Source: Planctomycetales bacterium (GTDB lineage: Bacteria > Planctomycetota > Phycisphaerae > SM23-33). Taken from it: a DNA stretch of 64,000 bases. Below, piece after piece: positions 1 to 64,000 of the stretch. Position 1 is the first letter of the stretch. Each line of letters starts with the position of its first letter. The notes beneath the pieces are model-generated. The model ran no database searches. It was given only the letters and a program-made list of their open reading frames with translations, and was not told the origin of the DNA. The DNA lies in contig JAUWNJ010000008.1 of assembly GCA_030612725.1 (NCBI GenBank), positions 1 through 64,000 on the forward strand, given 5' to 3'. Made by a program: the position numbers and the translations under genes.

Positions 1-1
1 G

Positions 2-148
2 ATAATCGACAGCGTCGGCGGGCGGAAAGTTACCACCGCAGACGAATTCGCCTCGGCGGTTTCCGCTGCCGGCGGAAAACCCCTTCGGCTTCGGGTTAAC
101 ATACCCGACGGCGGAAGGCATTACGTAGTCATCTCGCCGAAAAAATAA
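2..148 (+). CDS. C-terminal end of a PDZ-domain protein (partial)
   Basis: The window opens inside a reading frame that stops with TAA at 146-148. The 48 visible residues (IIDSVGGRKVTTADEF at the start, LRLRVN further on) have the pattern of the second half of a PDZ domain: the Gly-Asp-Ile-Ile type strand, a helix with DEFASAVSAA, and a last beta strand. PDZ domains at protein C-termini are common in HtrA/DegP proteases and in planctomycete secreted peptidases, but no catalytic region is in the window. Fold assignment is moderate; the full protein cannot be named. Confidence 0.6.
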   Translation: MIDSVGGRKVTTADEFASAVSAAGGKPLRLRVNIPDGGRHYVVISPKK

Positions 149-163
149 TTTTCCGACGCGAGC

Positions 164-258
164 GAACATGCCTCGCTGAAGCAAGCACGCCAACAGAGTT
201 CGTCTCCAGGGCGAAAACGCCCAGTCTGTCGGCCTGCTCGCTTCAGCGAGGCATGTTC
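164..258. repeat. Palindrome between convergent genes
   Basis: A perfect 19-bp inverted repeat (164-182 and 240-258, core CATGCCTCGCTGAAG) encloses a 57-bp loop. It lies between two genes that end towards it, so it could end transcription from both sides, although neither side has a strong T tract. It is the first of many palindromic intergenic elements in the window. Confidence 0.75.
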
Positions 259-292
259 ACATATCACACAGGATGTATATCCCGCAGCGGGA

Positions 293-1090
293 TTATGGAC
301 TTTCAGATGCGTCTGCAGGTGCGTCTGAAGGCGTCTTTTCTTCGGCAGGGACGGTCGTCTTGACCGAGGCCCATACGCCTTTTCCATCAGCCTGGGCCTT
401 CTGCTGGTAAAAGCGGAAGAGTTTATCGTGCTGGAACGAATAATAATCCGCAGCCAGGCCGTAACCCTGGCGGATAACCTCAAGGTTCAGTAGCATCCCG
501 TCCGGCGCACGGTACAGATAGGCCACCGCCTGTCCGGTTTCGTCTTCCTGGGCGAGCGCCGAATCGTATTCCAGTGACACGAATTCCCCCGTCAGCAGGT
601 TCCTTACGAACTTGCTTCCGGTCGCACCGGTCTTGCTTTCAGATGGAATCGGAGCGACGCCCATCAGGCGGACCGGTGTTTCCTTACCTTCCTTTATAAT
701 CACCACGCTGCTGCAATCGTCGGAAACCTTCACGACCTTGTAGGTGGCGGTTTTGGCGAGGTTCCTGACGGGAACGGCCTGGAGCGCCTCGGCGCTTTGA
801 ATAGTTGCGACGGGAACCTTTTGGACGATTGTTCCGCCCTGTTCCACGACCACAGCAGGCCCGACCCTCCGGACCATGACCCGCCGACGCCGGGGAATCC
901 GCCGCAACCTTTTATTATGCTTATGGCGGGCGACCCTGCGCGCTCTCGTATGCCGCTTGGCAGCCTTGTGGGCCTTTGGGTGCGGTTTGGGCGGGGGAGG
1001 TTTGGCCGACAAAAGCGACGTACCTATCGCCGCCAAACCCAGTATCAAAGCCGCTATCCCAATTCGTTTTGACCAGTGTTGTCTGTTCAT
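293..1090 (-). CDS. Secreted thermonuclease-like (SNase fold) protein
   Basis: 265 residues. The ATG at 1090 follows AAAGGAATACGACCC and opens a signal-peptide-like stretch; the open frame upstream of it does not look coding. Residues 30-75 are extremely basic (Arg/Lys/His-rich), then a linker, then a staphylococcal-nuclease-like domain at about 115-245: VRLMGV, LLTGEFVSLE, LNLEVIRQGYG and GKGVW follow the family pattern. The family's D-x-x-G-R segment reads D-E-T-G-Q here, so the arginine equivalent to Arg87 of nuclease is missing and activity is doubtful. The basic segment could bind nucleic acid or anionic cell surface material. Likely exported. Confidence 0.7.
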   Translation of the reverse strand: MNRQHWSKRIGIAALILGLAAIGTSLLSAKPPPPKPHPKAHKAAKRHTRARRVARHKHNKRLRRIPRRRRVMVRRVGPAVVVEQGGTIVQKVPVATIQSAEALQAVPVRNLAKTATYKVVKVSDDCSSVVIIKEGKETPVRLMGVAPIPSESKTGATGSKFVRNLLTGEFVSLEYDSALAQEDETGQAVAYLYRAPDGMLLNLEVIRQGYGLAADYYSFQHDKLFRFYQQKAQADGKGVWASVKTTVPAEEKTPSDAPADASESP

Positions 1091-1267
1091 GGGTCGTATT
1101 CCTTTATAAATTCTGACTTTCTGTGGATACGCCGTTCGGCGTCCTGCCGGAAATTCCGGCGTCAATTGCGCATTTCGGCCTTTTATTTCTGCTGCTTGAG
1201 TACTACAATTACGCGCGATGGTGATATTTATTGACCGCAAACCGTTTGGATCGAAGAGGGACTCTCC

Positions 1268-2398
1268 GTGGCAATGACAAGCAAGGAACGTCTAATGGCC
1301 GCAATGCGGCGGAAAGAAGTGGACTACCTCCCGTGCTCGATTTATTTCAACTCCAACTTGCGGGTTCGGGGCTACGATATGACGAATCCAGCCGACCGAG
1401 TTCGCCTACAGGCCGACATGGGCTGTGACGGCGTCGTTGATATTGTCATACCCAGCACACTTGGTCCCGAGGTCGAAACGCGAACCTGGCTGGAGGACGT
1501 GCCCGGCCAGGACTATCCGATCCTCTACAAGGAATATCAAACCCCGGCAGGGGCATTGCGCATGGGGGTTCGTCACACTCCGGACTGGCCTGGCGGCATG
1601 GATATAGTCTGGGACGATCACTCTGCCAGCAATCTTTACGAACCGCTTATAAAGACAGTCGATGATGTTGACGCATTCGAATACCTTTGGCAGCCCGCCG
1701 CACAAAGCGATCTGAATGCGGCAAAGGACAGCATTGAAAATGCTTTGGGTCTTGCCGGGGATTACGGAGTTGCCGTTCGCAGCCATGCCGGTGGCGGCCT
1801 GGCCACGTTGCTGTTTGTCATGGGGGCTGAAAACGCAATCATGTTCGCCGTCGATCATCCGCAGGCATTCAAGCGTCTGGCGGAAATCGACAGTAAGGCC
1901 AACATCGGCAGAATCAGACTATGCGCCCAGGCCGGCGCGGATTTTGTCAAGCGCTTCGGCGGGTATGAACAGACCAACTTCTATAATCCGACGATATTCA
2001 AGGAAGTCGTAGCGCCACTGCTGAGAACGGAGGTTGCGACGGCGCATGAGGCAGGGCTTTTGATATATTACCGCGTTGTAACCGGGATGGAGCCTCTTCT
2101 GGACGAAATCGCCTCGATCGGTTTTGACTGTATCGAAGGAGGAGAACCCCATCTGAGCGGCTGTTCGCTTGAGATGTGGCACGACACCTTTGCGGGCAAG
2201 GCCGCTTCATGGACCGGGATAAGTACGCCGGTGCTTCTGGGCGGCGATGATCCGGAAGCCGTCCGTCGGGAAGTCCGGCACTGTGCGGATGTCTTCGGCA
2301 AGAGAGGCTTTATTCTCGGCGTGACCAACAGCATTCGCGATCACTTCGGATGGGAGAACACGCTGGCGATGGTGGATGAGTGGAAAAGGATTCGATAA
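1268..2398 (+). CDS. Uroporphyrinogen decarboxylase-family protein (methyltransferase type)
   Basis: 376 residues with a UroD-family TIM barrel. The start resembles corrinoid-linked MtaA/CmuA-like proteins (TSKERLMAAMRRKEVDYLP). The GTG at 1268 is preferred over the ATG at 1274 because AGAGGGA lies 7 nt upstream of it. The family includes haem-pathway decarboxylases and, more often in such paralogues, methyltransferases moving methyl groups from corrinoid proteins. The usual H-x-C-G zinc motif is not visible; YYRVVTG stands in that region. A second UroD paralogue follows after 12 nt, suggesting an operon. Family sure, substrate unknown. Confidence 0.85.
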   Translation: MAMTSKERLMAAMRRKEVDYLPCSIYFNSNLRVRGYDMTNPADRVRLQADMGCDGVVDIVIPSTLGPEVETRTWLEDVPGQDYPILYKEYQTPAGALRMGVRHTPDWPGGMDIVWDDHSASNLYEPLIKTVDDVDAFEYLWQPAAQSDLNAAKDSIENALGLAGDYGVAVRSHAGGGLATLLFVMGAENAIMFAVDHPQAFKRLAEIDSKANIGRIRLCAQAGADFVKRFGGYEQTNFYNPTIFKEVVAPLLRTEVATAHEAGLLIYYRVVTGMEPLLDEIASIGFDCIEGGEPHLSGCSLEMWHDTFAGKAASWTGISTPVLLGGDDPEAVRREVRHCADVFGKRGFILGVTNSIRDHFGWENTLAMVDEWKRIR

Positions 2399-2410
2399 GG
2401 AATAACAGAC

Positions 2411-3562
2411 ATGAATTCGAGAGATCGCTTGTTAACCGCATGGTCATTCAAAGAAGCTGATCGCGTGCCCATAGAAATCCAGATATCGCCTATGGCGTAT
2501 GAATTTCATGAGGCTGAACGCATTGTCGAATTTATTGATAAGCAGGCCGATAATTTTTATGGTCTCGTGGCCGCTGACTGGGGATTCTTTGGGTTACGTG
2601 CTTCATATTGTGAAGAGGTGATAGAAGACATACCCAATGAGTTTCGGCGGATTAAACGCATCTTCAGCACAGAAGCAGGCGATTTCCATGCAATAACCAA
2701 GCATAATTACAATGAGTTGCTCCCAGAGGATTATCATTGGGAACGGCGTTATATTGACACCAAAGAGGAAATGGAACGCCTGGCCGATGCGCCCCGTCGG
2801 GCAATACCCCTGGATAAGGTCGAATTTGACAAAGCGGTTCAGCGAATAGGTGATCGAGGCATTCCGTTGGTTGGACTTTTGCATCCCCTGGGATTGTTGG
2901 TGCGTAGATCCAATATGGAAGAAGTTTATGTCTGGTTTCATACGGAACCACAAATAATGCATCGATTTCTTGAAAGGGCGAACCAACAGGTGGCTGAAAC
3001 CGTGTCGGCTATGGTAGAAGCCGGTGTGGGACCCTATTTTAGCGTCGTTGCCCATGAGATGCTCATTCCACCGTGGATTGGTCCACAGATGTTTGATGAA
3101 TTTGTTTTTCCGTATGACAAGATGGTCAATGACGTAATCCATCATGACGGAGGGAAGTTGCGTATTCACTGTCACGGCAACTGCATGGACTATCTTGAAA
3201 AGATGAGCCGTATGGGCGTTGATGCTATTGAACCGCTTGAGCCGGCGCCTTTTGGCAATGTGTCATTAAAAGAGGCAAAACGCAGTGTCGGAGACCGGAT
3301 GCTCCTTTCAGGAAATATTCCTTCCCAGAAGTTTCTGAGTATGACCCGAAAAGAAGTTCGCCAGTGTGTCAAAGAAGCGATGTCCGCAGCGGCCAGCGGT
3401 GGTGGTTTCACGCTGAGGACGACAGGTGGACATGCTGCTACTAATTCAGTTAAAAACAAAGCACAGATGATCAAAGTTTTCGACAATATCGAAGCCTATA
3501 TAGAAGCGGGGCTTGAGTTCGGGGAGTATCCTCTTGGCTCGGATTTCGCGAGTGAAGACTAA
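2411..3562 (+). CDS. Uroporphyrinogen decarboxylase-family protein (second paralogue)
   Basis: 383 residues, ATG preceded by AAGGAATAA, 12 nt after the upstream paralogue. It opens with NSRDRLLTAWSFKEADRVP, typical of UroD-like methyltransferases, and carries IHCHGNCMDYL near residue 260, close to the H-x-C-G-N zinc-binding segment of MtaA-like enzymes. LLSGNIPSQKFL matches the late barrel loop of the family. It is more AT-rich than its neighbours, which may mean a separate origin. A role in methyl transfer or demethylation is inferred from family; no corrinoid protein gene is adjacent. Confidence 0.85.
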   Translation: MNSRDRLLTAWSFKEADRVPIEIQISPMAYEFHEAERIVEFIDKQADNFYGLVAADWGFFGLRASYCEEVIEDIPNEFRRIKRIFSTEAGDFHAITKHNYNELLPEDYHWERRYIDTKEEMERLADAPRRAIPLDKVEFDKAVQRIGDRGIPLVGLLHPLGLLVRRSNMEEVYVWFHTEPQIMHRFLERANQQVAETVSAMVEAGVGPYFSVVAHEMLIPPWIGPQMFDEFVFPYDKMVNDVIHHDGGKLRIHCHGNCMDYLEKMSRMGVDAIEPLEPAPFGNVSLKEAKRSVGDRMLLSGNIPSQKFLSMTRKEVRQCVKEAMSAAASGGGFTLRTTGGHAATNSVKNKAQMIKVFDNIEAYIEAGLEFGEYPLGSDFASED

Positions 3563-3582
3563 ATCGCTAATGGAGAACGAAC

Positions 3583-4503
3583 ATGAGTCTCTGGACTTTT
3601 GTACACGTAGCCGACATTCAGGTGGGTTCGCCGCGGTCGTTTCGGTTCGCACCGGCGTGGAACGAGAACTGGCGGACGGCCCGGCGGCAAATCATCGCCA
3701 TCAATCCCGACCTGCTCCTGGTCGGCGGCGACCTCACACGCGACGGCAGCATCCATGATTTTGAGTTGGAGGCAGTCAAAGCCGACCTGGACGAACTGCC
3801 TTTTCCCTATCACGTCATCCCCGGCAACATGGATACGGGCAACAAGCACGCCCCGGACCAGGGGCCGTTTCCCGAACGCGATGATCTGACCCTGAACGTT
3901 ACCAGCGAACAGTTACAGCGGTTTGCGTCCTGCTTCGGCCCGCTCCAGTGGTCGTTTGTGCACAAGGAGGTGCGTTTTTCCGGTTTTTACGCAGCCTTGG
4001 CCGGGTCGGGCTTGCCTGAAGAGCGGCAAATGTGGAAATGGCTCGAAGGGCTGAAGGATCTGCCTCGCGCCCGGCGGCACGTGATGATTATGCATTATGC
4101 GCTCTTTGCAGACCGACTCGATGAACCGAACTTCGACATCACCGGCCCGGAACAATACGCCGACTGGTACTTCGTCATTGATCACCCGCACCGCGACCGG
4201 ATGATGGATGCGTTCAAGGCCGCCGGGTGCGACACCGTCATCAGCGGTCATATCCATTGTCGAAAGACGGATGCGGTTGACGGAATCTGCTTCTACAAGG
4301 CCCCGGCTACGTGCATGTCGCAGTGGGCCGACCGTTGGGACGACGGTGACGCGTCGCTGGGCTTCACGAGGTTCGATGTCTGTGGGGATGAAATCGAATC
4401 TACGTTTATTCCGCTGGAGCGAATCTCACAGGCGGGGGGTTATGGCCCAGGAGGGCACCCCAGACCGGAGGCCAGGGATTATTCGATAGCGTGGGAGAAG
4501 TAA
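3583..4503 (+). CDS. Calcineurin-like metallophosphoesterase
   Basis: 306 residues, ATG after TGGAGAACGAAC. Metallophosphoesterase motifs appear in order: ADIQVG (usual D-x-H reads D-I-Q), GGDLTRDG, PGNMDTG (usual GNHD reads GNMD), MIMHYALF and SGHIHCRK. Two canonical histidines are therefore replaced, although the aspartates, asparagine and late histidines are kept. It follows the UroD pair in the same direction. The family hydrolyses phosphomono- or diesters with two metals; the substrate cannot be told and the substitutions may change activity. No signal peptide. Confidence 0.85.
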   Translation: MSLWTFVHVADIQVGSPRSFRFAPAWNENWRTARRQIIAINPDLLLVGGDLTRDGSIHDFELEAVKADLDELPFPYHVIPGNMDTGNKHAPDQGPFPERDDLTLNVTSEQLQRFASCFGPLQWSFVHKEVRFSGFYAALAGSGLPEERQMWKWLEGLKDLPRARRHVMIMHYALFADRLDEPNFDITGPEQYADWYFVIDHPHRDRMMDAFKAAGCDTVISGHIHCRKTDAVDGICFYKAPATCMSQWADRWDDGDASLGFTRFDVCGDEIESTFIPLERISQAGGYGPGGHPRPEARDYSIAWEK

Positions 4504-4619
4504 TTGCCGGTCGGCGGAATAGCGCGGGTGTATTTACATTTCGACGTTTTCTTTTTAAGATTGCGATGTTACAATCGCGTAAGAGCAGTTCACGCGATTG
4601 ATTAAGGAATAATGCCATT

Positions 4620-5051
4620 ATGAACGTCGCGATTCGCCTGGCTGATGAAGACATTTCTTTTATGGCTGACCGGATGAGACGGTGGGTGGATGGAATCCTT
4701 AATCAGGATTATCACCGTTACCATCTCGGCCAGGCGTGGAACCCCGCGATTAACCTTTACGAGGACGATACCGGTTTTCACTTGCTGGCTGACCTGGCGG
4801 GGATAGACCCGGAAGTCGTCGATTTGCGCGTGGAGCAGAATCGCCTGATCCTGCGAGGCGAGCGCAGACCTCCACGCCCCCCGAACCTGCCGGATAAGCA
4901 AACGTCGTCCTCCTTACGGCTTCATCACATGGAAATTGAGTACGGACCATTCGTCAGAACAGTGGACTTACCGGAATTAATCGACGTCAATAAAATCGAA
5001 GCCGTTTATCGCAACGGATTCCTATGGGTGAAAATGTCCAGGAAACAGTAG
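4620..5051 (+). CDS. Hsp20/alpha-crystallin small heat-shock protein
   Basis: 143 residues, ATG after AAGGAATAATGCC. The alpha-crystallin domain spans about 40-140: WNPAINLYEDDTGFHLLADL opens it, VEQNRLILRGERR is the central strand pair, and YGPFVRTVDLPELID with the NGFLWVKM ending closes it. The usual C-terminal I-x-I tail motif is not obvious, which may limit large-oligomer assembly. It is an ATP-independent holdase for unfolding proteins. It lies just upstream of lon, a protein-quality-control pairing that fits co-regulation under stress. Confidence 0.9.
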   Translation: MNVAIRLADEDISFMADRMRRWVDGILNQDYHRYHLGQAWNPAINLYEDDTGFHLLADLAGIDPEVVDLRVEQNRLILRGERRPPRPPNLPDKQTSSSLRLHHMEIEYGPFVRTVDLPELIDVNKIEAVYRNGFLWVKMSRKQ

Positions 5052-5090
5052 CCAGTAGCCGAAGGCCGACTACCGACTACTAACTACAAT
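5052..5090 (+). repeat. TAGCC/GACTAC word repeat directly before lon
   Basis: The entire 39-bp gap between the Hsp20 stop and the lon ATG is built of short near-repeated words (CAGTAGCC, GACTACCGACTACTAACTAC). It leaves no visible Shine-Dalgarno sequence for lon. A similar TAGCCGGTAGTCC-type string occurs in the prophage at about 48968-49000. Confidence 0.6.
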
Positions 5091-7514
5091 ATGAGTAAAA
5101 AAGAACCTGCCAAACCGAAGATCGTCGTATCCGACAAGTCCGATTCAGTCATCAAACTGGGCGTCGAAGGGACAGGTCCGCCTGAAGATGAATTGCAGGT
5201 GGTTATCCCCGACGTTGTACCCGTCATGGCGATACGCAACACGACGATATTTCCCGGAACGGTCCTGCCGTTGGCTGTGGGACGAGAAAGATCCCGCCGA
5301 CTTATCGACGATGTCCTTCCCGATGAAAAGGTGATCGTTCTTGTAACCCAACGCGACGAAAAAACCGAAGACCCGTCGCCGAAGGAACTTTACGAGTACG
5401 GAACAGCCGTCGTCGTGCTGAAATTGTTACGGACAGGTCAGGACAGCCGGACGGTTATCGTCCACGGACTCCTCCGCATCCACATCGAAGAGTTCGTCCA
5501 GACAGCCCCGTATTTCCGCGCTCGCGTTACGCCGATGAAGGATGAAGTCCCGCAGGGGAAAGAGATGGAGGCCCGCCTGCTGGACGTTCGCTCCAAGGCG
5601 CTGCGAATCGCGCAACTTTCCCCGAATGTTCCCGAAGAAGCACAGGTCGTTATCAGCAGCATAGACCAGCCCGGCGCGCTGACTGATTTCCTGGCGGCGA
5701 ATCTACCCCTGGAATTACCGAATAAGCAGGAATTGTTGGCAGAGACGGATGTCCTTCGCCGGATGAAAATTCTCCAGAAATCCCTGCTGAAACAGGTGGA
5801 TGTCCTGGAACTGAGCGGGCAACTTCAGGAGCAGGTCCGCGCCAGCGTCGATAAAAGCCAACGCGAATACTTTCTCCGCGAGCAACTCAAAGCCATTCAA
5901 AAAGAACTGGGACAGGTTGACGAGCAGACCGGCGACGTCCAGGAACTTACCGAGAAGGTGGATTCCGCCGGTATGAACGAACCGGTCAAGGCTGAATGCG
6001 TCCGCCAACTTCACCGACTTGAAACGATACCAGTGGCAAGCCCGGAATACTCCGTTATCCGCACCTACCTGGAGGTGATGACCGAACTGCCCTGGGATAA
6101 GACTACCGATGACAATCTGGACATTCGCCGGGCACGCCGGACACTCGATGAGGACCATTACGATCTCGACAAGGTCAAAAAGCGTATCCTGGAGTATCTT
6201 GCGGTTCGCCGGCTTGCGCCTGATTCGAGAGGCCCGATATTGTGCTTCGCAGGCCCGCCGGGGGTGGGTAAGACCTCGTTGGGCAAATCCATCGCGCGCG
6301 CTCTGGGGCGGAAGTTTATACGCATGAGTCTCGGCGGGATGCGGGATGAGGCTGAACTACGCGGGCACAGGCGAACGTATATCGGCGCGATGCCCGGACG
6401 AATCATCCAGGAGATACGCAAAGCCGGGTCGGCTAACCCCGTCTTCATGCTGGATGAACTCGACAAGGTCGGGATGGACTTCCGGGGCGATCCGACGTCG
6501 GCGTTGCTGGAGGTGCTGGACCCTGCCCAGAATTTCAGTTTCCAGGACCACTACCTCAACGTCCCGTTCGACTTATCAAAGGTGATGTTCATCGCCACCG
6601 CCAATATCATGTCCCCCGTTTCTCCGGCGCTGCGGGACCGCATGGAAGTAATTGAAATCTCCGGATATACGATTAAGGAAAAGTTGCTTATCGCCCGGAA
6701 TTACCTCTTACCGAGGCAGTTGAAAGAGAACGGCCTGGTCGGCAGGGGGGTAAGGTTCAGCGCGGCTGCATTGAGGGAAATCATCACCCACTACACCCGC
6801 GAAGCCGGTGTGCGCGAACTTGAGCGACAGATCGGAGCCGTTTGCCGAGGTCTGGCCGTTCGGGTTGCCAAAGGCGGATTGCGAAAGAAGACCATCGGCG
6901 AAAAGGATGTCGGTAAGTTTCTTGGCACGGTGATTTACGAAAGCGAAATCGCCCAGCGGACCTCGGTTCCGGGCGTTGCGACCGGACTGGCGTTCACGCC
7001 TTATGGCGGCGAGATAATTTTTATCGAAGCCACCGCGTATCCGGGGAAAGGGCAATTGCTGCTGACCGGGCAGATCGGCGACGTGATGAAGGAATCCGCC
7101 CAGGCGGCATTGAGCCTGATAAGGAGCCAATCGGCGAAATTCGGAATCGACCCGTTGATTTTTCCGAAGATAGACGTTCACATTCACGTACCGGCAGGGG
7201 CGGTTCCAAAAGACGGGCCTAGCGCAGGGGTGTCAATCGCTACTGCGATAAGTTCGCTTCTGCTGAATCGTTCGGTGCGGTCTGACGTGGCGATGACCGG
7301 GGAGATTACGTTGCGAGGACTGGTGCTTCCGGTGGGGGGGATTAAGGAAAAGGTGCTCGCTGCCGTTCGCGCGGGTATAAAAACGGTCGTTATTCCGGCC
7401 CGGAATCGCAGGAATATAACCGAAATCCCCGCCGAGGTCCGAAAGCATCTGAAGATCGTTACAGCCGGGGTGATTGACGACGTACTGGCTGCTGCACTGG
7501 ACGACGGAAAGTAA
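5091..7514 (+). CDS. lon: ATP-dependent protease La (Lon)
   Basis: 807 residues, full-length for bacterial LonA. The N-terminal substrate-binding domain (about 40-240) is followed by a coiled region, an AAA+ ATPase with Walker A GPPGVGKTSLGKS near 387 and Walker B VFMLDELDK, then the protease domain with catalytic Ser711 in DGPSAGVS and Lys754 in GGIKEKV, 43 residues apart as in E. coli Lon. It degrades misfolded and regulatory proteins in the cytoplasm. The start lacks a visible ribosome-binding site because a repeat fills the gap after the Hsp20 gene. Identity is essentially certain. Confidence 0.98.
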   Translation: MSKKEPAKPKIVVSDKSDSVIKLGVEGTGPPEDELQVVIPDVVPVMAIRNTTIFPGTVLPLAVGRERSRRLIDDVLPDEKVIVLVTQRDEKTEDPSPKELYEYGTAVVVLKLLRTGQDSRTVIVHGLLRIHIEEFVQTAPYFRARVTPMKDEVPQGKEMEARLLDVRSKALRIAQLSPNVPEEAQVVISSIDQPGALTDFLAANLPLELPNKQELLAETDVLRRMKILQKSLLKQVDVLELSGQLQEQVRASVDKSQREYFLREQLKAIQKELGQVDEQTGDVQELTEKVDSAGMNEPVKAECVRQLHRLETIPVASPEYSVIRTYLEVMTELPWDKTTDDNLDIRRARRTLDEDHYDLDKVKKRILEYLAVRRLAPDSRGPILCFAGPPGVGKTSLGKSIARALGRKFIRMSLGGMRDEAELRGHRRTYIGAMPGRIIQEIRKAGSANPVFMLDELDKVGMDFRGDPTSALLEVLDPAQNFSFQDHYLNVPFDLSKVMFIATANIMSPVSPALRDRMEVIEISGYTIKEKLLIARNYLLPRQLKENGLVGRGVRFSAAALREIITHYTREAGVRELERQIGAVCRGLAVRVAKGGLRKKTIGEKDVGKFLGTVIYESEIAQRTSVPGVATGLAFTPYGGEIIFIEATAYPGKGQLLLTGQIGDVMKESAQAALSLIRSQSAKFGIDPLIFPKIDVHIHVPAGAVPKDGPSAGVSIATAISSLLLNRSVRSDVAMTGEITLRGLVLPVGGIKEKVLAAVRAGIKTVVIPARNRRNITEIPAEVRKHLKIVTAGVIDDVLAAALDDGK

Positions 7515-7602
7515 AAAAACAAAAAAAGCAGGCATTGCATTATGTGCGGGCTGTTGGATAGAATACGCTTGTAACGGAAAATTACTTTTAGGGAGATACG
7601 GG

Positions 7603-8082
7603 ATGTCGAAGACAAAGGGATTTCGCAATTCTGGTAAGTTGGACCTTGGCGGTAAAAATATGGAGTATGTATTGGCTGGGGCATTGTTAATTATCATTAT
7701 TGTAGCGGTGGTTTTGGCTGTCGGGCCGATGCAGTGCGGCGGCGGACCAACCGGACCGACGGGCAAGCCAATGTTCAAGTGCATCGAGTGCGATAAGGAA
7801 TGGGAAGTATCGCAGGAGGATGCGAATAAATATCACAGGGAGATGGAGAGGGGTATGGGAAGGGAGATGGGCGATACGCCCATAGGACAGGATTGCCCCA
7901 AGTGCGGCAAGGAGGGGTGTGTATTTATGATGATCCGGTGTCCGAAGTGTAAGGAATACTTTCTTTCCAAACGTTATACGGACCCTGACGCCTTTGCCAA
8001 GGTCGGGCACAGGGACATCTGTCCTGATCCTGAATGCAAGACGGACGTGCACGAATATAATAAGAAACATCGCAGGCGCTGA
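7603..8082 (+). CDS. Membrane-anchored zinc-ribbon protein, unknown function
   Basis: 159 residues. The ATG at 7603 follows AGGGAGATACGGG; the longer open frame to 7474 overlaps the end of lon and is not needed. One transmembrane helix (about 21-41, LAGALLIIIIVAVVLAVG) is followed by a cysteine-rich region with paired motifs CIEC, CPKCGKEGC, CPKC and CPDPEC, consistent with two zinc ribbons. The arrangement suggests a small inner-membrane protein with a metal-binding domain on one face. I do not recognise a named family. Confidence 0.75.
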   Translation: MSKTKGFRNSGKLDLGGKNMEYVLAGALLIIIIVAVVLAVGPMQCGGGPTGPTGKPMFKCIECDKEWEVSQEDANKYHREMERGMGREMGDTPIGQDCPKCGKEGCVFMMIRCPKCKEYFLSKRYTDPDAFAKVGHRDICPDPECKTDVHEYNKKHRRR

Positions 8083-8131
8083 CGCGTCGTATCCGTTTCG
8101 CATCGGACAGGATGACTGACCAGCAGAAACC

Positions 8132-8563
8132 GTGGACCGCCGCACGAGAATTTGTCTCCTTATTATCGTACTGGGCTTGACGAATTTCCTTGCCTATGCC
8201 GTGGTGTATATATCTATCGACGGCGATGCGATGAATGGTTACGTCCGGTACGACGTAGTGGATGGACGTAAGGTTCTGCATTACTATCTTGTCAAGCACG
8301 GCATACCCGACGAGGTCTCCCGCGCCACGTGGATATATTCCGCCGTTCACAGTATCAGCATATGGATTACCGTCGGCGCGGTGCTGTTGAGCATGTTGAC
8401 ACTGGCCAAGGACAGGATTATCTCCTCGATGCGAAGCAGTATCGTCCGTGGAAGGACGTTCATCACCATACTCGCGACGGTTGTTACGCTCATATCCCTG
8501 GCCGTTACTATGTGGTTCCTCCTTTACATGATCCGCCACCTGGTCAGCCCGGCTCCGTTATGA
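8132..8563 (+). CDS. Hypothetical membrane protein with three or more helices
   Basis: 143 residues from GTG 8132. Hydrophobic segments lie at about 7-27, 68-90 and 108-136. There is no strong Shine-Dalgarno; an ATG at 8112 is in another frame and stops quickly. Its stop codon overlaps the start of the following DinG-type helicase by four bases (ATGA), which supports the frame and implies translational coupling. No motif is recognised. Confidence 0.65.
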
Positions 8564-10542
8564 CTCCCGCCGCCGAGAAAATTCTCGCTCCGGGCGGTCC
8601 GATAGCATCGGCACTGGACAATTACGAGCGTCGCGAGGAGCAGTTAACGATGGCCTGCGCGGTCGAGGCGGCGTTCGCCGACAGCGAGCACCTCATGGTC
8701 GAAGCGGGCACCGGCGTCGGGAAAAGTTTCGCATATCTCGTCCCGGCCATTATTGCCGTAAAAAACAAGCAGCGAGTAGTCATCTCGACATACACAATCG
8801 CGCTGCAGGAACAACTCATCGGGAAAGACCTGCCGTTCCTCCACGAACACCTGTCAATACCTTTCAATGCCGTTCTGGGCAAAGGGCGAAATAACTATCT
8901 ATGCCTCCGCCGGCTCGATATGACCCGACGACGGGCGGGAAAAATATTCTCCTCCCATCGGGATATCGCCCAGTTATCCCGTCTGGATGAATGGGCGAGT
9001 TCAGCCGGGGGCGGTTCGAGGCAGGACATTACCTTTACCGTATCGGATTTCATATGGTCTCGCGTCCGCGCCGAAGCGGGTTCCTGCCCCGGACGCAAAT
9101 GCCCGTTCTTCGAGCGGTGCTGCTTTCACGCCGCCCGACGGGAGATGCGACAGGCCGACATCCTGATCGTCAACCACGCGATGCTGTTTTCAGATCTCGC
9201 TCTTCGACAGAACCAAAATAAGGGAAATTCACAGGTCGAACTGCTCGGCGAATACGACCTGCTCGTTCTCGACGAGGCCCACACGCTCGAAGCCGTCGCA
9301 TCGGACCATTTCGGTACGTCGGTAACGAGCGGATCGGTCCAGGCGATGCTGCGGGAACTATTTAACGACCGTACAGGTCGCGGGTTGCTGGCGATGATTG
9401 ACGCCGACGATGCGATCGCGTCCGTTACCGCGGCTGCTCGTTCTGCCGATGCTTTCTTCGGATTGCTGACGAGTACTATGCCGCCGGTAATAGCGCCGAA
9501 TGGGCGAATCACAGAATGCAACGCCATTACCAACACGCTTTCGCCGTCTCTGACGACGCTGGCAAGTGGACTTATCGACATTGGAAAGGGGATCAAGGAC
9601 CCCGCCGCCCGCATGGAATTGTTGGGTTATCAGCGTCGTCTTTGCGAGATGTCCGAGACGGTCGATGCCCTCGTCGCGCAAAAATATCCCGATTCCGCTT
9701 ATTGGCGAACCGTCGGAAAAAGTAGAATGTCCCCTTTTTTCGCCCTTTCCTGTGCTCCGATTAATGTGGCGCCGATTCTCAAATCCGCCTTGTTTGAGAC
9801 GGTCAATTCCGTTGTGCTGACCTCGGCGACGCTGACGACGGGACGGGCTGGGGTGGCGGGGTTCGACTACATCCGAAATCGGCTTGGCGCTGAGGACGTG
9901 CGTGAGTTGAGGCTTGACAGTCCGTTCGATTTTCGCCGGCAGGCCAGGTTGTATATCGAAACCGGACTTGGGAATCCGAACAGGCTCGACGAATTTTTAT
10001 CACCGGCGTGTCGGGCAATTGAGCATTACGTTGCCATGAGCGGTGGGCGGTGTTTCGTGTTGTTCACCTCTTATCGGATGCTCCAGGCCGCTGCCGACGC
10101 CCTTGACGAATTCGCCGGGCGCGAGGGATATACGCTGCTTATCCAGGGCGGTCCGTTACCGAGATCAGCCATGCTCAAGGAGTTTCGCAGCGGGCATAGA
10201 TGTATCCTTCTTGGAACGGCGAGTTTTTGGCAGGGCGTTGATGTCGCCGGCGAGGCGCTATCGAACGTTATCATCACGAAACTACCATTCGCCGTACCGG
10301 ACTCGCCGCTTATCGAAGCCAGGATCGACGCAATCCGCGCCGACGGGGGGAATCCGTTCGCCGATTATCAGTTACCCGAAGCCGTCATCCGGTTCAAGCA
10401 GGGCTTTGGTCGCCTTATCCGTTCGGGAAGCGATACCGGATTCGTCGTCTGCCTGGACCATCGCATTGTTACGAAATCCTATGGCCGGCAGTTCATCGCC
10501 GCCCTTCCCGATGTCGAGATTATCCAGGACGCTTCCCGGTAG
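8560..10542 (+). CDS. dinG: DinG-type superfamily 2 DNA helicase
   Basis: 660 residues; ATG 8560 overlaps the upstream stop (ATGA). Helicase motifs: [13 protein letters not shown] (Walker A), [10 protein letters not shown] (DEAH), [20 protein letters not shown] and [11 protein letters not shown] (motif VI). Between Walker A and DEAH is a cysteine set ([16 protein letters not shown]) matching the 4Fe-4S domain of the DinG/XPD group. These enzymes unwind 5'-tailed DNA, R-loops and repair intermediates. No exonuclease domain is fused, unlike Gram-positive DinG. The symbol is used in the broad family sense. Confidence 0.9.
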
Positions 10543-10549
10543 GGGAAAA

Positions 10550-10700
10550 AAGAAGAGGAAAAAGAAAAGGAATAGCGGGATTACAGGGATTACAGGATTT
10601 CAGGGATTTTAATTTTGCTAAAAGAAACAGAAGAAACCAAATCCCCATAATCCTGTAATCCCCAAAATCCCGCTATTCCTTTTCTTTTTCTTCTTCTTTC
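10550..10700. repeat. Long palindrome built of GGATTACAGGG words
   Basis: Two arms of about 62 bp (10550-10611 and 10639-10700) are imperfect inverted copies. Each has a purine-rich outer tract (GAAGAGGAAAAAGAAAAGG on the left), then GAATAGCGGGATT, then two or three copies of GGGATTACAGG-like words. The loop is 27 bp. It lies between two rightward genes and could form a very stable hairpin. No ORF. Confidence 0.8.
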
Positions 10701-10794
10701 AACCAAAATCGAAATCCCCCTAATCCCGCCACCTCCTTTTTTCTGGAACATCCAGCCTTGTTATGCGTCAAAGACCATAGAAAGGAGATGTATT

Positions 10795-13014
10795 ATGAAG
10801 GTCAAGGCAATTGCGATAGTTATAACGGCGGGTGTGCTGGTTATGAGTCAGGCTGTACTGGCTGACGGGATGATCGTACCGGTCAGGCCCGATCTGCCCG
10901 TTCGAGGCCACTGGTCGGTAAAATACCATCACGTCAAGGTAACGGTCCGCGACCAGGTCGCATCGGTCCACATCGCCCAGGAATTCGTCAACAACTCGCG
11001 CGGCGACATCGAAGTCGAATACCTCTTCCCAATCCCGCCCGGAGCCGCCATCGATTCAATGACAATGGTCGTCGATGGAAAGGAACTGAGCGGTAAGTTG
11101 ATGGAGGCAAAGGAGGCGCGGAAGATTTACGAGGAGATCGTCCGGCTAAAGAAAGACCCCGCACTGCTGGAGTACATGGGTTCGGGGCTTTACCGCACGC
11201 GGGCATTCCCGCTACAGCGAGGCAAACCCGCAAAGGTAATCGTTACGTACAAAACAGTCTGCAAAAAGGACTATGACCTCGTCGAGGTCTTCTATCCGCT
11301 CAATACGGAAAAATTCTCCGCCCGAAAGATTGAAGACGTGAAGGTAACGGTCGATATCAAGGCCAAAGCCGACATTACGGCGATCTATTCGCCGACGCAC
11401 GACCTGAACGTCAAGCGTAAGGGTAAGAGGCACGTCGTGGCTACGTATCAAGTCAAGAACGCCATTCCTGACACGGATTTTCTGGTTTATTACAAGGCCG
11501 CCGACGAGAAGATCGGCGCGACCGTCCTGACATATCGGCCTGATAAGGACAAGGACGGTTATTTTATGGTATTGGTCTCGCCCAACCCCGGCCTGGGCGG
11601 TAAGGCGGCAGGGTCGAAAGATATTGTTATCGCCCTGGACCGCAGCGGCTCAATGTCAACTCACAATAAGATTGAACAGGCCAAGGAGGCATTGCAATAC
11701 GTTCTGGGCAACCTCGGCGAAGAAGACCGCTTCAACGTGGTAACGTTTTCCGACTCGGTCGATACGTTCTTCCCGAAGATGGTCGATGCGACGAAGAAGA
11801 ACGTCTCCGAGGCATTGGAGATGCTCGAACGAATCGAGGCCACAGGCGGAACCGCACTGTCGGAAGCAGTTGCCACTTCGCTGGGAATGTTCGGCGAATC
11901 CGAAAGACCTAAATACGTGCTGTTCCTGACCGACGGCCTGCCTACTATCGGCGAGCGCGACGAAGGGACGATTATCAAGGCCTCTAAAAAGGCCAATGAG
12001 CACAAGGCCCGGCTGTTCGCGTTTGGCGTCGGATACAACGTCAACGTCAAACTGATTGACAACCTTGTCCGCGCCAATCGCGGCATCAGCGACTACGTGA
12101 AGGAAAAAGAGCCTCTGGAGGCGAAAATCTCCAGTTTGTACAATAAGATAAAACATCCCGTGATGACCGACCTGAAAGTGTCCTTCGCCGGCGTCAAAAC
12201 GACAATGACGTATCCGAGGGAACTTCCCGACCTGTTTGACGGCGGGCAGATTCTGATGGTAGGGCGATACGACGACGGCGGAAAAACCACGCTGGAAGTG
12301 GCTGGGAAACTCCAGGGCAAAAAGAAGAATTTTAAGTACAAAGTCGCGCTGGCCAAGTTGAGCGAGTCTAACAGGAACGTCTTTGTCGAGCGGCTTTGGG
12401 CGGTGCGGCGGGTAGGGTTCCTGCTGGATCAAATCCAACTCAACGGCGAGAGCAAGGAGGTCGTCGATGAACTCATCAAAATCAGCAAGAAGTACGGGAT
12501 AATGACGCCTTACACGTCATTCCTTGCCGATGAATCCGTGAATCTAGCCAAGAGTAAGGAAATCCGCGAGCGGATGAGGAGTAATGCCGTTCGGCTGTCC
12601 AAGAGCGAGACTGGCGTCGGCGGGCAGAGGGATGCTATGAGTCGCAGGCAACTTAACAAAGCGATGCGAGCACCGGCGTCAAGCGGAGTGCGGTATGATC
12701 AGAGTGTCGCGCAATACGGCTACAGCGACGACAAAGCCTACAAAGCAGGTAAGAAATCGCAGAGGATTGCCAACGTCCAAAACGTCGGTAATCAGACGCT
12801 TTATCGTCGCGGAAAGGTCTGGTTAGCGCCGGGAACCGAGAAACTCGACCTGAAAAAGGATGCCGACAAAATCAAGGAAATCAAGCGGTTCGATAAGGAC
12901 TACTTCGAATTGGTCCGCAGAAATACGATTGAGCAGAACCAGGTCTTCGCTTCCCAGCGGGCGGGTGAAGAACTCGTTATCAACCTCCGAGGACAGGCGT
13001 ATCGGATACGATGA
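10795..13014 (+). CDS. Secreted VIT and von Willebrand A domain protein
   Basis: 739 residues, ATG after AAAGGAGATGTATT. A signal peptide covers residues 1-24 (ending AVLADG). The VIT domain (about 40-170) shows NNSRGDIEVEYLFPIPPGAAI and KEARKIYEEI. A VWA domain follows, with the MIDAS motif DRSGSMS near 282 and TGGT further on, so metal-dependent ligand binding should be intact. The C-terminus (about 580-739) is basic with no recognised domain. VIT-VWA proteins are common in planctomycetes and probably mediate protein interactions outside the cytoplasm. A palindromic element begins right after the stop. Confidence 0.9.
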   Translation: MKVKAIAIVITAGVLVMSQAVLADGMIVPVRPDLPVRGHWSVKYHHVKVTVRDQVASVHIAQEFVNNSRGDIEVEYLFPIPPGAAIDSMTMVVDGKELSGKLMEAKEARKIYEEIVRLKKDPALLEYMGSGLYRTRAFPLQRGKPAKVIVTYKTVCKKDYDLVEVFYPLNTEKFSARKIEDVKVTVDIKAKADITAIYSPTHDLNVKRKGKRHVVATYQVKNAIPDTDFLVYYKAADEKIGATVLTYRPDKDKDGYFMVLVSPNPGLGGKAAGSKDIVIALDRSGSMSTHNKIEQAKEALQYVLGNLGEEDRFNVVTFSDSVDTFFPKMVDATKKNVSEALEMLERIEATGGTALSEAVATSLGMFGESERPKYVLFLTDGLPTIGERDEGTIIKASKKANEHKARLFAFGVGYNVNVKLIDNLVRANRGISDYVKEKEPLEAKISSLYNKIKHPVMTDLKVSFAGVKTTMTYPRELPDLFDGGQILMVGRYDDGGKTTLEVAGKLQGKKKNFKYKVALAKLSESNRNVFVERLWAVRRVGFLLDQIQLNGESKEVVDELIKISKKYGIMTPYTSFLADESVNLAKSKEIRERMRSNAVRLSKSETGVGGQRDAMSRRQLNKAMRAPASSGVRYDQSVAQYGYSDDKAYKAGKKSQRIANVQNVGNQTLYRRGKVWLAPGTEKLDLKKDADKIKEIKRFDKDYFELVRRNTIEQNQVFASQRAGEELVINLRGQAYRIR

Positions 13015-13018
13015 ATGC

Positions 13019-13297
13019 GTAGGCTGGGACGGAGCGACACGTAGTGTCCCTACGGGAAGCGGAGTCCCACCTTTATTCCAGATAAAGAGAATATTGAATA
13101 TTGAATATTGTGCATAGCACCACTACGTGGAACAGAGAATTTTGAATGACGAAGTAAAAAAACATCCCTCATGGGCGCGTTGTTTCTTTTACTTCGAAAT
13201 TCGACATTCCTTGTTCATTATTCAATATTCTTTGTAACAGATAAGGTGGGACTCCGCTTCCCGTAGGGACACTACGTGTCGCTCCGGCCCAGCCTAC
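13019..13297. repeat. Nested 280-bp palindrome between convergent genes
   Basis: Outer arms 13019-13072 and 13245-13297 are inverted copies with one mismatch, containing GGAGCGACACGTAGTGTCCC. Inside, a second pair of GAATATTGAATATT words and a third pair around GACGAAGTAAAA are also inverted, so the element is nested around about 13167. The right arm supplies the stop codon of the glycosyltransferase gene. A related segment occurs in the prophage at 43302-43332. No transposase is encoded; it looks like a MITE-like or REP-like element acting as a two-way barrier. Confidence 0.85.
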
Positions 13298-14424
13298 CGA
13301 ATCGCTTCAATGATATTAGCGACGATTGTTTCGGTGGCGGGTTTGTAGAGGCTTTGGGCGTTTTTGCGGAGCGATTCGGCTTCGGCGGGTGATTCGATCA
13401 GCCGGCGGACCTGGGCGACAACCTCGTCGCTCGTTGGGGCAATGACGGCAGCGCCTCGGCGGGCGAGCAGTTCGGCGTTAGCGGCCTCCTGACCCGGAAC
13501 AGGTTTGGTCAGCACCATGGCTGTACCCGAAGCGACACATTCCGACGTCATCAATCCCCCGGCTTTGGTTACCATCACGTCGGCGATACCGGCGAGTTCG
13601 TTCAGGCGGTCGGTCATCGGCACCGGCGTCAGTCGCTCCGGCGACTCGGGCATCTGCGAGAGTTGCGCGAGGAGTTTCTTGTTGGACCCTGCAAGTGCGA
13701 TCACGTGGGCGTTTGTCTCGGCGATGAGGCTACGGGCAATTCGTCCAATCGGTCCGACGGTGAAATACGCTCCGCCGCTCAGCAGGACAATCGGGCTGTC
13801 AGCCGGTAACGACCAGTCCCGGCGGACCTTGTCCTCGTCAGGCCTGTGAGTCCATTTCGGATGGACGGGGATTCCGCTGACGGTGATTCGCTCCGGTTCG
13901 ACATCCCATCCCTGCAATTCGCCGCTGACGTGCTCGTTGGCTACGAACCACCGCTCGACGTTTTCGGAATACCAGAAGCGGTGCGCCTCGTTATCGGTGA
14001 TAACGGCCAGCATTTTAGCGTCGGTCAGACCTTCTCGGATAAGCCGTCCGATCATCGGCATCGCCAGGTAGTGCGTCGCCATTATCAGCGTCGGTTGTTT
14101 TCGGAGCAGGTATTCCCGCAGCCTTCGGAGTACTCGAAACTCCATCGCCAGTCGCAGTCGTTCGGAGATGTTGCGACGGGCGGTTTTCGGGCGATTGTTG
14201 AGGTCGTAACCAAACCCGTACAGGCGGGGGAATTTCGTAACCATCGTCTCGTACCCGCCGGCATAGAAGCAGCGAAACCACCACGGGACATATTCCAACG
14301 CATCGAGAAACTCCGTCTGGAGCGACGGCGCTTCCGTCTTCAGCCCGGAAATAAGGGCGGCGGCTGCCTGGTTGTGCCCGGCTCCGACCGATGAACTGAC
14401 AAAAATTACACGGCTTGGGTTCAC
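13294..14424 (-). CDS. GT28-like glycosyltransferase (MGDG synthase/UgtP type)
   Basis: 376 residues from GTG 14424, whose GTGA overlaps the stop of the upstream gene; an ATG at 14481 is possible but would overlap by 61 bp. The start VIFVSSSVGAGHNQAA matches the nucleotide-sugar transferases that make glycolipids (MgdA/UgtP group), followed by the MGDG-synthase N-domain (GYETMVTKFPRLYGFGY). The C-domain has SGIPVHPKW, LLSGGAYF, TKAGGLMTSECVASG and PVPGQEAANAE for UDP-sugar binding. It probably glycosylates diacylglycerol or a related lipid at the membrane. Coupled to the membrane protein upstream. Confidence 0.85.
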   Translation of the reverse strand: MNPSRVIFVSSSVGAGHNQAAAALISGLKTEAPSLQTEFLDALEYVPWWFRCFYAGGYETMVTKFPRLYGFGYDLNNRPKTARRNISERLRLAMEFRVLRRLREYLLRKQPTLIMATHYLAMPMIGRLIREGLTDAKMLAVITDNEAHRFWYSENVERWFVANEHVSGELQGWDVEPERITVSGIPVHPKWTHRPDEDKVRRDWSLPADSPIVLLSGGAYFTVGPIGRIARSLIAETNAHVIALAGSNKKLLAQLSQMPESPERLTPVPMTDRLNELAGIADVMVTKAGGLMTSECVASGTAMVLTKPVPGQEAANAELLARRGAAVIAPTSDEVVAQVRRLIESPAEAESLRKNAQSLYKPATETIVANIIEAIR

Positions 14425-16289
14425 GGTTTTTCTATACCCCGTTTCGGCATTGTGGTGGTTTGTTTCCTTCCCTCTATCCATGCCAGATACTGCTCGGCCG
14501 AGATACGATACGGGTTATCCTGGGCGCTTTTGACAATTCTGAAGTAATGCCCAGCCGGTTTCAAATTCATTTTGGACCACGCCGGCGTCCCTTCCATGCG
14601 AAGGGCGAGTCGTCCCAGTTCGTAATTTGCGACGATGGCGGCGTCGTTGATTTCGCCGGCCGGTTCCGAAAGTTGTTTCGCGCGGTCGTATTCGTTCTTT
14701 TCGGCGAGCGCTGCAATGAGAAGGAAGTTATCGGACAGGTTCGTGTCCTTGTAACCTTTGGCCAGTTCTCGCAGTTCGCTGCTTTTGGTTCCGACGAAAG
14801 GCCAGCGCTTCATGTAATCCCTGAAGGCGTCGGTGTTTTTGGAATTGTCGTCGCGGACTTCGTTTATTTCCATCAGCCAGATAATATCGTCGGTTTCTGC
14901 GAGAACTTTTCGGTAATATTCCTTTGACGGAAGCGAATTTCTTCGAATAAACACGCCGACCGGTCCTGCCGGCGGGTTCGGGTCTTGTTGTTCCACATGT
15001 GTCGTAAGCCGTGTTTGAGCGACACGCAGGTGTTCCCGCGATCTTTGGAGGCTTCGCCCTTCGCGGAGAGCCTGAATCCCCAATCGCTGGTGTGCGACAA
15101 ACGTTTGTGGGTCGCGGGGGTAACGCTCGATCAGGTTGCTCCACGCACCCTGCGATTCTGCGGACGGACCGGCATAACGATACCTGATTATGCCGACACT
15201 GATCGCCTGTTTATCAACTCGAATGTCCTTCGCCGTCGCCATAATCCACATAACAGCGGCAGCTCGAGCACTATCGGGATGCCGCTCGATAAACCTCTGG
15301 CACCTGGCCGTTAGTGTCGTTCGCTGCTGTTCGAGGTCCACCCGCGCATATGCCAGCATGGTCAGCGCCGCTTTGGAGGCAGCAACGGCTTGCTGCGAAG
15401 CGGGGCTGGAGGCGGGTTGCGAAGCGGGACGAGTCGATGCCGGTAAAGATGTAATCCTGGTCGGATAAGATATATCTTTCACTCCGGCCTGGCGGAGTTC
15501 GTCGAAGTCCGACGGGGCGAAAAACGCCTCTCCGGGACCGACGCGAGCAGTCAAAAGAGCGTAATCGAGTTCATCGACGCCGACCTTCTCGGAGAATACC
15601 CATACCGGTACGGAAAGGAGGACGAGAATTACAGGCCAGATTATTCCGGGTCTGAACCGCATAAGTCTCGCCAGGAACGACACGACCGCACCGGCCAACA
15701 TCGCCGTTATCAGTGTCAGGATCAAAATCAGGCTCACCGAAAGCCTCTGGAGCGGAAGCAGCAGCGTCTCGTCGCCTCCGGTGAAGAAATAGAAGTACAC
15801 AGCCACCGGCGCAAGCCCCGCAAGCAGCGCTACCAGCGGAAGGTCTCGCCGCAGACCTGTCTGTCCGGCAAGAATGCACCCAATCGCCAGGAAGGCCGCC
15901 AGAAGCGGAGCGTGGGCGATTACGGCAACGGTCAGGATAAACAACGCCGCAATGCTCTGGCGATACAACAAAGCCACCATAACCGGGACGAAAATCACCG
16001 CCGCTATCAGCAAACCGGTAACGAGTATCATCCAGGGATATTCAAAAATGCTCAATGGGTGCAGGAGCACCTCGCTGAGCGGCGACGCCAGAGCGGACCT
16101 GTAACTGTGCAGCGAAAAGTCCAACCAACGCCCCGTCGAAAGGTAATACAGGAATGCGCTGACGAATACATAGCCCACAAGGTCAACAATTACGAAGAAG
16201 ATCGTGCGGAAGATAGAACTGCGACGCAGCAAAGGCCTGGACTTTCTGCGGCGCCGGTTTGTAATCTGTGAATTCGCGCTCTGTGCCAT
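14421..16289 (-). CDS. Polytopic membrane protein with helical (TPR-like) C-domain
   Basis: 622 residues from ATG 16289 (a GTG two codons upstream is possible). A basic N-terminus (RRRRKSRPLLRR) precedes about six transmembrane helices up to residue 240. A Pro/Ala/Ser linker (PASTRPASQPASSPASQQ) leads into a soluble helical region (about 310-610) with spaced alpha-helical pairs such as ARCQRFIERHPDSARAAAVM, reminiscent of TPR-like units. Its stop overlaps the glycosyltransferase start, so the two probably work together at the membrane. No named family recognised. Confidence 0.75.
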   Translation of the reverse strand: MAQSANSQITNRRRRKSRPLLRRSSIFRTIFFVIVDLVGYVFVSAFLYYLSTGRWLDFSLHSYRSALASPLSEVLLHPLSIFEYPWMILVTGLLIAAVIFVPVMVALLYRQSIAALFILTVAVIAHAPLLAAFLAIGCILAGQTGLRRDLPLVALLAGLAPVAVYFYFFTGGDETLLLPLQRLSVSLILILTLITAMLAGAVVSFLARLMRFRPGIIWPVILVLLSVPVWVFSEKVGVDELDYALLTARVGPGEAFFAPSDFDELRQAGVKDISYPTRITSLPASTRPASQPASSPASQQAVAASKAALTMLAYARVDLEQQRTTLTARCQRFIERHPDSARAAAVMWIMATAKDIRVDKQAISVGIIRYRYAGPSAESQGAWSNLIERYPRDPQTFVAHQRLGIQALREGRSLQRSREHLRVAQTRLTTHVEQQDPNPPAGPVGVFIRRNSLPSKEYYRKVLAETDDIIWLMEINEVRDDNSKNTDAFRDYMKRWPFVGTKSSELRELAKGYKDTNLSDNFLLIAALAEKNEYDRAKQLSEPAGEINDAAIVANYELGRLALRMEGTPAWSKMNLKPAGHYFRIVKSAQDNPYRISAEQYLAWIEGRKQTTTMPKRGIEKP

Positions 16290-16426
16290 GCTCACATTCC
16301 GGTTCCGATGTCAGGGGTAAAATTCATGTACCTATTGTAAATCCGGTTGACGTGCGAGGCCTAACGAAATAACAAATGTCATAATTGGTAATCTGGTTTG
16401 TCCGTCGAAGGCTCGGCGAAAACGAG

Positions 16427-17470
16427 TCAGTCCTTCAGCACAGCCTCGATGTCCTCGAGATGGTCGAGGACCCAATGTACCTTCCGCCGGATCATCTGGA
16501 GGAAGCCGAAGCCCTGCATGTGTCCGAACGAGCCGGTCGCGGCGATGGGCAGAACGGCTTCTGCGATCATCGCCTCGCACATGAGGTAAGGAATGACCTG
16601 GAGTTCGGCCTTGGAGATTACGTTGACCGAGTCGTACCCGATCAGGAACCGTTTCAGGCGGGTCTGGTCGGGATAGTCAGGCCAATCGGCGGGATCATCC
16701 GACCCGCCGATGATGGAGAACTGTATCGCCCCGTTTGCCAGATCGATGATCCGTTGCTGGAGTCGTGCGGTGTCGTAGTCAATAACGGCTGCGACGAGAT
16801 TGTCGCGGAAGAGCATGTTACCCGGATGCCAGTCGCCGTGGACGATCTGGTCGGGCCAGTCTTTCAGACCGATCTTGTTGGACTTGACCGTGCAGCGAAG
16901 ATATGCCTGCTCAAGGTACTTGACCGTATCCATCAGCACGCTCTGTTCGGGCCTGGCGTCTATCGGAAGCGAGGTGGTCGTATCGAGAATGGCTTCGCCG
17001 ACGGCGCTTGCGCCGTGGTAGCTACCTTTCGGCGGTTGGTAATCGCCATGGAAATTCGCAAGCAGTTTATGATACAGGCCCAGGATGCGCCCGGCGTCGA
17101 ACGTTGCTTCAAGCGAACCGTTGTAACCTTTACCCTGGACGAACTCGAACAATTCGTATATCCGCTCGCCCAGAACGAGCATTGAATTATTGTCCGGGCG
17201 GGTTCCTATCAGGTGTGGCAGGGGAAAATTTTCGCCGGCGAGGTGAAGTTGTATCTGATGGGTGAAGGCGACTTTCTTGATGTCGTCTTTACCGTGGGCG
17301 CGACGCTTGAAAAGCAGGCGACCTCGCTTCTCGCTCTCAAAGACCACCTTCGGCGACCGTCGTGAACCGCGAGGAAAATCCTGCACAGAGCGAATTATGC
17401 CAAGGTCGTAGTGGCTCAAACAGGTGGCCAGTTCCACCGCGTCAAATGTTTTGCGTTTCATGCTGTTCAT
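16427..17470 (-). CDS. Aminoglycoside-phosphotransferase-fold kinase
   Basis: 347 residues from ATG 17470. The APH/choline-kinase fold is shown by QIVHGDWHPGNMLF (catalytic loop H-G-D-x-H-x-x-N) and AAVIDYDTARL (metal-binding aspartate). The N-lobe has RLLFKRRAHGKDDIKKVAF and FPLPHLIGT. Such proteins phosphorylate small hydroxylated molecules (homoserine, choline, sugars, aminoglycosides) or proteins. Neighbours give no clear substrate and there is no sign that it confers resistance. Confidence 0.85.
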   Translation of the reverse strand: MNSMKRKTFDAVELATCLSHYDLGIIRSVQDFPRGSRRSPKVVFESEKRGRLLFKRRAHGKDDIKKVAFTHQIQLHLAGENFPLPHLIGTRPDNNSMLVLGERIYELFEFVQGKGYNGSLEATFDAGRILGLYHKLLANFHGDYQPPKGSYHGASAVGEAILDTTTSLPIDARPEQSVLMDTVKYLEQAYLRCTVKSNKIGLKDWPDQIVHGDWHPGNMLFRDNLVAAVIDYDTARLQQRIIDLANGAIQFSIIGGSDDPADWPDYPDQTRLKRFLIGYDSVNVISKAELQVIPYLMCEAMIAEAVLPIAATGSFGHMQGFGFLQMIRRKVHWVLDHLEDIEAVLKD

Positions 17471-17533
17471 GTCCGGTCAAAACGAATAATACAAGCCTGT
17501 GCATCGGTGTCAATGATACTCGTTCAAAACCAA

Positions 17534-17609
17534 AATGACCAATGATGAAAAGAGGCTGGGTAAAGTCGTTAGACATTAGACATTGGGCGTGGATTGGTTA
17601 TTGGTCATT
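17534..17609. repeat. AATGACCAAT palindrome in a divergent promoter region
   Basis: The 221-bp gap between the leftward kinase and the rightward hydrolase contains AATGACCAAT (17534-17543) and its inverted copy ATTGGTCATT (17600-17609), with ATTAGACATTGG words between. Both genes must be transcribed outward from this gap, so the repeat may overlap promoters or operators. No convincing -35/-10 pair was found. Confidence 0.55.
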
Positions 17610-17691
17610 AGAAACGGTTTTAGGATTGTCTGATTCTTTATCGAATCGCTATAATCAGGCCGTTGGGGTCTTGTGAGTCAGGAGTATTTCA

Positions 17692-20001
17692 ATGACTATG
17701 AACCGAACGATGTTGCGAGTTATCATTGCCGTTGTCGTCGCACAAATGTCCGCACTTCCCGCCCTGGCGGGCAAGCCCGTTTTTCCCGGAAAGACCTGGG
17801 CGGTCAAAACACCTGCCGAGGTCGGTCTGGACAAGGACAAACTCAAGGCATTCAGCGATTACCTTGGTGGGCGGGGCTGTGTTACACGCGGCGGCGTCAT
17901 GGTCTATACCTGGGGCAACTATAAGCGGCGAGGCGACGTAGCCTCCGCCTGTAAGCCGTGGTACAGCCACTTCCTCTTTAAGGCGCTCGAGGACGGAAAG
18001 ATTCCATCCCTGGATGAGAAGATAGTCAAATACGAGCCTCGACTGAAAGACATAAACAAGGACCTCGGCTATAAGGACCGGGACATTACATGGCGGCATG
18101 TAGCCAACCAGATTTCCTGCTATGGCCTGGTTGAAAAGCCCGGCGCTGCCTACGCCTACAACGACTGGCAAATGGCGATGTTCTGGGATTGCCTTTTCAA
18201 GAAGGTCTATGGCGCAACGTATAAGAACGTGGACGCGAAGGTCCTCCAGCCGCTGCTGACCAAACCGCTGCAATGCGAGGACGCCCCGACGATGATGGTC
18301 TTCGGCGTCAAGAACCGTCCGGGTCGCGTAGGTGTTTCACCGCGCGATTTCTGTCGCCTCGGCCTGCTGTATCTGCACAAGGGCAACTGGCGGGGAAAGC
18401 AACTTATCAGCGAAAAGCACGCCGTAACGGCGGTTACCAGCCCGCTGCCGCTGTCTATTCCCCGCGCCGGCAGGAAGGCCGCCGAGATGATTCCCGGACA
18501 GCGTTCGATAGGCTCACGATCCATTCCCGATAACCAGTGCGATCACGACGGCGGCTACTCCTGGCTGTGGTGGATTAACGGCATAGGGCGCGACGGAAAA
18601 CGTAATTGGCCTGATGTGCCGACCGACGCCTACGGCGCCTTCGGTCACGCCGCCGGCAAGCGGGCTTTGGTGGTCATCCCCTCCCTGGATATTGTCGTCT
18701 CCTGGAACGACACACTTCTGCACAGGAAGGACAAGAACGCAAACGGCGCCCTGAAACTGCTGGTTGCTTCGGTGACGGATACACGCGCCGGGCCGGCGCA
18801 GGGACAGATTGCCGTCAGTCCGAAGAACCCGCGCTGGCTGGTTCGCTACGACGCCAAGGGCAAGCACAAACCGTTTTTCATGTGCGGGCCGGGAGACCCC
18901 GAAGGCTTCCTCTATCGAGGAAAACGCAACGCCGACGGTACGCGCGACGGCGACCAGACCAAACTCATCGCCAAACTCAAACCCACCGGCGCAAACTGCA
19001 TCTACCTCATGGCCGTCCGCTCGCACGGCGGCGACGGGGAAAAGACCCACAACCCGTTCATCGACAACGACCCGGCCAAAGGCCTCAATCTAAAGGTGCT
19101 TGACCAATGGGAAAAGTGGTTCGCCGAGATGGACAAGTCAGGGATTGTAATCTTCTTCTTTTTCTACGACGACAGCGCCCGAATATGGAAGACGGGCGAT
19201 AAGGTCGGCCCAGCCGAGCGAAAATTCCTCCGCGGATTGGTGAAGCGATTCAAACATCACAGGAACCTTATCTGGTGCGTGGCCGAGGAGTACCAGGAGC
19301 GATTCAGCGTCAAGCGCGTCTCCAATATCGCCGCCGAAATTCGTGCCGCCGATGAATTCGCCCACCCAATCGCCGTTCACAAACTCAGCGGGTTAGACTT
19401 CTCCGAGTTCGCCGACGATCCCAATATCGACCAGTTCGCCGTCCAGTACGGCGCGAAGACACCCGAAGACCTTCATGCCGGATTGCTCAAAGCCTGGAAA
19501 AAGGCCGGCGGCAGGTACAACCTGAACATGTCGGAGGTAACGAATCACGGCGTCGGCGCCGAGGCGCGGAAGAAGAACTGGGCCTGCGCGATGGCCGGGG
19601 CGTATGTGATGATTATCGGGATGGACATTGCCTCCACGCCTGTCGGCTACCTGAACGATTGTGGCCGGCTGGTGAAGTTCTTCGAATCCACCAATTTTCA
19701 CGAGATGACCCCGCACGACGAACTCGTCGCCGGCGATACGGAATACGTTCTGGCCAAGCCGGGCGAGGCGTACATCGCTTACTCGTCGAAGCGTACCGGC
19801 AAGATAGGGCTGAAAGGCAAATTCAAGGGGGCCTACACTCTCACTTGGATGGACTGCGCGACGGGAAAGAGCGTTATCCAATCAGGCGTCAAGGTCTCTG
19901 CTGTCAATCCTGTCTTTTCTCCGCCGGCTGGATTCGGCAAGGAAGTGGCGGTGTACATTCGTACCCGGCCCGCGTCGAAATTACCGAAGGCGAACCGCTG
20001 A
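17692..20001 (+). CDS. Secreted fusion: serine hydrolase (beta-lactamase fold) plus glycoside-hydrolase-like domain
   Basis: 769 residues, ATG after CAGGAGTATTTCA, signal peptide ending near ALAGK. Residues 35-365 form a class-C beta-lactamase/DD-peptidase-like domain: the S-x-x-K pair is Ser85-A-C-Lys88, the Y-x-N motif reads Tyr156-N-D158, and GHAAGKRALVV replaces the third motif. Residues 385-690 resemble the TIM-barrel putative glycosidases of planctomycetes (FFMCGPGDPEGFLYRG, IFFFFYDDSARIW, NLIWCVAEEY). Residues 690-760 (YTLTWMDCATGKSV) look like the putative collagen-binding C-domain often paired with such barrels. The stop overlaps the next start, so the phosphoesterase is co-translated. 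Confidence 0.75.
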   Translation: MTMNRTMLRVIIAVVVAQMSALPALAGKPVFPGKTWAVKTPAEVGLDKDKLKAFSDYLGGRGCVTRGGVMVYTWGNYKRRGDVASACKPWYSHFLFKALEDGKIPSLDEKIVKYEPRLKDINKDLGYKDRDITWRHVANQISCYGLVEKPGAAYAYNDWQMAMFWDCLFKKVYGATYKNVDAKVLQPLLTKPLQCEDAPTMMVFGVKNRPGRVGVSPRDFCRLGLLYLHKGNWRGKQLISEKHAVTAVTSPLPLSIPRAGRKAAEMIPGQRSIGSRSIPDNQCDHDGGYSWLWWINGIGRDGKRNWPDVPTDAYGAFGHAAGKRALVVIPSLDIVVSWNDTLLHRKDKNANGALKLLVASVTDTRAGPAQGQIAVSPKNPRWLVRYDAKGKHKPFFMCGPGDPEGFLYRGKRNADGTRDGDQTKLIAKLKPTGANCIYLMAVRSHGGDGEKTHNPFIDNDPAKGLNLKVLDQWEKWFAEMDKSGIVIFFFFYDDSARIWKTGDKVGPAERKFLRGLVKRFKHHRNLIWCVAEEYQERFSVKRVSNIAAEIRAADEFAHPIAVHKLSGLDFSEFADDPNIDQFAVQYGAKTPEDLHAGLLKAWKKAGGRYNLNMSEVTNHGVGAEARKKNWACAMAGAYVMIIGMDIASTPVGYLNDCGRLVKFFESTNFHEMTPHDELVAGDTEYVLAKPGEAYIAYSSKRTGKIGLKGKFKGAYTLTWMDCATGKSVIQSGVKVSAVNPVFSPPAGFGKEVAVYIRTRPASKLPKANR

Positions 20002-20879
20002 TGCGGATTCTCGTAACAGCCGACCTGCACTACGACATACGACGGAGCCGATCTTCCGTCGAAACCCTTGCCGAACGTGTATGCCGGACCGATGCCGATG
20101 CGCTCGTGCTCGTCGGAGACACTGCAGGGGCGGAACACCAACCCTTGCGGGATTGCCTGGGACTGTTCGCGGACTTTACCGGACGAAAATTCATCGTTCC
20201 GGGAAATCATTGCCTCTGGTGCCTTCCGGGAGAAAATTCCATCCAGCGGTACGAACAGATAATCCCCGCAATTGCCGCCAATGCCGGTTTTACCGTCCTT
20301 GATCACGAACCGGTGATTATCGACGGCGTCGGCCTGATCGGTTCGGTCGGATGGTACGATTATTCCTATCGCGACGAGGCATTGGGCATCCCGCCGGCGT
20401 TCTACCGTGCCAAGGTCTCGCCCGGAGCGGCAGCCCGCCTTGGAGAGTATAGCGGACTCATCGAAGAATTCCGCGAGCAACTTTCCGGCCGGCATTTCGA
20501 TATTACCGTTCGGTGGATGGACGGCCTGCGAATGCGAATGGAAATGTCCGATGAGGAGTTTCTCGATTATGTTCTCGACCGGCTTCATATGCAGTTGGAA
20601 GCCTTCGATTCCGATGAACGCGTCCGGCAGGTCGCAGCCTTTGTGCATCATCTTCCGTTCAGGCAGTTGGTTCCGACGGGCAGACCTGATAAATTCACAT
20701 TCGCAGCCGCTTATTTAGGCTCCGATAAAATCGGGGATACCCTGCGGGCCTGCCCAAAGGTTACGCACGTTTTCTGCGGACATTCGCATTGGCCCGGAAA
20801 ATGCCGAATAGGAAAAATTGACGTCGTCAACATCGGAAGCACATATATTCATAAGAATCTGGAAGTGCTGGACTTGTAA
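20001..20879 (+). CDS. Calcineurin-like metallophosphoesterase
   Basis: 292 residues. ATG 20001 shares one base with the upstream stop (TGATG), giving translational coupling to the hydrolase fusion; the open frame continues upstream but only as overlap. Motifs are complete: TADLHYD (D-x-H), LVGDTAG, VPGNHCLW, FVHHLPF and FCGHSHWPG. It differs from the earlier metallophosphoesterase in keeping all metal ligands. No signal peptide, so it is probably cytoplasmic; substrate unknown. Confidence 0.85.
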   Translation: MRILVTADLHYDIRRSRSSVETLAERVCRTDADALVLVGDTAGAEHQPLRDCLGLFADFTGRKFIVPGNHCLWCLPGENSIQRYEQIIPAIAANAGFTVLDHEPVIIDGVGLIGSVGWYDYSYRDEALGIPPAFYRAKVSPGAAARLGEYSGLIEEFREQLSGRHFDITVRWMDGLRMRMEMSDEEFLDYVLDRLHMQLEAFDSDERVRQVAAFVHHLPFRQLVPTGRPDKFTFAAAYLGSDKIGDTLRACPKVTHVFCGHSHWPGKCRIGKIDVVNIGSTYIHKNLEVLDL

Positions 20880-20930
20880 TCAATGATATAATACCGGGCA
20901 CGATAAATTAATGCGCTGCCGGGAGATAAA

Positions 20931-21005
20931 CTAGCCGCGACCGGCAGGGAGCGGGTTTTTTGCCAACGTGCGATAAAAAACCCGCTCTCTACCGGTCGCG
21001 GCTAG
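20931..21005. terminator. Strong hairpin, probable terminator
   Basis: Arms of 31 bp (20931-20961 and 20975-21005) are inverted with two changes, both of which still allow G-U pairing in RNA. The inner ends are a T6/A6 pair and the outer stem is GC-rich (CTAGCCGCGACCGG). It lies 51 bp after the phosphoesterase stop. The inner A/T tract makes it an unusual intrinsic terminator, so it may equally be a palindromic repeat. Confidence 0.65.
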
Positions 21006-21028
21006 CGAGAGTCGTTTCTTCTTAACTA

Positions 21029-21105
21029 TTTTCTACCTTCTCCTGCTCTATTTTTCGGCTTTGCCGAAAACTCGGGGCGACTGTCCGAACTTCGAACCGT
21101 CGCCA
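21029..21105 (-). other. Possible decayed tRNA-Pro 3' end with flanking hairpin
   Basis: The segment CTCTATTTTTCGGCTTTGCC followed by CGGGGCGACTG resembles 22579-22617, where the same order leads into a clear tRNA-Pro 3' half. Here the match to the T arm breaks after GCGACTG, although TCGAACC is still visible. It may be an old, mutated copy of the attachment site or its terminator. The rest of 20880-21240 holds only the hairpin above and no gene. Confidence 0.35.
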
Positions 21106-21240
21106 CAAGCCATTGTATCGTTCGCGATGCTGTTCTCGAAGCCTCCGGAGCCGTATCTCCTCACCGCCGCAACGATTCTGCGGGAAACGACCTCATCCGG
21201 TTACTTTCGCAGTTTCCAAAATCCTGCCTGCGGTGAGCCT

Positions 21241-22275
21241 TCAAAGGCACTTCGGCCTCGTCGCCCTTCGCCGCTGGAGAAGCCCCATTACCCCCAGGAC
21301 CAGCAACATACTGGTCGTCGGCTCGGGGACAATCTCAATGTTGTCGACGTAGGCCACGTACCCACTTGAAGAATAGTCGAGCGTGAAGCGCAACTCCGCT
21401 TCACTCAGACCCATCAGGGCGGGGTTCGTGATCTCAATCTGCCGGAAGACCTTGCCGCTGGTAGAGTTGTAGACGCTGTCGATCAGCGTGCCGTCGAGAT
21501 AGACATACAGGTCCTGGCCCCACGTTTCGGACATGTCCACGTCGTAGGAGAGGACGAAGTCGCTGTCGGGTGTATCGAGCAACTGCTTAAGGTTCACCGA
21601 GGAGCCGGTGATCAGTTTTACCATGTTTTCTCCACTGCGATCAACGATCTCGGCCGATCCGCCACCGGTCACATCCCATCCCTGGAAGCTATCGAAGCTG
21701 CCGCCGTAGAGGCTCTTGTCGTAGTCGGAAGGGATCTGCCCGGCCACGTCGCCGATGCAAATGGGCCAGGGAATGTAGTTGCCGCCGTAGTCGCCGGAGT
21801 AGTGACCATGGGCCTGCCACGGATCGTCGTAGATGAAGTACCACGTCTGGCCGGACCAGGACCCGCTGCCAAGATGCCAGTAGCCGGCAAGCGTATCGAA
21901 ATTGATGAACGGCCCGGGATTGGGCAGCGGCGTCGTGCCGATATGCCATGGATTGAGCAGGGACACCTCCAACAGCGTTTCCAGGTCGAACTCGTAGCTG
22001 CCAGCGTGGACACGTGGCAGGATCCAGTCGTCGATCCCGGCGTAAACGAGGTTGTTGGCAAAGCTCTTGGCCCACAGCAGGTTCATCTTGCCGTCGGCCT
22101 CAAAGCCGCTGGTCTTGGCGTAGTTGGAGTCCTGGAGCCAGGTGATGTACCTGCTGGAGTCGTAGATCATGCCGTGGCCGCGGTCGTACAGTTCCGCAAA
22201 CGTCGGTGAGGCCAGCCAGGCGCATAATAACGCAGCGAACAAAGCACGCCGCAACCGTAAGTGTGTGAGCATCAT
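21241..22275 (-). CDS. Exported PEP-CTERM protein with Lcl/DUF1566-like domain
   Basis: 344 residues from ATG 22275. Signal peptide 1-27 (LFAALLCAWLASPTFAE). Residues 35-110 resemble the DUF1566 (Lcl C-terminal) domain: SRYITWLQDSNYAKTSG, WAKSFAN and DDWILPR. A beta-rich segment (about 190-315) follows. The C-terminus is a classic PEP-CTERM sorting signal: VPEPTTSMLLVLGVMGLL then RRRRA. It is predicted to be processed by an exosortase and displayed or released. GC composition is higher than the downstream flanks. Flanked by the tRNA-like sequences at 21.05 and 22.6 kb. Confidence 0.85.
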   Translation of the reverse strand: MMLTHLRLRRALFAALLCAWLASPTFAELYDRGHGMIYDSSRYITWLQDSNYAKTSGFEADGKMNLLWAKSFANNLVYAGIDDWILPRVHAGSYEFDLETLLEVSLLNPWHIGTTPLPNPGPFINFDTLAGYWHLGSGSWSGQTWYFIYDDPWQAHGHYSGDYGGNYIPWPICIGDVAGQIPSDYDKSLYGGSFDSFQGWDVTGGGSAEIVDRSGENMVKLITGSSVNLKQLLDTPDSDFVLSYDVDMSETWGQDLYVYLDGTLIDSVYNSTSGKVFRQIEITNPALMGLSEAELRFTLDYSSSGYVAYVDNIEIVPEPTTSMLLVLGVMGLLQRRRATRPKCL

Positions 22276-22602
22276 TCTCTCCCCTTTCTCTCAAGCGCGA
22301 TCCGGTGTAATGGTACCCCGAGAATCGCAGAGCGTTAACACAAAGAACCGGATAAACAGCGTCAGCGGACGACCTGTGCCAACTCCGCATGCCGTCCGAA
22401 GACCAGAAGCATGCATGAATTGATTATACACCAATCCACCGAAATCAGCAAGCCTTTTCTGGACTGGAATGCCCGTTGACACTGTCTGAACGCGAGAATG
22501 ATGGGCCGCCATGGTGAGCGCCCCGGACGTGCGAAAGCCGTTTTTTCCTATCTACTCTCTATTTCCTACTGCTCACCCGCTCTATTTTTCGGATTCGCTG
22601 AA
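22276..22602. other. Intergenic, no gene seen
   Basis: 327 bp upstream of the PEP-CTERM gene. It should hold that gene's promoter; AGAAAGGGGAGAGAATG precedes the start on the minus strand. The last 25 bp (22581-22605) form a small hairpin, TTTTTCGG-attcgc-TGAAAAA, placed like a terminator for a tRNA read on the minus strand. Nothing else is supported. Confidence 0.5.
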
Positions 22603-22647
22603 AAATCGGGGCGACTGGATTTGAACCAGCGACTTCCTGCTCCCAAA
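22603..22647 (-). repeat. Attachment-site-like repeat: 3' half of tRNA-Pro(UGG), copy 1
   Basis: On the minus strand the 45 bp read TTTGGGAGCAGGAAGTC, then T arm GCTGG-TTCAAAT-CCAGT, then acceptor strand CGCCCCG plus A. TTTGGGA is an anticodon loop with UGG, so this is the part of a tRNA-Pro from anticodon loop to discriminator. No anticodon 5' strand, D arm or acceptor 5' strand occurs upstream, so the tRNA is incomplete. An identical 45-bp copy is at 31142-31186. Tyrosine recombinases commonly use exactly this part of tRNA genes. Confidence 0.8.
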
Positions 22648-22817
22648 TCACTTTCGGCGAATCATGACTTTCCGTAACTTCTGCTAATATCAGTATCTTA
22701 CGTACGGTAAACAACCAGGATTCGTTCACGCAAAGTCATGATGATTGTTCTTTTTACCACGCAGGGTTGCCAATGGCAATTGTTCCGTCGGATAGCGGGC
22801 AGGCGAGCCCGCAAGGT

Positions 22818-23048
22818 TCAATTGTTGAGCAACGAATACTGGTCGTTCCCCAGGTGGTTCGGCAAAGGTTGAAGGACAACCGCTGCTACATGCCCGTCGG
22901 CTAACACGACGTTGGCGTCATAGTCCACAGGATCATGCATCTGCATGTATTTAGCCCATGACATGTTAGAGTAATAAAAAAGCGTGCGATCCCCCGCCAC
23001 TACCACATTTGAGGAATACCGGATGTCTTCGACTCCCTGCTTCCACAA
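22818..23048 (-). pseudogene. Fragment of pseudopilin-like protein with H-x-DG ending
   Basis: 76 codons reading WKQGVEDIRYSSNVVVAGDR to ANVVLADGHVAAV, which resembles the C-terminal part of planctomycete DUF1559-type pseudopilin-like proteins, where a conserved H and DGHV end the domain. No N-terminal prepilin helix is present upstream, so this is a remnant. It lies directly inside the left attachment-like repeat. The rest of 22648-23117 shows no gene. Confidence 0.5.
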
Positions 23049-23117
23049 TACCGCAGTTGTAGGCCAACCGAAGTCCGGACAAGTTCATGAGTCATCAAGC
23101 AGGGCCGACTGGTATAA

Positions 23118-24284
23118 TCATGCGACACTTTTCTGCTGTGGGGTGTTTTGGTCTTTATAATTTGGAACTGCAACGCGTATGGGCTGTTTGACCCCCGTGC
23201 TTTCATCCCATCGCTGAAGGTGTTCCAAAATCGCGATTGTAACTTCCTGTCCATGCGTAACCAGCAGCCTGCCGTTTTCGGCCAGGACGTTCTGTTCGAG
23301 GACCATTCCGGTCGTCAGGTCTCCTACATTGACGGCCCATCTAGCATATTCCGGCATAGAGATGTTCAGACTCGCCAGCGCCTCGACAACAGTCGAATCG
23401 TAAGAGGTCTTATCCTGTCGCAGCATGTCGAGCGTCATGTCCGGCGGCATGCCATGGGAGAGTAACTGGTCGAAGTCCAGCGCCGTCTTCAATATCTGCC
23501 CGCCGAGTGTGATTTCATCCTGTTCGGCCAGGGGGGTATTCGGGCATGAGGCCGTCTGGAGCGCAATCATCTCCGCGACCCCCTTGAGACGCGGGATGTT
23601 GATGAGGAGTTTTCCGGCTGTCTGTGGATGGGAGTCGAAGCCCGATTGCTCGTCGGGCGAGAGTTCCTGTCCGGCAAAGAACTTATCAAGGACATTATCG
23701 GGCAGCGAGACACATCCCAGTTGCGACAGCATCGCCGCTATCTCGAATTGCCAGGAGTTCGGCAGGGAAAGTTGCTCGGTAATGTGCCCGACGTATCGCC
23801 GAATCCGGCTGGCCCGACCGAATGCCTTGGGCTTGATTAAGGACAAAATATCGACAAGGATTTTCACGCTCCCGTTGAGCGTCTCTTCAAGCAGTTGGCG
23901 CTCGGCGATTATTAATTGATATTGCTTGACGCCGGCGTCAATAGTGCTGATGAGAACTTCCTTCGGGCAGGGCTTGGTGAGGAAGCGGAAAATCTGACCT
24001 TCGTTGACGGCGTTAATGGCTGTGTCCTGGTCGGCGTTTCCGGTCAGCATCATGCGTACGCTGTCGGAGGCAATATCTTTGACTTTGGAAAGGAACTGGA
24101 CGCCGTCCATTCCGGGCATGCGCATATCGGCAAGTATCACGGAAAAGGGTCCTTTTTCGGCGATAAGGGTTAGTCCCTTTTCGCCTCCCTCGGCCGTCTC
24201 GACGTCAAAAACATCTCGCAGCGAGCGTCTGCACCCAGCCAGGAGGTTCGGATCGTCGTCCACAAGCAGGATTTTTTCAGACAT
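23118..24284 (-). CDS. Response regulator with degenerate HD-GYP-like domain
   Basis: 388 residues from ATG 24284, which overlaps the previous gene's stop by 8 bp. Receiver domain 1-120 with phosphoacceptor Asp53 (ILADMRMPG) and FLTKPC. Residues 140-300 align in pattern with HD-GYP phosphodiesterases, but the H-D-I-G-K signature reads S-Q-L-G-C and no H-H-E or GYP segment is present, so cyclic-di-GMP hydrolysis is unlikely. A short beta-rich C-domain (WAVNVGDLTTGMVL) follows. Last gene of the signalling operon; probably an output adaptor. Confidence 0.8.
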   Translation of the reverse strand: MSEKILLVDDDPNLLAGCRRSLRDVFDVETAEGGEKGLTLIAEKGPFSVILADMRMPGMDGVQFLSKVKDIASDSVRMMLTGNADQDTAINAVNEGQIFRFLTKPCPKEVLISTIDAGVKQYQLIIAERQLLEETLNGSVKILVDILSLIKPKAFGRASRIRRYVGHITEQLSLPNSWQFEIAAMLSQLGCVSLPDNVLDKFFAGQELSPDEQSGFDSHPQTAGKLLINIPRLKGVAEMIALQTASCPNTPLAEQDEITLGGQILKTALDFDQLLSHGMPPDMTLDMLRQDKTSYDSTVVEALASLNISMPEYARWAVNVGDLTTGMVLEQNVLAENGRLLVTHGQEVTIAILEHLQRWDESTGVKQPIRVAVPNYKDQNTPQQKSVA

Positions 24285-25470
24285 TTGCAGTCTCCTTCGT
24301 ATTTTCCAGGCAAATCTCCCGCCAGACGTCCAGGCGGTCAGCCAGGCCAAGCCAGGCCAGGTATTCCATATCGACGGGTCCGGCCCCGTCCACAGCGTCG
24401 GCTACGTGCACGGCTGTCAGGGCGGTGAATCCGTCGGTGTTTTGATTTTCAGAGGGGCAATGGTGATACGCCACTGCTTCAACGACTGGGTCGGAGAATG
24501 ACCAGATACCCAGCAGATACGCCCCCGCCTGGGCATGTGTTGCGCCGATAGCGCGATTTTCCGCCTCCAACGCCCCGACGCCTTCTTTGTCTTCCAGGTT
24601 CATCGCCAAACGGTAGTCGTCGGTAAATTGGTCGGCGAATATGATTTTTCCGATGTCGTGTAGCATTCCCGCCATGCAGGATGCGTTGACGGTCTTATTG
24701 TCGGCTTTGGCTTCCTGTGCGATTTTTCTGGCGTAATTGGCTACAGCAACGCTGTGTTTCCGCAGGGTTTCTATCTCGAATTCATCGGCTACGGTTACGT
24801 CGAGCGGCCAGAATATATTATTTGAAAGGACCAGCGGTTTGATAACGTCCATTCCCAGTGCCTCGACGGTTTCGGCGGGTCCTGATACACACCTCGGTGG
24901 CCCGAAGAAACTCGAATTGACCAACTGAAGTATTTTCCCGCTCATCCCGACGTCCATCGAGATGATTCTGGCGACGGATTGGATCGACGCTTCGGGCGGA
25001 GTGATCTCATCAAGCAGTTCGTCATACAGACGAGGCAGAGGCGAAACCGATTCAATGGCGGAGATGATGTCGGCTACCTTCTCATCGTTCAGGAGTTTTC
25101 GCATGGTTACAACCCGCCCCAGAACCGCTTTTAGTGTTTCCAGGCTGCAGGGTTTGGAGAGGTATTGATGCGTGGGACCTGCTGCGGCGAGAACGGATTC
25201 CCTGTCGGCCTGTCCCGACAGGACAATGCGAATCGTGTGCGGATGCTTCCGGCGTACGTTTTCGAGCAGTTCCACTCCGTCCATTCCGGGCATTCGGACG
25301 TCTGAGACGATAACGTCATGGTGTTTTTCATCGAGGCATTTCAGCGCTTCGATGCCGCCGTTGGCGAATGACATTTCCCATTCGCTGCGCATAGGTCTGA
25401 GCATTCGTCTCAACGCGCTTAGGATGTTGTCAACGTCATCGACAAAGAGTATTCGTATTTTGTCAGTCAT
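24277..25470 (-). CDS. Response regulator with HDOD domain
   Basis: 397 residues from ATG 25470; the longer frame to 25533 overlaps the CBS gene and is not needed. Receiver domain with Asp57 (VIVSDVRMPGMDG) and YLSKPC. Residues 140-340 form an HDOD domain: ISMDVGMSGKILQLVNSSFF is its characteristic start, and MLHDIGKIIF and YHHCP follow. HDOD proteins act in signalling without confirmed enzyme activity. It lies 22 bp after the CBS gene and overlaps the next regulator by 8 bp. Confidence 0.9.
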   Translation of the reverse strand: MTDKIRILFVDDVDNILSALRRMLRPMRSEWEMSFANGGIEALKCLDEKHHDVIVSDVRMPGMDGVELLENVRRKHPHTIRIVLSGQADRESVLAAAGPTHQYLSKPCSLETLKAVLGRVVTMRKLLNDEKVADIISAIESVSPLPRLYDELLDEITPPEASIQSVARIISMDVGMSGKILQLVNSSFFGPPRCVSGPAETVEALGMDVIKPLVLSNNIFWPLDVTVADEFEIETLRKHSVAVANYARKIAQEAKADNKTVNASCMAGMLHDIGKIIFADQFTDDYRLAMNLEDKEGVGALEAENRAIGATHAQAGAYLLGIWSFSDPVVEAVAYHHCPSENQNTDGFTALTAVHVADAVDGAGPVDMEYLAWLGLADRLDVWREICLENTKETANV

Positions 25471-25492
25471 GTGATATTTCCTGGCGATCAGG

Positions 25493-25966
25493 TTATCCGT
25501 CCATGTCCGGGAACTCGATGTCGATATCCTCATCTATTGTAAACTGTTGCTTCAACAGGCTCTTCACCGCGGCGAACTGGTAGGAGAGGATGTCCCGTGT
25601 GGAAAGCATTCCCACGAGCAGGCCGTCTTCGATGATCGGAAGGTGGCGTATATTGTGTTTCGCCATAATCTTCTGGGCTGCGGGGACCGAAGTCTGCGTG
25701 CTGATCGAGACGACGCCGTTTGTCATTATTTCTTTGACGAGCGTGGCGGCGGGTTCTTTGGCTTCGGCAAGCACCTTGTTGAGCATGTCCCGCTCGGTAA
25801 CCATCCCGACAGCCACGCCGAGTTCGTCCATGACAACGAGACTTCCGACGTTGTGGTACCGCAGTTTCTTGCTCGCCTGAAGCACGTTTGCATCGGCTTT
25901 GATGGAAAGGACTCCGTGCCCCTCCTGAATAATTGCTGTTATTGGTTTGGCGGTCGTATGCAACAT
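25493..25966 (-). CDS. Tandem CBS-domain protein
   Basis: 157 residues from ATG 25966. Two CBS domains: residues 15-70 (VGSLVVMDELGVAVGMVTER) and 80-135 (HNIRHLPIIEDGLLVGMLST). CBS pairs bind adenine nucleotides and report energy or nucleotide state. The C-terminus is acidic (IDEDIDIEF). It sits inside the signalling operon between the HD-GYP and HDOD regulators, so it may modulate their output; this is inference from position. Confidence 0.9.
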   Translation of the reverse strand: MLHTTAKPITAIIQEGHGVLSIKADANVLQASKKLRYHNVGSLVVMDELGVAVGMVTERDMLNKVLAEAKEPAATLVKEIMTNGVVSISTQTSVPAAQKIMAKHNIRHLPIIEDGLLVGMLSTRDILSYQFAAVKSLLKQQFTIDEDIDIEFPDMDG

Positions 25967-26016
25967 TGGCGATGTTCTCCCGGTGTTTGCGGTTAATTGA
26001 TTTATTCCTGCCTGTT

Positions 26017-27186
26017 TTATCGGGCTGCAACCAGTTCGGACTGAATTTCCTGCCTGCGAACAGTCATTTCCTCTTCGATCTCCGCCCGGATACGCTGAAA
26101 CTCATCTTGTGTTGCCTCAAATGCCTCATACACGACAGGGTCGAAGCAACTTGCCGACGCCTCGGACCGCATGATTTTCATGGCTTCGGCGTGTGAATAT
26201 GCCTGCTTGTAAGGTCGGTCCGACTGAAGCGCGTCGTACACGTCCACGATGCCGACAATCCTTGCCTCTAACGGGATGTCTTCGCCCGCCAGAGCATCGG
26301 GATATCCCGTACCGTCCCATCTTTCGTGGTGATGCATTGCAATGGAAGAGGCCATTGCCATGAACCCGTTTTCAAAACTGGTATGCCCTGATGGAACCTG
26401 TATATTTTGCCAGTCAAGGAAAGGCTTCATTCCCTTTGCTTCTTCAAGCAGGATATTTGCGCCGATTTTGCAATGGCATTGCATAACCTCTCGCTCTTGT
26501 GGTGTGAGCCTGCCCGGTTTGAGAAGGATGCTGTCGGAGATACCGATTTTGCCGATGTCGTGAAGCGGGCTGGTAAGGAATATCGCCTCGACGAAATCGC
26601 GGGACATTCCGATTTGCTCTGCGATGATACGACAGTAACATCCGACCCGGACAATATGCTCTCCGGTCTCCTCGTCGCGGAACTCGCCTGCCTTTGCCAA
26701 TCGCCAGATAATGTCCAACCTGGCCCACTTAAGGTCCCGCGTGCGGCGTTCGACTCTCTGCTCCAAATCCGCGTTCAATGCTTTGAGTTCATCCTGGTAA
26801 GCCTTCAGACGGAGCACGCTATTAAGCCTGGCCGACAAGTCTTCCAGATGAATCGGTTTTGTCAGCAGGTCTGTCGCCCCAAGGTCCAGGGCCTTCCGTT
26901 TGAGGTCGCGATCGTCCGTACCGGTCAGCACAATAACCGGAATGTCCCGTGTCCGCTGGTCCTGATGCAATGCTTCGAGCAGGTCGAATCCGTTCATTCC
27001 GGGCATCTGGACGTCTGTAACAATAGCGTCAAACCTCGTCGTTCGAGCTTCGGCCAGAGCATTGAACGGATCCTGGAGAAAAACCATCTCCCAATTCCGG
27101 TAATTCCTGTGAAGCCCGCGCTTCAAACCTTCCAGGAAATTGGACTCGTCATCCACAAACAGGATTCGCTTGTTATTATGCGGCAT
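26017..27186 (-). CDS. RpfG-type response regulator, HD-GYP cyclic-di-GMP phosphodiesterase
   Basis: 389 residues from ATG 27186, overlapping the kinase gene by 11 bp. Receiver with Asp58 (AIVTDVQMPGMNG) and LLTKPIH. A coiled coil (LNADLEQRVERRTRDLKWAR) links to an HD-GYP domain (about 165-345) with EHIVRVG, SPLHDIGKIGI, HHHERWDGTGYP and IVDVYDAL, all residues expected for an active enzyme. It should hydrolyse cyclic-di-GMP when phosphorylated, most likely by the adjacent kinase. Confidence 0.93.
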   Translation of the reverse strand: MPHNNKRILFVDDESNFLEGLKRGLHRNYRNWEMVFLQDPFNALAEARTTRFDAIVTDVQMPGMNGFDLLEALHQDQRTRDIPVIVLTGTDDRDLKRKALDLGATDLLTKPIHLEDLSARLNSVLRLKAYQDELKALNADLEQRVERRTRDLKWARLDIIWRLAKAGEFRDEETGEHIVRVGCYCRIIAEQIGMSRDFVEAIFLTSPLHDIGKIGISDSILLKPGRLTPQEREVMQCHCKIGANILLEEAKGMKPFLDWQNIQVPSGHTSFENGFMAMASSIAMHHHERWDGTGYPDALAGEDIPLEARIVGIVDVYDALQSDRPYKQAYSHAEAMKIMRSEASASCFDPVVYEAFEATQDEFQRIRAEIEEEMTVRRQEIQSELVAAR

Positions 27187-29692
27187 TGGCGGCTTCCCTT
27201 ATCTTGTTATCTTCGGCCATTTCCGGCGGTCTAATCGGCAGGCGGATAATAAAAGTTGTTCCCTCTCCGGCCTGTGTCTCGAAGTCAATCGAACCGCTGT
27301 GTTTCATTACGACGACATCGCGGGCGATGGAGAGGCCCTGACCGGTGCCTTTACCGGCCTCTTTCGTGGTAAAGAACAGGTCGAAGACTTTTGAAGCGAT
27401 TTCCTCGGGTATTCCGCCGCCGGAGTCGCCGATGCGCATCTCGACCCATTCGCCGTCCAGTTTCGTTTCGACCGTAATGGCGCCTCTCTGCTCCGGGGTT
27501 TCGCCGAGGAGTTCCTGAATCGCCTGGGCTGCGTTCATAATCAGGTTGAGGATCACCTGGTTCAGTTCGCCCGGAAGGCAGTACACCGGCGGAAGGTTCT
27601 CATCGAGGTTCATCGTCAGGTCCGAAACATATTTCCACTCATTCCGGCAGACGGTAACGGTGTTTTCGACTAACTTGTTCAGGTCCGTGGCTGTCTTGGC
27701 TTCGGTGCCCGGATGCGAGAACGATTTCATCGCCCGCACGATTCGCGTTACCCGTCCGATACCTTCAAGGGACTGATCGATCGCTCGCGGGATTTCCTCC
27801 ATGAGATACTCCACATCCGCTGCCTCGAATGCTTCCCGAAGGGGTTCGACGACTTCCGGCGGGACGTTCTTTTGCTCAGCCGACGCCAGAACCCCCCTGC
27901 ATTTTTCGAGCACATCTTTCAGGTCGCCGAAGGATTCGTGGAGGAATCGCGTGTTGTCGCCGACATACTGGGTGGGCGTGTTGATTTCGTGGGCGATACC
28001 GGCTGCAAGTTGACCGATGGATTCGAGTTTCTGAGCCTGGTTGAGTTGCTTTTCCAGGCTTCGTCGTTCACTGATGTCTGCCCCCGAAATAAGAACGCCC
28101 GTAATCTTTCCGGAAGGTTCCACGACCCGATTAATCTTCATGGCCAGGATATGTTCGGAACCGTCCGAGGCTTTGAACGTCAACGCATCAATGCGGGTCT
28201 CGACGCCTTTTTCGCTGCAGAGGTCGATCTGCCTGGCTACTTCCTCCCACTCCCAGTCGATTTCCAGATCTCGAAAAGCCTTCCCCACGGCATTTTCGGC
28301 ATCAATTCCGAATGTTTTTTCCGCTGGGTGGTTCCACAGTGTTACCAGTCCCTTACGGTCCAGTCCTATCATAATCGATGAAATGGAACCGAGCAGCGAC
28401 TCGACCTCGGCCCTGGCGGCGCGAAGTTCTTCCTCCGCTTCCTTGTGATCGGTAATATCGCGGACGACCTCTACGACACTGTCAACGGTTCCTTCGGCGT
28501 TAACCAGGGAAACGGCGACTACTTCATACTGTCTGCCATCGGGAGTCGTTACTTCCGCGCCTTCGGTATTACCACTGGCAACGGCCTTTGACATGGGACA
28601 GGCATCGCAAGGTCTGTCGCGTCCCATGTATCCCTCATAGCACACCTTACCCGTGAGATCGCCGAATCTCTCCTCCCGCGTTCGATTTTGAAACAATATC
28701 TTGTAATCCGTTCCCACAATGTCAATGCCGATTCCCATATCGGCCAGTCCGGTCATAAGAACCTGCAACTTGTCCCTTTCCGTCCTTAGAACCTCTTCGG
28801 CCCGCTTGCGCTCGGTGATTTCGCTGAGAAGTTCTTCGTTGGCCTTTATCAGGTCTGCGGTGCGTTTCTCCACAAGTTGTGTAAGGTGATTTCGGTGTTC
28901 GGCGATTTCCTCCTTCGCCCGCTCGCGTTCTTCGACGATACTTCCTATTTGACGAATTGTGAGAACGCAGATACTGATCCCGCCAAGTCCGAAAATTGCG
29001 ATAATGACATAACGGACCAACGCAAAAAGACGAATTGACTCGGCTTGTTCCCGTTCAAGATGCCAGATTTCCAGATTGGTGTCATAGAGTATCCTGTTGG
29101 CGCTCTCGCGGGAACGCAGGAGGAACGCATGGGCCTGTTTCTGGAGCAGGTCGATTTGCCTCCTGGAGGCGACCCGCTCATTGTCGTTTGAGGCGCTGAG
29201 ATTCCGGTTGACAGCCTTGACGAGGTTCAAGGATGCACACTTGACATCAAGGATTCTCGGAGTTAACTCGATGACCTCGATAACGTATCCGCTGTCTTTG
29301 TCAACGCTGAACGACATGTGCTCCCTGATTTCGTTCACGTCGTCAAAATTAGCGGGCAAAATGTCTTCATAGTCCCCTCCGTTTCGCAGGATGCTCAACG
29401 CCGACTCGACATCCCCAATAGAAGACGTTATCTCTTTATCGAGTGCTCCGACATCCCTGCGGTCAGTCGTTGTTGCAAGTTTGCCGAAGCCCAATTCTAT
29501 TGAGAGCAGTTTCCTGATGATAACTTTCCCGATGGTTCGTCGGGCGCGTTGATTGCGAATCGCCGATTCCCGGCTTCGTGAAAGGCGATCCATGAATCCC
29601 TCCGACGCGATGAAGACGACAAATGTTGCGACGAAGACGACCATCAAAAGGAATATCTTTCGCTGTATCGGCTCTTTCAGGATACCCTTCAT
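27176..29692 (-). CDS. Membrane PAS histidine kinase
   Basis: 838 residues. A first transmembrane helix (about 12-30), a periplasmic helical region, and a second helix (about 225-250) lead to a coiled coil ([16 protein letters not shown]). Two PAS domains follow (about 305-420 and 430-550). The first contains [18 protein letters not shown], a cysteine-rich signature seen in some PAS domains. The H-box is [17 protein letters not shown] and the ATPase part has [19 protein letters not shown] and GTGQGLSIA. No receiver is attached. The lipoprotein gene upstream may supply its ligand, and three regulators downstream are candidate targets. Confidence 0.92.
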
Positions 29693-29713
29693 TGTGAGTC
29701 ATTCCTCCGTAAG

Positions 29714-30511
29714 TTACTTTACGTCATACAAACCGTATTTATTGAACAGTTCACGCCCCTTGTCGGAAGCAGCGTATTCCATGAACTTACGGGCGATTTC
29801 CTGATGCGATGACATCTTGAGCAGGCCTATAGCAAGCCTCTTCTTTGTTGCGAATTCCTCTCCAATCGGCAGCACGTCAATATAGGACTTGTTATCAGGC
29901 CAAGTCGAAGTCGCGTACCAGTTAATGACAAGATCGGCCTGTTTGTTGATCAGGGCGAGGCTCATGTCTTTTGAGTCTGTTGTTATGACGCGGGCGTTAT
30001 CCTGGACTTCCTGGAAGATGCCTTTTTTATCGAGAATTTTTTTTGTTTCCCGCCCTATACTGCCGCTGCTCGGATTGCAAATAACAACGTAGTATTCCTT
30101 TGATGCGAGATTGTTGAGGTCGGCGGTAATCCTTTTCGGATTCCCTTTCTGCACCATCATCGCAGCCTTGTTGTATCCGACGTGGACAGTTTCAGTAACG
30201 AGACCTTCGTCGAGACAAGTTTTGACGTAGGAATCCGACCCCGGAAGATACAGATCGCCGATTTTATTGATCCTGATCGACTTGAGAAGATTACCGGAGC
30301 CGCCTTTCGTAATGATGATTTTGCAGTTTTCCTGCTCTTCGATGATTCTTGCGATGTCGGACATCGGTTTTATCATCGTGATACCGCAATAGATAAGCAG
30401 TTCTTTCTTCTTTTCTTCCTTCTTCGTTTGCCCACAACCGCTCACAAACGCCGAAACTACCGCTAGCAGAATGACCAGAACATGTATCCGGCAGTGTCTT
30501 ATCCATTCCAT
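29714..30511 (-). CDS. Substrate-binding lipoprotein (ModA/PstS-like fold)
   Basis: 265 residues from ATG 30511, preceded by GCAGGGAGAACATC; the longer frame to 30730 is not supported. A lipoprotein signal ends at VSAFVSGCG (Cys at about 26). The mature part matches periplasmic anion-binding proteins: LLIYCGITMIKPMSDIA, ITKGGSGNLLKSI, PSSGSIGRETKKIL and EFATKKRLAIG. No permease or ATPase gene is near, so it probably acts as a sensor partner of the kinase 21 bp downstream rather than in transport. Ligand unknown (molybdate, tungstate or phosphate are family options). Confidence 0.85.
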   Translation of the reverse strand: MEWIRHCRIHVLVILLAVVSAFVSGCGQTKKEEKKKELLIYCGITMIKPMSDIARIIEEQENCKIIITKGGSGNLLKSIRINKIGDLYLPGSDSYVKTCLDEGLVTETVHVGYNKAAMMVQKGNPKRITADLNNLASKEYYVVICNPSSGSIGRETKKILDKKGIFQEVQDNARVITTDSKDMSLALINKQADLVINWYATSTWPDNKSYIDVLPIGEEFATKKRLAIGLLKMSSHQEIARKFMEYAASDKGRELFNKYGLYDVK

Positions 30512-31141
30512 GATGTTCTCCCTGCTAACAATTATCATCCTACTGCTGCGCACAATTGCCTTGCTCGTATGCGATTCGAACACTTTTGCGGCGCTGCGGT
30601 GCGCATACGCCGGCGCATAAGCAGCCTCGGCTGAGTCCTGTGAATGGATGCAATTACCCCCGACCTTTTTCCGTATCGGACGGTCCCAAAGGCGACTTGA
30701 GTACCGCGCGCAGGAAAAAACCGAAAACAACAGTAAAATCTTCAGCGGACGCTTCCGGGGGAGTCGCGAAAAATTAGCCCGGATTTTCGGCTTGCTGATT
30801 CGGCGGCGATAAGCCCCTCCCCGCGACCTTCTATAAAGAATCGCCAGTGTGTCGGGACGGAATCTTCGCAGTGATTCCTGGCCGTCGGAAGCGGTTCATC
30901 CTTCTATCGGTGGCTCAACAGACCGAACACGGCATCGGAAGCCGCGGTTGTTGCGTTGGTCCCATCATGTTTTGACATCCTTGTCTGATTGCCTGTGATG
31001 CGTATGATTATAACATGGCTGTCAAGTGAGTTGGGCAACAGGCCCTAATTGCCGGTGGTATTATAAGTGTAGTGCCACAATTGCCGACGGAAATGACGAG
31101 GGAATGACCGCTTGTAAGTTTTTGACTCACAAGCGGATAAG
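30512..31141. other. Intergenic region left of the prophage attachment repeat
   Basis: 630 bp without a convincing gene. It should hold the promoter of the signalling operon, read leftward. A run with several short stems lies at 30600-30730 upstream of the lipoprotein, but I cannot match it to a riboswitch class. A small hairpin (CTTGT-aagtttttgactc-ACAAG, 31111-31133) lies just left of the attachment repeat. Confidence 0.45.
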
Positions 31142-31186
31142 AAATCGGGGCGACTGGATTTGAACCAGCGACTTCCTGCTCCCAAA
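31142..31186 (-). repeat. Attachment-site-like repeat: 3' half of tRNA-Pro(UGG), copy 2
   Basis: Identical over 45 bp to 22603-22647 and in the same orientation: anticodon loop TTTGGGA, variable loop, T arm and acceptor strand on the minus strand. The sequence at higher coordinates does not restore the tRNA 5' half, so it is phage-derived. It lies 188 bp from the end of the integrase gene, the usual arrangement of an att site at the integrase end of a prophage. Confidence 0.85.
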
Positions 31187-31374
31187 GGATTCCCACTCCA
31201 AAATGCAAGGTGATGCCAGCACACTGTTTATATCGTAAGTCCTTATTTCCACAGCGACTTGCGTTTTTCTCTGCGTTCGCCAGTGTTCGCCTACGACCGG
31301 AAAAAAACACAAGTGTTATAAGGCGCGCTATAAAACGGCCCGAAAACGGCCTCATATCCTTGCTTGAAATTTTC

Positions 31375-31971
31375 TCAAATTGACAGAATCGCATCGTCAA
31401 TTTCCTCCTCCCTGAAGCCAAGGTACGAAACCGTCGAGTTGATATTCCGGTGTCCGAGGGCACGCTGCGTCTTGATCAGATCGCGGTCCAGCGCCGTGTA
31501 CACCCGGTCGGCAAACGTCTTTCGCATCGAGTGCGTCCCCGTCTGGCCGGCGACGCCGGCGGCGTGGAAAGCATCCTGGAGGATACGATACGCCTGGACA
31601 TAACTGATAGAACGGTTGGCACCCTTGCGGGACCGGAAGACGAAGGTCTCCGGGCCCACGTCGCTGACATCGCGCCGAAGCTCGGAGATCCACTCGGCTA
31701 AAACCTTCTGTGCGACCGGATGCAATATGACCGTGCGGCCTTCGATCTTCTTCTTCATGTGCCGCCTGGCCACCGTCACACGCTCGGCGATCCGCCCGCC
31801 GATCTCCACGTCGCAGAGTTGCAGGCTGAGCAGTTCGGAAATCCGGAAGCCTGTCTTGACGCCGAGGGTGAACATCGCCCGATCGCGGGCTGCGTAACGG
31901 CCGTTGAAGCAATCCGGCATCCGGCTCACTTCGGCCTTCGATAATGGGCGGCAACCTTTCAAGTCGAACAT
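31375..31971 (-). CDS. Tyrosine recombinase (phage integrase), catalytic domain only
   Basis: 198 residues from ATG 31971. Catalytic residues are complete: Arg43 (TGFRISELL), lysines 73-75 in the beta hairpin, His147 and Arg150 (HSMRKTF), His174 (ALGHRNINST) and nucleophile Tyr183. The N-terminal core-binding (SAM-like) domain of normal integrases is absent, so the protein is about half the usual length. Its 3' end points to the attachment repeat at 31142-31186, the presumed target in tRNA-Pro. The gap 31187-31374 shows no gene. Confidence 0.9.
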   Translation of the reverse strand: MFDLKGCRPLSKAEVSRMPDCFNGRYAARDRAMFTLGVKTGFRISELLSLQLCDVEIGGRIAERVTVARRHMKKKIEGRTVILHPVAQKVLAEWISELRRDVSDVGPETFVFRSRKGANRSISYVQAYRILQDAFHAAGVAGQTGTHSMRKTFADRVYTALDRDLIKTQRALGHRNINSTVSYLGFREEEIDDAILSI

Positions 31972-32041
31972 CCTGATAATCTAGGTGGCCGTGCCCACTG
32001 TTGTCAACAACCGAATGTAAGGTTATTGCAAACTATTACAT

Positions 32042-33127
32042 TCAAACGTACACAAATCCGTCTGTGATGTTCCAGCGGGCGATGACCACCCCGTCATCCA
32101 CTGTATCTACAATCTGGTAACCTCTGCCTGAATAACTATCTGGGGCGGGCTCGCCACACCACGGATTATTGGGTTTATCGCCGTCGCCAACCTTGCCGAG
32201 AGCCGTGGGGCTGGCAAAAGACGCCAACGGCGGGTCCGGCGTTTCGGTTTCCCACAGACTCCACAGGTCTTCCAGCACATCGTCACCGTAAGCGTCGAAG
32301 GCATCCCGAAACTTGGTGGCCTTGGCATAGTAATCGATAGCCCGCTTGCAGCCCGCCCACAGCCCCGAACCTGCCAGGTAACTAAATTGTCGATAAAGGT
32401 ACGCGTGCCATACATTCCAACTCGGGGTCTGTCGAAAGCCTTGACTGTAAGCCGTGGGTGTCGAACCATAGTTGTCCGCCGCGTTGCCATCCCAGTCGGT
32501 TTCCGCTTCGGTTTTTACGAACGCCCAATTGCACGGCGGCGGACTTGCATACTCATCACACTGAGCCTCTACTTGCCTGCGGTTGTCCTCGTCCGTGCCC
32601 CACAAGGTGGGATTCTTTGTCCAGACCAGCATGTTCAATGCCTTCTGGATGTCGGTGGGTATCCACGGACCGAAGATGTCGCGAGGCGTGCCGAGCGCGA
32701 TCTTGCCGACGGAATAATTCGCATCGGCCCAATTCGCCCAGTCGGTCGGATAGGACGTGGCACGGCGAAAGTCCGATTGCGCCGTCCCACCGCGAACAGC
32801 CTTCATCAAGTTGGCAAACGTCCACATCTCAATCGTGGCCTGACCGTCGTAATAGTCGGTCGCGAGAGCGACGCCGCTGTCGTTGTGGCTGCGGACGAAT
32901 GAAGTGCAGATGGACGCTATCTGATCCTGAATGTAACGCCAACCGAATTTGCCGGTCGTAGTGGTCGGTGCCGCTGAAATGCCAGTCTGAATGTTCGCCC
33001 CTGTAACCGGAAAAATAGAATTGATGGAATTCCCCGACGCCTTCTGTCTCTCTTCCAGCGCTTTCCATAACTCGTCTGCATATTGCTGGATGTTTCCCGG
33101 CGTCCAATCTGTAATCGTCCATGCCAT
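32042..33127 (-). CDS. Hypothetical phage protein, end of the late operon
   Basis: 361 residues, no recognised domain. It is rich in Trp, Asp and Tyr (WGTDEDNRRQ, PSWNVWHAYLYRQFSYLAG) and has no signal peptide or membrane helix. It is the last gene of the leftward late cluster before the integrase, a place often used for tail tip, host-recognition or lysis-related proteins. No endolysin motif is seen. Confidence 0.7.
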   Translation of the reverse strand: MAWTITDWTPGNIQQYADELWKALEERQKASGNSINSIFPVTGANIQTGISAAPTTTTGKFGWRYIQDQIASICTSFVRSHNDSGVALATDYYDGQATIEMWTFANLMKAVRGGTAQSDFRRATSYPTDWANWADANYSVGKIALGTPRDIFGPWIPTDIQKALNMLVWTKNPTLWGTDEDNRRQVEAQCDEYASPPPCNWAFVKTEAETDWDGNAADNYGSTPTAYSQGFRQTPSWNVWHAYLYRQFSYLAGSGLWAGCKRAIDYYAKATKFRDAFDAYGDDVLEDLWSLWETETPDPPLASFASPTALGKVGDGDKPNNPWCGEPAPDSYSGRGYQIVDTVDDGVVIARWNITDGFVYV

Positions 33128-33150
33128 CGTTCGATCTCACTCACGACAGG

Positions 33151-33798
33151 TCAGTCGGAGAACCTCAGCCAGTCCCAATCGGCGTCGTAATCAGTGTTGC
33201 TTTGTTTGGCGAGGACCTGGTAGGTGGTGCCTCCGGAAGGTAATCCGCCGCCACCGCCCGGCGAGCCCAATCGCACAATAGCCCATTTTTCTCCGGTACC
33301 CGATTCGGCCCAGAGGATTTGCGCCGCGCCGGTCTCGGAACTGTTGAGATTGCCCGTATCGCCGTTGTCGATGTCGGCGTAGGCGTGATCGGTGTCGGTG
33401 ATGTCGATTTTGACGGGGCACACGCCGGACAGCCTGGCGATGCCGATGGCGTCGTCGGCTATCGGCTCCAGGATGATTGCGAACTTGCCCGTATGCGAGG
33501 CCGTCGCGGGCGTCTCGCCCTCGAAGCCCACCTGGGCCTTGAATGTCGCCGTCTTCTGTGTGTCTGTCGGCTCGAAGATGGAACTGCCGAGTCCGACAAC
33601 GGAGAATTCGTCGAGATCCGCCCCCGTCTTGTTGAGTATCAGGACATTACCGAGATGCTGACGGGGCATCCGGCCGCCCCCGCCGACGGGGACATTGGTC
33701 TGATGGGCCATAGCCGCATCGACAAATGCGTTGTAAGCGCGAGCGGGGATGATCATCTGTTGACCCGGCTGCGCCTTTTTGAAGGCGTCGCCGCTCAT
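33151..33798 (-). CDS. Hypothetical phage structural protein (tail-tip region)
   Basis: 215 residues from ATG 33798, which shares one base with the preceding stop (TGATG). The longer frame to 34068 is a shadow. Sequence begins SGDAFKKAQPGQQMIIPARA and ends with a Gly-rich segment and SNTDYDADWDWLRFSD, a form seen at the end of phage tail/fibre proteins. Function not known. Confidence 0.7.
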   Translation of the reverse strand: MSGDAFKKAQPGQQMIIPARAYNAFVDAAMAHQTNVPVGGGGRMPRQHLGNVLILNKTGADLDEFSVVGLGSSIFEPTDTQKTATFKAQVGFEGETPATASHTGKFAIILEPIADDAIGIARLSGVCPVKIDITDTDHAYADIDNGDTGNLNSSETGAAQILWAESGTGEKWAIVRLGSPGGGGGLPSGGTTYQVLAKQSNTDYDADWDWLRFSD

Positions 33799-34316
33799 CA
33801 GTCGGCATCCTCTCTGACATTCACCGTCACGATCAGTCCCTGCCCCTGGACTCCTGTTGAGCCGCTGACGGCCACAACGACCAGCAGCGTATCGCCGTCG
33901 GCCAGGTCCGCGTCGGCGACAACTCCGGCTTCGACTTCGCAGTCGCTTTGCGTACTGCTGTATGAGATCACAGACGACAGGACGGTGGCCGGTGCCGGGC
34001 TGCCCGCGTTGGCCTTTTTCAGATCGACGGTAAATGCCAAGTCCCCGCCGGACGGCGCATCGATGCACACAACCTCAATGTCGATGATCTCGGCGGTGCT
34101 GCCACGGACGATATGGACCGGTACGATTGCAGCGACCACATCCGAGCCGTCAGGCTGGTTGTACTCGATAGCGTGCTGGTGCTCCAGCTTGGACGCCTCG
34201 ATGCCTGCGGCTGTTTCGACATGTTCAGCTTTCACGCAGCCTGCGGGCAGGACTATGTTCAAGAACTGCCAAATACCGCGTAACAGAAAATTGCCTTCAA
34301 CTTTTGAACTGCTCAT
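33798..34316 (-). CDS. Hypothetical phage protein, beta-rich
   Basis: 172 residues, ATG 34316 preceded by AGGGAGAGTAATT. Predicted beta-rich with repeated valine strands (DTLLVVVAVSGSTGVQGQG). It starts 20 bp after a CCCCCGGCA hairpin and is coupled to the next gene by a one-base overlap. Position after the tape measure suggests a tail-tip protein. Confidence 0.7.
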   Translation of the reverse strand: MSSSKVEGNFLLRGIWQFLNIVLPAGCVKAEHVETAAGIEASKLEHQHAIEYNQPDGSDVVAAIVPVHIVRGSTAEIIDIEVVCIDAPSGGDLAFTVDLKKANAGSPAPATVLSSVISYSSTQSDCEVEAGVVADADLADGDTLLVVVAVSGSTGVQGQGLIVTVNVREDAD

Positions 34317-34335
34317 AATTACTCTCCCTGGTTAT

Positions 34336-34354
34336 CCCCCGGCAATGCCGGGGG
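34336..34354. repeat. CCCCCGGCA hairpin in phage leader, copy 1
   Basis: CCCCCGGCAATGCCGGGGG, a perfect stem 19-20 nt upstream of the ATG at 34316 (minus strand) and just before its Shine-Dalgarno. Copies occur at 45080-45098 and 62291-62309. Confidence 0.75.
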
Positions 34355-34364
34355 CTTATTGTTC

Positions 34365-35201
34365 TTACGCCCCTATTCCCAAATCCGTAAAATCACCGTC
34401 GTTATAGACCTTCACAACTGTCGCCTGGATGGGCACCGCGACGTAGCGATTGATGCTCTTTTTCGTCGCGTAACAGATCCATACGTAATCCCATCCACGT
34501 TTGTAGAACGTCGGCAAAGTGGCTAAGTTAATGTTGCTGTTGAGGCTGACACTGAATTTGAAGGTCATCTCCCAGTCGCCCTCACCGCGCTTGGATCCGG
34601 ATGCACCGTCGAAACGAACCTCGTGAGCATTGAAACCCCTGAACGTTGCCGCATTGATGGGTTTTTTGCTCGCCAGCATAGCCAGTTTTTTGCGATACTC
34701 CGGCGTGACTGTGCTGTCGGGAATGTAATGGATTTCCGAAAAACTGTACGCTGGGGCGTTGATGTCCACGCCCTGAACCTCTATGTTCTCGCCGTTGCCG
34801 GCAACGCCGATTGCACCTTTAAAATCCACGACCTCGCAGCCTTCGGCGGCTACCTGGGTGACAGTCTGAATTGCTTGAGTAATGTGCTGGGTACCGCCGC
34901 CGATCTCGAAGTTGAATACCGAATCGCCCGTTTCCGGCGGAGCAGTGGTGCCCGCCGAGCCTTGAGGGCTGTAACGTACCTCGCAATCCCATTTTCCGTC
35001 GTCGGTAACGGTGTCCGCCCATTCGGGTTCGATGGTGACGTCTGCCTCGCGGGGCAGTCCGTTCATGAAGGTCGGCGTTTCTGTCAGCAGTGCCGCTTCG
35101 ACGGCCTCATGGTCGCTTGTACCGCTCGCTGTGTAGTAGAGCGTCGTCGTTCCGCCGGACCTGCTTCTACTATTGGGTTTTTCTGTAACCGTTATGGACA
35201 T
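34365..35201 (-). CDS. Probable distal tail/tip structural protein
   Basis: 278 residues from ATG 35201, 8 bp after the tape measure stop. Beta-rich, no enzyme motif; middle section NAATFRGFNAHEVRFDGASG and WEMTFKFSVS is a type I associate with phage tail-tip proteins. By lambda-like order the genes directly after the tape measure encode the tail tip and distal tail. Assignment rests on position. Confidence 0.6.
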   Translation of the reverse strand: MSITVTEKPNSRSRSGGTTTLYYTASGTSDHEAVEAALLTETPTFMNGLPREADVTIEPEWADTVTDDGKWDCEVRYSPQGSAGTTAPPETGDSVFNFEIGGGTQHITQAIQTVTQVAAEGCEVVDFKGAIGVAGNGENIEVQGVDINAPAYSFSEIHYIPDSTVTPEYRKKLAMLASKKPINAATFRGFNAHEVRFDGASGSKRGEGDWEMTFKFSVSLNSNINLATLPTFYKRGWDYVWICYATKKSINRYVAVPIQATVVKVYNDGDFTDLGIGA

Positions 35202-35209
35202 TATTCAAC

Positions 35210-37021
35210 CTACGCGAATGTCAACCCGCCCTGCTGCGCTTCTGTCAGAATCTTCTTGTTTGTCCTGGCGATCTGTTGCGTATTGTCGGCTACGCGGTCG
35301 ATGGCCCCGCCAGCGCCCAGACCTTGCGCCTGAGACGCCTGGAACGTGCCCTTTACGCTGATTGTTTGCTTGGCGACCTGAGCCAGTACGCCGCCGACAG
35401 ACTTGAGGCTGTTGATTAATTCCGCCGAGGTTTTTCCGGGCTTGGGAATATCAGGCGTTTCGATCTCGCCTTTGAAATACTTTTTCTTATACTCGGACCA
35501 TGATTTGTCGAGGTCCCCACCGACCTTATCCATCATGTCGGACAGTTCCTTTTCTGTCTGGCCGATCTCGCGCTTGGCTATCTTGGGAAACTCTTTGATG
35601 GTGGACTTGAATCCTTCCAGCAGTCCCGTCCATTGGAAATCCCAATCATCACCCTTCAGCCAACCCCACAGGGACTTGAAAAAATTGCCGATGTTCTTCG
35701 CCATGTTGGTAAAAATCGCCTTCGTCCCGTTCCAGATTGTCTGGAAGATGTCCCGCCAGTTGTCGGCGAACCATCGCAGGTATTCAGGAACAGCCTTCGT
35801 AAAAAAGTGTTTCACCTGGTTGGCGAATTTGACTATCCCATACGCTGCGGCGATCAGGGCGAATTTCAAAACATTCTGCCAGTTTTCGACGGCGAAGCCG
35901 ATGGCGGCGAACGCTGTGGTTACGGCCTTCTTGAGCCAAGCCAGCACCGGGCCGACGTAGGATTTGATAATGGTCCAAATATTTGTCAGTTTTTCGCCAA
36001 GCGTCTCGCCTTTCAGGCTGACATAAGCAAAGGCCGCCGCGAGCGCCCCGAGCGCAACGACTACCAAGGCTACAGGGCTGGTCAATATCCCGACTATCAG
36101 GGCGAGGCCCTTCAAGACAATGGTGAACGCACCGATAATTGAGCCGACCGAGGAGATGACCTTGCCGATGACCATCAATGCGACGCCGGCAGCCAAAACT
36201 GACGCCGTGACCTTCAGTGCCGTTACTATTATCTGTTGATTCTGTTGAATCCATTCGCTGACCTTCGTAACCACGCCGGTGATCGTCTCGGCCAACCGGC
36301 TGAGCACCGGAGCCAGAGCCGCTCCGGCGCGGAAGATGCCTATCTTGACCACTTTTCCGAGCGTGTCCATTATGTCGGTGAACTTCTCGGCTTTGGCGGC
36401 GTCCTCGGCGCTGATGGTCAGGCCGAGACCGCGGGCTTTCTTCTGCAACGCCTCAATGCCGGCTGCGCCTTTGGCGAACATCGGCAGCAGGGCCGTCCCG
36501 CTGCGCCCGAGCAAGCTCATCGCAATAGCGGCCTTCTTGGTGGGGTCTTCGACCTGGCTGATACGGTCGGCCAATAATTTAAACTGCTGCTCGGGCGAAA
36601 GGCCTTCAAAATCTTTGGCAGCCAGTCCCAAATCGGCAAAGGCATCGACCTGCGTCGATAACCCACGTCCGACATCGTAGATGCTGCGCTGCATCTTGGC
36701 GAAGGCCTTCTCCAGCGCTCCGAATTCGGTACCCGTCTGCGATGCGACGAATCGGAGTTCGCTGAGCGTTTCGACTGAAACGCCCGTCCGCTTGGACATC
36801 TTGGCCACCTCGTCGCCGACCGACGAGAAAATCTTCGCTGCGCCGAGCATCGCGCCGGCGGCGACTGTACCCACCGCCGCCAGGCGAGCGCCGATTTGCG
36901 TTACCGACGCGCCGAAGGCCTTGAGCCTGGCCTGGGCGCGGCGGAGGCCCCGGGAAATCTTGTCATCGACGCCCAGTTCGACGTATGCCCGACCCGCCTT
37001 AATACCTTTTTGACCACCCAT
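35210..37021 (-). CDS. Tail tape measure protein
   Basis: 603 residues. Start region VELGVDDKISRGLRRAQARL and KAFGASVTQIGARLAAVG is typical of tape measure proteins, followed by SVGDEVAKMSKRTGVSVETL. Several hydrophobic helices lie at 270-350 (VASVLAAGVALMVIGK, SPVALVVVALGALAAAFAY) and aromatic segments at 400-460 (WFADNWRDIFQTIWNGTK). The length sets tail length; 603 residues would suggest a tail of roughly 90 nm by the usual relation. Directly downstream of the tail-completion gene. Confidence 0.92.
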   Translation of the reverse strand: MGGQKGIKAGRAYVELGVDDKISRGLRRAQARLKAFGASVTQIGARLAAVGTVAAGAMLGAAKIFSSVGDEVAKMSKRTGVSVETLSELRFVASQTGTEFGALEKAFAKMQRSIYDVGRGLSTQVDAFADLGLAAKDFEGLSPEQQFKLLADRISQVEDPTKKAAIAMSLLGRSGTALLPMFAKGAAGIEALQKKARGLGLTISAEDAAKAEKFTDIMDTLGKVVKIGIFRAGAALAPVLSRLAETITGVVTKVSEWIQQNQQIIVTALKVTASVLAAGVALMVIGKVISSVGSIIGAFTIVLKGLALIVGILTSPVALVVVALGALAAAFAYVSLKGETLGEKLTNIWTIIKSYVGPVLAWLKKAVTTAFAAIGFAVENWQNVLKFALIAAAYGIVKFANQVKHFFTKAVPEYLRWFADNWRDIFQTIWNGTKAIFTNMAKNIGNFFKSLWGWLKGDDWDFQWTGLLEGFKSTIKEFPKIAKREIGQTEKELSDMMDKVGGDLDKSWSEYKKKYFKGEIETPDIPKPGKTSAELINSLKSVGGVLAQVAKQTISVKGTFQASQAQGLGAGGAIDRVADNTQQIARTNKKILTEAQQGGLTFA

Positions 37022-37024
37022 TGC

Positions 37025-37474
37025 CTATGTACTCCGCACTGAGCCTTGCCACCGCTTCGGCAGGTTCGGCAATTCCTTGACCATCGCCGGGCCCATGAAC
37101 GGGCGCGGCTTATATGTCATCCGTTGCTTTTTCGCGCGGTACTTTCCGTGCCGTCTGCGAATGACCGTTCGATTTACTGTCCCGCCTAATTCCAACAAGC
37201 TAGGCGCCTCGCCCTTGCCATGCGCCACCGGGCCGATAACGACAGTTCGTCCGGCCGGTTCGTAGCCGAAGAAAATCAACCGTCGCAGAGTCCCCTCGTG
37301 CGACGACGGCGGTTTGCCCGGTGCGGAAATCTTCTTGCGTTTGCGGATGCTGGTCTTGGCCCTCGTGCGAATGAACGCTCCGGCCCGGCTCAATGCCCAG
37401 CGCGTAGCGGAATCGACCGCCCGCACGACCTTGGGCGAATCGAAGAGCAGACCTTTGACACGCATCTTGACCAT
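37025..37474 (-). CDS. HK97 gp10-like tail-completion protein
   Basis: 149 residues from ATG 37474, which shares a base with the preceding stop (TAATG). It has the plan of HK97-gp10-type proteins: an N-terminal helix (SATRWALSRAGAFIRTRAKT), a loop SAPGKPPSSHEGTLRRLI, a beta strand VIGPVAHGKG, LLELGGTV, and the ending YKPRPFMGPAMVKEL. Those proteins close the tail at its head-proximal end. It lies between tail tube and tape measure genes, which fits. Confidence 0.75.
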   Translation of the reverse strand: MVKMRVKGLLFDSPKVVRAVDSATRWALSRAGAFIRTRAKTSIRKRKKISAPGKPPSSHEGTLRRLIFFGYEPAGRTVVIGPVAHGKGEAPSLLELGGTVNRTVIRRRHGKYRAKKQRMTYKPRPFMGPAMVKELPNLPKRWQGSVRST

Positions 37475-37698
37475 TACATCATTTCCAATTTCACAGTCGA
37501 CGCTACAGGCAACGCCAGGCATCGGAGAATCTGTACCAGCGATCGCCTGTCGCCACCGGCGAGAGCCGCACGGCGAAGCACGACCAGCGTCCCGTCATCT
37601 GCCAGCCGGCAGTGAACGCGACGTCTCACGTCGGCGTCTTCGGGTTCAATGCCCCGGATCACGTCGGCTACCATTCTGGTCCATTCCTGTTCGTTCAT
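37474..37698 (-). CDS. Small phage protein
   Basis: 74 residues, acidic N-terminus then basic (DADVRRRVHCRLADDGTLVV). Start decided by GGAGCGAAGCGAC directly before ATG 37698, a Shine-Dalgarno cassette also used by other genes here. One-base overlap with the tail-completion gene. Function unknown. Confidence 0.65.
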   Translation of the reverse strand: MNEQEWTRMVADVIRGIEPEDADVRRRVHCRLADDGTLVVLRRAALAGGDRRSLVQILRCLALPVASTVKLEMM

Positions 37699-37713
37699 GT
37701 CGCTTCGCTCCAG

Positions 37714-37798
37714 GGACTAGGTTCTAGGGACTGGGGACTTGGCTGTTTCTTTTGTTGCCTAGTCCCTAATCCCAAGTCCCAAGTGCCTGTTTCAGCCC
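37714..37798. repeat. AGTCCC-word palindrome, copy 1
   Basis: AGGGACTAGG-type words on one side and inverted CCTAGTCCC/AAGTCCC words on the other flank a T-rich centre (GTTTCTTTTGTTG). It fills the gap between two leftward genes. Similar elements lie at 40091-40170, 40693-40790, 43333-43420, 49812-49865 and 50052-50085. Confidence 0.75.
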
Positions 37799-38148
37799 GG
37801 TCGTCTGGATATTCGCAGCTGGATGGAGGAATCGACCTCTCCGAGCTTCTCCAGCGCAGCATCGTCGAAGTGCCGACGGGCGACCTTCATGTCCACCTTG
37901 GCACATTCGAGGAAAACCTTCTCGCCGGCCTTGCGGCGGAATTTCTTGACGTCCAGTGTCAAACGCCGGATCTCGGCGAGTTGTGCGACGTAGTCGGCCG
38001 ACTCGACCGAATTGACCTTCGCGCCGGCCATCGATAACGTAACCTCATTGCTCAGCGCCCGCTCGGCGGACTTGAGGTCTGTCATCTGCGCCCGGAGTTC
38101 GCCGAGCTGCTGGACACACTTTTTCAGTTTTGCATTAGACATTTTCAT
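37792..38148 (-). CDS. Coiled-coil phage protein
   Basis: 118 residues with long charged helices (LKKCVQQLGELRAQMTDLKS, AQLAEIRRLTLDVKKFRRK). Overlaps the preceding gene by 14 bp. The stop lies at the edge of the AGTCCC repeat. No family recognised; position suggests a tail assembly or accessory role. Confidence 0.65.
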   Translation of the reverse strand: MKMSNAKLKKCVQQLGELRAQMTDLKSAERALSNEVTLSMAGAKVNSVESADYVAQLAEIRRLTLDVKKFRRKAGEKVFLECAKVDMKVARRHFDDAALEKLGEVDSSIQLRISRRPG

Positions 38149-39049
38149 CTGTAGTTGTCTCCGTCTCCGCCGTGACCGGTGGTGTCGATTGACCCAGGAG
38201 CCTTATGGCTTCGGCCAGTACGGCGTTATTCGCTGCGGCGTCGGCGTTGATTGCCTGGTTCTTTTCGGCCTGTTTTTTCTTCCCGCGGCGACGAAGCATG
38301 AGGCCGCCGCCACCGACGACGCCGAGACTCACCAGAATGCTCTCCCACCTGGTCGCCACATCCAGCACGCGATCAGACCATTCCTCGGCCTTGTCGGAGG
38401 CGGTCTCCAACTCGTCCACTATTCTGTCGCCCACGTCGCCCGCCGTTACGTCCCGATCCGCGAGTTTTCTGGCCACGTCTGCTACTTCCCTGGCGGCGTT
38501 GGTCAGAGCATCGAGGTGCGCCTGTTCGGCGTCGGAGATTTGCTTATCCGCCGGTACGTCAATGGCTTGCGTCAATTCGGCTGACATTCTGTAAAAATTC
38601 ACAATGGATTCGACACGCTGGACAATTTCAGAAGTGGCGACCTTACCCTTGATCTGTAGATTTTTGGCGAGGTCTGCCAATGCCCTGGATGTGATTTGTC
38701 CGGCGCGTGCCGAAAGATTCTCTTTCAGCTTCCATGCCGTTATCTGATCGTCCTTCAACTCCCACGCGCCGGCTTCGGCCTCGATAAGGTCTTCAACGTC
38801 GATTGGCTGTTTTGGTTCGCCGGCACGGGTCCGCAAAGGTCCGGTCGAATTCGCCAGCGTCCGGGCGGCAGGTGAGCCGGGCCGCAGGCCTATATACTTG
38901 ACGCCACCGGCCACGTCGTCGGCTACCTGAGCCGATTGCCTCTCCGGCTCGGACGCCGCCCAGCGCATACCGGGCACAGGCGCATTGCAGCCGGGTGCTA
39001 CGGCGATAATCGCCACTACCAGCAACAGTAATAAGAGTGTTCGTTTCAT
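38135..39049 (-). CDS. Phage-encoded lipoprotein with C-terminal membrane segment
   Basis: 304 residues from ATG 39049 (AAAGGGA upstream); ATGA overlap with the frameshifted chaperone frame. A lipoprotein signal peptide (TLLLLLLVVAIIAVAPGCN) gives a lipid-anchored cysteine at about 21. A long helical domain follows (about 90-245), then a glycine-containing hydrophobic segment SILVSLGVVGGGGLML with a basic tail RRRGKKK. Two anchors on one protein could span the periplasm. Roles to consider are superinfection exclusion or host-envelope disruption in lysis; neither is shown. Confidence 0.75.
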   Translation of the reverse strand: MKRTLLLLLLVVAIIAVAPGCNAPVPGMRWAASEPERQSAQVADDVAGGVKYIGLRPGSPAARTLANSTGPLRTRAGEPKQPIDVEDLIEAEAGAWELKDDQITAWKLKENLSARAGQITSRALADLAKNLQIKGKVATSEIVQRVESIVNFYRMSAELTQAIDVPADKQISDAEQAHLDALTNAAREVADVARKLADRDVTAGDVGDRIVDELETASDKAEEWSDRVLDVATRWESILVSLGVVGGGGLMLRRRGKKKQAEKNQAINADAAANNAVLAEAIRLLGQSTPPVTAETETTTDENV

Positions 39050-39351
39050 TTGTTTTTCCCTTTCACAAAGACCTTGAGGATTTTGATATTGTCGGCTGTT
39101 ATCGGGACGCCGCCTCTCGCCGCACCCCGTTGCAGATACGGATGAATGTCGGCGGGCTTGAACGTCCGCGACTTCTTCGGGTCGCGGTGGCAATTGCCTA
39201 TCATCGCCCACATTACCGACGTATGGTTCCATCGTTCCTTCACGACCGCGTCGGACATCCAGAGCAGTTCTCGCAGCGTCAGCGGTCCGGGGTTGACGCC
39301 GGCGAGTCCGGCGAGTTCGAAGATGAGTCGCCAACATCGTTCTGCAGAGAC
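39046..39351 (-). CDS. Tail assembly chaperone, frameshifted C-terminal part (gpT-like)
   Basis: A second frame, -1 relative to the gene above it, reads through the end of that gene: CWRLIFELAGLAGVNPGPLT, LRELLWMSDAVVKERWNHTS, then CHRDPKKSRTFKPADIHPY. It has no ATG, GTG or TTG near its start but its stop overlaps the lipoprotein ATG by four bases, so it is expressed. The likely way is a -1 ribosomal frameshift near 39352-39357 (GGAAAC), giving a gpG-gpT style fusion as in lambda. The slip site is not a perfect canonical heptamer. Confidence 0.7.
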   Translation of the reverse strand, partial: VSAERCWRLIFELAGLAGVNPGPLTLRELLWMSDAVVKERWNHTSVMWAMIGNCHRDPKKSRTFKPADIHPYLQRGAARGGVPITADNIKILKVFVKGKNK

Positions 39352-39797
39352 GTTTCCAGTTCGGCTTCCACCTTGTCCAGCTCGGCCTCTATCGCCCGCT
39401 CGAATTTGTCGCTTTCCAGAACCTCGTCCGCCCGCTTCAGAGCTATCGCTTCCAATGTTTTGATCTTCTTCAGCGATTTGGTCAGGAGGCCCCGACGGGC
39501 CGATGGGAAAAAATCCACGAGTTCCTCCAGCAGCGCCGTGGTGGCCGCGTCGATGGCGTCGCCCGCCATGGCACGCCCGAAGTCCTCGTCGGAGATTTTT
39601 TTCGCGTCGGCGTCCGGTTTGCAGACGGCATAGACGACGTCGCACAGCAGGATCGGATCGGACGCCAGGCGTTCAAGCAGTTTGCCCTCAACAGCCTCAA
39701 TGAGGTCGATGTCGAGCAGTCCCCTGACCCGCTTTATCGCGTCAACGTTAATAACCAGGCTCCAGGCCCGCCCCGTTTTGTCATTGAATGTCTTCAT
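39279..39797 (-). CDS. Tail assembly chaperone, upstream frame (gpG-like)
   Basis: 172 residues, ATG 39797 overlapping the preceding stop (ATGA). MKTFNDKTGRAWSLVINVDA is a start found in phage tail-assembly chaperones; the end is a disordered acidic tail (SSSNSPDSPASTPDR). Located between tail tube and tape measure as expected. The following frame is probably fused to it by frameshifting in a minority of ribosomes. Confidence 0.8.
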   Translation of the reverse strand: MKTFNDKTGRAWSLVINVDAIKRVRGLLDIDLIEAVEGKLLERLASDPILLCDVVYAVCKPDADAKKISDEDFGRAMAGDAIDAATTALLEELVDFFPSARRGLLTKSLKKIKTLEAIALKRADEVLESDKFERAIEAELDKVEAELETSLQNDVGDSSSNSPDSPASTPDR

Positions 39798-40060
39798 CGT
39801 TTCACTTCCGTATCGCCGTTTTTGATAAAATGCACGTCAGGCGGGTCGGGCATATCGTCCCCGGCGGTCTCCAATTCGTCGGGTATTCGACCCTGAGGCT
39901 CATACCCGTCGGGCGGTCCGGAGATCTCAATCCTGACGACCGCGCCGAGGCCGGGCGGCGTCTGGCCGCTCCTGGTAACTTCGATTACCGCATCTGCCGG
40001 AAGCGTTTTCAGCAGCGCCTCGACGCTGCGGATCGCCGTTCTCTTCGTCAACCTCACCAT
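39794..40060 (-). CDS. Small phage protein
   Basis: 88 residues from ATG 40060, preceded by GGAGCGAAGCGC. Proline-rich acidic C-terminus (DDMPDPPDVHFI). Stop overlaps the chaperone start. Function unknown; conserved position between tail tube and chaperone genes. Confidence 0.65.
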   Translation of the reverse strand: MVRLTKRTAIRSVEALLKTLPADAVIEVTRSGQTPPGLGAVVRIEISGPPDGYEPQGRIPDELETAGDDMPDPPDVHFIKNGDTEVKR

Positions 40061-40090
40061 GCGCTTCGCTCCTTGTTAGTCGCTACGCAG

Positions 40091-40170
40091 GGACTAGGGT
40101 TTCGGGACTTGGGATTTGGTAAGTTTTTCTCTTTTACCTAATCCCTAATCCCTAGTCCCAAGTGCCTGTA
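40091..40170. repeat. AGTCCC-word palindrome, copy 2
   Basis: AGGGACTAGGGTTTCGGGAC words face inverted TAATCCCTAATCCCTAGTCC words around a T-rich centre (AAGTTTTTCTCTTTTACC). Fills the gap between the tail tube and the small gene. Confidence 0.75.
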
Positions 40171-40611
40171 TTAAGTTGCCGTGTACCAATCCGGCGCGTT
40201 GTCGGCATAAGTCGGCTCGATCTTGACGCTGACGGTCAACGCTTCTTCGAGAGCCTCGTTACGAGTGAAGCTCATGACGTCCATCGTCGCACGCAGGCCC
40301 TGGTTGCCGGCCACAGCGACGTCGCCGTCGAGGACGAGGAATTCGATGGAGGTGTTGTCGAAGTACGCTTCCTGAATAGCGGTGAAGTCCGCATCGGAGG
40401 TGTCCCAGACCATATCGAATTCGACCGAGGCCTCCTTGAGCGCCCCGGCATTGGCCCGCCATCCGTCGTTGGCTCGCGTGGTTACGTCGGCCTTACCCTT
40501 CTCCAGATTGAGCGTCAAATCCTTGACGTTCGTAACCTCGTCCCAGTTCGGGGCAGCGTAGGTGCCTGTGTTCCGGTAGAGTTTCGCGTCCATTCCAAGT
40601 ACTTTTCCCAT
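40171..40611 (-). CDS. Major tail tube protein
   Basis: 146 residues from ATG 40611 (ACAAGGAGTAAAAGAC upstream). Pattern of phage tail tube proteins: GKVLGMDAKLYRNTG, LTLNLEKGKADVTTRANDG, VEFDMVWDTSDADFTAIQEA and DVMSFTRNEALEEALTVSV. It forms the tube through which DNA passes. A hairpin with a T tract lies just upstream in the leader. Highly expressed structural genes often have such private leaders. Confidence 0.85.
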   Translation of the reverse strand: MGKVLGMDAKLYRNTGTYAAPNWDEVTNVKDLTLNLEKGKADVTTRANDGWRANAGALKEASVEFDMVWDTSDADFTAIQEAYFDNTSIEFLVLDGDVAVAGNQGLRATMDVMSFTRNEALEEALTVSVKIEPTYADNAPDWYTAT

Positions 40612-40626
40612 GTCTTTTACTCCTTG

Positions 40627-40684
40627 TAGCGCGCGAAAAAGGCCGCGCGGGTCTTGTCTCTCAAAAAGCCCCGTACGGCCTTTT
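40627..40684 (-). terminator. GGCCGTACGGGG hairpin before the tail tube gene
   Basis: On the minus strand GGCCGTACGGG pairs with CCCGCGCGGCC (one mismatch, one wobble) followed by TTTTT, an intrinsic terminator form, 16 nt upstream of the tail tube ATG. Related hairpins are at 49022-49059 and 53002-53036. Confidence 0.65.
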
Positions 40685-40692
40685 TTCAATAG

Positions 40693-40790
40693 GGCATAGG
40701 GTGTAGGGCGTAGGGTATAGGGGAAAAATAAAATCTGTTTCTGCTGTTCCCTACGCCCTATGCCCTACTCCCTAATCCCTAATCATAATC
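40693..40790. repeat. AGGGCATAGGG-word palindrome
   Basis: AGGGCATAGGGTGTAGGGCG words face inverted CCCTACGCCCTATGCCC words across a short A/T-rich centre. Same design as the AGTCCC elements with different words. Between the tail terminator-like and tail tube genes. Confidence 0.75.
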
Positions 40791-41211
40791 TGTATGTCAT
40801 CGTCAATACGCTTGTGAATTGACGGAACATCTCAATGTGTTCGGCTGCAAATACCGGCTCGTTTTCGGTCTTGAGCCATAACGCCGTCGCCGCGCCGATC
40901 GTCAGACGCAGGCGGGTCAGGAAATCGGCGATTTCTGACACTAATTCCATCATCGCATCGAGTTCGGTGTTGTCTCCGATCGTGAATTTCTTCTGGACAG
41001 AGACGTCTATCTGGTAATCGCCGGCTGTTTCGGCCCGGCTGATAGGTTCGATTTCCAATCCCTTCGGCACGACGGTTACGTGCAGCGTTTTCATGTCGGT
41101 CAGTTCATACACCGGCTGGTAATGCCGCTCGGCCGTGAATCCCTGGCTGAACAGCTGTCCGTTCAGTTCGTCCTTTACGGCCTCTGCGATGGCGATAATT
41201 TTGGGCGTCAT
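40783..41211 (-). CDS. Probable tail terminator/neck protein
   Basis: 142 residues from ATG 41211, overlapping the previous stop by four bases (GCATGAC). Sequence IAIAEAVKDELNGQLF, VTVVPKGLEIEPISRAET and DYQIDVSVQKKF has the alpha-beta plan of phage tail terminator proteins (lambda gpU-like). It lies directly upstream of the tail tube gene, the usual place. Assignment from fold pattern and order. Confidence 0.65.
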   Translation of the reverse strand: MTPKIIAIAEAVKDELNGQLFSQGFTAERHYQPVYELTDMKTLHVTVVPKGLEIEPISRAETAGDYQIDVSVQKKFTIGDNTELDAMMELVSEIADFLTRLRLTIGAATALWLKTENEPVFAAEHIEMFRQFTSVLTMTYRL

Positions 41212-42617
41212 GCCGCTACTCCCATCCCTATGCCTTCGGGCTTCGGCCTGAATATCACGTCGCCGCTGTTGCCTGTTCCGTCCGTTACCATTTGCGGTTG
41301 ACACCACAATCGGCCCGTGCAGTCGAGGTCTGTAATTGTCCCGCCCCTTATACGCCCATCGTCGCTGGTAGCAACAATCGCACCGCCGGCAACATTCGTG
41401 CCTTTGATTTCACCAGTCAATGTCAGGTGGGACGAAGTGAAATGCAATCCGTGAGCAATCGACGTGCCCGCACACACCAGACCCCCTTCGAAAATGCAGG
41501 TCCCGACGACGGTCAACTCACCGACTTTAGCGGAACCCGCCAATCCAAGCGTTATTATCTCGGTTACCGTCAGCCCGCCGTTAGCTTTCAAGTGCGTGTA
41601 CTGGTTATCGACGTTCCGATAAATGGTCAACGCCGCACAGGAAAATCGACCAGCAACGGTTACGGTCTTGTCGTTAGCCCAGCCGAGCACCTCACAGTCA
41701 ACGCCGGTAAGGTCTATCGCGTCGGCATTGGACACATCAACCGTTGGGCGTATCTGCACCTTCCCGCCCGCAACGGTGTAATCACACGTCGCGGTATAAA
41801 AGTCGTTGGCATTGGGCAATAGGGAGAGCATGTTGGCACCAAGAACGATTATGCCTGCACCGGATAAGTTCTTCGAGTACACATCATCGGTGAACGTACT
41901 GGTAACGCCATCAGCACGGGATAGAGTCGTAAAGAGCCGTTGGTAGTTGGGACACTTGACATCCCCGTCCCCATCCATCACAAACATGTCTGCCTGCGTG
42001 AATATCGCAACCGCGTTGTCGATGAGTATATTGCCGCCAATGTGGTGGGCAAATACACCGCCCGCGTACTTTGCGTTCGCTTGAAGGTCGAATGACTTCC
42101 ACTTGATGACCTCGCCAGCGGCCTCTGAAACGGTCAATGAGGTGATGCCATTGTTGCTGACGACGAGGTGGACGTTCTCTGTCAATCCGCGAGTCTTGAT
42201 GGTGTATGCTGCTGCGACAGTAGAGTTATGTTCAATTGTCAAAATTCCCGGAAAGGTTGCCCCATCACAAACTTCGATATTGCCGACAACCTCAATTACT
42301 ATCCCGTTCAGTATTCCTTCATAGTCTCCTCCGAGGAGCACAGGGCCGTCCACGTCCAGTACCAGAGCAAAGGGAGCACAAGCCTCATTTGTCAGCCTGC
42401 CTTTAAAAGCCTCCGCATCAAACTCCGCCAGGGCTGCAGTGTGGTCGTTCAGATAAATTGACCCCCCCGCTCCTCCGGCGGATAGGGAAGTGAACGCGAC
42501 ACTATCCCCGTTGGCGGGAGCAGGCAAATTCCGTGCGTCGTCGTCAGCCGCAGACCACCAGTCAGGTGGGGCATTTTGCCACGAAAAAGTTTCATGTGCC
42601 GGAAAGCGAAAAGCCAT
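41208..42617 (-). CDS. Large beta-repeat phage protein
   Basis: 469 residues from ATG 42617 (GGGAGGGTAAATA upstream). Almost entirely short beta strands with glycine turns (SGAGIIVLGANMLSL, GAIVATSDDGRIRGGTI), suggesting a beta-helix or beta-solenoid. No catalytic motif. It lies between head and tail genes rather than with tail fibres, so it may be a head fibre or decoration. Function unknown. Confidence 0.7.
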   Translation of the reverse strand: MAFRFPAHETFSWQNAPPDWWSAADDDARNLPAPANGDSVAFTSLSAGGAGGSIYLNDHTAALAEFDAEAFKGRLTNEACAPFALVLDVDGPVLLGGDYEGILNGIVIEVVGNIEVCDGATFPGILTIEHNSTVAAAYTIKTRGLTENVHLVVSNNGITSLTVSEAAGEVIKWKSFDLQANAKYAGGVFAHHIGGNILIDNAVAIFTQADMFVMDGDGDVKCPNYQRLFTTLSRADGVTSTFTDDVYSKNLSGAGIIVLGANMLSLLPNANDFYTATCDYTVAGGKVQIRPTVDVSNADAIDLTGVDCEVLGWANDKTVTVAGRFSCAALTIYRNVDNQYTHLKANGGLTVTEIITLGLAGSAKVGELTVVGTCIFEGGLVCAGTSIAHGLHFTSSHLTLTGEIKGTNVAGGAIVATSDDGRIRGGTITDLDCTGRLWCQPQMVTDGTGNSGDVIFRPKPEGIGMGVAA

Positions 42618-42669
42618 TATTTACCCTCCCGCCTCACGCCGTTTTTGTCAGTCTCAATGGCCATAACCG

Positions 42670-43026
42670 CTATTCTCCTACGACGTTCGCGTATAGCGTC
42701 CCGTCAGCCGATACTCGTTTGTAGTGGATTTTCGTGCAACCCCGGCACGGTAGTTTTGTCGGCGAATACTTCGGCATGAACCAGCCGTCGATAGTGGGGT
42801 CGGTCGTCAGCGAATTAATGACAATGAATACATCGGTGGTTGAAATCAACAGGACCGAATCAGCCCCGGCGGGGATTTCCACCTCGTCGCCGTCTGCATC
42901 CCACGCCGCCCCAACTGCTTTGGCGGTGATAGGGGTGTGGGTGTTGCCGGTCGATTCCGTGACCAGTATTGCCCCTGTATCAGTATCGCGGGTTACATCA
43001 CCGAGTAATTCGTTTTTAAGTGTCAT
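42670..43026 (-). CDS. Small phage structural protein
   Basis: 118 residues from ATG 43026 (AGGAGTCAATAAAA upstream). Beta-rich; KLPCRGCTKIHYKRVSADGT near the end could be a head or fibre strand. Resembles small adaptor or decoration proteins by composition only. Confidence 0.6.
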   Translation of the reverse strand: MTLKNELLGDVTRDTDTGAILVTESTGNTHTPITAKAVGAAWDADGDEVEIPAGADSVLLISTTDVFIVINSLTTDPTIDGWFMPKYSPTKLPCRGCTKIHYKRVSADGTLYANVVGE

Positions 43027-43053
43027 TTTTATTGACTCCTCTACTCCGTCCGC

Positions 43054-43299
43054 CTACTCCTGAATCGCTATACACGGACGGGAGATTATCTTGTCGTGAA
43101 GCGACCGGTTGATTGTCAGCAGATCATCGGTCTTGCCGGCCAGGCGATTGATCACCTCGGTGTTGCCGGCTATGACCTGATTGTTATCGGCCAGAATCGT
43201 CAGCAGGCGCATTATCAGCCAGACGATCACAACCATCTGGACCGCCGCCAATCCCAGGAAGCCGTAATTGACTATCGGTTGTATGATCAGGTGATTCAT
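43054..43299 (-). CDS. Single-helix membrane protein, holin candidate
   Basis: 81 residues from ATG 43299. One transmembrane helix (about 12-36, GFLGLAAVQMVVIVWLIMRL) followed by a charged helical tail. Size and topology fit a class of small phage membrane proteins including some holins, but the place between head and tail genes is unusual for lysis. Its start follows the chromosome-like palindromic element. Confidence 0.6.
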   Translation of the reverse strand: MNHLIIQPIVNYGFLGLAAVQMVVIVWLIMRLLTILADNNQVIAGNTEVINRLAGKTDDLLTINRSLHDKIISRPCIAIQE

Positions 43300-43301
43300 G
43301 T

Positions 43302-43420
43302 CGCTTCCCGTAGGGACGCTATGCGTCGCTCCAGGGATTAGGTTTTAGGTTTTAGGGAATAGGCGAAGTTGTTTTTTTTCACCGTCGCCAAGTCCCAAGT
43401 TCCTAGTCCCAAGTCCCTGC
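43302..43420. repeat. Chromosome-type palindrome joined to AGTCCC-word element
   Basis: 43302-43332 matches 28 of 31 bp with 13255-13285 in the chromosomal palindrome. The differences turn GACAC/GTGTC into GACGC/GCGTC, so hairpin pairing is kept. It continues into AGGGATTAGG words facing inverted AGTCCC words across a T8 tract (43373-43380). Confidence 0.8.
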
Positions 43421-43492
43421 TTTAATTGTGGCATCACTCTTTTGATTATCACGCCCAGCCGCTCGGGCCGGCTCGTCCATCGTACAGGGCCG

Positions 43493-43876
43493 CTATGTCG
43501 GATCCGTCTCCACATGTTTCGTATGGACCCGCAGCGTCTTGCGGTACGGATCGCTGTACCGCCACACCGGTTCGCTGCCCGGGGCCATTACCTCATAGAC
43601 GTAGGTCTTCCCGTCATCAGCCTCTCTGATGCGGTCGCCGCGTTGAGGCATCGCCGCAACGCCGCCCAGCACCAGGTCGGCGGCCAATATGAGAAAATCC
43701 CTGCTCTCAGTCCGTTCAATTACGCCGTAATCGCTCTCGACCTCGAACTCGCCACGCCCGATTGTCGCATTCACCTCGACCGAATCTTCGCCCCGCCGGT
43801 AAGTTACAGTGGTCGAGCAATGCTTTTTCCGCTGCTCTTCCAGCCAGTCGGAGCCGGTTTTTAATAAATCAGCCAT
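43493..43876 (-). CDS. Probable head-tail joining protein
   Basis: 127 residues from ATG 43876; the frame to 43909 runs into an AATTG repeat. ADLLKTGSDWLEEQRKKHCS opens it and beta strands follow (GKTYVYEVMAPGSEPVWRY). Proteins of this pattern occur at the head-closure position in phages of this group. Assignment by order and pattern. Confidence 0.65.
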   Translation of the reverse strand: MADLLKTGSDWLEEQRKKHCSTTVTYRRGEDSVEVNATIGRGEFEVESDYGVIERTESRDFLILAADLVLGGVAAMPQRGDRIREADDGKTYVYEVMAPGSEPVWRYSDPYRKTLRVHTKHVETDPT

Positions 43877-43917
43877 CCCAATTTCCAATTGACAATTGCC
43901 AATTGCCAATTGGCAAT
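43874..43917. repeat. AATTGGCAA-word repeat, copy 1
   Basis: Tandem and inverted AATTGCCAATTGG words fill the gap between two phage genes. A relative lies at 49178-49215. Confidence 0.65.
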
Positions 43918-44618
43918 CAGACTGTGCTCAGTGCCACGCCGTCATTGCTGACGATGCGCCACGCGAGGGCCGCGCCGTTCTCGATTGCGGCAAGCAGCAG
44001 ATGGTCGCCTGCGTCGGCGAACGTCAGCGTGTTGTTGCCGGTCTGGTTGGCACCGGACGCTACGGTGATAACGCAGTCGCCACCGTCGGTCTTAAAGCCG
44101 AGGCTGAGCATATCCCCGGCCCTGTCCGGGATGGCCAGCGTTCGAGTTTCGGCCCCGCCGGTCACCAGTGGGCACGTTCCACTTCGGGTTACTGCAATCG
44201 CGCCCGCGTCGCCGGGGTCGGCGATGGCGTTGGCCAGGCCCGCGTTGACCGTATCGGTCTCGCGGAGCTCGAAGCGGACGGTCTCGTCGGCCAGAGCGGC
44301 GTCTGCGACGGCGCGACCGGCGTAGTTGTTGCCGGTAGCGGTCGTGGTAAGCGCACCGGTACCCGCTGAACCGCCCTGCGGATCGCCGTTGTCGTCCCAG
44401 TAAATCGCGTCGCCGTCGGTGATAGTCCCGTTGGCCTTGACGCCGTCGAAGATGCCTGCGGTCGCCAGTGCGCCCAGAACGCCCGAAGTGATGTCCTTCT
44501 TGGCGATTCCGATGGTGTTGCCGCGAACGATTATGTCGCCGGCGGTAACGTCTGCGCCGGGCGTATAGTCAATCGCCAGCCCGTCATGTACGAAAGATGC
44601 TTGATAGTCCTGTGCCAT
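43917..44618 (-). CDS. DUF2190-type capsid decoration protein
   Basis: 233 residues from ATG 44618 (CAAGGAGAAAAGAC upstream). Residues 10-110 match DUF2190/COG5471 proteins found beside phage capsid genes: DYTPGADVTAGDIIVRGNTI, GIAKKDITSGVLGALATAGI and GDAIYWDDN. The remaining half is beta-rich and may form a spike. Probably cements the capsid lattice. Confidence 0.75.
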   Translation of the reverse strand: MAQDYQASFVHDGLAIDYTPGADVTAGDIIVRGNTIGIAKKDITSGVLGALATAGIFDGVKANGTITDGDAIYWDDNGDPQGGSAGTGALTTTATGNNYAGRAVADAALADETVRFELRETDTVNAGLANAIADPGDAGAIAVTRSGTCPLVTGGAETRTLAIPDRAGDMLSLGFKTDGGDCVITVASGANQTGNNTLTFADAGDHLLLAAIENGAALAWRIVSNDGVALSTV

Positions 44619-44697
44619 GTCTTTTCTCCTTGAGTCCACGGATTACGCAGATTACACGGATTCAGAAATCCGCAATCCGCAATCCGCTTTTCCGCAA

Positions 44698-45030
44698 TTA
44701 TAGGTCTATTACCGCCACCTCGATGTCGCCGTGGGAAGAATAGGTCAATGCGACCTTGTCGTCATTGTCGTTATAGATATTCTTCGGGAACGGGCCGAGC
44801 AGTTGGCGCGTGCCCTTTACGACTGCGATTTCCTTTTCGGCGACAGCCTCGCCATCGACCGTCAGCGGTGTGGCGACAGTCAGTGTAATGTCGGCCCCGG
44901 CACCGTTTGTGTGCTCGATGACGAGCAGTTTCTTACCGTCGTTGACGAAGTCGTCTCCGCCGGCTTCCGCAGCTACGCCTGTCAGTAAGTTCGCCGACCT
45001 CGCGGCCTTTACAGCAGTCAATGTTGCCAT
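44698..45030 (-). CDS. Small head decoration-like protein
   Basis: 110 residues from ATG 45030 (GGAGCGAAGCA upstream). ATLTAVKAARSANLLTGVAA and beta strands ending in DIEVAVIDL. It lies between the capsid and DUF2190 genes, where small head proteins are usual. No specific family assigned. Confidence 0.65.
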   Translation of the reverse strand: MATLTAVKAARSANLLTGVAAEAGGDDFVNDGKKLLVIEHTNGAGADITLTVATPLTVDGEAVAEKEIAVVKGTRQLLGPFPKNIYNDNDDKVALTYSSHGDIEVAVIDL

Positions 45031-45079
45031 TGCTTCGCTCCTATAAGCCCCACGCACTGCGGGGGGATTCTGTTGTCAT

Positions 45080-45098
45080 CCCCCGGCAGTGCCGGGGG
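45080..45098. repeat. CCCCCGGCA hairpin in phage leader, copy 2
   Basis: CCCCCGGCAGTGCCGGGGG between the capsid stop and the decoration gene start, followed at 45109 by the AGTCCC-type word series. Confidence 0.75.
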
Positions 45099-45141
45099 CT
45101 TGTTGCCTGGTCCCTAATACCAAGTGCCAAGTGCCTGTCTG

Positions 45142-47262
45142 TTATGCTTCACCCTTCATCTTGACGCCGGCTCGGTGTTCCTGTTTTGCCACGCCGAAAT
45201 CAAAGTAGCCTCGGAGCTGGATGCCCAGCGTGTTGAAGTTGGCGAGCGCCTGCTCGACTGTGGGTTCCTGTTGTCCATTGAGGAACACGGCCTCGATGAC
45301 GGCCAGGTCCGCCGGGTCGGCCAGCAGGTGCCACGCCTTGGCGCTGTTGCCGCTGATGTTCGCGTCGGAGAGGTACCGGCTCATCACCACGTCGAATTTT
45401 CCGGCGTGGGGGTTGTCGGACGGCTTGGCCTTGTTGGCGGTAGTCGTCTCGTTGACCTTCAGGCTGCTCATCAACCGAGTTCCCGTCACGTCCAGCGCCG
45501 CGGGAACCAGCAGTTTCCGAGGCGTTACCGCTACGGGATGACCGTCTGCGTCAACCTGTTCAAGGAAGAGCAGTATGGCGGCCGTCAGTGCGTCGATGCT
45601 CAGTGCGGTCGTCGAGCCGGAGGCGTAGTTCTTGTTGGCGGTCTTGAAGAACGCGGCGTTGTCCATGAAGGCCGTCCAGAAGACCTTGTTGAATTTCAGT
45701 GCTCCGCCGCGCCCGATACGTTTGGGCATGACTGTTATCGCGCCGAGGTCGTCGTTGATCTGGTCCTGGCGGGTGATTACGAACATCTTGCCGTAGGTTT
45801 TCGCCTGGTTGGTGAAGGACTCTTCGCCGACGGTCCCGTGCTTCAATTCGCCGTCGGGTCCGACCTCTTCGTACTCCATACCGCTGGTCATGCGATACGA
45901 AGTGATCGTCTTGAAATCCTTGACCGGGCGGATCGAGGCGATTTCCCTCCAGGCCTGCTCGACGCTCATGAATCCGTCCAGGAGGAACTTGTTGGCCACG
46001 TTGGAGAGGATGCCCGGCAGGCTTATTGAGCTGAATGCGGCCTGGAGGACGCCCTCGTGGTCCTGCTGGAACGACCGCCCGGTATATCCGCCCGCCCAGG
46101 CTGCTTCGAGGAGCAGTTGCTGGAGGCCGATACCATGCCGGAAGGTTTTGTCCGCGGCTTCGACCACCTGCTCGCCGTGTGTTTTGAGCAGTTCGTCGCC
46201 CCGGATTCCGCCGCTCATCAGGACAGCGGCCTCGAGCACCTGCGGTCCGCTCTCGCGGTCGCCGTCGTGGATGGCCGGTCCGGTCGGACGGGACGCCCGC
46301 AGGACTTCCAGTTCGCACTTGTTCACGTCCCAACCTTCTTCGACGGCCTTGGCCTCGATGTCGGCGTGTTTTCCGGTGGCGCATATCTTGCTGATCGCCG
46401 CGATGCGTTTCAGCTCGGCAGCCGTATTCGCTCGTGTCTGGGCGACCGGATCGGTCTGGTCGCCGGTGGCCTCGACCTTTGCCGGAGGATCGGTCTGATC
46501 GCCGGAGGCCTCGACCTTCTTCGCCGGTTTCTTTTCCGGTTCGGGTTTCTCAGCCGCTGCGGCTGCGGCGATCTCGGCGTCGTAGGCCGCCTTGAGGAAT
46601 TTTTCCTGTCCGGCTTTCAGTTTTTCGGGATCGAACTCTTTCGCTTCGAGCCACTTCTTGAATTTCGGGTCCATATCGTTCTCCTTGTTCTCATCCGCCG
46701 ACGCAGAGACCTTTGCGGACGTCTTGTCGTCGGCTCCAATTGCCACAAATGAAATCTCGCCTAACGTCGCCTTGCGGACGATATAGACGGGTCCTTTGAA
46801 TGTTTGCCCGTTGGCGTCGGCCTTCTGGTCGGAATCGACGAATTCGGCCTTGATGTCCCGCGCGCCGATGGAGGCTTGCCAGGGGAAGCCGTTTTTCGAT
46901 GTCCCGACGACCTCGGTCGCCGCGTCGCAAGTGCCGGAAACCACGCCGGAGACGCGGAGCTTGGTCGCTTCGACTTCGATCTCCGTTGTGTGCCCGACCA
47001 CCTTGTTCGGGTCGTGATCCTTGAGGATGGGGCTGGAGCGCTTGGGGATTTTCAGACCCGTCAGTTCCACGACTACCGGATACGCCCAATACCGAATTTG
47101 CATCAGCCCGCCCGTGTAGGCGAGCATCTTGAAGGTCGGAAGTTTATCTTCGCCGGCGGCCGCTGCAATCTCGACGTCGCCTGGGGAAGTCAGAAACTCC
47201 ATCTCGGCGGGTGTTCCCGCCGCCTGCAGTGATGCGGGATGATTATCTATCTTCGAGCGCAT
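45142..47262 (-). CDS. Fused prohead protease and major capsid protein
   Basis: 706 residues. Residues 25-195 resemble phage prohead proteases (PVVVELTGLKIPKRSSPILK, GEISFVAIGADDKTSAKVSA). Residues 200-330 are a helical scaffold-like region with a duplicated KVEA(S/T)GDQTDP unit. Residues 340-706 are a capsid protein of the Mu gpT-like group (AWAGGYTGRSFQQDHEGVLQ, MPKRIGRGGALKFNKVFWTA). Met197 is preceded by AAGGAGAACGAT, an internal ribosome-binding site that would yield scaffold plus capsid alone. Start overlaps the portal stop by 20 bp. Confidence 0.88.
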   Translation of the reverse strand: MRSKIDNHPASLQAAGTPAEMEFLTSPGDVEIAAAAGEDKLPTFKMLAYTGGLMQIRYWAYPVVVELTGLKIPKRSSPILKDHDPNKVVGHTTEIEVEATKLRVSGVVSGTCDAATEVVGTSKNGFPWQASIGARDIKAEFVDSDQKADANGQTFKGPVYIVRKATLGEISFVAIGADDKTSAKVSASADENKENDMDPKFKKWLEAKEFDPEKLKAGQEKFLKAAYDAEIAAAAAAEKPEPEKKPAKKVEASGDQTDPPAKVEATGDQTDPVAQTRANTAAELKRIAAISKICATGKHADIEAKAVEEGWDVNKCELEVLRASRPTGPAIHDGDRESGPQVLEAAVLMSGGIRGDELLKTHGEQVVEAADKTFRHGIGLQQLLLEAAWAGGYTGRSFQQDHEGVLQAAFSSISLPGILSNVANKFLLDGFMSVEQAWREIASIRPVKDFKTITSYRMTSGMEYEEVGPDGELKHGTVGEESFTNQAKTYGKMFVITRQDQINDDLGAITVMPKRIGRGGALKFNKVFWTAFMDNAAFFKTANKNYASGSTTALSIDALTAAILLFLEQVDADGHPVAVTPRKLLVPAALDVTGTRLMSSLKVNETTTANKAKPSDNPHAGKFDVVMSRYLSDANISGNSAKAWHLLADPADLAVIEAVFLNGQQEPTVEQALANFNTLGIQLRGYFDFGVAKQEHRAGVKMKGEA
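46672..46685 (-). promoter_or_regulatory. Internal ribosome-binding site in the capsid fusion gene
   Basis: On the minus strand AAGGAGAACGATATG places a full Shine-Dalgarno 6 nt before an in-frame ATG (46674). The product would be 510 residues, lacking the protease. Lambda uses a comparable internal start for its Nu3 scaffold inside gene C. Confidence 0.65.
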
Positions 47263-48760
47263 CGGCTACCTCCTCTGCGATTTCTGCGACGGATGCCGCG
47301 GCATTCGCGGTCTTCGGCTGCGGTATGCCCAGCTCAGTGCACATTTTTATTTCCTTGGCTCGCTGACGAAGTTCCTGTTCCCAATCCATCCCCTTCTTTG
47401 CGTACACAGCGGCCAGTGTGGTCGATGTATTTTTGAGGTCTATGTCCTGCGCCGAAGCCTCCTTACGCGGATCGACGTGCTCGTGCCCGTCCCAGAACCA
47501 CTGGTGCGGCAGGTCGCCACCCAGAAGTCTCGCCGGCAGCGGCAGCAGGTCGGTAACGAGAATGGCCTCGGACATCCACGCCGACAGGATACGGTCAGGT
47601 GCAATCGCCTCCAGCTCGCTCCGCTCCACCCCGTTAGATTTGAAATAGGTCTGATGGTCGAGCCGACCGGAGGCGTAGTTGTATTCGGACGAATCACCCA
47701 TGGCGATGTTTCGCGGCATGTTCAGGCAGCGGGCGATCTCGTTGATCATCGCCTTGCGGAATGGCTCGAAGACCTCGCCGGGATGCTCGGCCTTCATTTG
47801 TGAAGGTTCCCAACCCTCAGGACTGAACATGATGGTATTCCGCGCCATCTCCATCGTTACCCACGGCTCGACCTCTGCGGCGTCGCCGCCGGCCGGAGCG
47901 GTGGTCTTCATGATGATTGCCAGCTCGGCAGCCGTCTCGGCAGCCGTCAGCGTCGCCATCGTGTATCGCCTCAGAAGCGCGAACAAGGGAAGCGCGGGCA
48001 TGATGTCGGGCAGGCCGCGTCTCTGCTCGGGCCGGTCCGTCCGGAACCAGTGCAGCATGTCGCGGGCCGGAACGTCGTCTTTCTCGCCGATGGCGGTGGT
48101 ATAGACGATTCCGCCCGGATGATTTTTGAGGACGTGGTACGTGGCCGGATTGCCGAATGCGTCGAACATAATCCCATCGACTGCGTTGCCGGGCTTGCCG
48201 TCGGTTTGCTTGCCGAGCAGTCCGTAGCCCGGCGTGGTTACGCGGTCGGCCTCGACGAGTCGTAAGTCCAGTTTGACAGGACTGTTGAGGTTGGGATTGG
48301 TCTGGAGGATTGCGAAGGCCTCGCCGTCGGTGGCGCGGGCCATACGCATCGTGCGGAGTTTGCTTGCCAGGTGAACCGTTCGCGCCCAGTTGCTGAATGC
48401 CTGCTCGATGACGCGATTGAGATTGGCGTCGTCAGTGAGCATCTGGAGGCGCGGGCCGGTGCCGATAAGGTCGTTGGCCAGCGTCAGGACGATACCGCGT
48501 GCGATTGAGTTATTCGCCACTTCGTAGCGGGCACGGCTGCGGACAATCTTGCGAACGGTCGGAGACGCCGCGGCGTCGGCGCTGAGGTAGTCGGCTTCGG
48601 CCCAGTGGCGTCGGTTCTCGTCGGTGGTCTGGGCGGCGTCGTACCTGCCGCGAACCATCTGCGCTCGCGGCAACTCGGAGGTGGTCCTTACCAGCCGTGG
48701 CCGAGTCGGTCGCTGTGGAGCAGCGATGCAAAGCGAATTGAACGCCGATTGATTGCTCAT
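47243..48760 (-). CDS. Lambda-type portal protein
   Basis: 505 residues; ATG 48760 overlaps the previous stop by four bases. Signature of the lambda portal family: SRARYEVANNSIARGIVLTL, ANDLIGTGPRLQ, ATDGEAFAILQTNPNL and DRVTTPGYG, with LNMPRNIAMGDSSEYNYASG late in the protein. Forms the ring through which DNA enters the head and binds the terminase. Full length. Confidence 0.93.
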   Translation of the reverse strand: MSNQSAFNSLCIAAPQRPTRPRLVRTTSELPRAQMVRGRYDAAQTTDENRRHWAEADYLSADAAASPTVRKIVRSRARYEVANNSIARGIVLTLANDLIGTGPRLQMLTDDANLNRVIEQAFSNWARTVHLASKLRTMRMARATDGEAFAILQTNPNLNSPVKLDLRLVEADRVTTPGYGLLGKQTDGKPGNAVDGIMFDAFGNPATYHVLKNHPGGIVYTTAIGEKDDVPARDMLHWFRTDRPEQRRGLPDIMPALPLFALLRRYTMATLTAAETAAELAIIMKTTAPAGGDAAEVEPWVTMEMARNTIMFSPEGWEPSQMKAEHPGEVFEPFRKAMINEIARCLNMPRNIAMGDSSEYNYASGRLDHQTYFKSNGVERSELEAIAPDRILSAWMSEAILVTDLLPLPARLLGGDLPHQWFWDGHEHVDPRKEASAQDIDLKNTSTTLAAVYAKKGMDWEQELRQRAKEIKMCTELGIPQPKTANAAASVAEIAEEVADALEDR

Positions 48761-48963
48761 ACAGCTCCAGGTGGAACAAGTGTTCCGAATCGCACACCGA
48801 ATGTCTTTTTGGTCTTGTCGGAAACCGCTTCGGTGGCCGCGATGTGCTTGTCGGCGGCTATCTGGTCGACCAGCGAGTGCTGGCGGATCGAGCCGGAATC
48901 GCCGCGGACCTCTGAAGGCCCCGAAGCGTTGTCGATAATTGCCTGTTTCAGTTCATCAGTCAT
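48757..48963 (-). CDS. gpW-sized head-tail joining candidate
   Basis: 68 residues (DELKQAIIDNASGPSEVRGD, then KTKKTFGVRFGTLVPPGAV), the same length as lambda gpW and in the same place between terminase and portal genes. Sequence similarity to gpW itself is not evident. Coupled to the portal by ATGA. Confidence 0.65.
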   Translation of the reverse strand: MTDELKQAIIDNASGPSEVRGDSGSIRQHSLVDQIAADKHIAATEAVSDKTKKTFGVRFGTLVPPGAV

Positions 48964-48967
48964 GCTC

Positions 48968-49010
48968 GTAGCCGGTAGTCCGTAGCCAGTAGCCGGTAAT
49001 GCGTAGCATC
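48968..49010. repeat. TAGCCGGTAG-word repeat
   Basis: Words TAGCCGGTAGTCCGTAGCC and GTAGCCGGTAATGCG, resembling the string before lon at 5052-5090, then a short palindrome GCGTAGCATCACTACGC. Confidence 0.6.
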
Positions 49011-49021
49011 ACTACGCGTAA

Positions 49022-49059
49022 AAAAGAGGCCGCACGGGTGCACGGCCCCGTACGGCCAA
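49022..49059 (-). terminator. GGCCGTACGGGG hairpin before the gpW/portal unit
   Basis: Minus strand GGCCGTACGGG-gccgtgca-CCCGTGCGGCC, a perfect stem with one wobble, followed by TCTTTTTT. It is the second of three such hairpins. The surrounding gap 48964-49243 has no gene. Confidence 0.7.
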
Positions 49060-49177
49060 CGGATTGAAGAGTCAACTCTTCGTCCACATGAAACAATCGG
49101 ACAGAGGTGAAGTGAATTACAGAAAAAAAACGCCAAAGGTCTACCGGTAGACATTTGCGCTATACAGGTAGACCTTT

Positions 49178-49215
49178 CAATTGCCGATTCTCAATTGGCA
49201 ATTGCCAATTGAGAA
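49178..49215. repeat. AATTGGCAA-word repeat, copy 2
   Basis: Inverted and tandem CAATTGGCAATTGCCAATTG words, related to 43874-43917. Confidence 0.65.
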
Positions 49216-49243
49216 TTGAATTACAGCAGATCGCGGACTTGGT

Positions 49244-49468
49244 TCATTTCTCCTCTGCCTCCTCTGTATTCTCTCCTTCGTCAGATTCAAAAACTTCATG
49301 CATCGAATTCCAGCAATCGTCGCAAAAATAACCCTCAGTGATTAAATAATCCGCATTTTCGCATTGTGCGCTGTAAGCTTCAATTTCTCTGCTGATTAAC
49401 TCTTTCCAACTGACCCCCGGTAATACAAGCCCACAAGATTCGCACTGTCGGTTATCGCTTTTCGTCAT
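49244..49468 (-). CDS. Small zinc-binding phage protein
   Basis: 74 residues with paired cysteines QCESCG and CDDCW separated by about 40 residues, and an acidic tail (ESDEGENTEEAEEK). Likely a zinc finger that interacts with protein or nucleic acid. Function unknown. Confidence 0.65.
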   Translation of the reverse strand: MTKSDNRQCESCGLVLPGVSWKELISREIEAYSAQCENADYLITEGYFCDDCWNSMHEVFESDEGENTEEAEEK

Positions 49469-49485
49469 TTGTACCTCTTGATAGA

Positions 49486-49797
49486 TTATTGGTTTTTCTC
49501 TGCGTTCTCTGTAACTCTGCGGCCAGCCTGTTCGAAGAATTCCCGTACCCGCTCGGCGTCGGCGGCCTTGATGCCGAAAAACGGCACGTCGGCGTGGCCG
49601 AAATCGTCGTCGCCGCGACGGACGTAGATGTCATCGAGGACCTGGGCGATCACCAGGACGGCGCGGCGGACCTTCGCGCGAGCCTTCGGCCCGCGATTGC
49701 CCAACAATCCGTCGGCCAGTTCATCCACCGACAACCCATTCGGCTCGATTGGCAGATTCTCCAGAATCTGCAACTCAAAATCACTGAGCGTATCCAT
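49486..49797 (-). CDS. Small winged-helix-like phage protein
   Basis: 103 residues from ATG 49797, directly preceded by GAAGCGAAGCGAC. DFELQILENLPIEPNGLSVD and ELADGLLGNRGPKARAKVRR suggest a helix-turn-helix fold. Lies between terminase and portal genes; perhaps a packaging accessory or regulator. Confidence 0.65.
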   Translation of the reverse strand: MDTLSDFELQILENLPIEPNGLSVDELADGLLGNRGPKARAKVRRAVLVIAQVLDDIYVRRGDDDFGHADVPFFGIKAADAERVREFFEQAGRRVTENAEKNQ

Positions 49798-49811
49798 GTC
49801 GCTTCGCTTCA

Positions 49812-49865
49812 GGGACTTGGCTGTTGTTTTCTGTTGCCTAATCCCCAGTCCCTAGTCCCAAGTCC
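49812..49865. repeat. AGTCCC-word palindrome, copy 3
   Basis: AGGGACTTGGCTG, a T-rich centre, then inverted CCCCAGTCCCTAGTCCCAAG words. The zinc-ribbon gene at 49838 ends inside it. Confidence 0.75.
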
Positions 49866-50053
49866 CTTTCCTTTTCTATCGTCGTTAGCCGCAGACCGCA
49901 ATGGCGGCACTCGCGCCTGCGGAGAATTTGTCCGTCGGACTTCTTGCGCGTATAGATCACCCGAAAATGCCGGCAGCCGCATTCGCGGCATTCCAATCCA
50001 GCAGAAGGCTCCACGCCCGGCGTGATGTGTCCTGTATATTTCTTGCGAGCCAA
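49838..50053 (-). CDS. Zinc-ribbon protein whose end is repeat-encoded
   Basis: 71 residues with CRECGCRHFRVIYTRKKSDG and RRRECRHCGLRLTTIEK, a four-cysteine ribbon like that of NrdR-type or phage DNA-binding proteins. The last nine residues (RDLGLGTGD) are translated from the AGTCCC repeat, so the repeat has replaced the original stop. Function unknown; may act at packaging or in late gene control. Confidence 0.7.
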   Translation of the reverse strand: MARKKYTGHITPGVEPSAGLECRECGCRHFRVIYTRKKSDGQILRRRECRHCGLRLTTIEKERDLGLGTGD

Positions 50054-50085
50054 GTCCCTAATCCCTAATCCCTAGTCCCTATCTT
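50052..50085. repeat. AGTCCC-word half element
   Basis: CAAGTCCCTAATCCCTAATC series on one side only, between the terminase stop and the zinc-ribbon start. It probably pairs with no local arm, or with copy 3. Confidence 0.6.
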
Positions 50086-52361
50086 CTCTTCATATCCTTC
50101 TGCGAATACTTTTTCCGCCGCCTGAGACTGTTCGACTTCATCGCATCGGTGGCGACGCCCTCGAAACTCGCCGCGGCGGCGCAGCCTACCAGACAATCGA
50201 GCCAGTGATTATCCGGACGGTTGGGCTTTTGGTACCACTCATGCACCGTCCGGCCATATCCGAAGGTTTCCTTCCAGAACTCGCTGCCGGCTATGTGCTC
50301 GGCGAACAGCTCGTGATTGGTCTTGTCCGAGCCGTACAGAGACACGCAGCCCGTTTCACCCAGCGGCGTCGCAAGGGCCTGGTGGACGTAAGACTTCCAG
50401 TAATTCACATCGACGGCGATGTGGGGAAATTCCTGCGTGCCCCGGACTGTCGGCGTGTACCAATGATGCCCGTACCGCTCACCGGCCTTGCGGCGGTACT
50501 GACTCATCGGCCTGTTGCCCGCCCTGATGCCGACGCCGCGCGACAGCATCATCGTCTCGCCGCCGACCTTGTGCTTGACGGCACCGATGATTTCCGGCTT
50601 GTAGCCCATATCGACAAGTAGCCGGTCGATGCGCAGCAGACCGCCGCCCGTGCGTGGCCACGTCTTGGAGAGCATCTCGGCGACGAGTTCGGACAGTCCC
50701 GCCATGATGGCCCCGTCGTCGCCTTTGCCGGGGAATTTCATTCGCAGCGTGGTCCTGGCGTCCCGCAGGGCGAACCACGGCCGCTTCTGGTCGGGGAACG
50801 CGCCGTAATCGACGATGTAGCCGTTGAAATCATCTTCCCACCCGACAACACAGAAGTAGAGCAGTTTGTCGTGCACGTCGATAAACGCCGTTACGCGACC
50901 GGCTGCCAGCGGCACCGCCCCCCTTGCACGCCCGGAAGTTTTCTCGATCACCTGCTGGACGGTTACGACGTCGTCGGCGACCTGCTCGCTCATCGGGTCG
51001 TTCTGATACTCGGCGAAGAAGGCCTCGGCGTTGCGGAGTTTCAGGTTCATCGCGTGCTGAATGGCCGAGATTTCCACGCCTCGCGTGTACCGCAACGGCC
51101 ACGTCGCCTTCGCTCCGGCGTCCATCACTTTGTGATGCCTGCGGTAGTAAGACGTCTCCGGATGATTCGTCAACTCACGACGCAGACCGTCCTTGCGAAT
51201 CTCGTCGTACTTGTCCCAGTGTTTATCATTGGTCGGCAGCGATTCGAGCATCTTCGTGCACTCGCCCTGCCATTCGGGATTCTTGTCGCGGTCCAGCATC
51301 TGGTCTGACAGGTCGTTTTCGTAAATCTTCGTGCACGGCATGAACGCCGCGATCCGCTCGCCGGGTCCGGCCAGGCCGAGCACGTCGCCATTGAGTAGTT
51401 GCATCCGATACTTGGTCTGCTTGGGCGACTGGGCGGACTGGCGGGTCTGCGGATCGTCCAGGAGCACCAGCGACGGGCGGATGACAGTTCCGTCAGTGCG
51501 GGTGTGCTGCTGACCCTTGAAATCAGAGTCCAGCGATGTAACCGTGATAATTGAGCCGCCCGAAGGATTTTCATCGAGGCCTTTGGGGAGCTCGTCATCC
51601 GACAGCGTCGGAAATACCAGTTTGAGATCGCCCCAGTGCACGTGCGTGAGTTTGCCCCGGCAGTGCTGCTGCTTCTGTCGCTTGGACGAGTTCTCCAGCG
51701 CACGCAGCGGATAGACGGCTTCGGGGAAATCCGCCAGCAGCAGCGGGTTCTCCAGCATGTGCGTTTTGATGGGGTCCATCAGACCGGTGGCCCGCTCCCT
51801 GGTACCGCCGATCAGACAGACAAATTTCCTGTGCCCGGTCAGGATCGCCCAGATAGCCGCACAGCGGGCCAGCGTCGTCTTGCCGCCGCCGCGTGGCATT
51901 GCGAATGCGAACAGCCCGCCGTCGGTGACTGCACGCTCGAGCTTGGTGATGACCTTCAGGTGATGCGGACTCCACTTCCAGAAAAACGCCGACCGAAAGT
52001 AAGTCTCGCAGAATTTCCGCAGGGATTTGCAAGCGGCCTTACGGCGCCTCATGTTCGCAATGTCGGGGATCGGGGCGATGTCCTGGGCGGCCTTGGTCGC
52101 AGCGCGGTTTCGCCTCGCCTGGCGGGCCTTGGCTTGGTCGTAGTCCATCGGCTCGGAGCGGGGGCGGTCATGCTCGGCTATCAGCCAGCGGGCGTACCTG
52201 GTGGAATGTATTCGCTTGCCGTCGCCGAAGCGGAGTGCGGCCGCATCCATCTGCCGGCGGAGTCGGCTGCGACTCAGCACCGCGCCGATTGGCGTGTTGT
52301 TGACCAAACGCAGCAACTGCGTCGGCGTAAGTTTTGTCAGGTCAACTTGTGGCTTAGCCAT
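50079..52361 (-). CDS. Terminase large subunit
   Basis: 760 residues from ATG 52361 (a GTG at 52367 is also open). ATPase motifs: AMPRGGGKTTLARC (Walker A near 157-165) and SLVLLDDPQ (Walker B). The C-terminal nuclease part shows VTAFIDVHDK and LLVDMGYKPEI with acidic metal ligands, followed by a basic tail. The plan is that of the GpA-like, cos-type terminases. It packages DNA into the head through the portal. Directly follows the small subunit with a short overlap. Confidence 0.92.
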   Translation of the reverse strand: MAKPQVDLTKLTPTQLLRLVNNTPIGAVLSRSRLRRQMDAAALRFGDGKRIHSTRYARWLIAEHDRPRSEPMDYDQAKARQARRNRAATKAAQDIAPIPDIANMRRRKAACKSLRKFCETYFRSAFFWKWSPHHLKVITKLERAVTDGGLFAFAMPRGGGKTTLARCAAIWAILTGHRKFVCLIGGTRERATGLMDPIKTHMLENPLLLADFPEAVYPLRALENSSKRQKQQHCRGKLTHVHWGDLKLVFPTLSDDELPKGLDENPSGGSIITVTSLDSDFKGQQHTRTDGTVIRPSLVLLDDPQTRQSAQSPKQTKYRMQLLNGDVLGLAGPGERIAAFMPCTKIYENDLSDQMLDRDKNPEWQGECTKMLESLPTNDKHWDKYDEIRKDGLRRELTNHPETSYYRRHHKVMDAGAKATWPLRYTRGVEISAIQHAMNLKLRNAEAFFAEYQNDPMSEQVADDVVTVQQVIEKTSGRARGAVPLAAGRVTAFIDVHDKLLYFCVVGWEDDFNGYIVDYGAFPDQKRPWFALRDARTTLRMKFPGKGDDGAIMAGLSELVAEMLSKTWPRTGGGLLRIDRLLVDMGYKPEIIGAVKHKVGGETMMLSRGVGIRAGNRPMSQYRRKAGERYGHHWYTPTVRGTQEFPHIAVDVNYWKSYVHQALATPLGETGCVSLYGSDKTNHELFAEHIAGSEFWKETFGYGRTVHEWYQKPNRPDNHWLDCLVGCAAAASFEGVATDAMKSNSLRRRKKYSQKDMKRR

Positions 52362-52596
52362 CGCCACCGGCTATCTCCCGAATCAACCAGGCTGTGTAGT
52401 GAAAAAGATTTATCGACCCGTCAGTCCCGACAGGTGCCCCGGCCTCAATGTGATTACGGACGACCTTGAGATCAACCTTGAGCATTCTGGCGACAACACG
52501 AGGCGTCACCAGCGAGTCGTCGGGCTTGTCAGATCGCTTCACGTTAGTGATGCTACGCATTGCTCGCGGGGCCGGTTTCTTTTTGCGATTGGCCAT
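52354..52596 (-). CDS. Nu1-like terminase small subunit
   Basis: 80 residues. VTPRVVARMLKVDLKVVRNH and IEAGAPVGTDGSINLFHYTA form a winged-helix DNA-binding unit like the N-domain of Nu1-type small terminases, where the helix recognises the cos region. It overlaps both neighbours. An ATG at 52560 is an alternative start with less overlap. Confidence 0.7.
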   Translation of the reverse strand: MANRKKKPAPRAMRSITNVKRSDKPDDSLVTPRVVARMLKVDLKVVRNHIEAGAPVGTDGSINLFHYTAWLIREIAGGDG

Positions 52597-52957
52597 TTTT
52601 CCCGGACACCTTATTTCGCCGCGTACAGAATGGTCGGATGTCGGCGGTGGACCAGAGCCCCCCCCTGGGGCGGCGGTACCCCCGCCTGTTCAATTCTTCA
52701 GCTATCCACCCCCACGTCCGTCGATTGCGCCGCCACTGCTTGGTTATCGACAGGATTTCGGCTTCGGATTCCTCCGCTTGCGATATGGGGATCGGCGCCT
52801 CGGCTTTGGCCTGCTCGGCAATGGTTTTGCGAATCGTTTCAATACCGCGTTCTGCGAATTCAAGGGCGTCGGAAATGCACTCGCGGACACCGACCAGCGT
52901 GCCGAGCGATACGTGGAGACGACTGATAGTTGTAGGCGTTCCTTTTCTTTTACCCAT
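52553..52957 (-). CDS. Small DNA-binding phage protein with recombinase-like helix
   Basis: 134 residues from ATG 52957 (the longer frame runs through a hairpin). A coiled N-half is followed by RRNRRTWGWIAEELNRRGYR and GGLWSTADIRPF, a pattern like the DNA-binding recombinase domain of serine recombinases, but without catalytic part. First gene of the leftward late cluster. Confidence 0.65.
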   Translation of the reverse strand: MGKRKGTPTTISRLHVSLGTLVGVRECISDALEFAERGIETIRKTIAEQAKAEAPIPISQAEESEAEILSITKQWRRNRRTWGWIAEELNRRGYRRPRGGLWSTADIRPFCTRRNKVSGKNGQSQKETGPASNA

Positions 52958-53001
52958 CTTATCCTGCTTATCTATCTTCCGGTGATGGCGAGAGCGCATA
53001 C

Positions 53002-53036
53002 AAAAAGGCCGCACGGGTGCACGGCCCCGTACGGCC
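53002..53036 (-). terminator. GGCCGTACGGGG hairpin at the head of the late cluster
   Basis: Minus strand GGCCGTACGGG-gccgtgca-CCCGTGCGGCC then TTTTTG, 45 nt upstream of the first late-gene ATG. It is a good intrinsic terminator form for leftward RNA and is repeated at 49022 and 40627. Confidence 0.75.
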
Positions 53037-53233
53037 TGGGGGCATTATAACGCTCAGAGACCGCTATTGGAAGCCGAAAAGAATGGGGGAATTTTGAGAC
53101 CATATTGTAACTATCGCCCACATCAAGACATGCGGCAATAAAAAACTGCATATTTTTCAGGAATTGACTTGGCAGGTTCGCAGTTTCATGGCCTGATCCG
53201 ATCGTCAACATGGAAAACAGAAAGGAAAACACG
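53037..53233. promoter_or_regulatory. Divergent control region of the prophage
   Basis: 197 bp between the leftward late cluster and the rightward small-gene cassette. It is more AT-rich than its surroundings and must carry promoters in both directions. Candidate elements such as TATTGTAAC (53102) and TTGACT (53165) are seen but no pair with good spacing is certain. Confidence 0.45.
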
Positions 53234-53455
53234 ATGCGAAAGACAACGACAACGGAATCTTACGAATGGTTGATGACCAAGACCCGCCTCGGACGCCGTA
53301 TTGAACGGCTCGGCTGGAAGCGGCTGGCGAAGATTTACTACACCAATCGGCCCGGCAGTCCCATCCGCAAAGCCATCAACACCGAGGCCCGCCGTTGCGG
53401 GTACACGCCGAGCACCATCCTGTCGCTGAACGCCGACTGGAACGAAATCAACTAG
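53234..53455 (+). CDS. Small phage protein of the rightward cassette
   Basis: 73 residues from ATG 53234, preceded by AAAGGAAAACACG, which decides the start over an ATG at 53210. Basic, helical (TRLGRRIERLGWKRLAKIYY). Possibly DNA-binding. First gene of the rightward cassette. Confidence 0.65.
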   Translation: MRKTTTTESYEWLMTKTRLGRRIERLGWKRLAKIYYTNRPGSPIRKAINTEARRCGYTPSTILSLNADWNEIN

Positions 53456-53464
53456 AAAAGGAGC

Positions 53465-53755
53465 ATGGCCATGAGAATCACGACTATCGAACTTGCCGGA
53501 ACCATCGAAGAAGGAAAACACCTGCCACGGGCATTCGCCCGCATCGGACGCAAACTTGGCGACGATCATATCACCATCGAAATCCTTACCACCGCCGGGG
53601 GCGACGCCGGAGACCGGAAGTATAAGGCCAAGGCCGACGACAGCGACGACCAGTGGTCGATGGCGGAAATCCTCCAGCGGGCACTCGATGGTTATATTGG
53701 CACCGGGACCGACATCCGGGCGTACATGAACGCCATTGAGATGCTCGCCGACTAG
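53465..53755 (+). CDS. Small phage protein of the rightward cassette
   Basis: 96 residues, AAAAGGAGC before ATG. Alpha-beta pattern with acidic centre (KAKADDSDDQWSMAEILQRA). No motif recognised. Confidence 0.65.
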   Translation: MAMRITTIELAGTIEEGKHLPRAFARIGRKLGDDHITIEILTTAGGDAGDRKYKAKADDSDDQWSMAEILQRALDGYIGTGTDIRAYMNAIEMLAD

Positions 53756-53781
53756 ATCAGGGAATGAAAGGACAACGAACC

Positions 53782-54036
53782 ATGACGAAACGAAAAGCCA
53801 AAACCTACGAAGCGGAACACAACGGCCGGAAGGTCCGCGTGACCGTACCGCCGAACACAGAGGCCGAAGACGCACTCGCAGACGCACTGAAGGACAACCT
53901 CGGTCCGGAAGGATGCAGGATTATCGCCCGTTGCATTCGTCGATACATGACGACCGTTCCCGATAATACAAAATCATCCGGAATCCGCGAAGCGAGATGG
54001 TTTGGGAGCATGATGGCCGAGCTTGCCAACGAGTAA
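53782..54036 (+). CDS. Small phage protein of the rightward cassette
   Basis: 84 residues from ATG 53782 after GAAAGGACAACGAACC. KAKTYEAEHNGRKVRVTVPP is followed by helices with a single CRIIARCIRR stretch. Function unknown. Confidence 0.65.
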   Translation: MTKRKAKTYEAEHNGRKVRVTVPPNTEAEDALADALKDNLGPEGCRIIARCIRRYMTTVPDNTKSSGIREARWFGSMMAELANE

Positions 54037-54139
54037 AATAAAACGCCGAAACGCTCGCCGCGGCGGGCGTCGCGGGCCTTGGGCATGGCCCGCCCGATGA
54101 TGGCAACGCCCGGATAAACCTATACAGGAGTACGAAACG

Positions 54140-54685
54140 ATGAAGAAGAACGAAGTAAAAATCGGCAAGGTGTACAGCGCGAAGGTAACCGGCGAGATGG
54201 TGCCGGTTCGCATCGACGCGGTGAACCCGCACGGCGGGTGGGAAGCGACCAATCTGGTCACGAAGAAACGCATCTTCATCAAATCCGCCCAACGACTGCG
54301 TGGCCTGGCGGCGCGGTGGCCAGGTATGCCAAAATCGCCAGCGTCGACCGCCGAGGTTGCGACACGGGCGAAGAAACCCGCAAAGGCGTCCAAAGACGCA
54401 ACCAAAACGAAAAAGCCCGCCAAGGTCAAACCTGACGGCGCAGGGGCGAAAATGAGCGGACTAGACGCAGCGGCAAAGGTTCTGTCCGAAGCGGACGAAC
54501 CGATGAACTGTAAAGACATGGTCAACCTCATGACCGGGCGAGGCTACTGGAAGACCAGCGGCAAGACGCCGGCGGCCACCATCTACGCAGCCATCATCCG
54601 CGAGATCGCAGCCAAGGGCGACGCGGCCCGGTTCCGCAAGACCGAACGCGGCAAATTCGCGTTGGCGGCCGGAAAGGGGAAGTAA
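54140..54685 (+). CDS. HARE-HTH domain regulator
   Basis: 181 residues from ATG 54140 (CAGGAGTACGAAACG upstream). N-terminal beta domain (VKIGKVYSAKVTGEMVPVRI), a Lys/Ala-rich linker (ATRAKKPAKASKDATKTKKP), then a winged-helix HARE-HTH domain at about 105-178: LDAAAKVLSEADEPMNCKDM, MTGRGYWKTSGKTP and RFRKTERGKFAL. Such proteins are frequent in planctomycetes and their phages and bind or sense DNA. Candidate phage regulator. Confidence 0.8.
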   Translation: MKKNEVKIGKVYSAKVTGEMVPVRIDAVNPHGGWEATNLVTKKRIFIKSAQRLRGLAARWPGMPKSPASTAEVATRAKKPAKASKDATKTKKPAKVKPDGAGAKMSGLDAAAKVLSEADEPMNCKDMVNLMTGRGYWKTSGKTPAATIYAAIIREIAAKGDAARFRKTERGKFALAAGKGK

Positions 54686-54688
54686 ACC

Positions 54689-54904
54689 ATGAAGAGACTG
54701 AGCAGCGGAAAAAGCATCCGCATCGCCGCCATGGTACCTCCGGCGCTGAACGACCGGCTCATCCGGCAGGCCGCGAAGGAAACCATCGACCGGAAACAGC
54801 GGATCACGCCAAGCCAGATCGTCCGCTGGGCGTTGGAGGACTACCTCGACGCATGGGAGACCGCTGTGTTCGTCCCCGACGCCGACAATGAAGATAAGCA
54901 ATAG
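54689..54904 (+). CDS. Ribbon-helix-helix-like small protein
   Basis: 71 residues; SGKSIRIAAMVPPALNDRLI then ITPSQIVRWALEDYLDAWE match a short beta strand plus two helices of the ribbon-helix-helix fold. Three bases after the HARE-HTH stop. Likely DNA-binding repressor or partner protein. Confidence 0.7.
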   Translation: MKRLSSGKSIRIAAMVPPALNDRLIRQAAKETIDRKQRITPSQIVRWALEDYLDAWETAVFVPDADNEDKQ

Positions 54905-54928
54905 CGACACCATCAACTCACTTCCCTC

Positions 54929-54957
54929 CACCCCGGTCGCCTCGGCCGGGGTGTTCT
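54929..54957 (+). terminator. Terminator of the rightward cassette
   Basis: CACCCCGG-tcgcctcgg-CCGGGGTG then TTCTTGG, immediately after the last cassette gene and before the convergent Mom-like gene. A strong stem with a weak T run. Confidence 0.7.
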
Positions 54958-54961
54958 TGGT

Positions 54962-55687
54962 CTATGCACCGGCCAAAGCGGGCCGGCGGAACTGCCCCGC
55001 CCTCTCAATCCTGGGTGGATTGCGGGTCTCTCTTGACCCCTCGCCCGCGTCAATCTTCCAAATCAAATCGTCGTGCTTCGGATAAATCTGCGCCCACTCG
55101 ACGGAACTCTCGCGCAGCAGCCGTTTTCGCGTCGCGTGGTTGCACAGGAACCTTACGTACCGGAACTGCCGGCCCCAGACCTTCCGAAGCCCAAGCGAGG
55201 TCCAGAGGCTTTTGCGGCGTGTGCCGTATCGCGTAACCAGCAGTCGCGGATGCACCGGCTCACCGTCGGCAGTCAGGTAAATCTCGGTAGTGATGTACCC
55301 GCCATAAAGCCAGTTAGACCCCTGATAGACATAACCGGGCTTGCCGCGAATCCCGTCCGCCCAGGTGAACAGCAGTACACGCTCAGGCTGGTTCGCCCTG
55401 AACCACCGAGCGCAGCCGGCGAGAAATTCGCTCTCGGTATTTCGTGGTAATTCATCGCGGCAGCACAGACGGCACAGCTCCCAGTAATCGCCCGTGTCCA
55501 GGCTGGGAAAAAGTTTCTGAATAGTGTGCCGCGGCCTCGTGCCCCAGCCCCAGATAGCAGCGCCGCCAAGACCGTGTTCGTCGTAGAAGCCCAAGCTCAC
55601 TATGCAGTGCGGCGGGAAGATGTTGCTGTAGTGCCACCGCAGGCAGAGCCGCTTGGCCTCATTTGTGTCGATGCGGTCAACCTGCAC
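54962..55687 (-). CDS. Mom-like adenine modification protein (GNAT-related)
   Basis: 241 residues from GTG 55687: AGGAGG lies 7 nt upstream, whereas a TTG at 55693 would be too close. The sequence follows the Mom family: LCLRWHYSN, ELCRLCCRDELPRNTESE, LFTWADGIRGKPGYVYQGSN and FRYVRFLC. Phage Mu Mom converts adenines of phage DNA to a hypermodified form that blocks host restriction. It overlaps by 11 bp and follows the ParB-methyltransferase gene, forming a DNA-protection operon. Chemistry in this phage is not known. Confidence 0.75.
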   Translation of the reverse strand: MQVDRIDTNEAKRLCLRWHYSNIFPPHCIVSLGFYDEHGLGGAAIWGWGTRPRHTIQKLFPSLDTGDYWELCRLCCRDELPRNTESEFLAGCARWFRANQPERVLLFTWADGIRGKPGYVYQGSNWLYGGYITTEIYLTADGEPVHPRLLVTRYGTRRKSLWTSLGLRKVWGRQFRYVRFLCNHATRKRLLRESSVEWAQIYPKHDDLIWKIDAGEGSRETRNPPRIERAGQFRRPALAGA

Positions 55688-57098
55688 GGGCAACCCTCCT
55701 GGCTACGCTTCGCTTCGCCGTGGCAAGCCCGGCTCGGCGTTTTGGGGATTTCGTGGAGGCCTGCACGAGTTGGGCCTTCTTGCCGGTGAACTCCTCCCAT
55801 CGCTTCACGATGACATCACAATATAATGTGTCGAGTTCCATCAGGAACGCGCGTCGCTGAGTCTGCTCGGCGGCAATCATCGTCGAGCCGGACCCGCCGA
55901 AGAGGTCCAGGACGTTTTCACCCGGACGCGAGGAGTACTGCATGGGCCGCACGGCCAGGTCCACCGGCTTCTCGGTCAGGTGGACCATGCTCTGCGGGTT
56001 GATCTTCTTGATGCTCCAGACGTCCGTGGCGTTCGCCGGGCCGTAATACTTGTGGGCCGCTCCCTCGCGCCAGCCATAGAAACACCACTCGTGATTGCCC
56101 ATGAAATCCTTCCGCGTCAGGACCGGGTGCTCCTTGACCCAGATAACCATCTGGCTGAAGTACAACTCGGCTTCCTTCAGGGCGTTGGGGTAGTTCCAGA
56201 TGTTGCTGTAGCCGCCCCAGATGTAGAACCCCCGACCGGGCTCCAGCACGCGGCGGATATTGCCGAACCACGCACGCAGGAGAGAGGCGAATTCCTCGTC
56301 GCTTACAAAGTCGTTTGCCAGCGGGCGGTCCTTGGGACGCATCTTCTTGGTCGTGGCGCGGGTCTTGCCGCGAAGCTTGGCGTCCATCCCCTGCTGTCCG
56401 GTGAACTTCTTCGCGGCCTTGGCCGTAACGACGGCGTTGTTCGACCTGGGCGCAACCTTGACGTTGTACGGCGGGTCTGTGTTGACAAGGTGTATCTTCG
56501 CACCGTCCAGGAGCCGGTCCACGTCGGCAACACTTCCGCTGTCGCCGCAGAGCAGCCGGTGTTCGCCCAGGACGTATAGATCGCCCGGCTGGGTGATAGC
56601 CTCATCCGGCGGCGCGGGCACTTCATCCGGATCGGTCAGGCCGTCGGTGATGTCCGCAGTCAGCAGGTGGGCCAGTTCGTCGGCCGAGAAGCCAAACTCG
56701 TCCATGTCAACGTCGGCGTCCTTGAGCTGCTGCAACTGCGCGAGGAGAACCTGCTCATCCCACTCGCTCAATTCGCCCGTTCGATTGTCAGCCAGGGCAA
56801 ACGCCCGGACCTTCGCAGCCTTCAGGTTGGTCCGGACAACGGCCACATGTGTCCAGCCGATCTGCTTGGCGGCCAAGAGTACGCCATTGCCGGCCACGGC
56901 GATACCGCCGGCGGCGACGATGATGGGTTTCTGCTGGCCGAAACGACGCAGACTCTCGGCGATTGCATCGAGGTTTTGCTCCGGATGACGACGTGCGTTT
57001 TCCGGGTCAGGTTTGATTTTCGTAATGGGCGTGGCAAGTGCCCGAAGAGCCGGGGCGATGTAACTCAAGTCCGTGGGGGACTGTTCCGATTTTGACAT
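55677..57098 (-). CDS. ParB-like domain fused to adenine DNA methyltransferase
   Basis: 473 residues. Residues 20-110 form a ParB/Srx-like domain (IKPDPENARRHPEQNLDAIA, GNGVLLAAKQIGW). Residues 170-430 are a methyltransferase with NTDPPYNVK (Asp208-Tyr211, D-P-P-Y type for N6-adenine or N4-cytosine) ahead of VLDLFGGSGSTMIAA (SAM-binding, 397-411), the order of the beta class. KARE-like HLTEKPVDL is present. Together with the Mom-like gene it is expected to modify phage DNA. C-terminal tail is basic. Confidence 0.9.
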   Translation of the reverse strand: MSKSEQSPTDLSYIAPALRALATPITKIKPDPENARRHPEQNLDAIAESLRRFGQQKPIIVAAGGIAVAGNGVLLAAKQIGWTHVAVVRTNLKAAKVRAFALADNRTGELSEWDEQVLLAQLQQLKDADVDMDEFGFSADELAHLLTADITDGLTDPDEVPAPPDEAITQPGDLYVLGEHRLLCGDSGSVADVDRLLDGAKIHLVNTDPPYNVKVAPRSNNAVVTAKAAKKFTGQQGMDAKLRGKTRATTKKMRPKDRPLANDFVSDEEFASLLRAWFGNIRRVLEPGRGFYIWGGYSNIWNYPNALKEAELYFSQMVIWVKEHPVLTRKDFMGNHEWCFYGWREGAAHKYYGPANATDVWSIKKINPQSMVHLTEKPVDLAVRPMQYSSRPGENVLDLFGGSGSTMIAAEQTQRRAFLMELDTLYCDVIVKRWEEFTGKKAQLVQASTKSPKRRAGLATAKRSVARRVARAG

Positions 57099-57426
57099 TT
57101 CCGAACTTCATTCTATCGCCACCTGAAGATTCAAAACGTGGATGTGCCGGGCGTGTAAAATACCTCGATGTATCAGCATCGGGGCGATGCCGGTCAAGTA
57201 TCGCTACCTGACGGCCGCGCCTGGCCTTGTTCCGATCTATGCTTCGGCCTATTCCACTTACGAAACGAGATTTTTATATGACGGGGAAATTGGTTCACGT
57301 CAAAAACAAACAAAAACCAGCAGCGCGGCTGTTCTCCGCCCCCTCTCCTGCGTTGTCTATGGCAAAGTACCTATTCCCTTGCTCTTGCTGTTAGGTCCTC
57401 AATGGTCTGTGGTTCGGCGTCAACGT
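57099..57426. other. Intergenic, no gene seen
   Basis: 328 bp between leftward genes. A rightward open frame at 57142-57444 has no ribosome-binding site or family pattern. The region may hold a promoter for the methyltransferase operon, but none is clear. Confidence 0.5.
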
Positions 57427-57891
57427 TCATGGCAGGATCGGTAGCGCCTTTAGTGAGTTTGGCATCTTGCCCGCTTTGAGGGCTTTCTGCAGTTCGGGCA
57501 AGAGCAGCTGTCGTGTCGTCAGGCCGTTGCCCCACACGATCCACGGCATGAACGCATCCTCAAACGTCAGCACGCCGTCGTCCACGCCGACCAGGAGGGC
57601 TTTGATAACAGCCGACAGCGAACGCCACCGGCGTTGGATTTCCTTGCCGTGTTCCGTCTTGGTTTGGGCGTCGGTTCGTTCGAGTCCGGTAGGCGTGTGT
57701 CGGCAGTCCTCGACGTCGGGATAGGGCAGGCTCATCTCGATGCGTACACCATTATAGACAAATCCAACATGCGCCTCTTTCGGCCCGACCCAGTAGCCGA
57801 ACTCGCTCGCCCCGAAGCGTGCCAGGTTCTTCTCAATCTCGGCCTTTGAGCGATCGACGGGGACTGTCGTATTGTTGGCGTAGTGGGTCAT
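57427..57891 (-). CDS. Hypothetical phage protein
   Basis: 154 residues. VDRSKAEIEKNLARFGASEF and GYWVGPKEAHVGFVYNGVRI open it, with LKALLVGVDDGVLTFEDAFM in the second half; this plan recurs in phages of this type without known function. Its ATG overlaps the stop of an 18-codon ORF by four bases. Confidence 0.7.
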   Translation of the reverse strand: MTHYANNTTVPVDRSKAEIEKNLARFGASEFGYWVGPKEAHVGFVYNGVRIEMSLPYPDVEDCRHTPTGLERTDAQTKTEHGKEIQRRWRSLSAVIKALLVGVDDGVLTFEDAFMPWIVWGNGLTTRQLLLPELQKALKAGKMPNSLKALPILP

Positions 57892-57944
57892 TCCCCCGTC
57901 TCCTTCTCTGCATCGAGCACCGCGATGATTTCTTGGTCGGTCAT
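57888..57944 (-). CDS. 18-codon ORF coupled on both sides
   Basis: ATG 57944 to TGA 57888: MTDQEIIAVLDAEKETGE. It overlaps the gene upstream (ATGA) and the gene downstream (ATGA). The sequence looks like the beginning of a longer phage protein family (starting DEIIAV-x-x-A), so it is either a shortened relic or a peptide kept for coupling. Confidence 0.5.
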   Translation of the reverse strand: MTDQEIIAVLDAEKETGE

Positions 57945-58327
57945 TTCTGCTCCTTCGCTGCGTCTCTCTTTTTCTTTCTGTCCCACAACACCTCTTCCCT
58001 GAAGTTGATTTTGCAAGTCAAGCGTCCTGGCGCCGGTACAGATTTGGGATTCTTCGCGTCGTCGATTTTTCGTCGCCAATCATCCCAATCATTCAATGGG
58101 ATAAAGTGGTTCACGTGCGGGTGTAGTTTTTCTAGTACCTTGAACATCTTGTCCGACACCTTGATAAGTCCTACCATCGCCTTGTCTCGCTCGGCATAGT
58201 GTTTGCGGATAACTCCTGCTATTACGCCGATTATCTCCTCGTTACAACGCCTGTCATATCTGCCCTGTCCAATGAGATGATGTATCTCTGTGGCCGCCGA
58301 CTCTGCAGGGTCTGGTTGATTAGTCAT
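57941..58327 (-). CDS. Hypothetical phage protein
   Basis: 128 residues from ATG 58327 (ATGA overlap with the upstream gene). Helical; PAESAATEIHHLIGQGRYDR and LHPHVNHFIPLNDWDDWRRK. No motif known. Confidence 0.65.
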   Translation of the reverse strand: MTNQPDPAESAATEIHHLIGQGRYDRRCNEEIIGVIAGVIRKHYAERDKAMVGLIKVSDKMFKVLEKLHPHVNHFIPLNDWDDWRRKIDDAKNPKSVPAPGRLTCKINFREEVLWDRKKKRDAAKEQK

Positions 58328-59319
58328 TTCGGAAACTCCCTTACCATCAGGTCTGGCGGCGGTGGTTTCCCGCCCGACATTTTTTTCATAAAATAAGCCA
58401 CGCCCGCCGCTTGGCACTGGTCGCGGACGCTTCGCGCCCATTGCGCATCCATTGGCCTCGCGCCGGGGCCTGTCTCGGAACCCACAATTACCCAATCAAG
58501 CAACGCCTCCTCCCCCCTGGCGTGGTCATAATCGCTACTGCCACAATGCGGGCACTCCTCAAAATACCCGACATCGCCGCAATCGGGACAACCTGTATCG
58601 GAGTTGATTTCAGCCTCGCAATTATCGCATCGCTCGATGGGCGGGTCTCCGCCAATGTAGCGACAATTCAAGCAGGAATATGGGCCGACATACGGGGAAA
58701 CATCCACCGCCTCCAGCATCGGCTCGATAGAAACAAATCTCACGGCGGCGGGGCATTGGAGCAGTAGCGGGATTCGTTCGTCGGCTGCGGCCTGGTTCTC
58801 ACAGGTTACGCCCAACCAGATATTAGGCAGTGGCCAAGTATCTATCACCCAATACCTTTGATGCGATAACTCATGTTCGCTGTTCATTCTGATTTCAACC
58901 GCGTCGCGCCTGTCTTCGACTTCCCTGGGATTCGGCCACGTTGTTAGATATTCCAGCATCCGTTCCGGCCTTTTTGTGAGGATTTGGAAGGTGTGCTGTG
59001 GACACATAGCGGCGATGGCAAAAACTTGATTGACGAAATCAAACGGTATATCCAAGAGGCATGACGGGACATCCTCGTGGAACAAATCGCCCATCGAGCA
59101 GACGAAAATCATCCGGGGTTTTTTCCAATGTAGCGGCTGATCTAGTCGGTCGGGGTGGAGGGTAACGGCGAACGGTTCATCTTTGGGATACCCGCACCGC
59201 CCCGCCAGTCGCGTTGCCATACGTTTGGCGTAGCAGTTGGCGCAGCCCTCGGAGACTGGCGTGCAACCTGTTACGGGGTTCCAGGTGGCGTCAGTCCATT
59301 CGATCTTGGTCTTGTTCAT
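58324..59319 (-). CDS. Phage Gp37/Gp68 (DUF5131) protein with zinc-ribbon insert
   Basis: 331 residues. Start KIEWTDATWNPVTGCTPVSE and GCANCYAKRMATRL is the mark of the Gp37/Gp68 family, with cysteines 19, 26 and 29 resembling a radical-SAM-like cluster motif. Later FVSIEPMLEAVD, WVIVGSETGPGARPM and YFMKKMSG match the family. Between them about residues 215-265 contain four C-x-x-C pairs (CLNC, CDNC, CPDC, CPHC), a zinc-ribbon insertion. Function of the family is not settled; often found near DNA modification genes. Confidence 0.85.
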   Translation of the reverse strand: MNKTKIEWTDATWNPVTGCTPVSEGCANCYAKRMATRLAGRCGYPKDEPFAVTLHPDRLDQPLHWKKPRMIFVCSMGDLFHEDVPSCLLDIPFDFVNQVFAIAAMCPQHTFQILTKRPERMLEYLTTWPNPREVEDRRDAVEIRMNSEHELSHQRYWVIDTWPLPNIWLGVTCENQAAADERIPLLLQCPAAVRFVSIEPMLEAVDVSPYVGPYSCLNCRYIGGDPPIERCDNCEAEINSDTGCPDCGDVGYFEECPHCGSSDYDHARGEEALLDWVIVGSETGPGARPMDAQWARSVRDQCQAAGVAYFMKKMSGGKPPPPDLMVREFPK

Positions 59320-59323
59320 GTCG

Positions 59324-59548
59324 CTATTCTCCGTACAGATTAGGCCACGGGCCGCGAGTTGGGTTCCGAGCGCCTCGCTCGTAGGCTTGGGCTACGCAGC
59401 CGGGCAAGTCCGGGGTTAATGCTTTACGGTCAAGTGCGTCCATCGCTCGAATCCGACGTTCATTCGTTCGCGTTTCGCCGTGTCGGTGTAAGCGTCCCAG
59501 CCGGTTAGCCGCCAGACACCTTTTGTAAAGTCGTTTTCCAGCAGTCAT
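59324..59548 (-). CDS. Small basic ORF, uncertain
   Basis: 74 residues, coupled by ATGA to the zinc-finger gene upstream. Arg-rich (CLAANRLGRLHRHGETRTNE) with no family pattern. Coding status uncertain. Confidence 0.45.
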   Translation of the reverse strand: MTAGKRLYKRCLAANRLGRLHRHGETRTNERRIRAMDALDRKALTPDLPGCVAQAYERGARNPTRGPWPNLYGE

Positions 59549-59742
59549 TCAGGGGGCTCCTTTTTGGGGGTTACTTTATCGTAGTTGTTGATCCATCGGA
59601 GGAGGTCGAGTTCAAAACGGTCGACACAACTTTCGCAAAGCATCCAAGACCGAGTAGTTGTAACAAATACGGCTCCATCCTTCTTCATCGTCCCCCACGC
59701 TTTGTATTCGGCGACTCTGCCGCACCGCTCGCATTCGCTCAT
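59545..59742 (-). CDS. Small zinc-finger phage protein
   Basis: 65 residues with CERCG and CESCV pairs, a compact zinc-binding fold. Starts three bases after the next gene's stop on the minus strand. Function unknown. Confidence 0.65.
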   Translation of the reverse strand: MSECERCGRVAEYKAWGTMKKDGAVFVTTTRSWMLCESCVDRFELDLLRWINNYDKVTPKKEPPE

Positions 59743-59985
59743 TTAGCCAGCCTCCTCTTCGTCGGTGGGATAGACCTTCTTCAAATCGCCGGAGCCAAAC
59801 TGGAAGATGGCGTGCTCCTCTCGCGGGCGTTTGTGCCGACCACGTTCGTTGTGTCCGAGAACGCTATATTCGTTTCTCGTCGGGTCCGATGTAACAATTC
59901 CCAAGTAGTACATCGGCCTCCAGGGGCCGTTGCCGGTCCGCGTCATCCAGACGTAAAACGTGTCAGCGTAAAATTCCTGCGACAT
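59743..59985 (-). CDS. Small phage protein
   Basis: 80 residues from ATG 59985. SQEFYADTFYVWMTRTGNGP and an acidic end (YPTDEEEAG). Its stop directly adjoins the next start. Function unknown. Confidence 0.6.
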   Translation of the reverse strand: MSQEFYADTFYVWMTRTGNGPWRPMYYLGIVTSDPTRNEYSVLGHNERGRHKRPREEHAIFQFGSGDLKKVYPTDEEEAG

Positions 59986-60031
59986 TACTGTGCTTCTCCA
60001 ATTTGTTCTCTGTGGCTGGTCGGCTTCGATT

Positions 60032-60322
60032 TCAGCGAACGACGAAAACACGTTTCGATTTCGGCGGCTCTTTACAAAACGCCCAAAGTAAGACCCTGCA
60101 GCCGGGGATCAACACCATCACGTCGCCGCCGACTACGGCGGCAAGCGACCAGTGCTCGGCGGATTTGAAACCGTCCAGCGGTACGGCCTTGTCCGGTATG
60201 ATTACCCACTTATCCGCCCAGATGCCGTCGTACTGTTCTCCGTCGGGCATATTCATCCAATGAGACAGTGTTACGATGCCGCTTGTTGATTTGCCTTTCA
60301 GATTGAATTCGAACTCTGACAT
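60032..60322 (-). CDS. Small phage protein
   Basis: 96 residues from ATG 60322 (AGAAGGAGCACAAA upstream). SEFEFNLKGKSTSGIVTLSH is followed by a hydrophobic segment (SLAAVVGGDVMVLIPGCRVL) that might contact a membrane. Ends VFVVR. The gap 60323-60574 shows no convincing gene. Confidence 0.6.
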   Translation of the reverse strand: MSEFEFNLKGKSTSGIVTLSHWMNMPDGEQYDGIWADKWVIIPDKAVPLDGFKSAEHWSLAAVVGGDVMVLIPGCRVLLWAFCKEPPKSKRVFVVR

Positions 60323-60574
60323 TTTGTGCTCCTTCTGTTTTTTCCGGTTGTTTCCATTGCGGCGGGCCTGACTTCAACAGACCGTATCCCAACCGGGACT
60401 CGTCGGTGCTAATAGCCGCCGCTGTTCGGTTGTCAAAATTGGTCGGCGTGGCCGGTTTCTCACCGACGGCACGGCTGTATGGACTCCGGGCAAGGCCCGT
60501 CGCTACCCACCAACACGATGCTTTCCGCACGCCAACCAAACCCTGAGAGGTTTTTCGCATAGCGATACTACGTA

Positions 60575-61216
60575 TTAATCGCCCGGCGTGGTTTCGGGCG
60601 TGTCCGCCGGCGGCACGTGTGCGGGCGGTGCTTCCGGGTCAGCCGCTTCACCCGCCGGGTCCGACGTTTCGGCAGGTGGCGTATCTGTCGGCGTCTCAGC
60701 CGGATCGCCATCGGCTGCCGGGGTTTCTTCTGACGTTTCTGGCGGAGCCGGGTCCTCGCTGACAGCCTCGGCCGTCATCTCGCCGGTGAGGACCGGTCTG
60801 ATCGTGTCGAGGGCCGTGAAGTGCATGTACACCGCGTCGGACCTGTTCGGAGGATTGCCGTTATCTTCGACCAGCAGTTCGAGGTCCACGCGGGTGTCCT
60901 GGACGGCCTTCACGCGGGCCTCGGTCTCCGCGTTGTCGAGGTCGCGGCTTTCCACCAGCGGGAACATCCCGCCGTTGGTCTCTTCCCTCCTGATTGTAAG
61001 GATTTTCTTCACCACGTCCGTTGACGGGCTTACCGGTAAACTGATTTTGTACTCGATTACATCCATGCCATTTTCCTTTCGTTTAGAGATGGCTTCTACG
61101 AATCCAAAAGGCCCGACAGTCGGACCGTTTTTCTTGTGAAACATTCGATACGTGATCCACGCGCCCACGACGGCGACTGCGAAGCACACGATTGCTGCGA
61201 TTATTGTTCCGTTCAT
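60575..61216 (-). CDS. Membrane-anchored phage protein with acidic Pro-rich tail
   Basis: 213 residues. One N-terminal helix (TIIAAIVCFAVAVVGAWITY), a soluble beta-rich part, then about 65 residues rich in Pro, Glu, Thr and Ala (EDPAPPETSEETPAADGDPA). Unknown function; the tail resembles disordered linkers. Lies just downstream of the replication-initiator-like gene. Confidence 0.65.
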   Translation of the reverse strand: MNGTIIAAIVCFAVAVVGAWITYRMFHKKNGPTVGPFGFVEAISKRKENGMDVIEYKISLPVSPSTDVVKKILTIRREETNGGMFPLVESRDLDNAETEARVKAVQDTRVDLELLVEDNGNPPNRSDAVYMHFTALDTIRPVLTGEMTAEAVSEDPAPPETSEETPAADGDPAETPTDTPPAETSDPAGEAADPEAPPAHVPPADTPETTPGD

Positions 61217-61223
61217 CCTGATC

Positions 61224-62270
61224 TCACTTTCCTTTTGTTACGCTGTTACGCCGCATCGCTTTTATTCGCAGCTTGCCGACGCCGTTGGTGAGAAATAGGC
61301 CCAGGGGCGTCCTGGCGGGTGTCGGACGGTGGCCTATCTGGTGGGCGAGCGTGTACAATGTGTTTCCCGTCGCCTCGACGGGTCCGAGTTTCCCACCCAT
61401 AACGTCCGCAGCCACATCGAGCAGACACTGGAAGTCAGCCTCCTCCTTCTCATCCGTTCGCGTCCTGGCGGGCAAGTTGAGCATGTCCTCCCACGCGACA
61501 GCCATTTCGAAGGAGGGATCGGGTCGTATCTGCCCGCGGCGGTTTTGTCCTGAATCCGTTGTTTCATTTCGAGGAGTAAAACTTAAGCGCTGCGCTGCGC
61601 TTGTTAAATCTTCTTTTGTTAATGCTTCTTCTGTTAGTGCTTTGGGCGCAAAATTTGCATGGGGGGGTGCAGAATTTTCCTGAATAGTGGAAAAATCTGC
61701 ATGAGGGGGCGCAGAATTTTCCTGAATAGTGGAAAAATCTGCATGGGGGGGCGCTGTTGCTTGAGCGGGCGCTGCTTCGGCGGGTGTTGGGTCTGTTGGC
61801 GCTGTTTCTGCGGGTGCCGGCGTCGGCGCGATAACCGATTCGATGAATCGAGTGATCGCCGATTCGCCGGCGTAGATGTCCATGAGGCGGTTGATGAGTC
61901 CGGGGTCCACGCGACGGCTGTGTTCGGCAAGCCACCAGTCCAGTGGGGCGAAGGCGATTCGCCACAGCCCGCCGGGTCGGTATCGGAAGGCGTCGATGAG
62001 TACGGCTGCGTGGAGGCGTGCGACGCCGGTCGAAGCGCTCCGGCGTGACATGGCCGTCATCGCCGCCAGGCGGTCCAGGCCGACGGCGACCGAGGTCGTC
62101 GCTCCTCGCAGGTGATGAAGAGCCGCTCGATAGACCGCCTTGTCGCTGGGTGTAAGGCCGACAATCGCCTCGATGATTACCGGCGCGGGCGAATAGAGAC
62201 CGGCGGGCAAAAGAATGTCGCGGCATACGCGGCGGAATCGAGGCTCGGTGAATAATACGCCTTGTTTCAT
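61224..62270 (-). CDS. Replication-initiator-like protein with internal repeats
   Basis: 348 residues from ATG 62270 (AAAAGGACCGAAGAAAAC upstream). Residues 30-115 look like a winged helix (LTPSDKAVYRAALHHLRGAT, LDRLAAMTAMSRRSASTGVA, GGLWRIAF). A disordered Pro/Ala linker contains tandem units STIQENSAPPHADF (about 172-205). The C-terminus has no named domain. Lambda O has the same plan: N-terminal DNA binding, iterons in the gene, C-terminal partner binding. Role inferred, not shown. Confidence 0.6.
   Translation of the reverse strand: MKQGVLFTEPRFRRVCRDILLPAGLYSPAPVIIEAIVGLTPSDKAVYRAALHHLRGATTSVAVGLDRLAAMTAMSRRSASTGVARLHAAVLIDAFRYRPGGLWRIAFAPLDWWLAEHSRRVDPGLINRLMDIYAGESAITRFIESVIAPTPAPAETAPTDPTPAEAAPAQATAPPHADFSTIQENSAPPHADFSTIQENSAPPHANFAPKALTEEALTKEDLTSAAQRLSFTPRNETTDSGQNRRGQIRPDPSFEMAVAWEDMLNLPARTRTDEKEEADFQCLLDVAADVMGGKLGPVEATGNTLYTLAHQIGHRPTPARTPLGLFLTNGVGKLRIKAMRRNSVTKGK
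61656..61755. repeat. 42-bp tandem iteron-like repeats inside the initiator gene
   Basis: Two full copies (61656-61697 and 61698-61739) and a third partial one begin with TGCATGNGGGGG and share GAATTTTCCTGAATAGTGG. Only about three bases differ between the full copies, fewer than protein coding would require. The flank 61597-61650 is AT-rich (TTGTTAAATCTTCTTTTG). This resembles a phage replication origin. Confidence 0.65.
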
Positions 62271-62290
62271 GTTTTCTTCGGTCCTTTTAT

Positions 62291-62309
62291 CCCCCGGCAG
62301 TGCCGGGGG
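62291..62309. repeat. CCCCCGGCA hairpin in phage leader, copy 3
   Basis: CCCCCGGCAGTGCCGGGGG 20 nt upstream of the initiator ATG, as at 34336 and 45080. Confidence 0.75.
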
Positions 62310-62367
62310 TTTTGTCTTCGGATCAGGGCGAGGCCTCGCGGCCAAGCCAAGTGAATTCCTGAAAAAA

Positions 62368-62628
62368 TCACCGCCGCATTTCGCCGGGCGTCGGCGCGGC
62401 GGCCTTTGCGACGGCGTCGGCTTCGGCGGTTTGCTGCGCCAGCGCCCAGTCCTGGGCCTGGCGGGTGTGGCACCAAGTCCTAATGACATCCAGTAACCCC
62501 GGCGGGAAAAGCGACTCCAAAGCAAAATCCGGCCAGACCGTCACGTTGGCTCCGGCGTCCTCGTCGACGATGCTGATATTGATTCCGAGGACACCCACAT
62601 CCTTTCTGTTTCGATACGTCTCGCTCAT
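62368..62628 (-). CDS. Small phage protein
   Basis: 86 residues from ATG 62628, coupled by ATGA. SETYRNRKDVGVLGINISIV then a helical Ala-rich end. Function unknown. Confidence 0.6.
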   Translation of the reverse strand: MSETYRNRKDVGVLGINISIVDEDAGANVTVWPDFALESLFPPGLLDVIRTWCHTRQAQDWALAQQTAEADAVAKAAAPTPGEMRR

Positions 62629-62972
62629 GCGGGGGCCCCTTTCCCGGCTCTTACGCCTGCTTCGAGGGCTTCGTCTGCGGTGGGTCGTCCTTTGGATGCG
62701 GGGCCGAAGATTGGATGGGCGCATCGAAAAAGTCGCTCTATCCGTAAGCGTGTTTCGACGTCGTGATGCCAGGCGAAATAGCCCAGATTGTCCCGCTCAA
62801 TTTTTTCGGCCGCGAATCTGGAAATAGTGCCGAATCGCATATTACGTTCAACAAGGGCTTCAAGGTACGTATCTGCCTCGGCTTGGTCGGTGATGTCCAT
62901 TGCCGGGCAATACAAGTCCCCAATGGTAACCTTGTCGGGAAACCGCAGTTTGTCTGATGTGCTTTGCGTCAT
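62625..62972 (-). CDS. Hypothetical phage protein
   Basis: 115 residues, ATGA-coupled on both sides. DYYCP is absent; DLYCPAMDITDQAEADTYLE and RFAAEKIERDNLGYFAWHHD are the main features. Function unknown. Confidence 0.65.
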   Translation of the reverse strand: MTQSTSDKLRFPDKVTIGDLYCPAMDITDQAEADTYLEALVERNMRFGTISRFAAEKIERDNLGYFAWHHDVETRLRIERLFRCAHPIFGPASKGRPTADEALEAGVRAGKGAPA

Positions 62973-63373
62973 TTCACTTCCCCTGTTTTCGTGTCGATGG
63001 GTTCGCCCTTCTGTGTGCAGATTGCACCCTGGCGTGGCGGCTGGGCCGTTGAGCCGCTCCGCCGGACGAACAGGGCGTCCCTGTCATCCTGCGTCTGACC
63101 GGCGGTGGCTGCGGAAACGACGGGGGGACGGTTGGGTAAGGCCGATTTGATTTCGCCCTTGATGCTAAAATCGTGCTTGTCCCGGCCTTCAAACTTGACC
63201 GTAACGGCCAATGTCAGTTTGCCCGTGGCGCCTTTGGCCAGTTCCTTGCCGTGCTTGCGAACGTAGGCGATCATGTGCTCCTGGAGTTCGCCGAACGCTT
63301 CGTTGGCGTTCTGGACGAATTCGCCTTCCTCAATCAAATTGAGGACCAGCGGTACGAATCGTGTTGCTGCCAT
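62969..63373 (-). CDS. Hypothetical phage protein of the early operon
   Basis: 134 residues from ATG 63373 (AAAGGAGCGTCAAAA upstream). LIEEGEFVQNANEAFGELQE and TLAVTVKFEGRDKHDFSIKG. Beta-rich middle with Gln/Pro-rich tail. Lies beside the DUF2303 gene. No family identified. Confidence 0.65.
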   Translation of the reverse strand: MAATRFVPLVLNLIEEGEFVQNANEAFGELQEHMIAYVRKHGKELAKGATGKLTLAVTVKFEGRDKHDFSIKGEIKSALPNRPPVVSAATAGQTQDDRDALFVRRSGSTAQPPRQGAICTQKGEPIDTKTGEVK

Positions 63374-63415
63374 TTTTGACGCTCCTTTCTGTTTCACGGA
63401 TTACTTTTCCGTTGC

Positions 63416-64000
63416 CTAGTTCTTGTTCGCCTGTGGTGTCTTGACGTAATCCCACGCCTGGTGGCCCGTGAAGCCGAGCGATACGATCCAGTAGCCATTG
63501 GTGTCGGCAGCCTTGACCTGGTCGAACATCTGCATGAAGCAGTCCACTTTGGCCTGCACCAGGTCGCCGGTCGTCACGAACACCCAAATCTTGTTCGGTT
63601 CGGCCGAGCGGGTCTGGAGCGTTATGTCCAATCCGACGAATCGTTCTTCGGTCCCCACGTAGATAGGAATGGACAGCTCGATGATCGTCGGCAGGTCAAC
63701 CACATCTTCCTTTTCCTCGCTCTGAATCTGCGTCTTGACCAGAATGCCGTTGAGGGATTCGTTGCCTCGGCCTCGGTGCATTTCAATGCTTGTGGATGCC
63801 TTGACCTGACTCATGATGTGGATGAGTTCCATCCCGGCCGGTTCGGTGATGGCCTTGCGGTTGAACATCAGGAAGTCCACAAAATCGTCCAGTTCGATCT
63901 TTCTTTCGGTCACCAGTTCTTCCCACGGTTTCCACAGGGGGTGGACGACAGGGCGGAACTGTATGACCTCGAATCCCTTTTCCGCCTTTTCGTCCAGCAC
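63416..64000 (-). CDS. DUF2303-type phage protein (partial, runs off the edge)
   Basis: At least 194 residues; the N-terminus lies beyond base 64000, though a GTG at the edge is possible. FEVIQFRPVVHPLWKPWEEL, IELDDFVDFLMFNRKAI and LPTIIELSIPIYVGTEERF match the pattern of DUF2303 proteins, found in early regions of many temperate phages without known activity. Start of the visible leftward early operon. Confidence 0.65.
   Translation of the reverse strand: MLDEKAEKGFEVIQFRPVVHPLWKPWEELVTERKIELDDFVDFLMFNRKAITEPAGMELIHIMSQVKASTSIEMHRGRGNESLNGILVKTQIQSEEKEDVVDLPTIIELSIPIYVGTEERFVGLDITLQTRSAEPNKIWVFVTTGDLVQAKVDCFMQMFDQVKAADTNGYWIVSLGFTGHQAWDYVKTPQANKN

Follow-up and report, generated by a model that had tools for sequence, protein, structure and literature searches.

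This locus raises the question of how DNA without a single tRNA gene came to carry the same tRNA half twice. The window, by which we mean the whole stretch of 64,000 nucleotides that was analyzed, corresponds to positions 1-64000 of a 124,759-bp contig from a Planctomycetales bacterium, and ARAGORN finds zero tRNAs in it. A sequence-only reading, made without database searches, had claimed that identical 45-bp 3' halves of tRNA-Pro(UGG) lie 8.5 kb apart, each running on the minus strand from the anticodon loop to the acceptor end without a 5' half. It had proposed serial integration into one tRNA-Pro gene, with the intact gene beyond the right edge, and had suggested a comparison with related genomes.

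Two displaced tRNA-Pro(UGG) halves and the intact gene

The two halves are exactly as claimed. Positions 22603-22647 and 31142-31186 are identical over exactly 45 bp. Read on the minus strand, each copy opens with the first base of the anticodon loop (TTTGGGA) and closes 3 bp past the discriminator, and no tRNA 5' half lies beside either of these scars. Their 42-mer core is found at only two sites in the 3.16-Mb genome, with up to three mismatches allowed; chance is ruled out for the 45-bp exact repeat. The outermost scar (22603-22647) is a displaced native 3' half that has kept its ancestral downstream flank, 22566-22650 matching the tRNA-Pro locus of the same-genus genome G003 at 93%. Comparison of the copies identifies the other scar (31142-31186) as a second displaced half, which forms the boundary between an 8.5-kb element (element 1) and a prophage.

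The intact tRNA-Pro gene predicted beyond the right edge is present. ARAGORN places it on the minus strand at contig positions 71729-71802, 7.7 kb past the window and beside a 430-aa tyrosine integrase, and it is the only tRNA-Pro(UGG) gene found in the assembly, the other tRNA-Pro genes found being CGG and GGG. In its 3' half, 4 of 42 positions do not match either scar. In the sense of the tRNA, one substitution is in the variable loop, two replace a T-A by a G-C pair in the T-stem, and one turns a G-T into a G-C pair in the same stem. All four are compatible with T-stem pairing, the predicted fold is the same, and ARAGORN accepts both versions. The sequence-only reading had expected the same 3' half at the right end of the prophage, and to the letter this is not what is there; the four substitutions are what a phage with a foreign attP would leave, and genomes of the same genus carry the scar version.

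Among the intact tRNA-Pro(UGG) genes of this genus, that of G002 has exactly the scar version and that of G003 has it with one mismatch. When the sequence is joined at 22647|71771, the rebuilt tRNA is 1 base away from that of G002 and 2 from that of G003, as compared with 5 and 6 for the present tRNA. The joined outer flanks, a reconstructed empty site, form one unbroken 199-bp match to G003 across the junction. Because the same-genus genomes carry the scar version and the rebuilt tRNA and flanks match theirs, the scars are most simply taken as the ancestral version, and the living tRNA would most simply be a chimera of a host 5' half and a phage-borne 3' half. The nearest cellular match found for the present 3' half, with 1 mismatch in 40 bases, is in a genome of the same family (G027), and in the attP of a phage contig (L273) there is a tRNA-Pro 3' half whose T-stem is that of the present tRNA.

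The flanks beside the tRNA diverge by about 10-14% from G002 and G003. Against this divergence, the two scars agree at all 45 bp, so that the insertions of element 1 and of the phage both look recent. On the left, synteny with relatives is shown over only ~40 bp beside the tRNA, and the tRNA-Pro(CGG) locus also carries related flank sequence. Gene synteny of the left flank was uninformative, the sole strong ortholog (in G002) lying at a contig end. Also in G002 (L081 2940-3130), the intact tRNA-Pro(UGG) is followed by another tRNA-Pro that is degenerate and changed in its anticodon arm, next to the ancestral upstream flank.

The prophage, its recombinases and a palindrome near the tRNA

The prophage extends over ~40.5 kb (31187-71727), the part within the window being 31187-64000. 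Between 31.2 and 71.6 kb, it encodes a tape measure, head decoration, head protease, portal and large terminase, as well as a Mom-like protein, a ParB-methyltransferase and a topoisomerase-like protein. At 54962-57098, the Mom-like DNA modification protein adjoins the fusion of a ParB domain and a DNA methyltransferase, which suggests that the phage DNA is modified.

Two proteins of the prophage, of 430 and 198 aa, are tyrosine recombinases, and their genes flank attP. The shorter (31375-31971, minus strand), with a catalytic domain only (Pfam PF00589 Phage_integrase, 7e-21; phrog_216), is encoded 188 bp from the right scar at the left end of the prophage and has full-length phage homologs of similar size, the best with 59% identity. 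The right scar had been described as abutting the prophage integrase, and a recombinase gene is indeed next to it, but the integrase of the site is very probably the 430-aa protein. We rejected the 198-aa protein for this role, as it sits beside the scar and not the tRNA, and as the elements with scars of the same type in two relatives, G052 (of the same class) and G041, have the long integrase, which was the recombinase searched for there.

The gene for the 430-aa integrase (contig 70312-71604, minus strand) starts 124 bp from the tRNA and has the same orientation. Homologs adjoin tRNA genes of many isotypes in relatives, and the best 80, from a scan of one genome per species, are going by record titles all planctomycetal except for one metagenome-assembled genome. 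Exact displaced halves of 42 and 43 bp are found in G052 (tRNA-Pro) and G041 (tRNA-Arg), with their start at the anticodon loop or a single base ahead of it. The 430-aa protein is therefore very probably the integrase of the tRNA-Pro site, and we infer that it catalyzed the integration. In a tree of these integrases, much of which is poorly supported, those at tRNA-Pro genes do not form one group. The 430-aa integrase has a Gln where aligned relatives have the His of the LGH motif, which makes its present activity uncertain. The same genome encodes a second integrase of this family, with 38% identity (G000:C57:58392-59390), in the same orientation and close behind a tRNA-Ala/tRNA-Ile pair.

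Between the tRNA and the integrase gene lies a palindrome (contig 71632-71654) made of an inverted pair of the 11-mer TTATAGCGCGC, which has only three occurrences in the 124,759-bp contig. The distance from this palindrome is 74 bp to the tRNA and 28 bp to the integrase start codon. At the far end of the prophage, 137 bp inside the core, there is a copy of the putative arm site, the 13-mer TTTTATAGCGCGC (31323-31335, minus strand), for which 0.07 matches with at most one mismatch would be expected in the window. G052 and G041 have the same att layout with other sequences. Ten phage contigs of this family were inspected, and in them the palindrome comes after a 3' half resembling that of a tRNA; the family's phage contigs carry foreign tRNA 3' halves in attP, a tRNA-Pro among them. 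An exact search of viral contigs with either 40-bp core gave no match; the divergent tRNA-Pro attP of L273 came from a protein search.

The palindrome recurs in relatives at a nearly constant distance from the tRNA. Of 70 non-identical loci in which an integrase of this family adjoins a tRNA, 42 contain a perfect palindrome (arms of at least 8, loop of at most 6) centered 82-88.5 nt from the tRNA end (center about 85.5 nt); the count covers perfect palindromes only, which the remaining 28 lack. Outside that position, just 8 palindromes occur within the 140 nt. The regularity first emerged from some sixteen loci, part of which are also in the set of 70, and the palindrome criterion was fixed afterwards. 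At 55 control tRNAs without an integrase of this kind behind them, no palindrome occupies that position; a cruder first control, with a slightly different position rule and following integrases unchecked, gave 2 of 15 tRNAs. The sequence is highly variable, with 36 distinct palindromes in the 39 integrated loci that have enough flank. With one mismatch allowed, the arm recurs 120-300 bp upstream, on the other side of the core, in 6 of the 11 loci that lack an intact tRNA, as compared with 2 of the 39 integrated loci, in which this upstream DNA is the host's.

In the prophage KplE1, attL overlaps the int promoter (PMC2951348). By analogy with this system, the palindrome may be an arm site and perhaps also a control element of int. 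The geometry fits that of KplE1-type sites: tRNA and int have the same orientation (here the minus strand, with a 124-bp gap), attL is between them, and a putative arm site is found at the start of int (here the palindrome, 28 bp from the start codon). In contrast to those sites, the palindrome here is long and differs in sequence in nearly every relative, at a nearly constant distance from the tRNA. The chances seem to us evenly balanced that we are looking at a large Planctomycetota family of tRNA-targeting integrases, in which a palindrome of varying sequence at ~85.5 nt from the tRNA, with a copy across the core, would serve as paired arm site and int operator that co-evolves with the integrase.

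Element 1 and the older relative at 21.05 kb

Element 1 (22648-31141) encodes, according to Pfam, response regulators with HD-GYP/HDOD domains, a CBS protein, a histidine kinase and a solute-binding protein. Its GC content is 52.8%, that of the flanks about 55%, and that of the prophage 57%. It has no integrase or recognizable remnant of one, a search of 1-31.3 kb giving chance-level matches only. An ortholog of the solute-binding gene, the only gene of element 1 so compared, is absent from the three same-genus genomes (one of them only 77% complete), and the histidine kinase has no match in the genome contig collection. The two ends share sequence no better than chance, with 301 of 2000 random pairs doing equally well; the palindrome is absent from the right end, and no arm sites common to element 1 and the prophage were found beyond chance.

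As in a cis-mobilizable element (CIME), which has att sites at both ends and no integrase, element 1 is bounded by cores at 22.6 and 31.1 kb; in the Islander comparison, it has a tRNA fragment without an integrase. CIMEs move by accretion with an adjacent element, and no mobilized state of element 1 was observed. It has the appearance of an island that lacks an integrase and occupies a site used more than once, and the two scars are what suggests that it integrated or moved in its own right.

A shorter, mutated relative of the scars had been suspected at 21.05 kb, and it is real, 21039-21083 matching 22573-22617 at 87%. This older degenerate relative (21039-21101, minus strand) shares with that region the final 12 nt of the tRNA and the downstream flank, and these are joined to the genus-specific 30-mer TCGGGGCGACTGTCCGAACTTCGAACCGTC (21072-21101), an imperfect palindrome that begins like the tRNA-Pro 3' end. 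The 30-mer is found once in this genome, once in G002 and three times in G003 (2 mismatches in one copy), and in none of the other relatives searched beyond this genus. Every copy is located 3' of a tRNA-Pro gene (copies at L079 1515, 2478 and 3221, and at L140 3149). The relative at 21.05 kb fits older events at the same hotspot.

The three copies in G003 stand between individual genes or pairs of small extent (Fic, hypothetical, PIN pair). Close by in the window, at 20931-21005, there is an inverted repeat with 31-nt arms that are 94% complementary; similar sequence next to the tRNA-Pro/ATP synthase junction in G002 and G003 means that it is probably a dispersed repeat. Our Rfam scan returned sub-threshold matches only, mostly on hairpins. 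Strong hairpins at 167-255, 10549-10698 and 40687-40785, with sub-threshold matches to microRNA families, are probably long inverted repeats.

Probable order of the insertions and comparison with known systems

We consider it quite probable that the tRNA-Pro(UGG) attachment site was used at least twice, by the 8.5-kb element and then by the phage, and that the phage swapped the 3' half of the gene. Element 1 (22648-31141) and, later, a temperate phage (31187-71727) would have recombined with the anticodon loop of the same tRNA-Pro gene, each insertion displacing the resident 3' half outward to leave the scars at 22.6 and 31.1 kb, and each restoring the gene from the 3' half that came in on the attP of the element. 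For the phage, this attP would have brought a functional tRNA-Pro 3' half from another host. Catalysis would be by the 430-aa integrase, probably using the palindromic arm site ~86 nt from the tRNA, at the start of its own gene, and probably also the second copy ~140 bp inside the opposite end. The serial integration first proposed is supported in this form by the scars, the intact gene and the rebuilt site, and has to be qualified in three respects: the living 3' half has four substitutions, the integrase of the site is very probably the 430-aa one at the tRNA end, and element 1 lacks an integrase. The genomes at hand included none with element 1 alone and no empty site from the same species.

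The order of events might have been the reverse, with the phage entering first and element 1 later inserting into the displaced half-site at its far end. The resulting sequence would be identical, with native outer cores and the phage's core on the tRNA side. We regard this order as unlikely, because a displaced half without the 5' anticodon stem is a poorer target than an intact gene, and no half-site insertion was seen among the relatives examined. The absence of an integrase from element 1 could alternatively mean that 22648-71727 entered as a single composite, the 31.1-kb core being internal and dating from an earlier fusion; composite islands are known (PMC8978831). This is distinctly unlikely, since that core is the host (scar) version and not the phage's, and the phage arm sites bracket 31.1-71.7 kb exactly.

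The other two alternatives concern the tRNA gene and the assembly. With only four substitutions between the two versions, the 3' half could have mutated in place, the attP of the phage having had the scar version. Yet all four changes fall on the 3' side of the crossover, the 5' half departs from that in each same-genus genome by no more than 1 base, one change swaps a paired T-A for G-C, and phage attPs with variant halves exist, which together make mutation in place highly improbable. Finally, the genome is a metagenome bin of 65 contigs, and repeats favor false joins, so that a misassembly at the 45-bp repeat might have brought unrelated pieces together. We find this scarcely credible given the matching arm sites at both ends of 31.1-71.7 kb, the outer flanks that join into a G003-like site, and the host-like composition on both sides.

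Successive insertion of element 1 and the phage has precedents. Islander includes 125 tandems of two or more islands (PMC4383910), and islands of its type are built much as here: an intact tRNA, a displaced fragment on its 3' side in the same orientation, a tyrosine integrase between them and crossover in the anticodon loop. At our locus, the intact gene and both fragments are on the minus strand, the fragments on the 3' side; the interval contains the 430-aa and 198-aa Phage_integrase proteins, and phage structural genes lie inside. Compared with that type, the restored 3' half here differs from the displaced one, making the donor half distinguishable, and a palindrome at a fixed distance marks attL. 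The Dehalococcoides ssrA islands (PMC3146451) are likewise serial islands at one RNA gene, some without integration modules, and a repeat of the 3' end of that gene delimits each of them. Unlike there, a prophage is the partner here, crossover is in a tRNA anticodon loop and not in a tmRNA T-loop, and the enzyme is a tyrosine integrase and not a Ccr-like serine recombinase.

The locus is thus a well-preserved case of ordinary tRNA-targeted tandem integration, which is a known process; the fixed-distance palindrome is unreported as far as we found in titles, abstracts and selected passages of the literature. For a phylum that has received little study, the locus cleanly records what appears to be serial integration at a single tRNA gene, and a fossil of the ancestral half next to the phage-replaced half makes the direction of the swap directly readable. 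If the palindrome rule is true, it would allow the integrase behind each insertion, and the ends of the elements, to be told from sequence, and the arm-site specificity and self-regulation of this integrase family would become testable.
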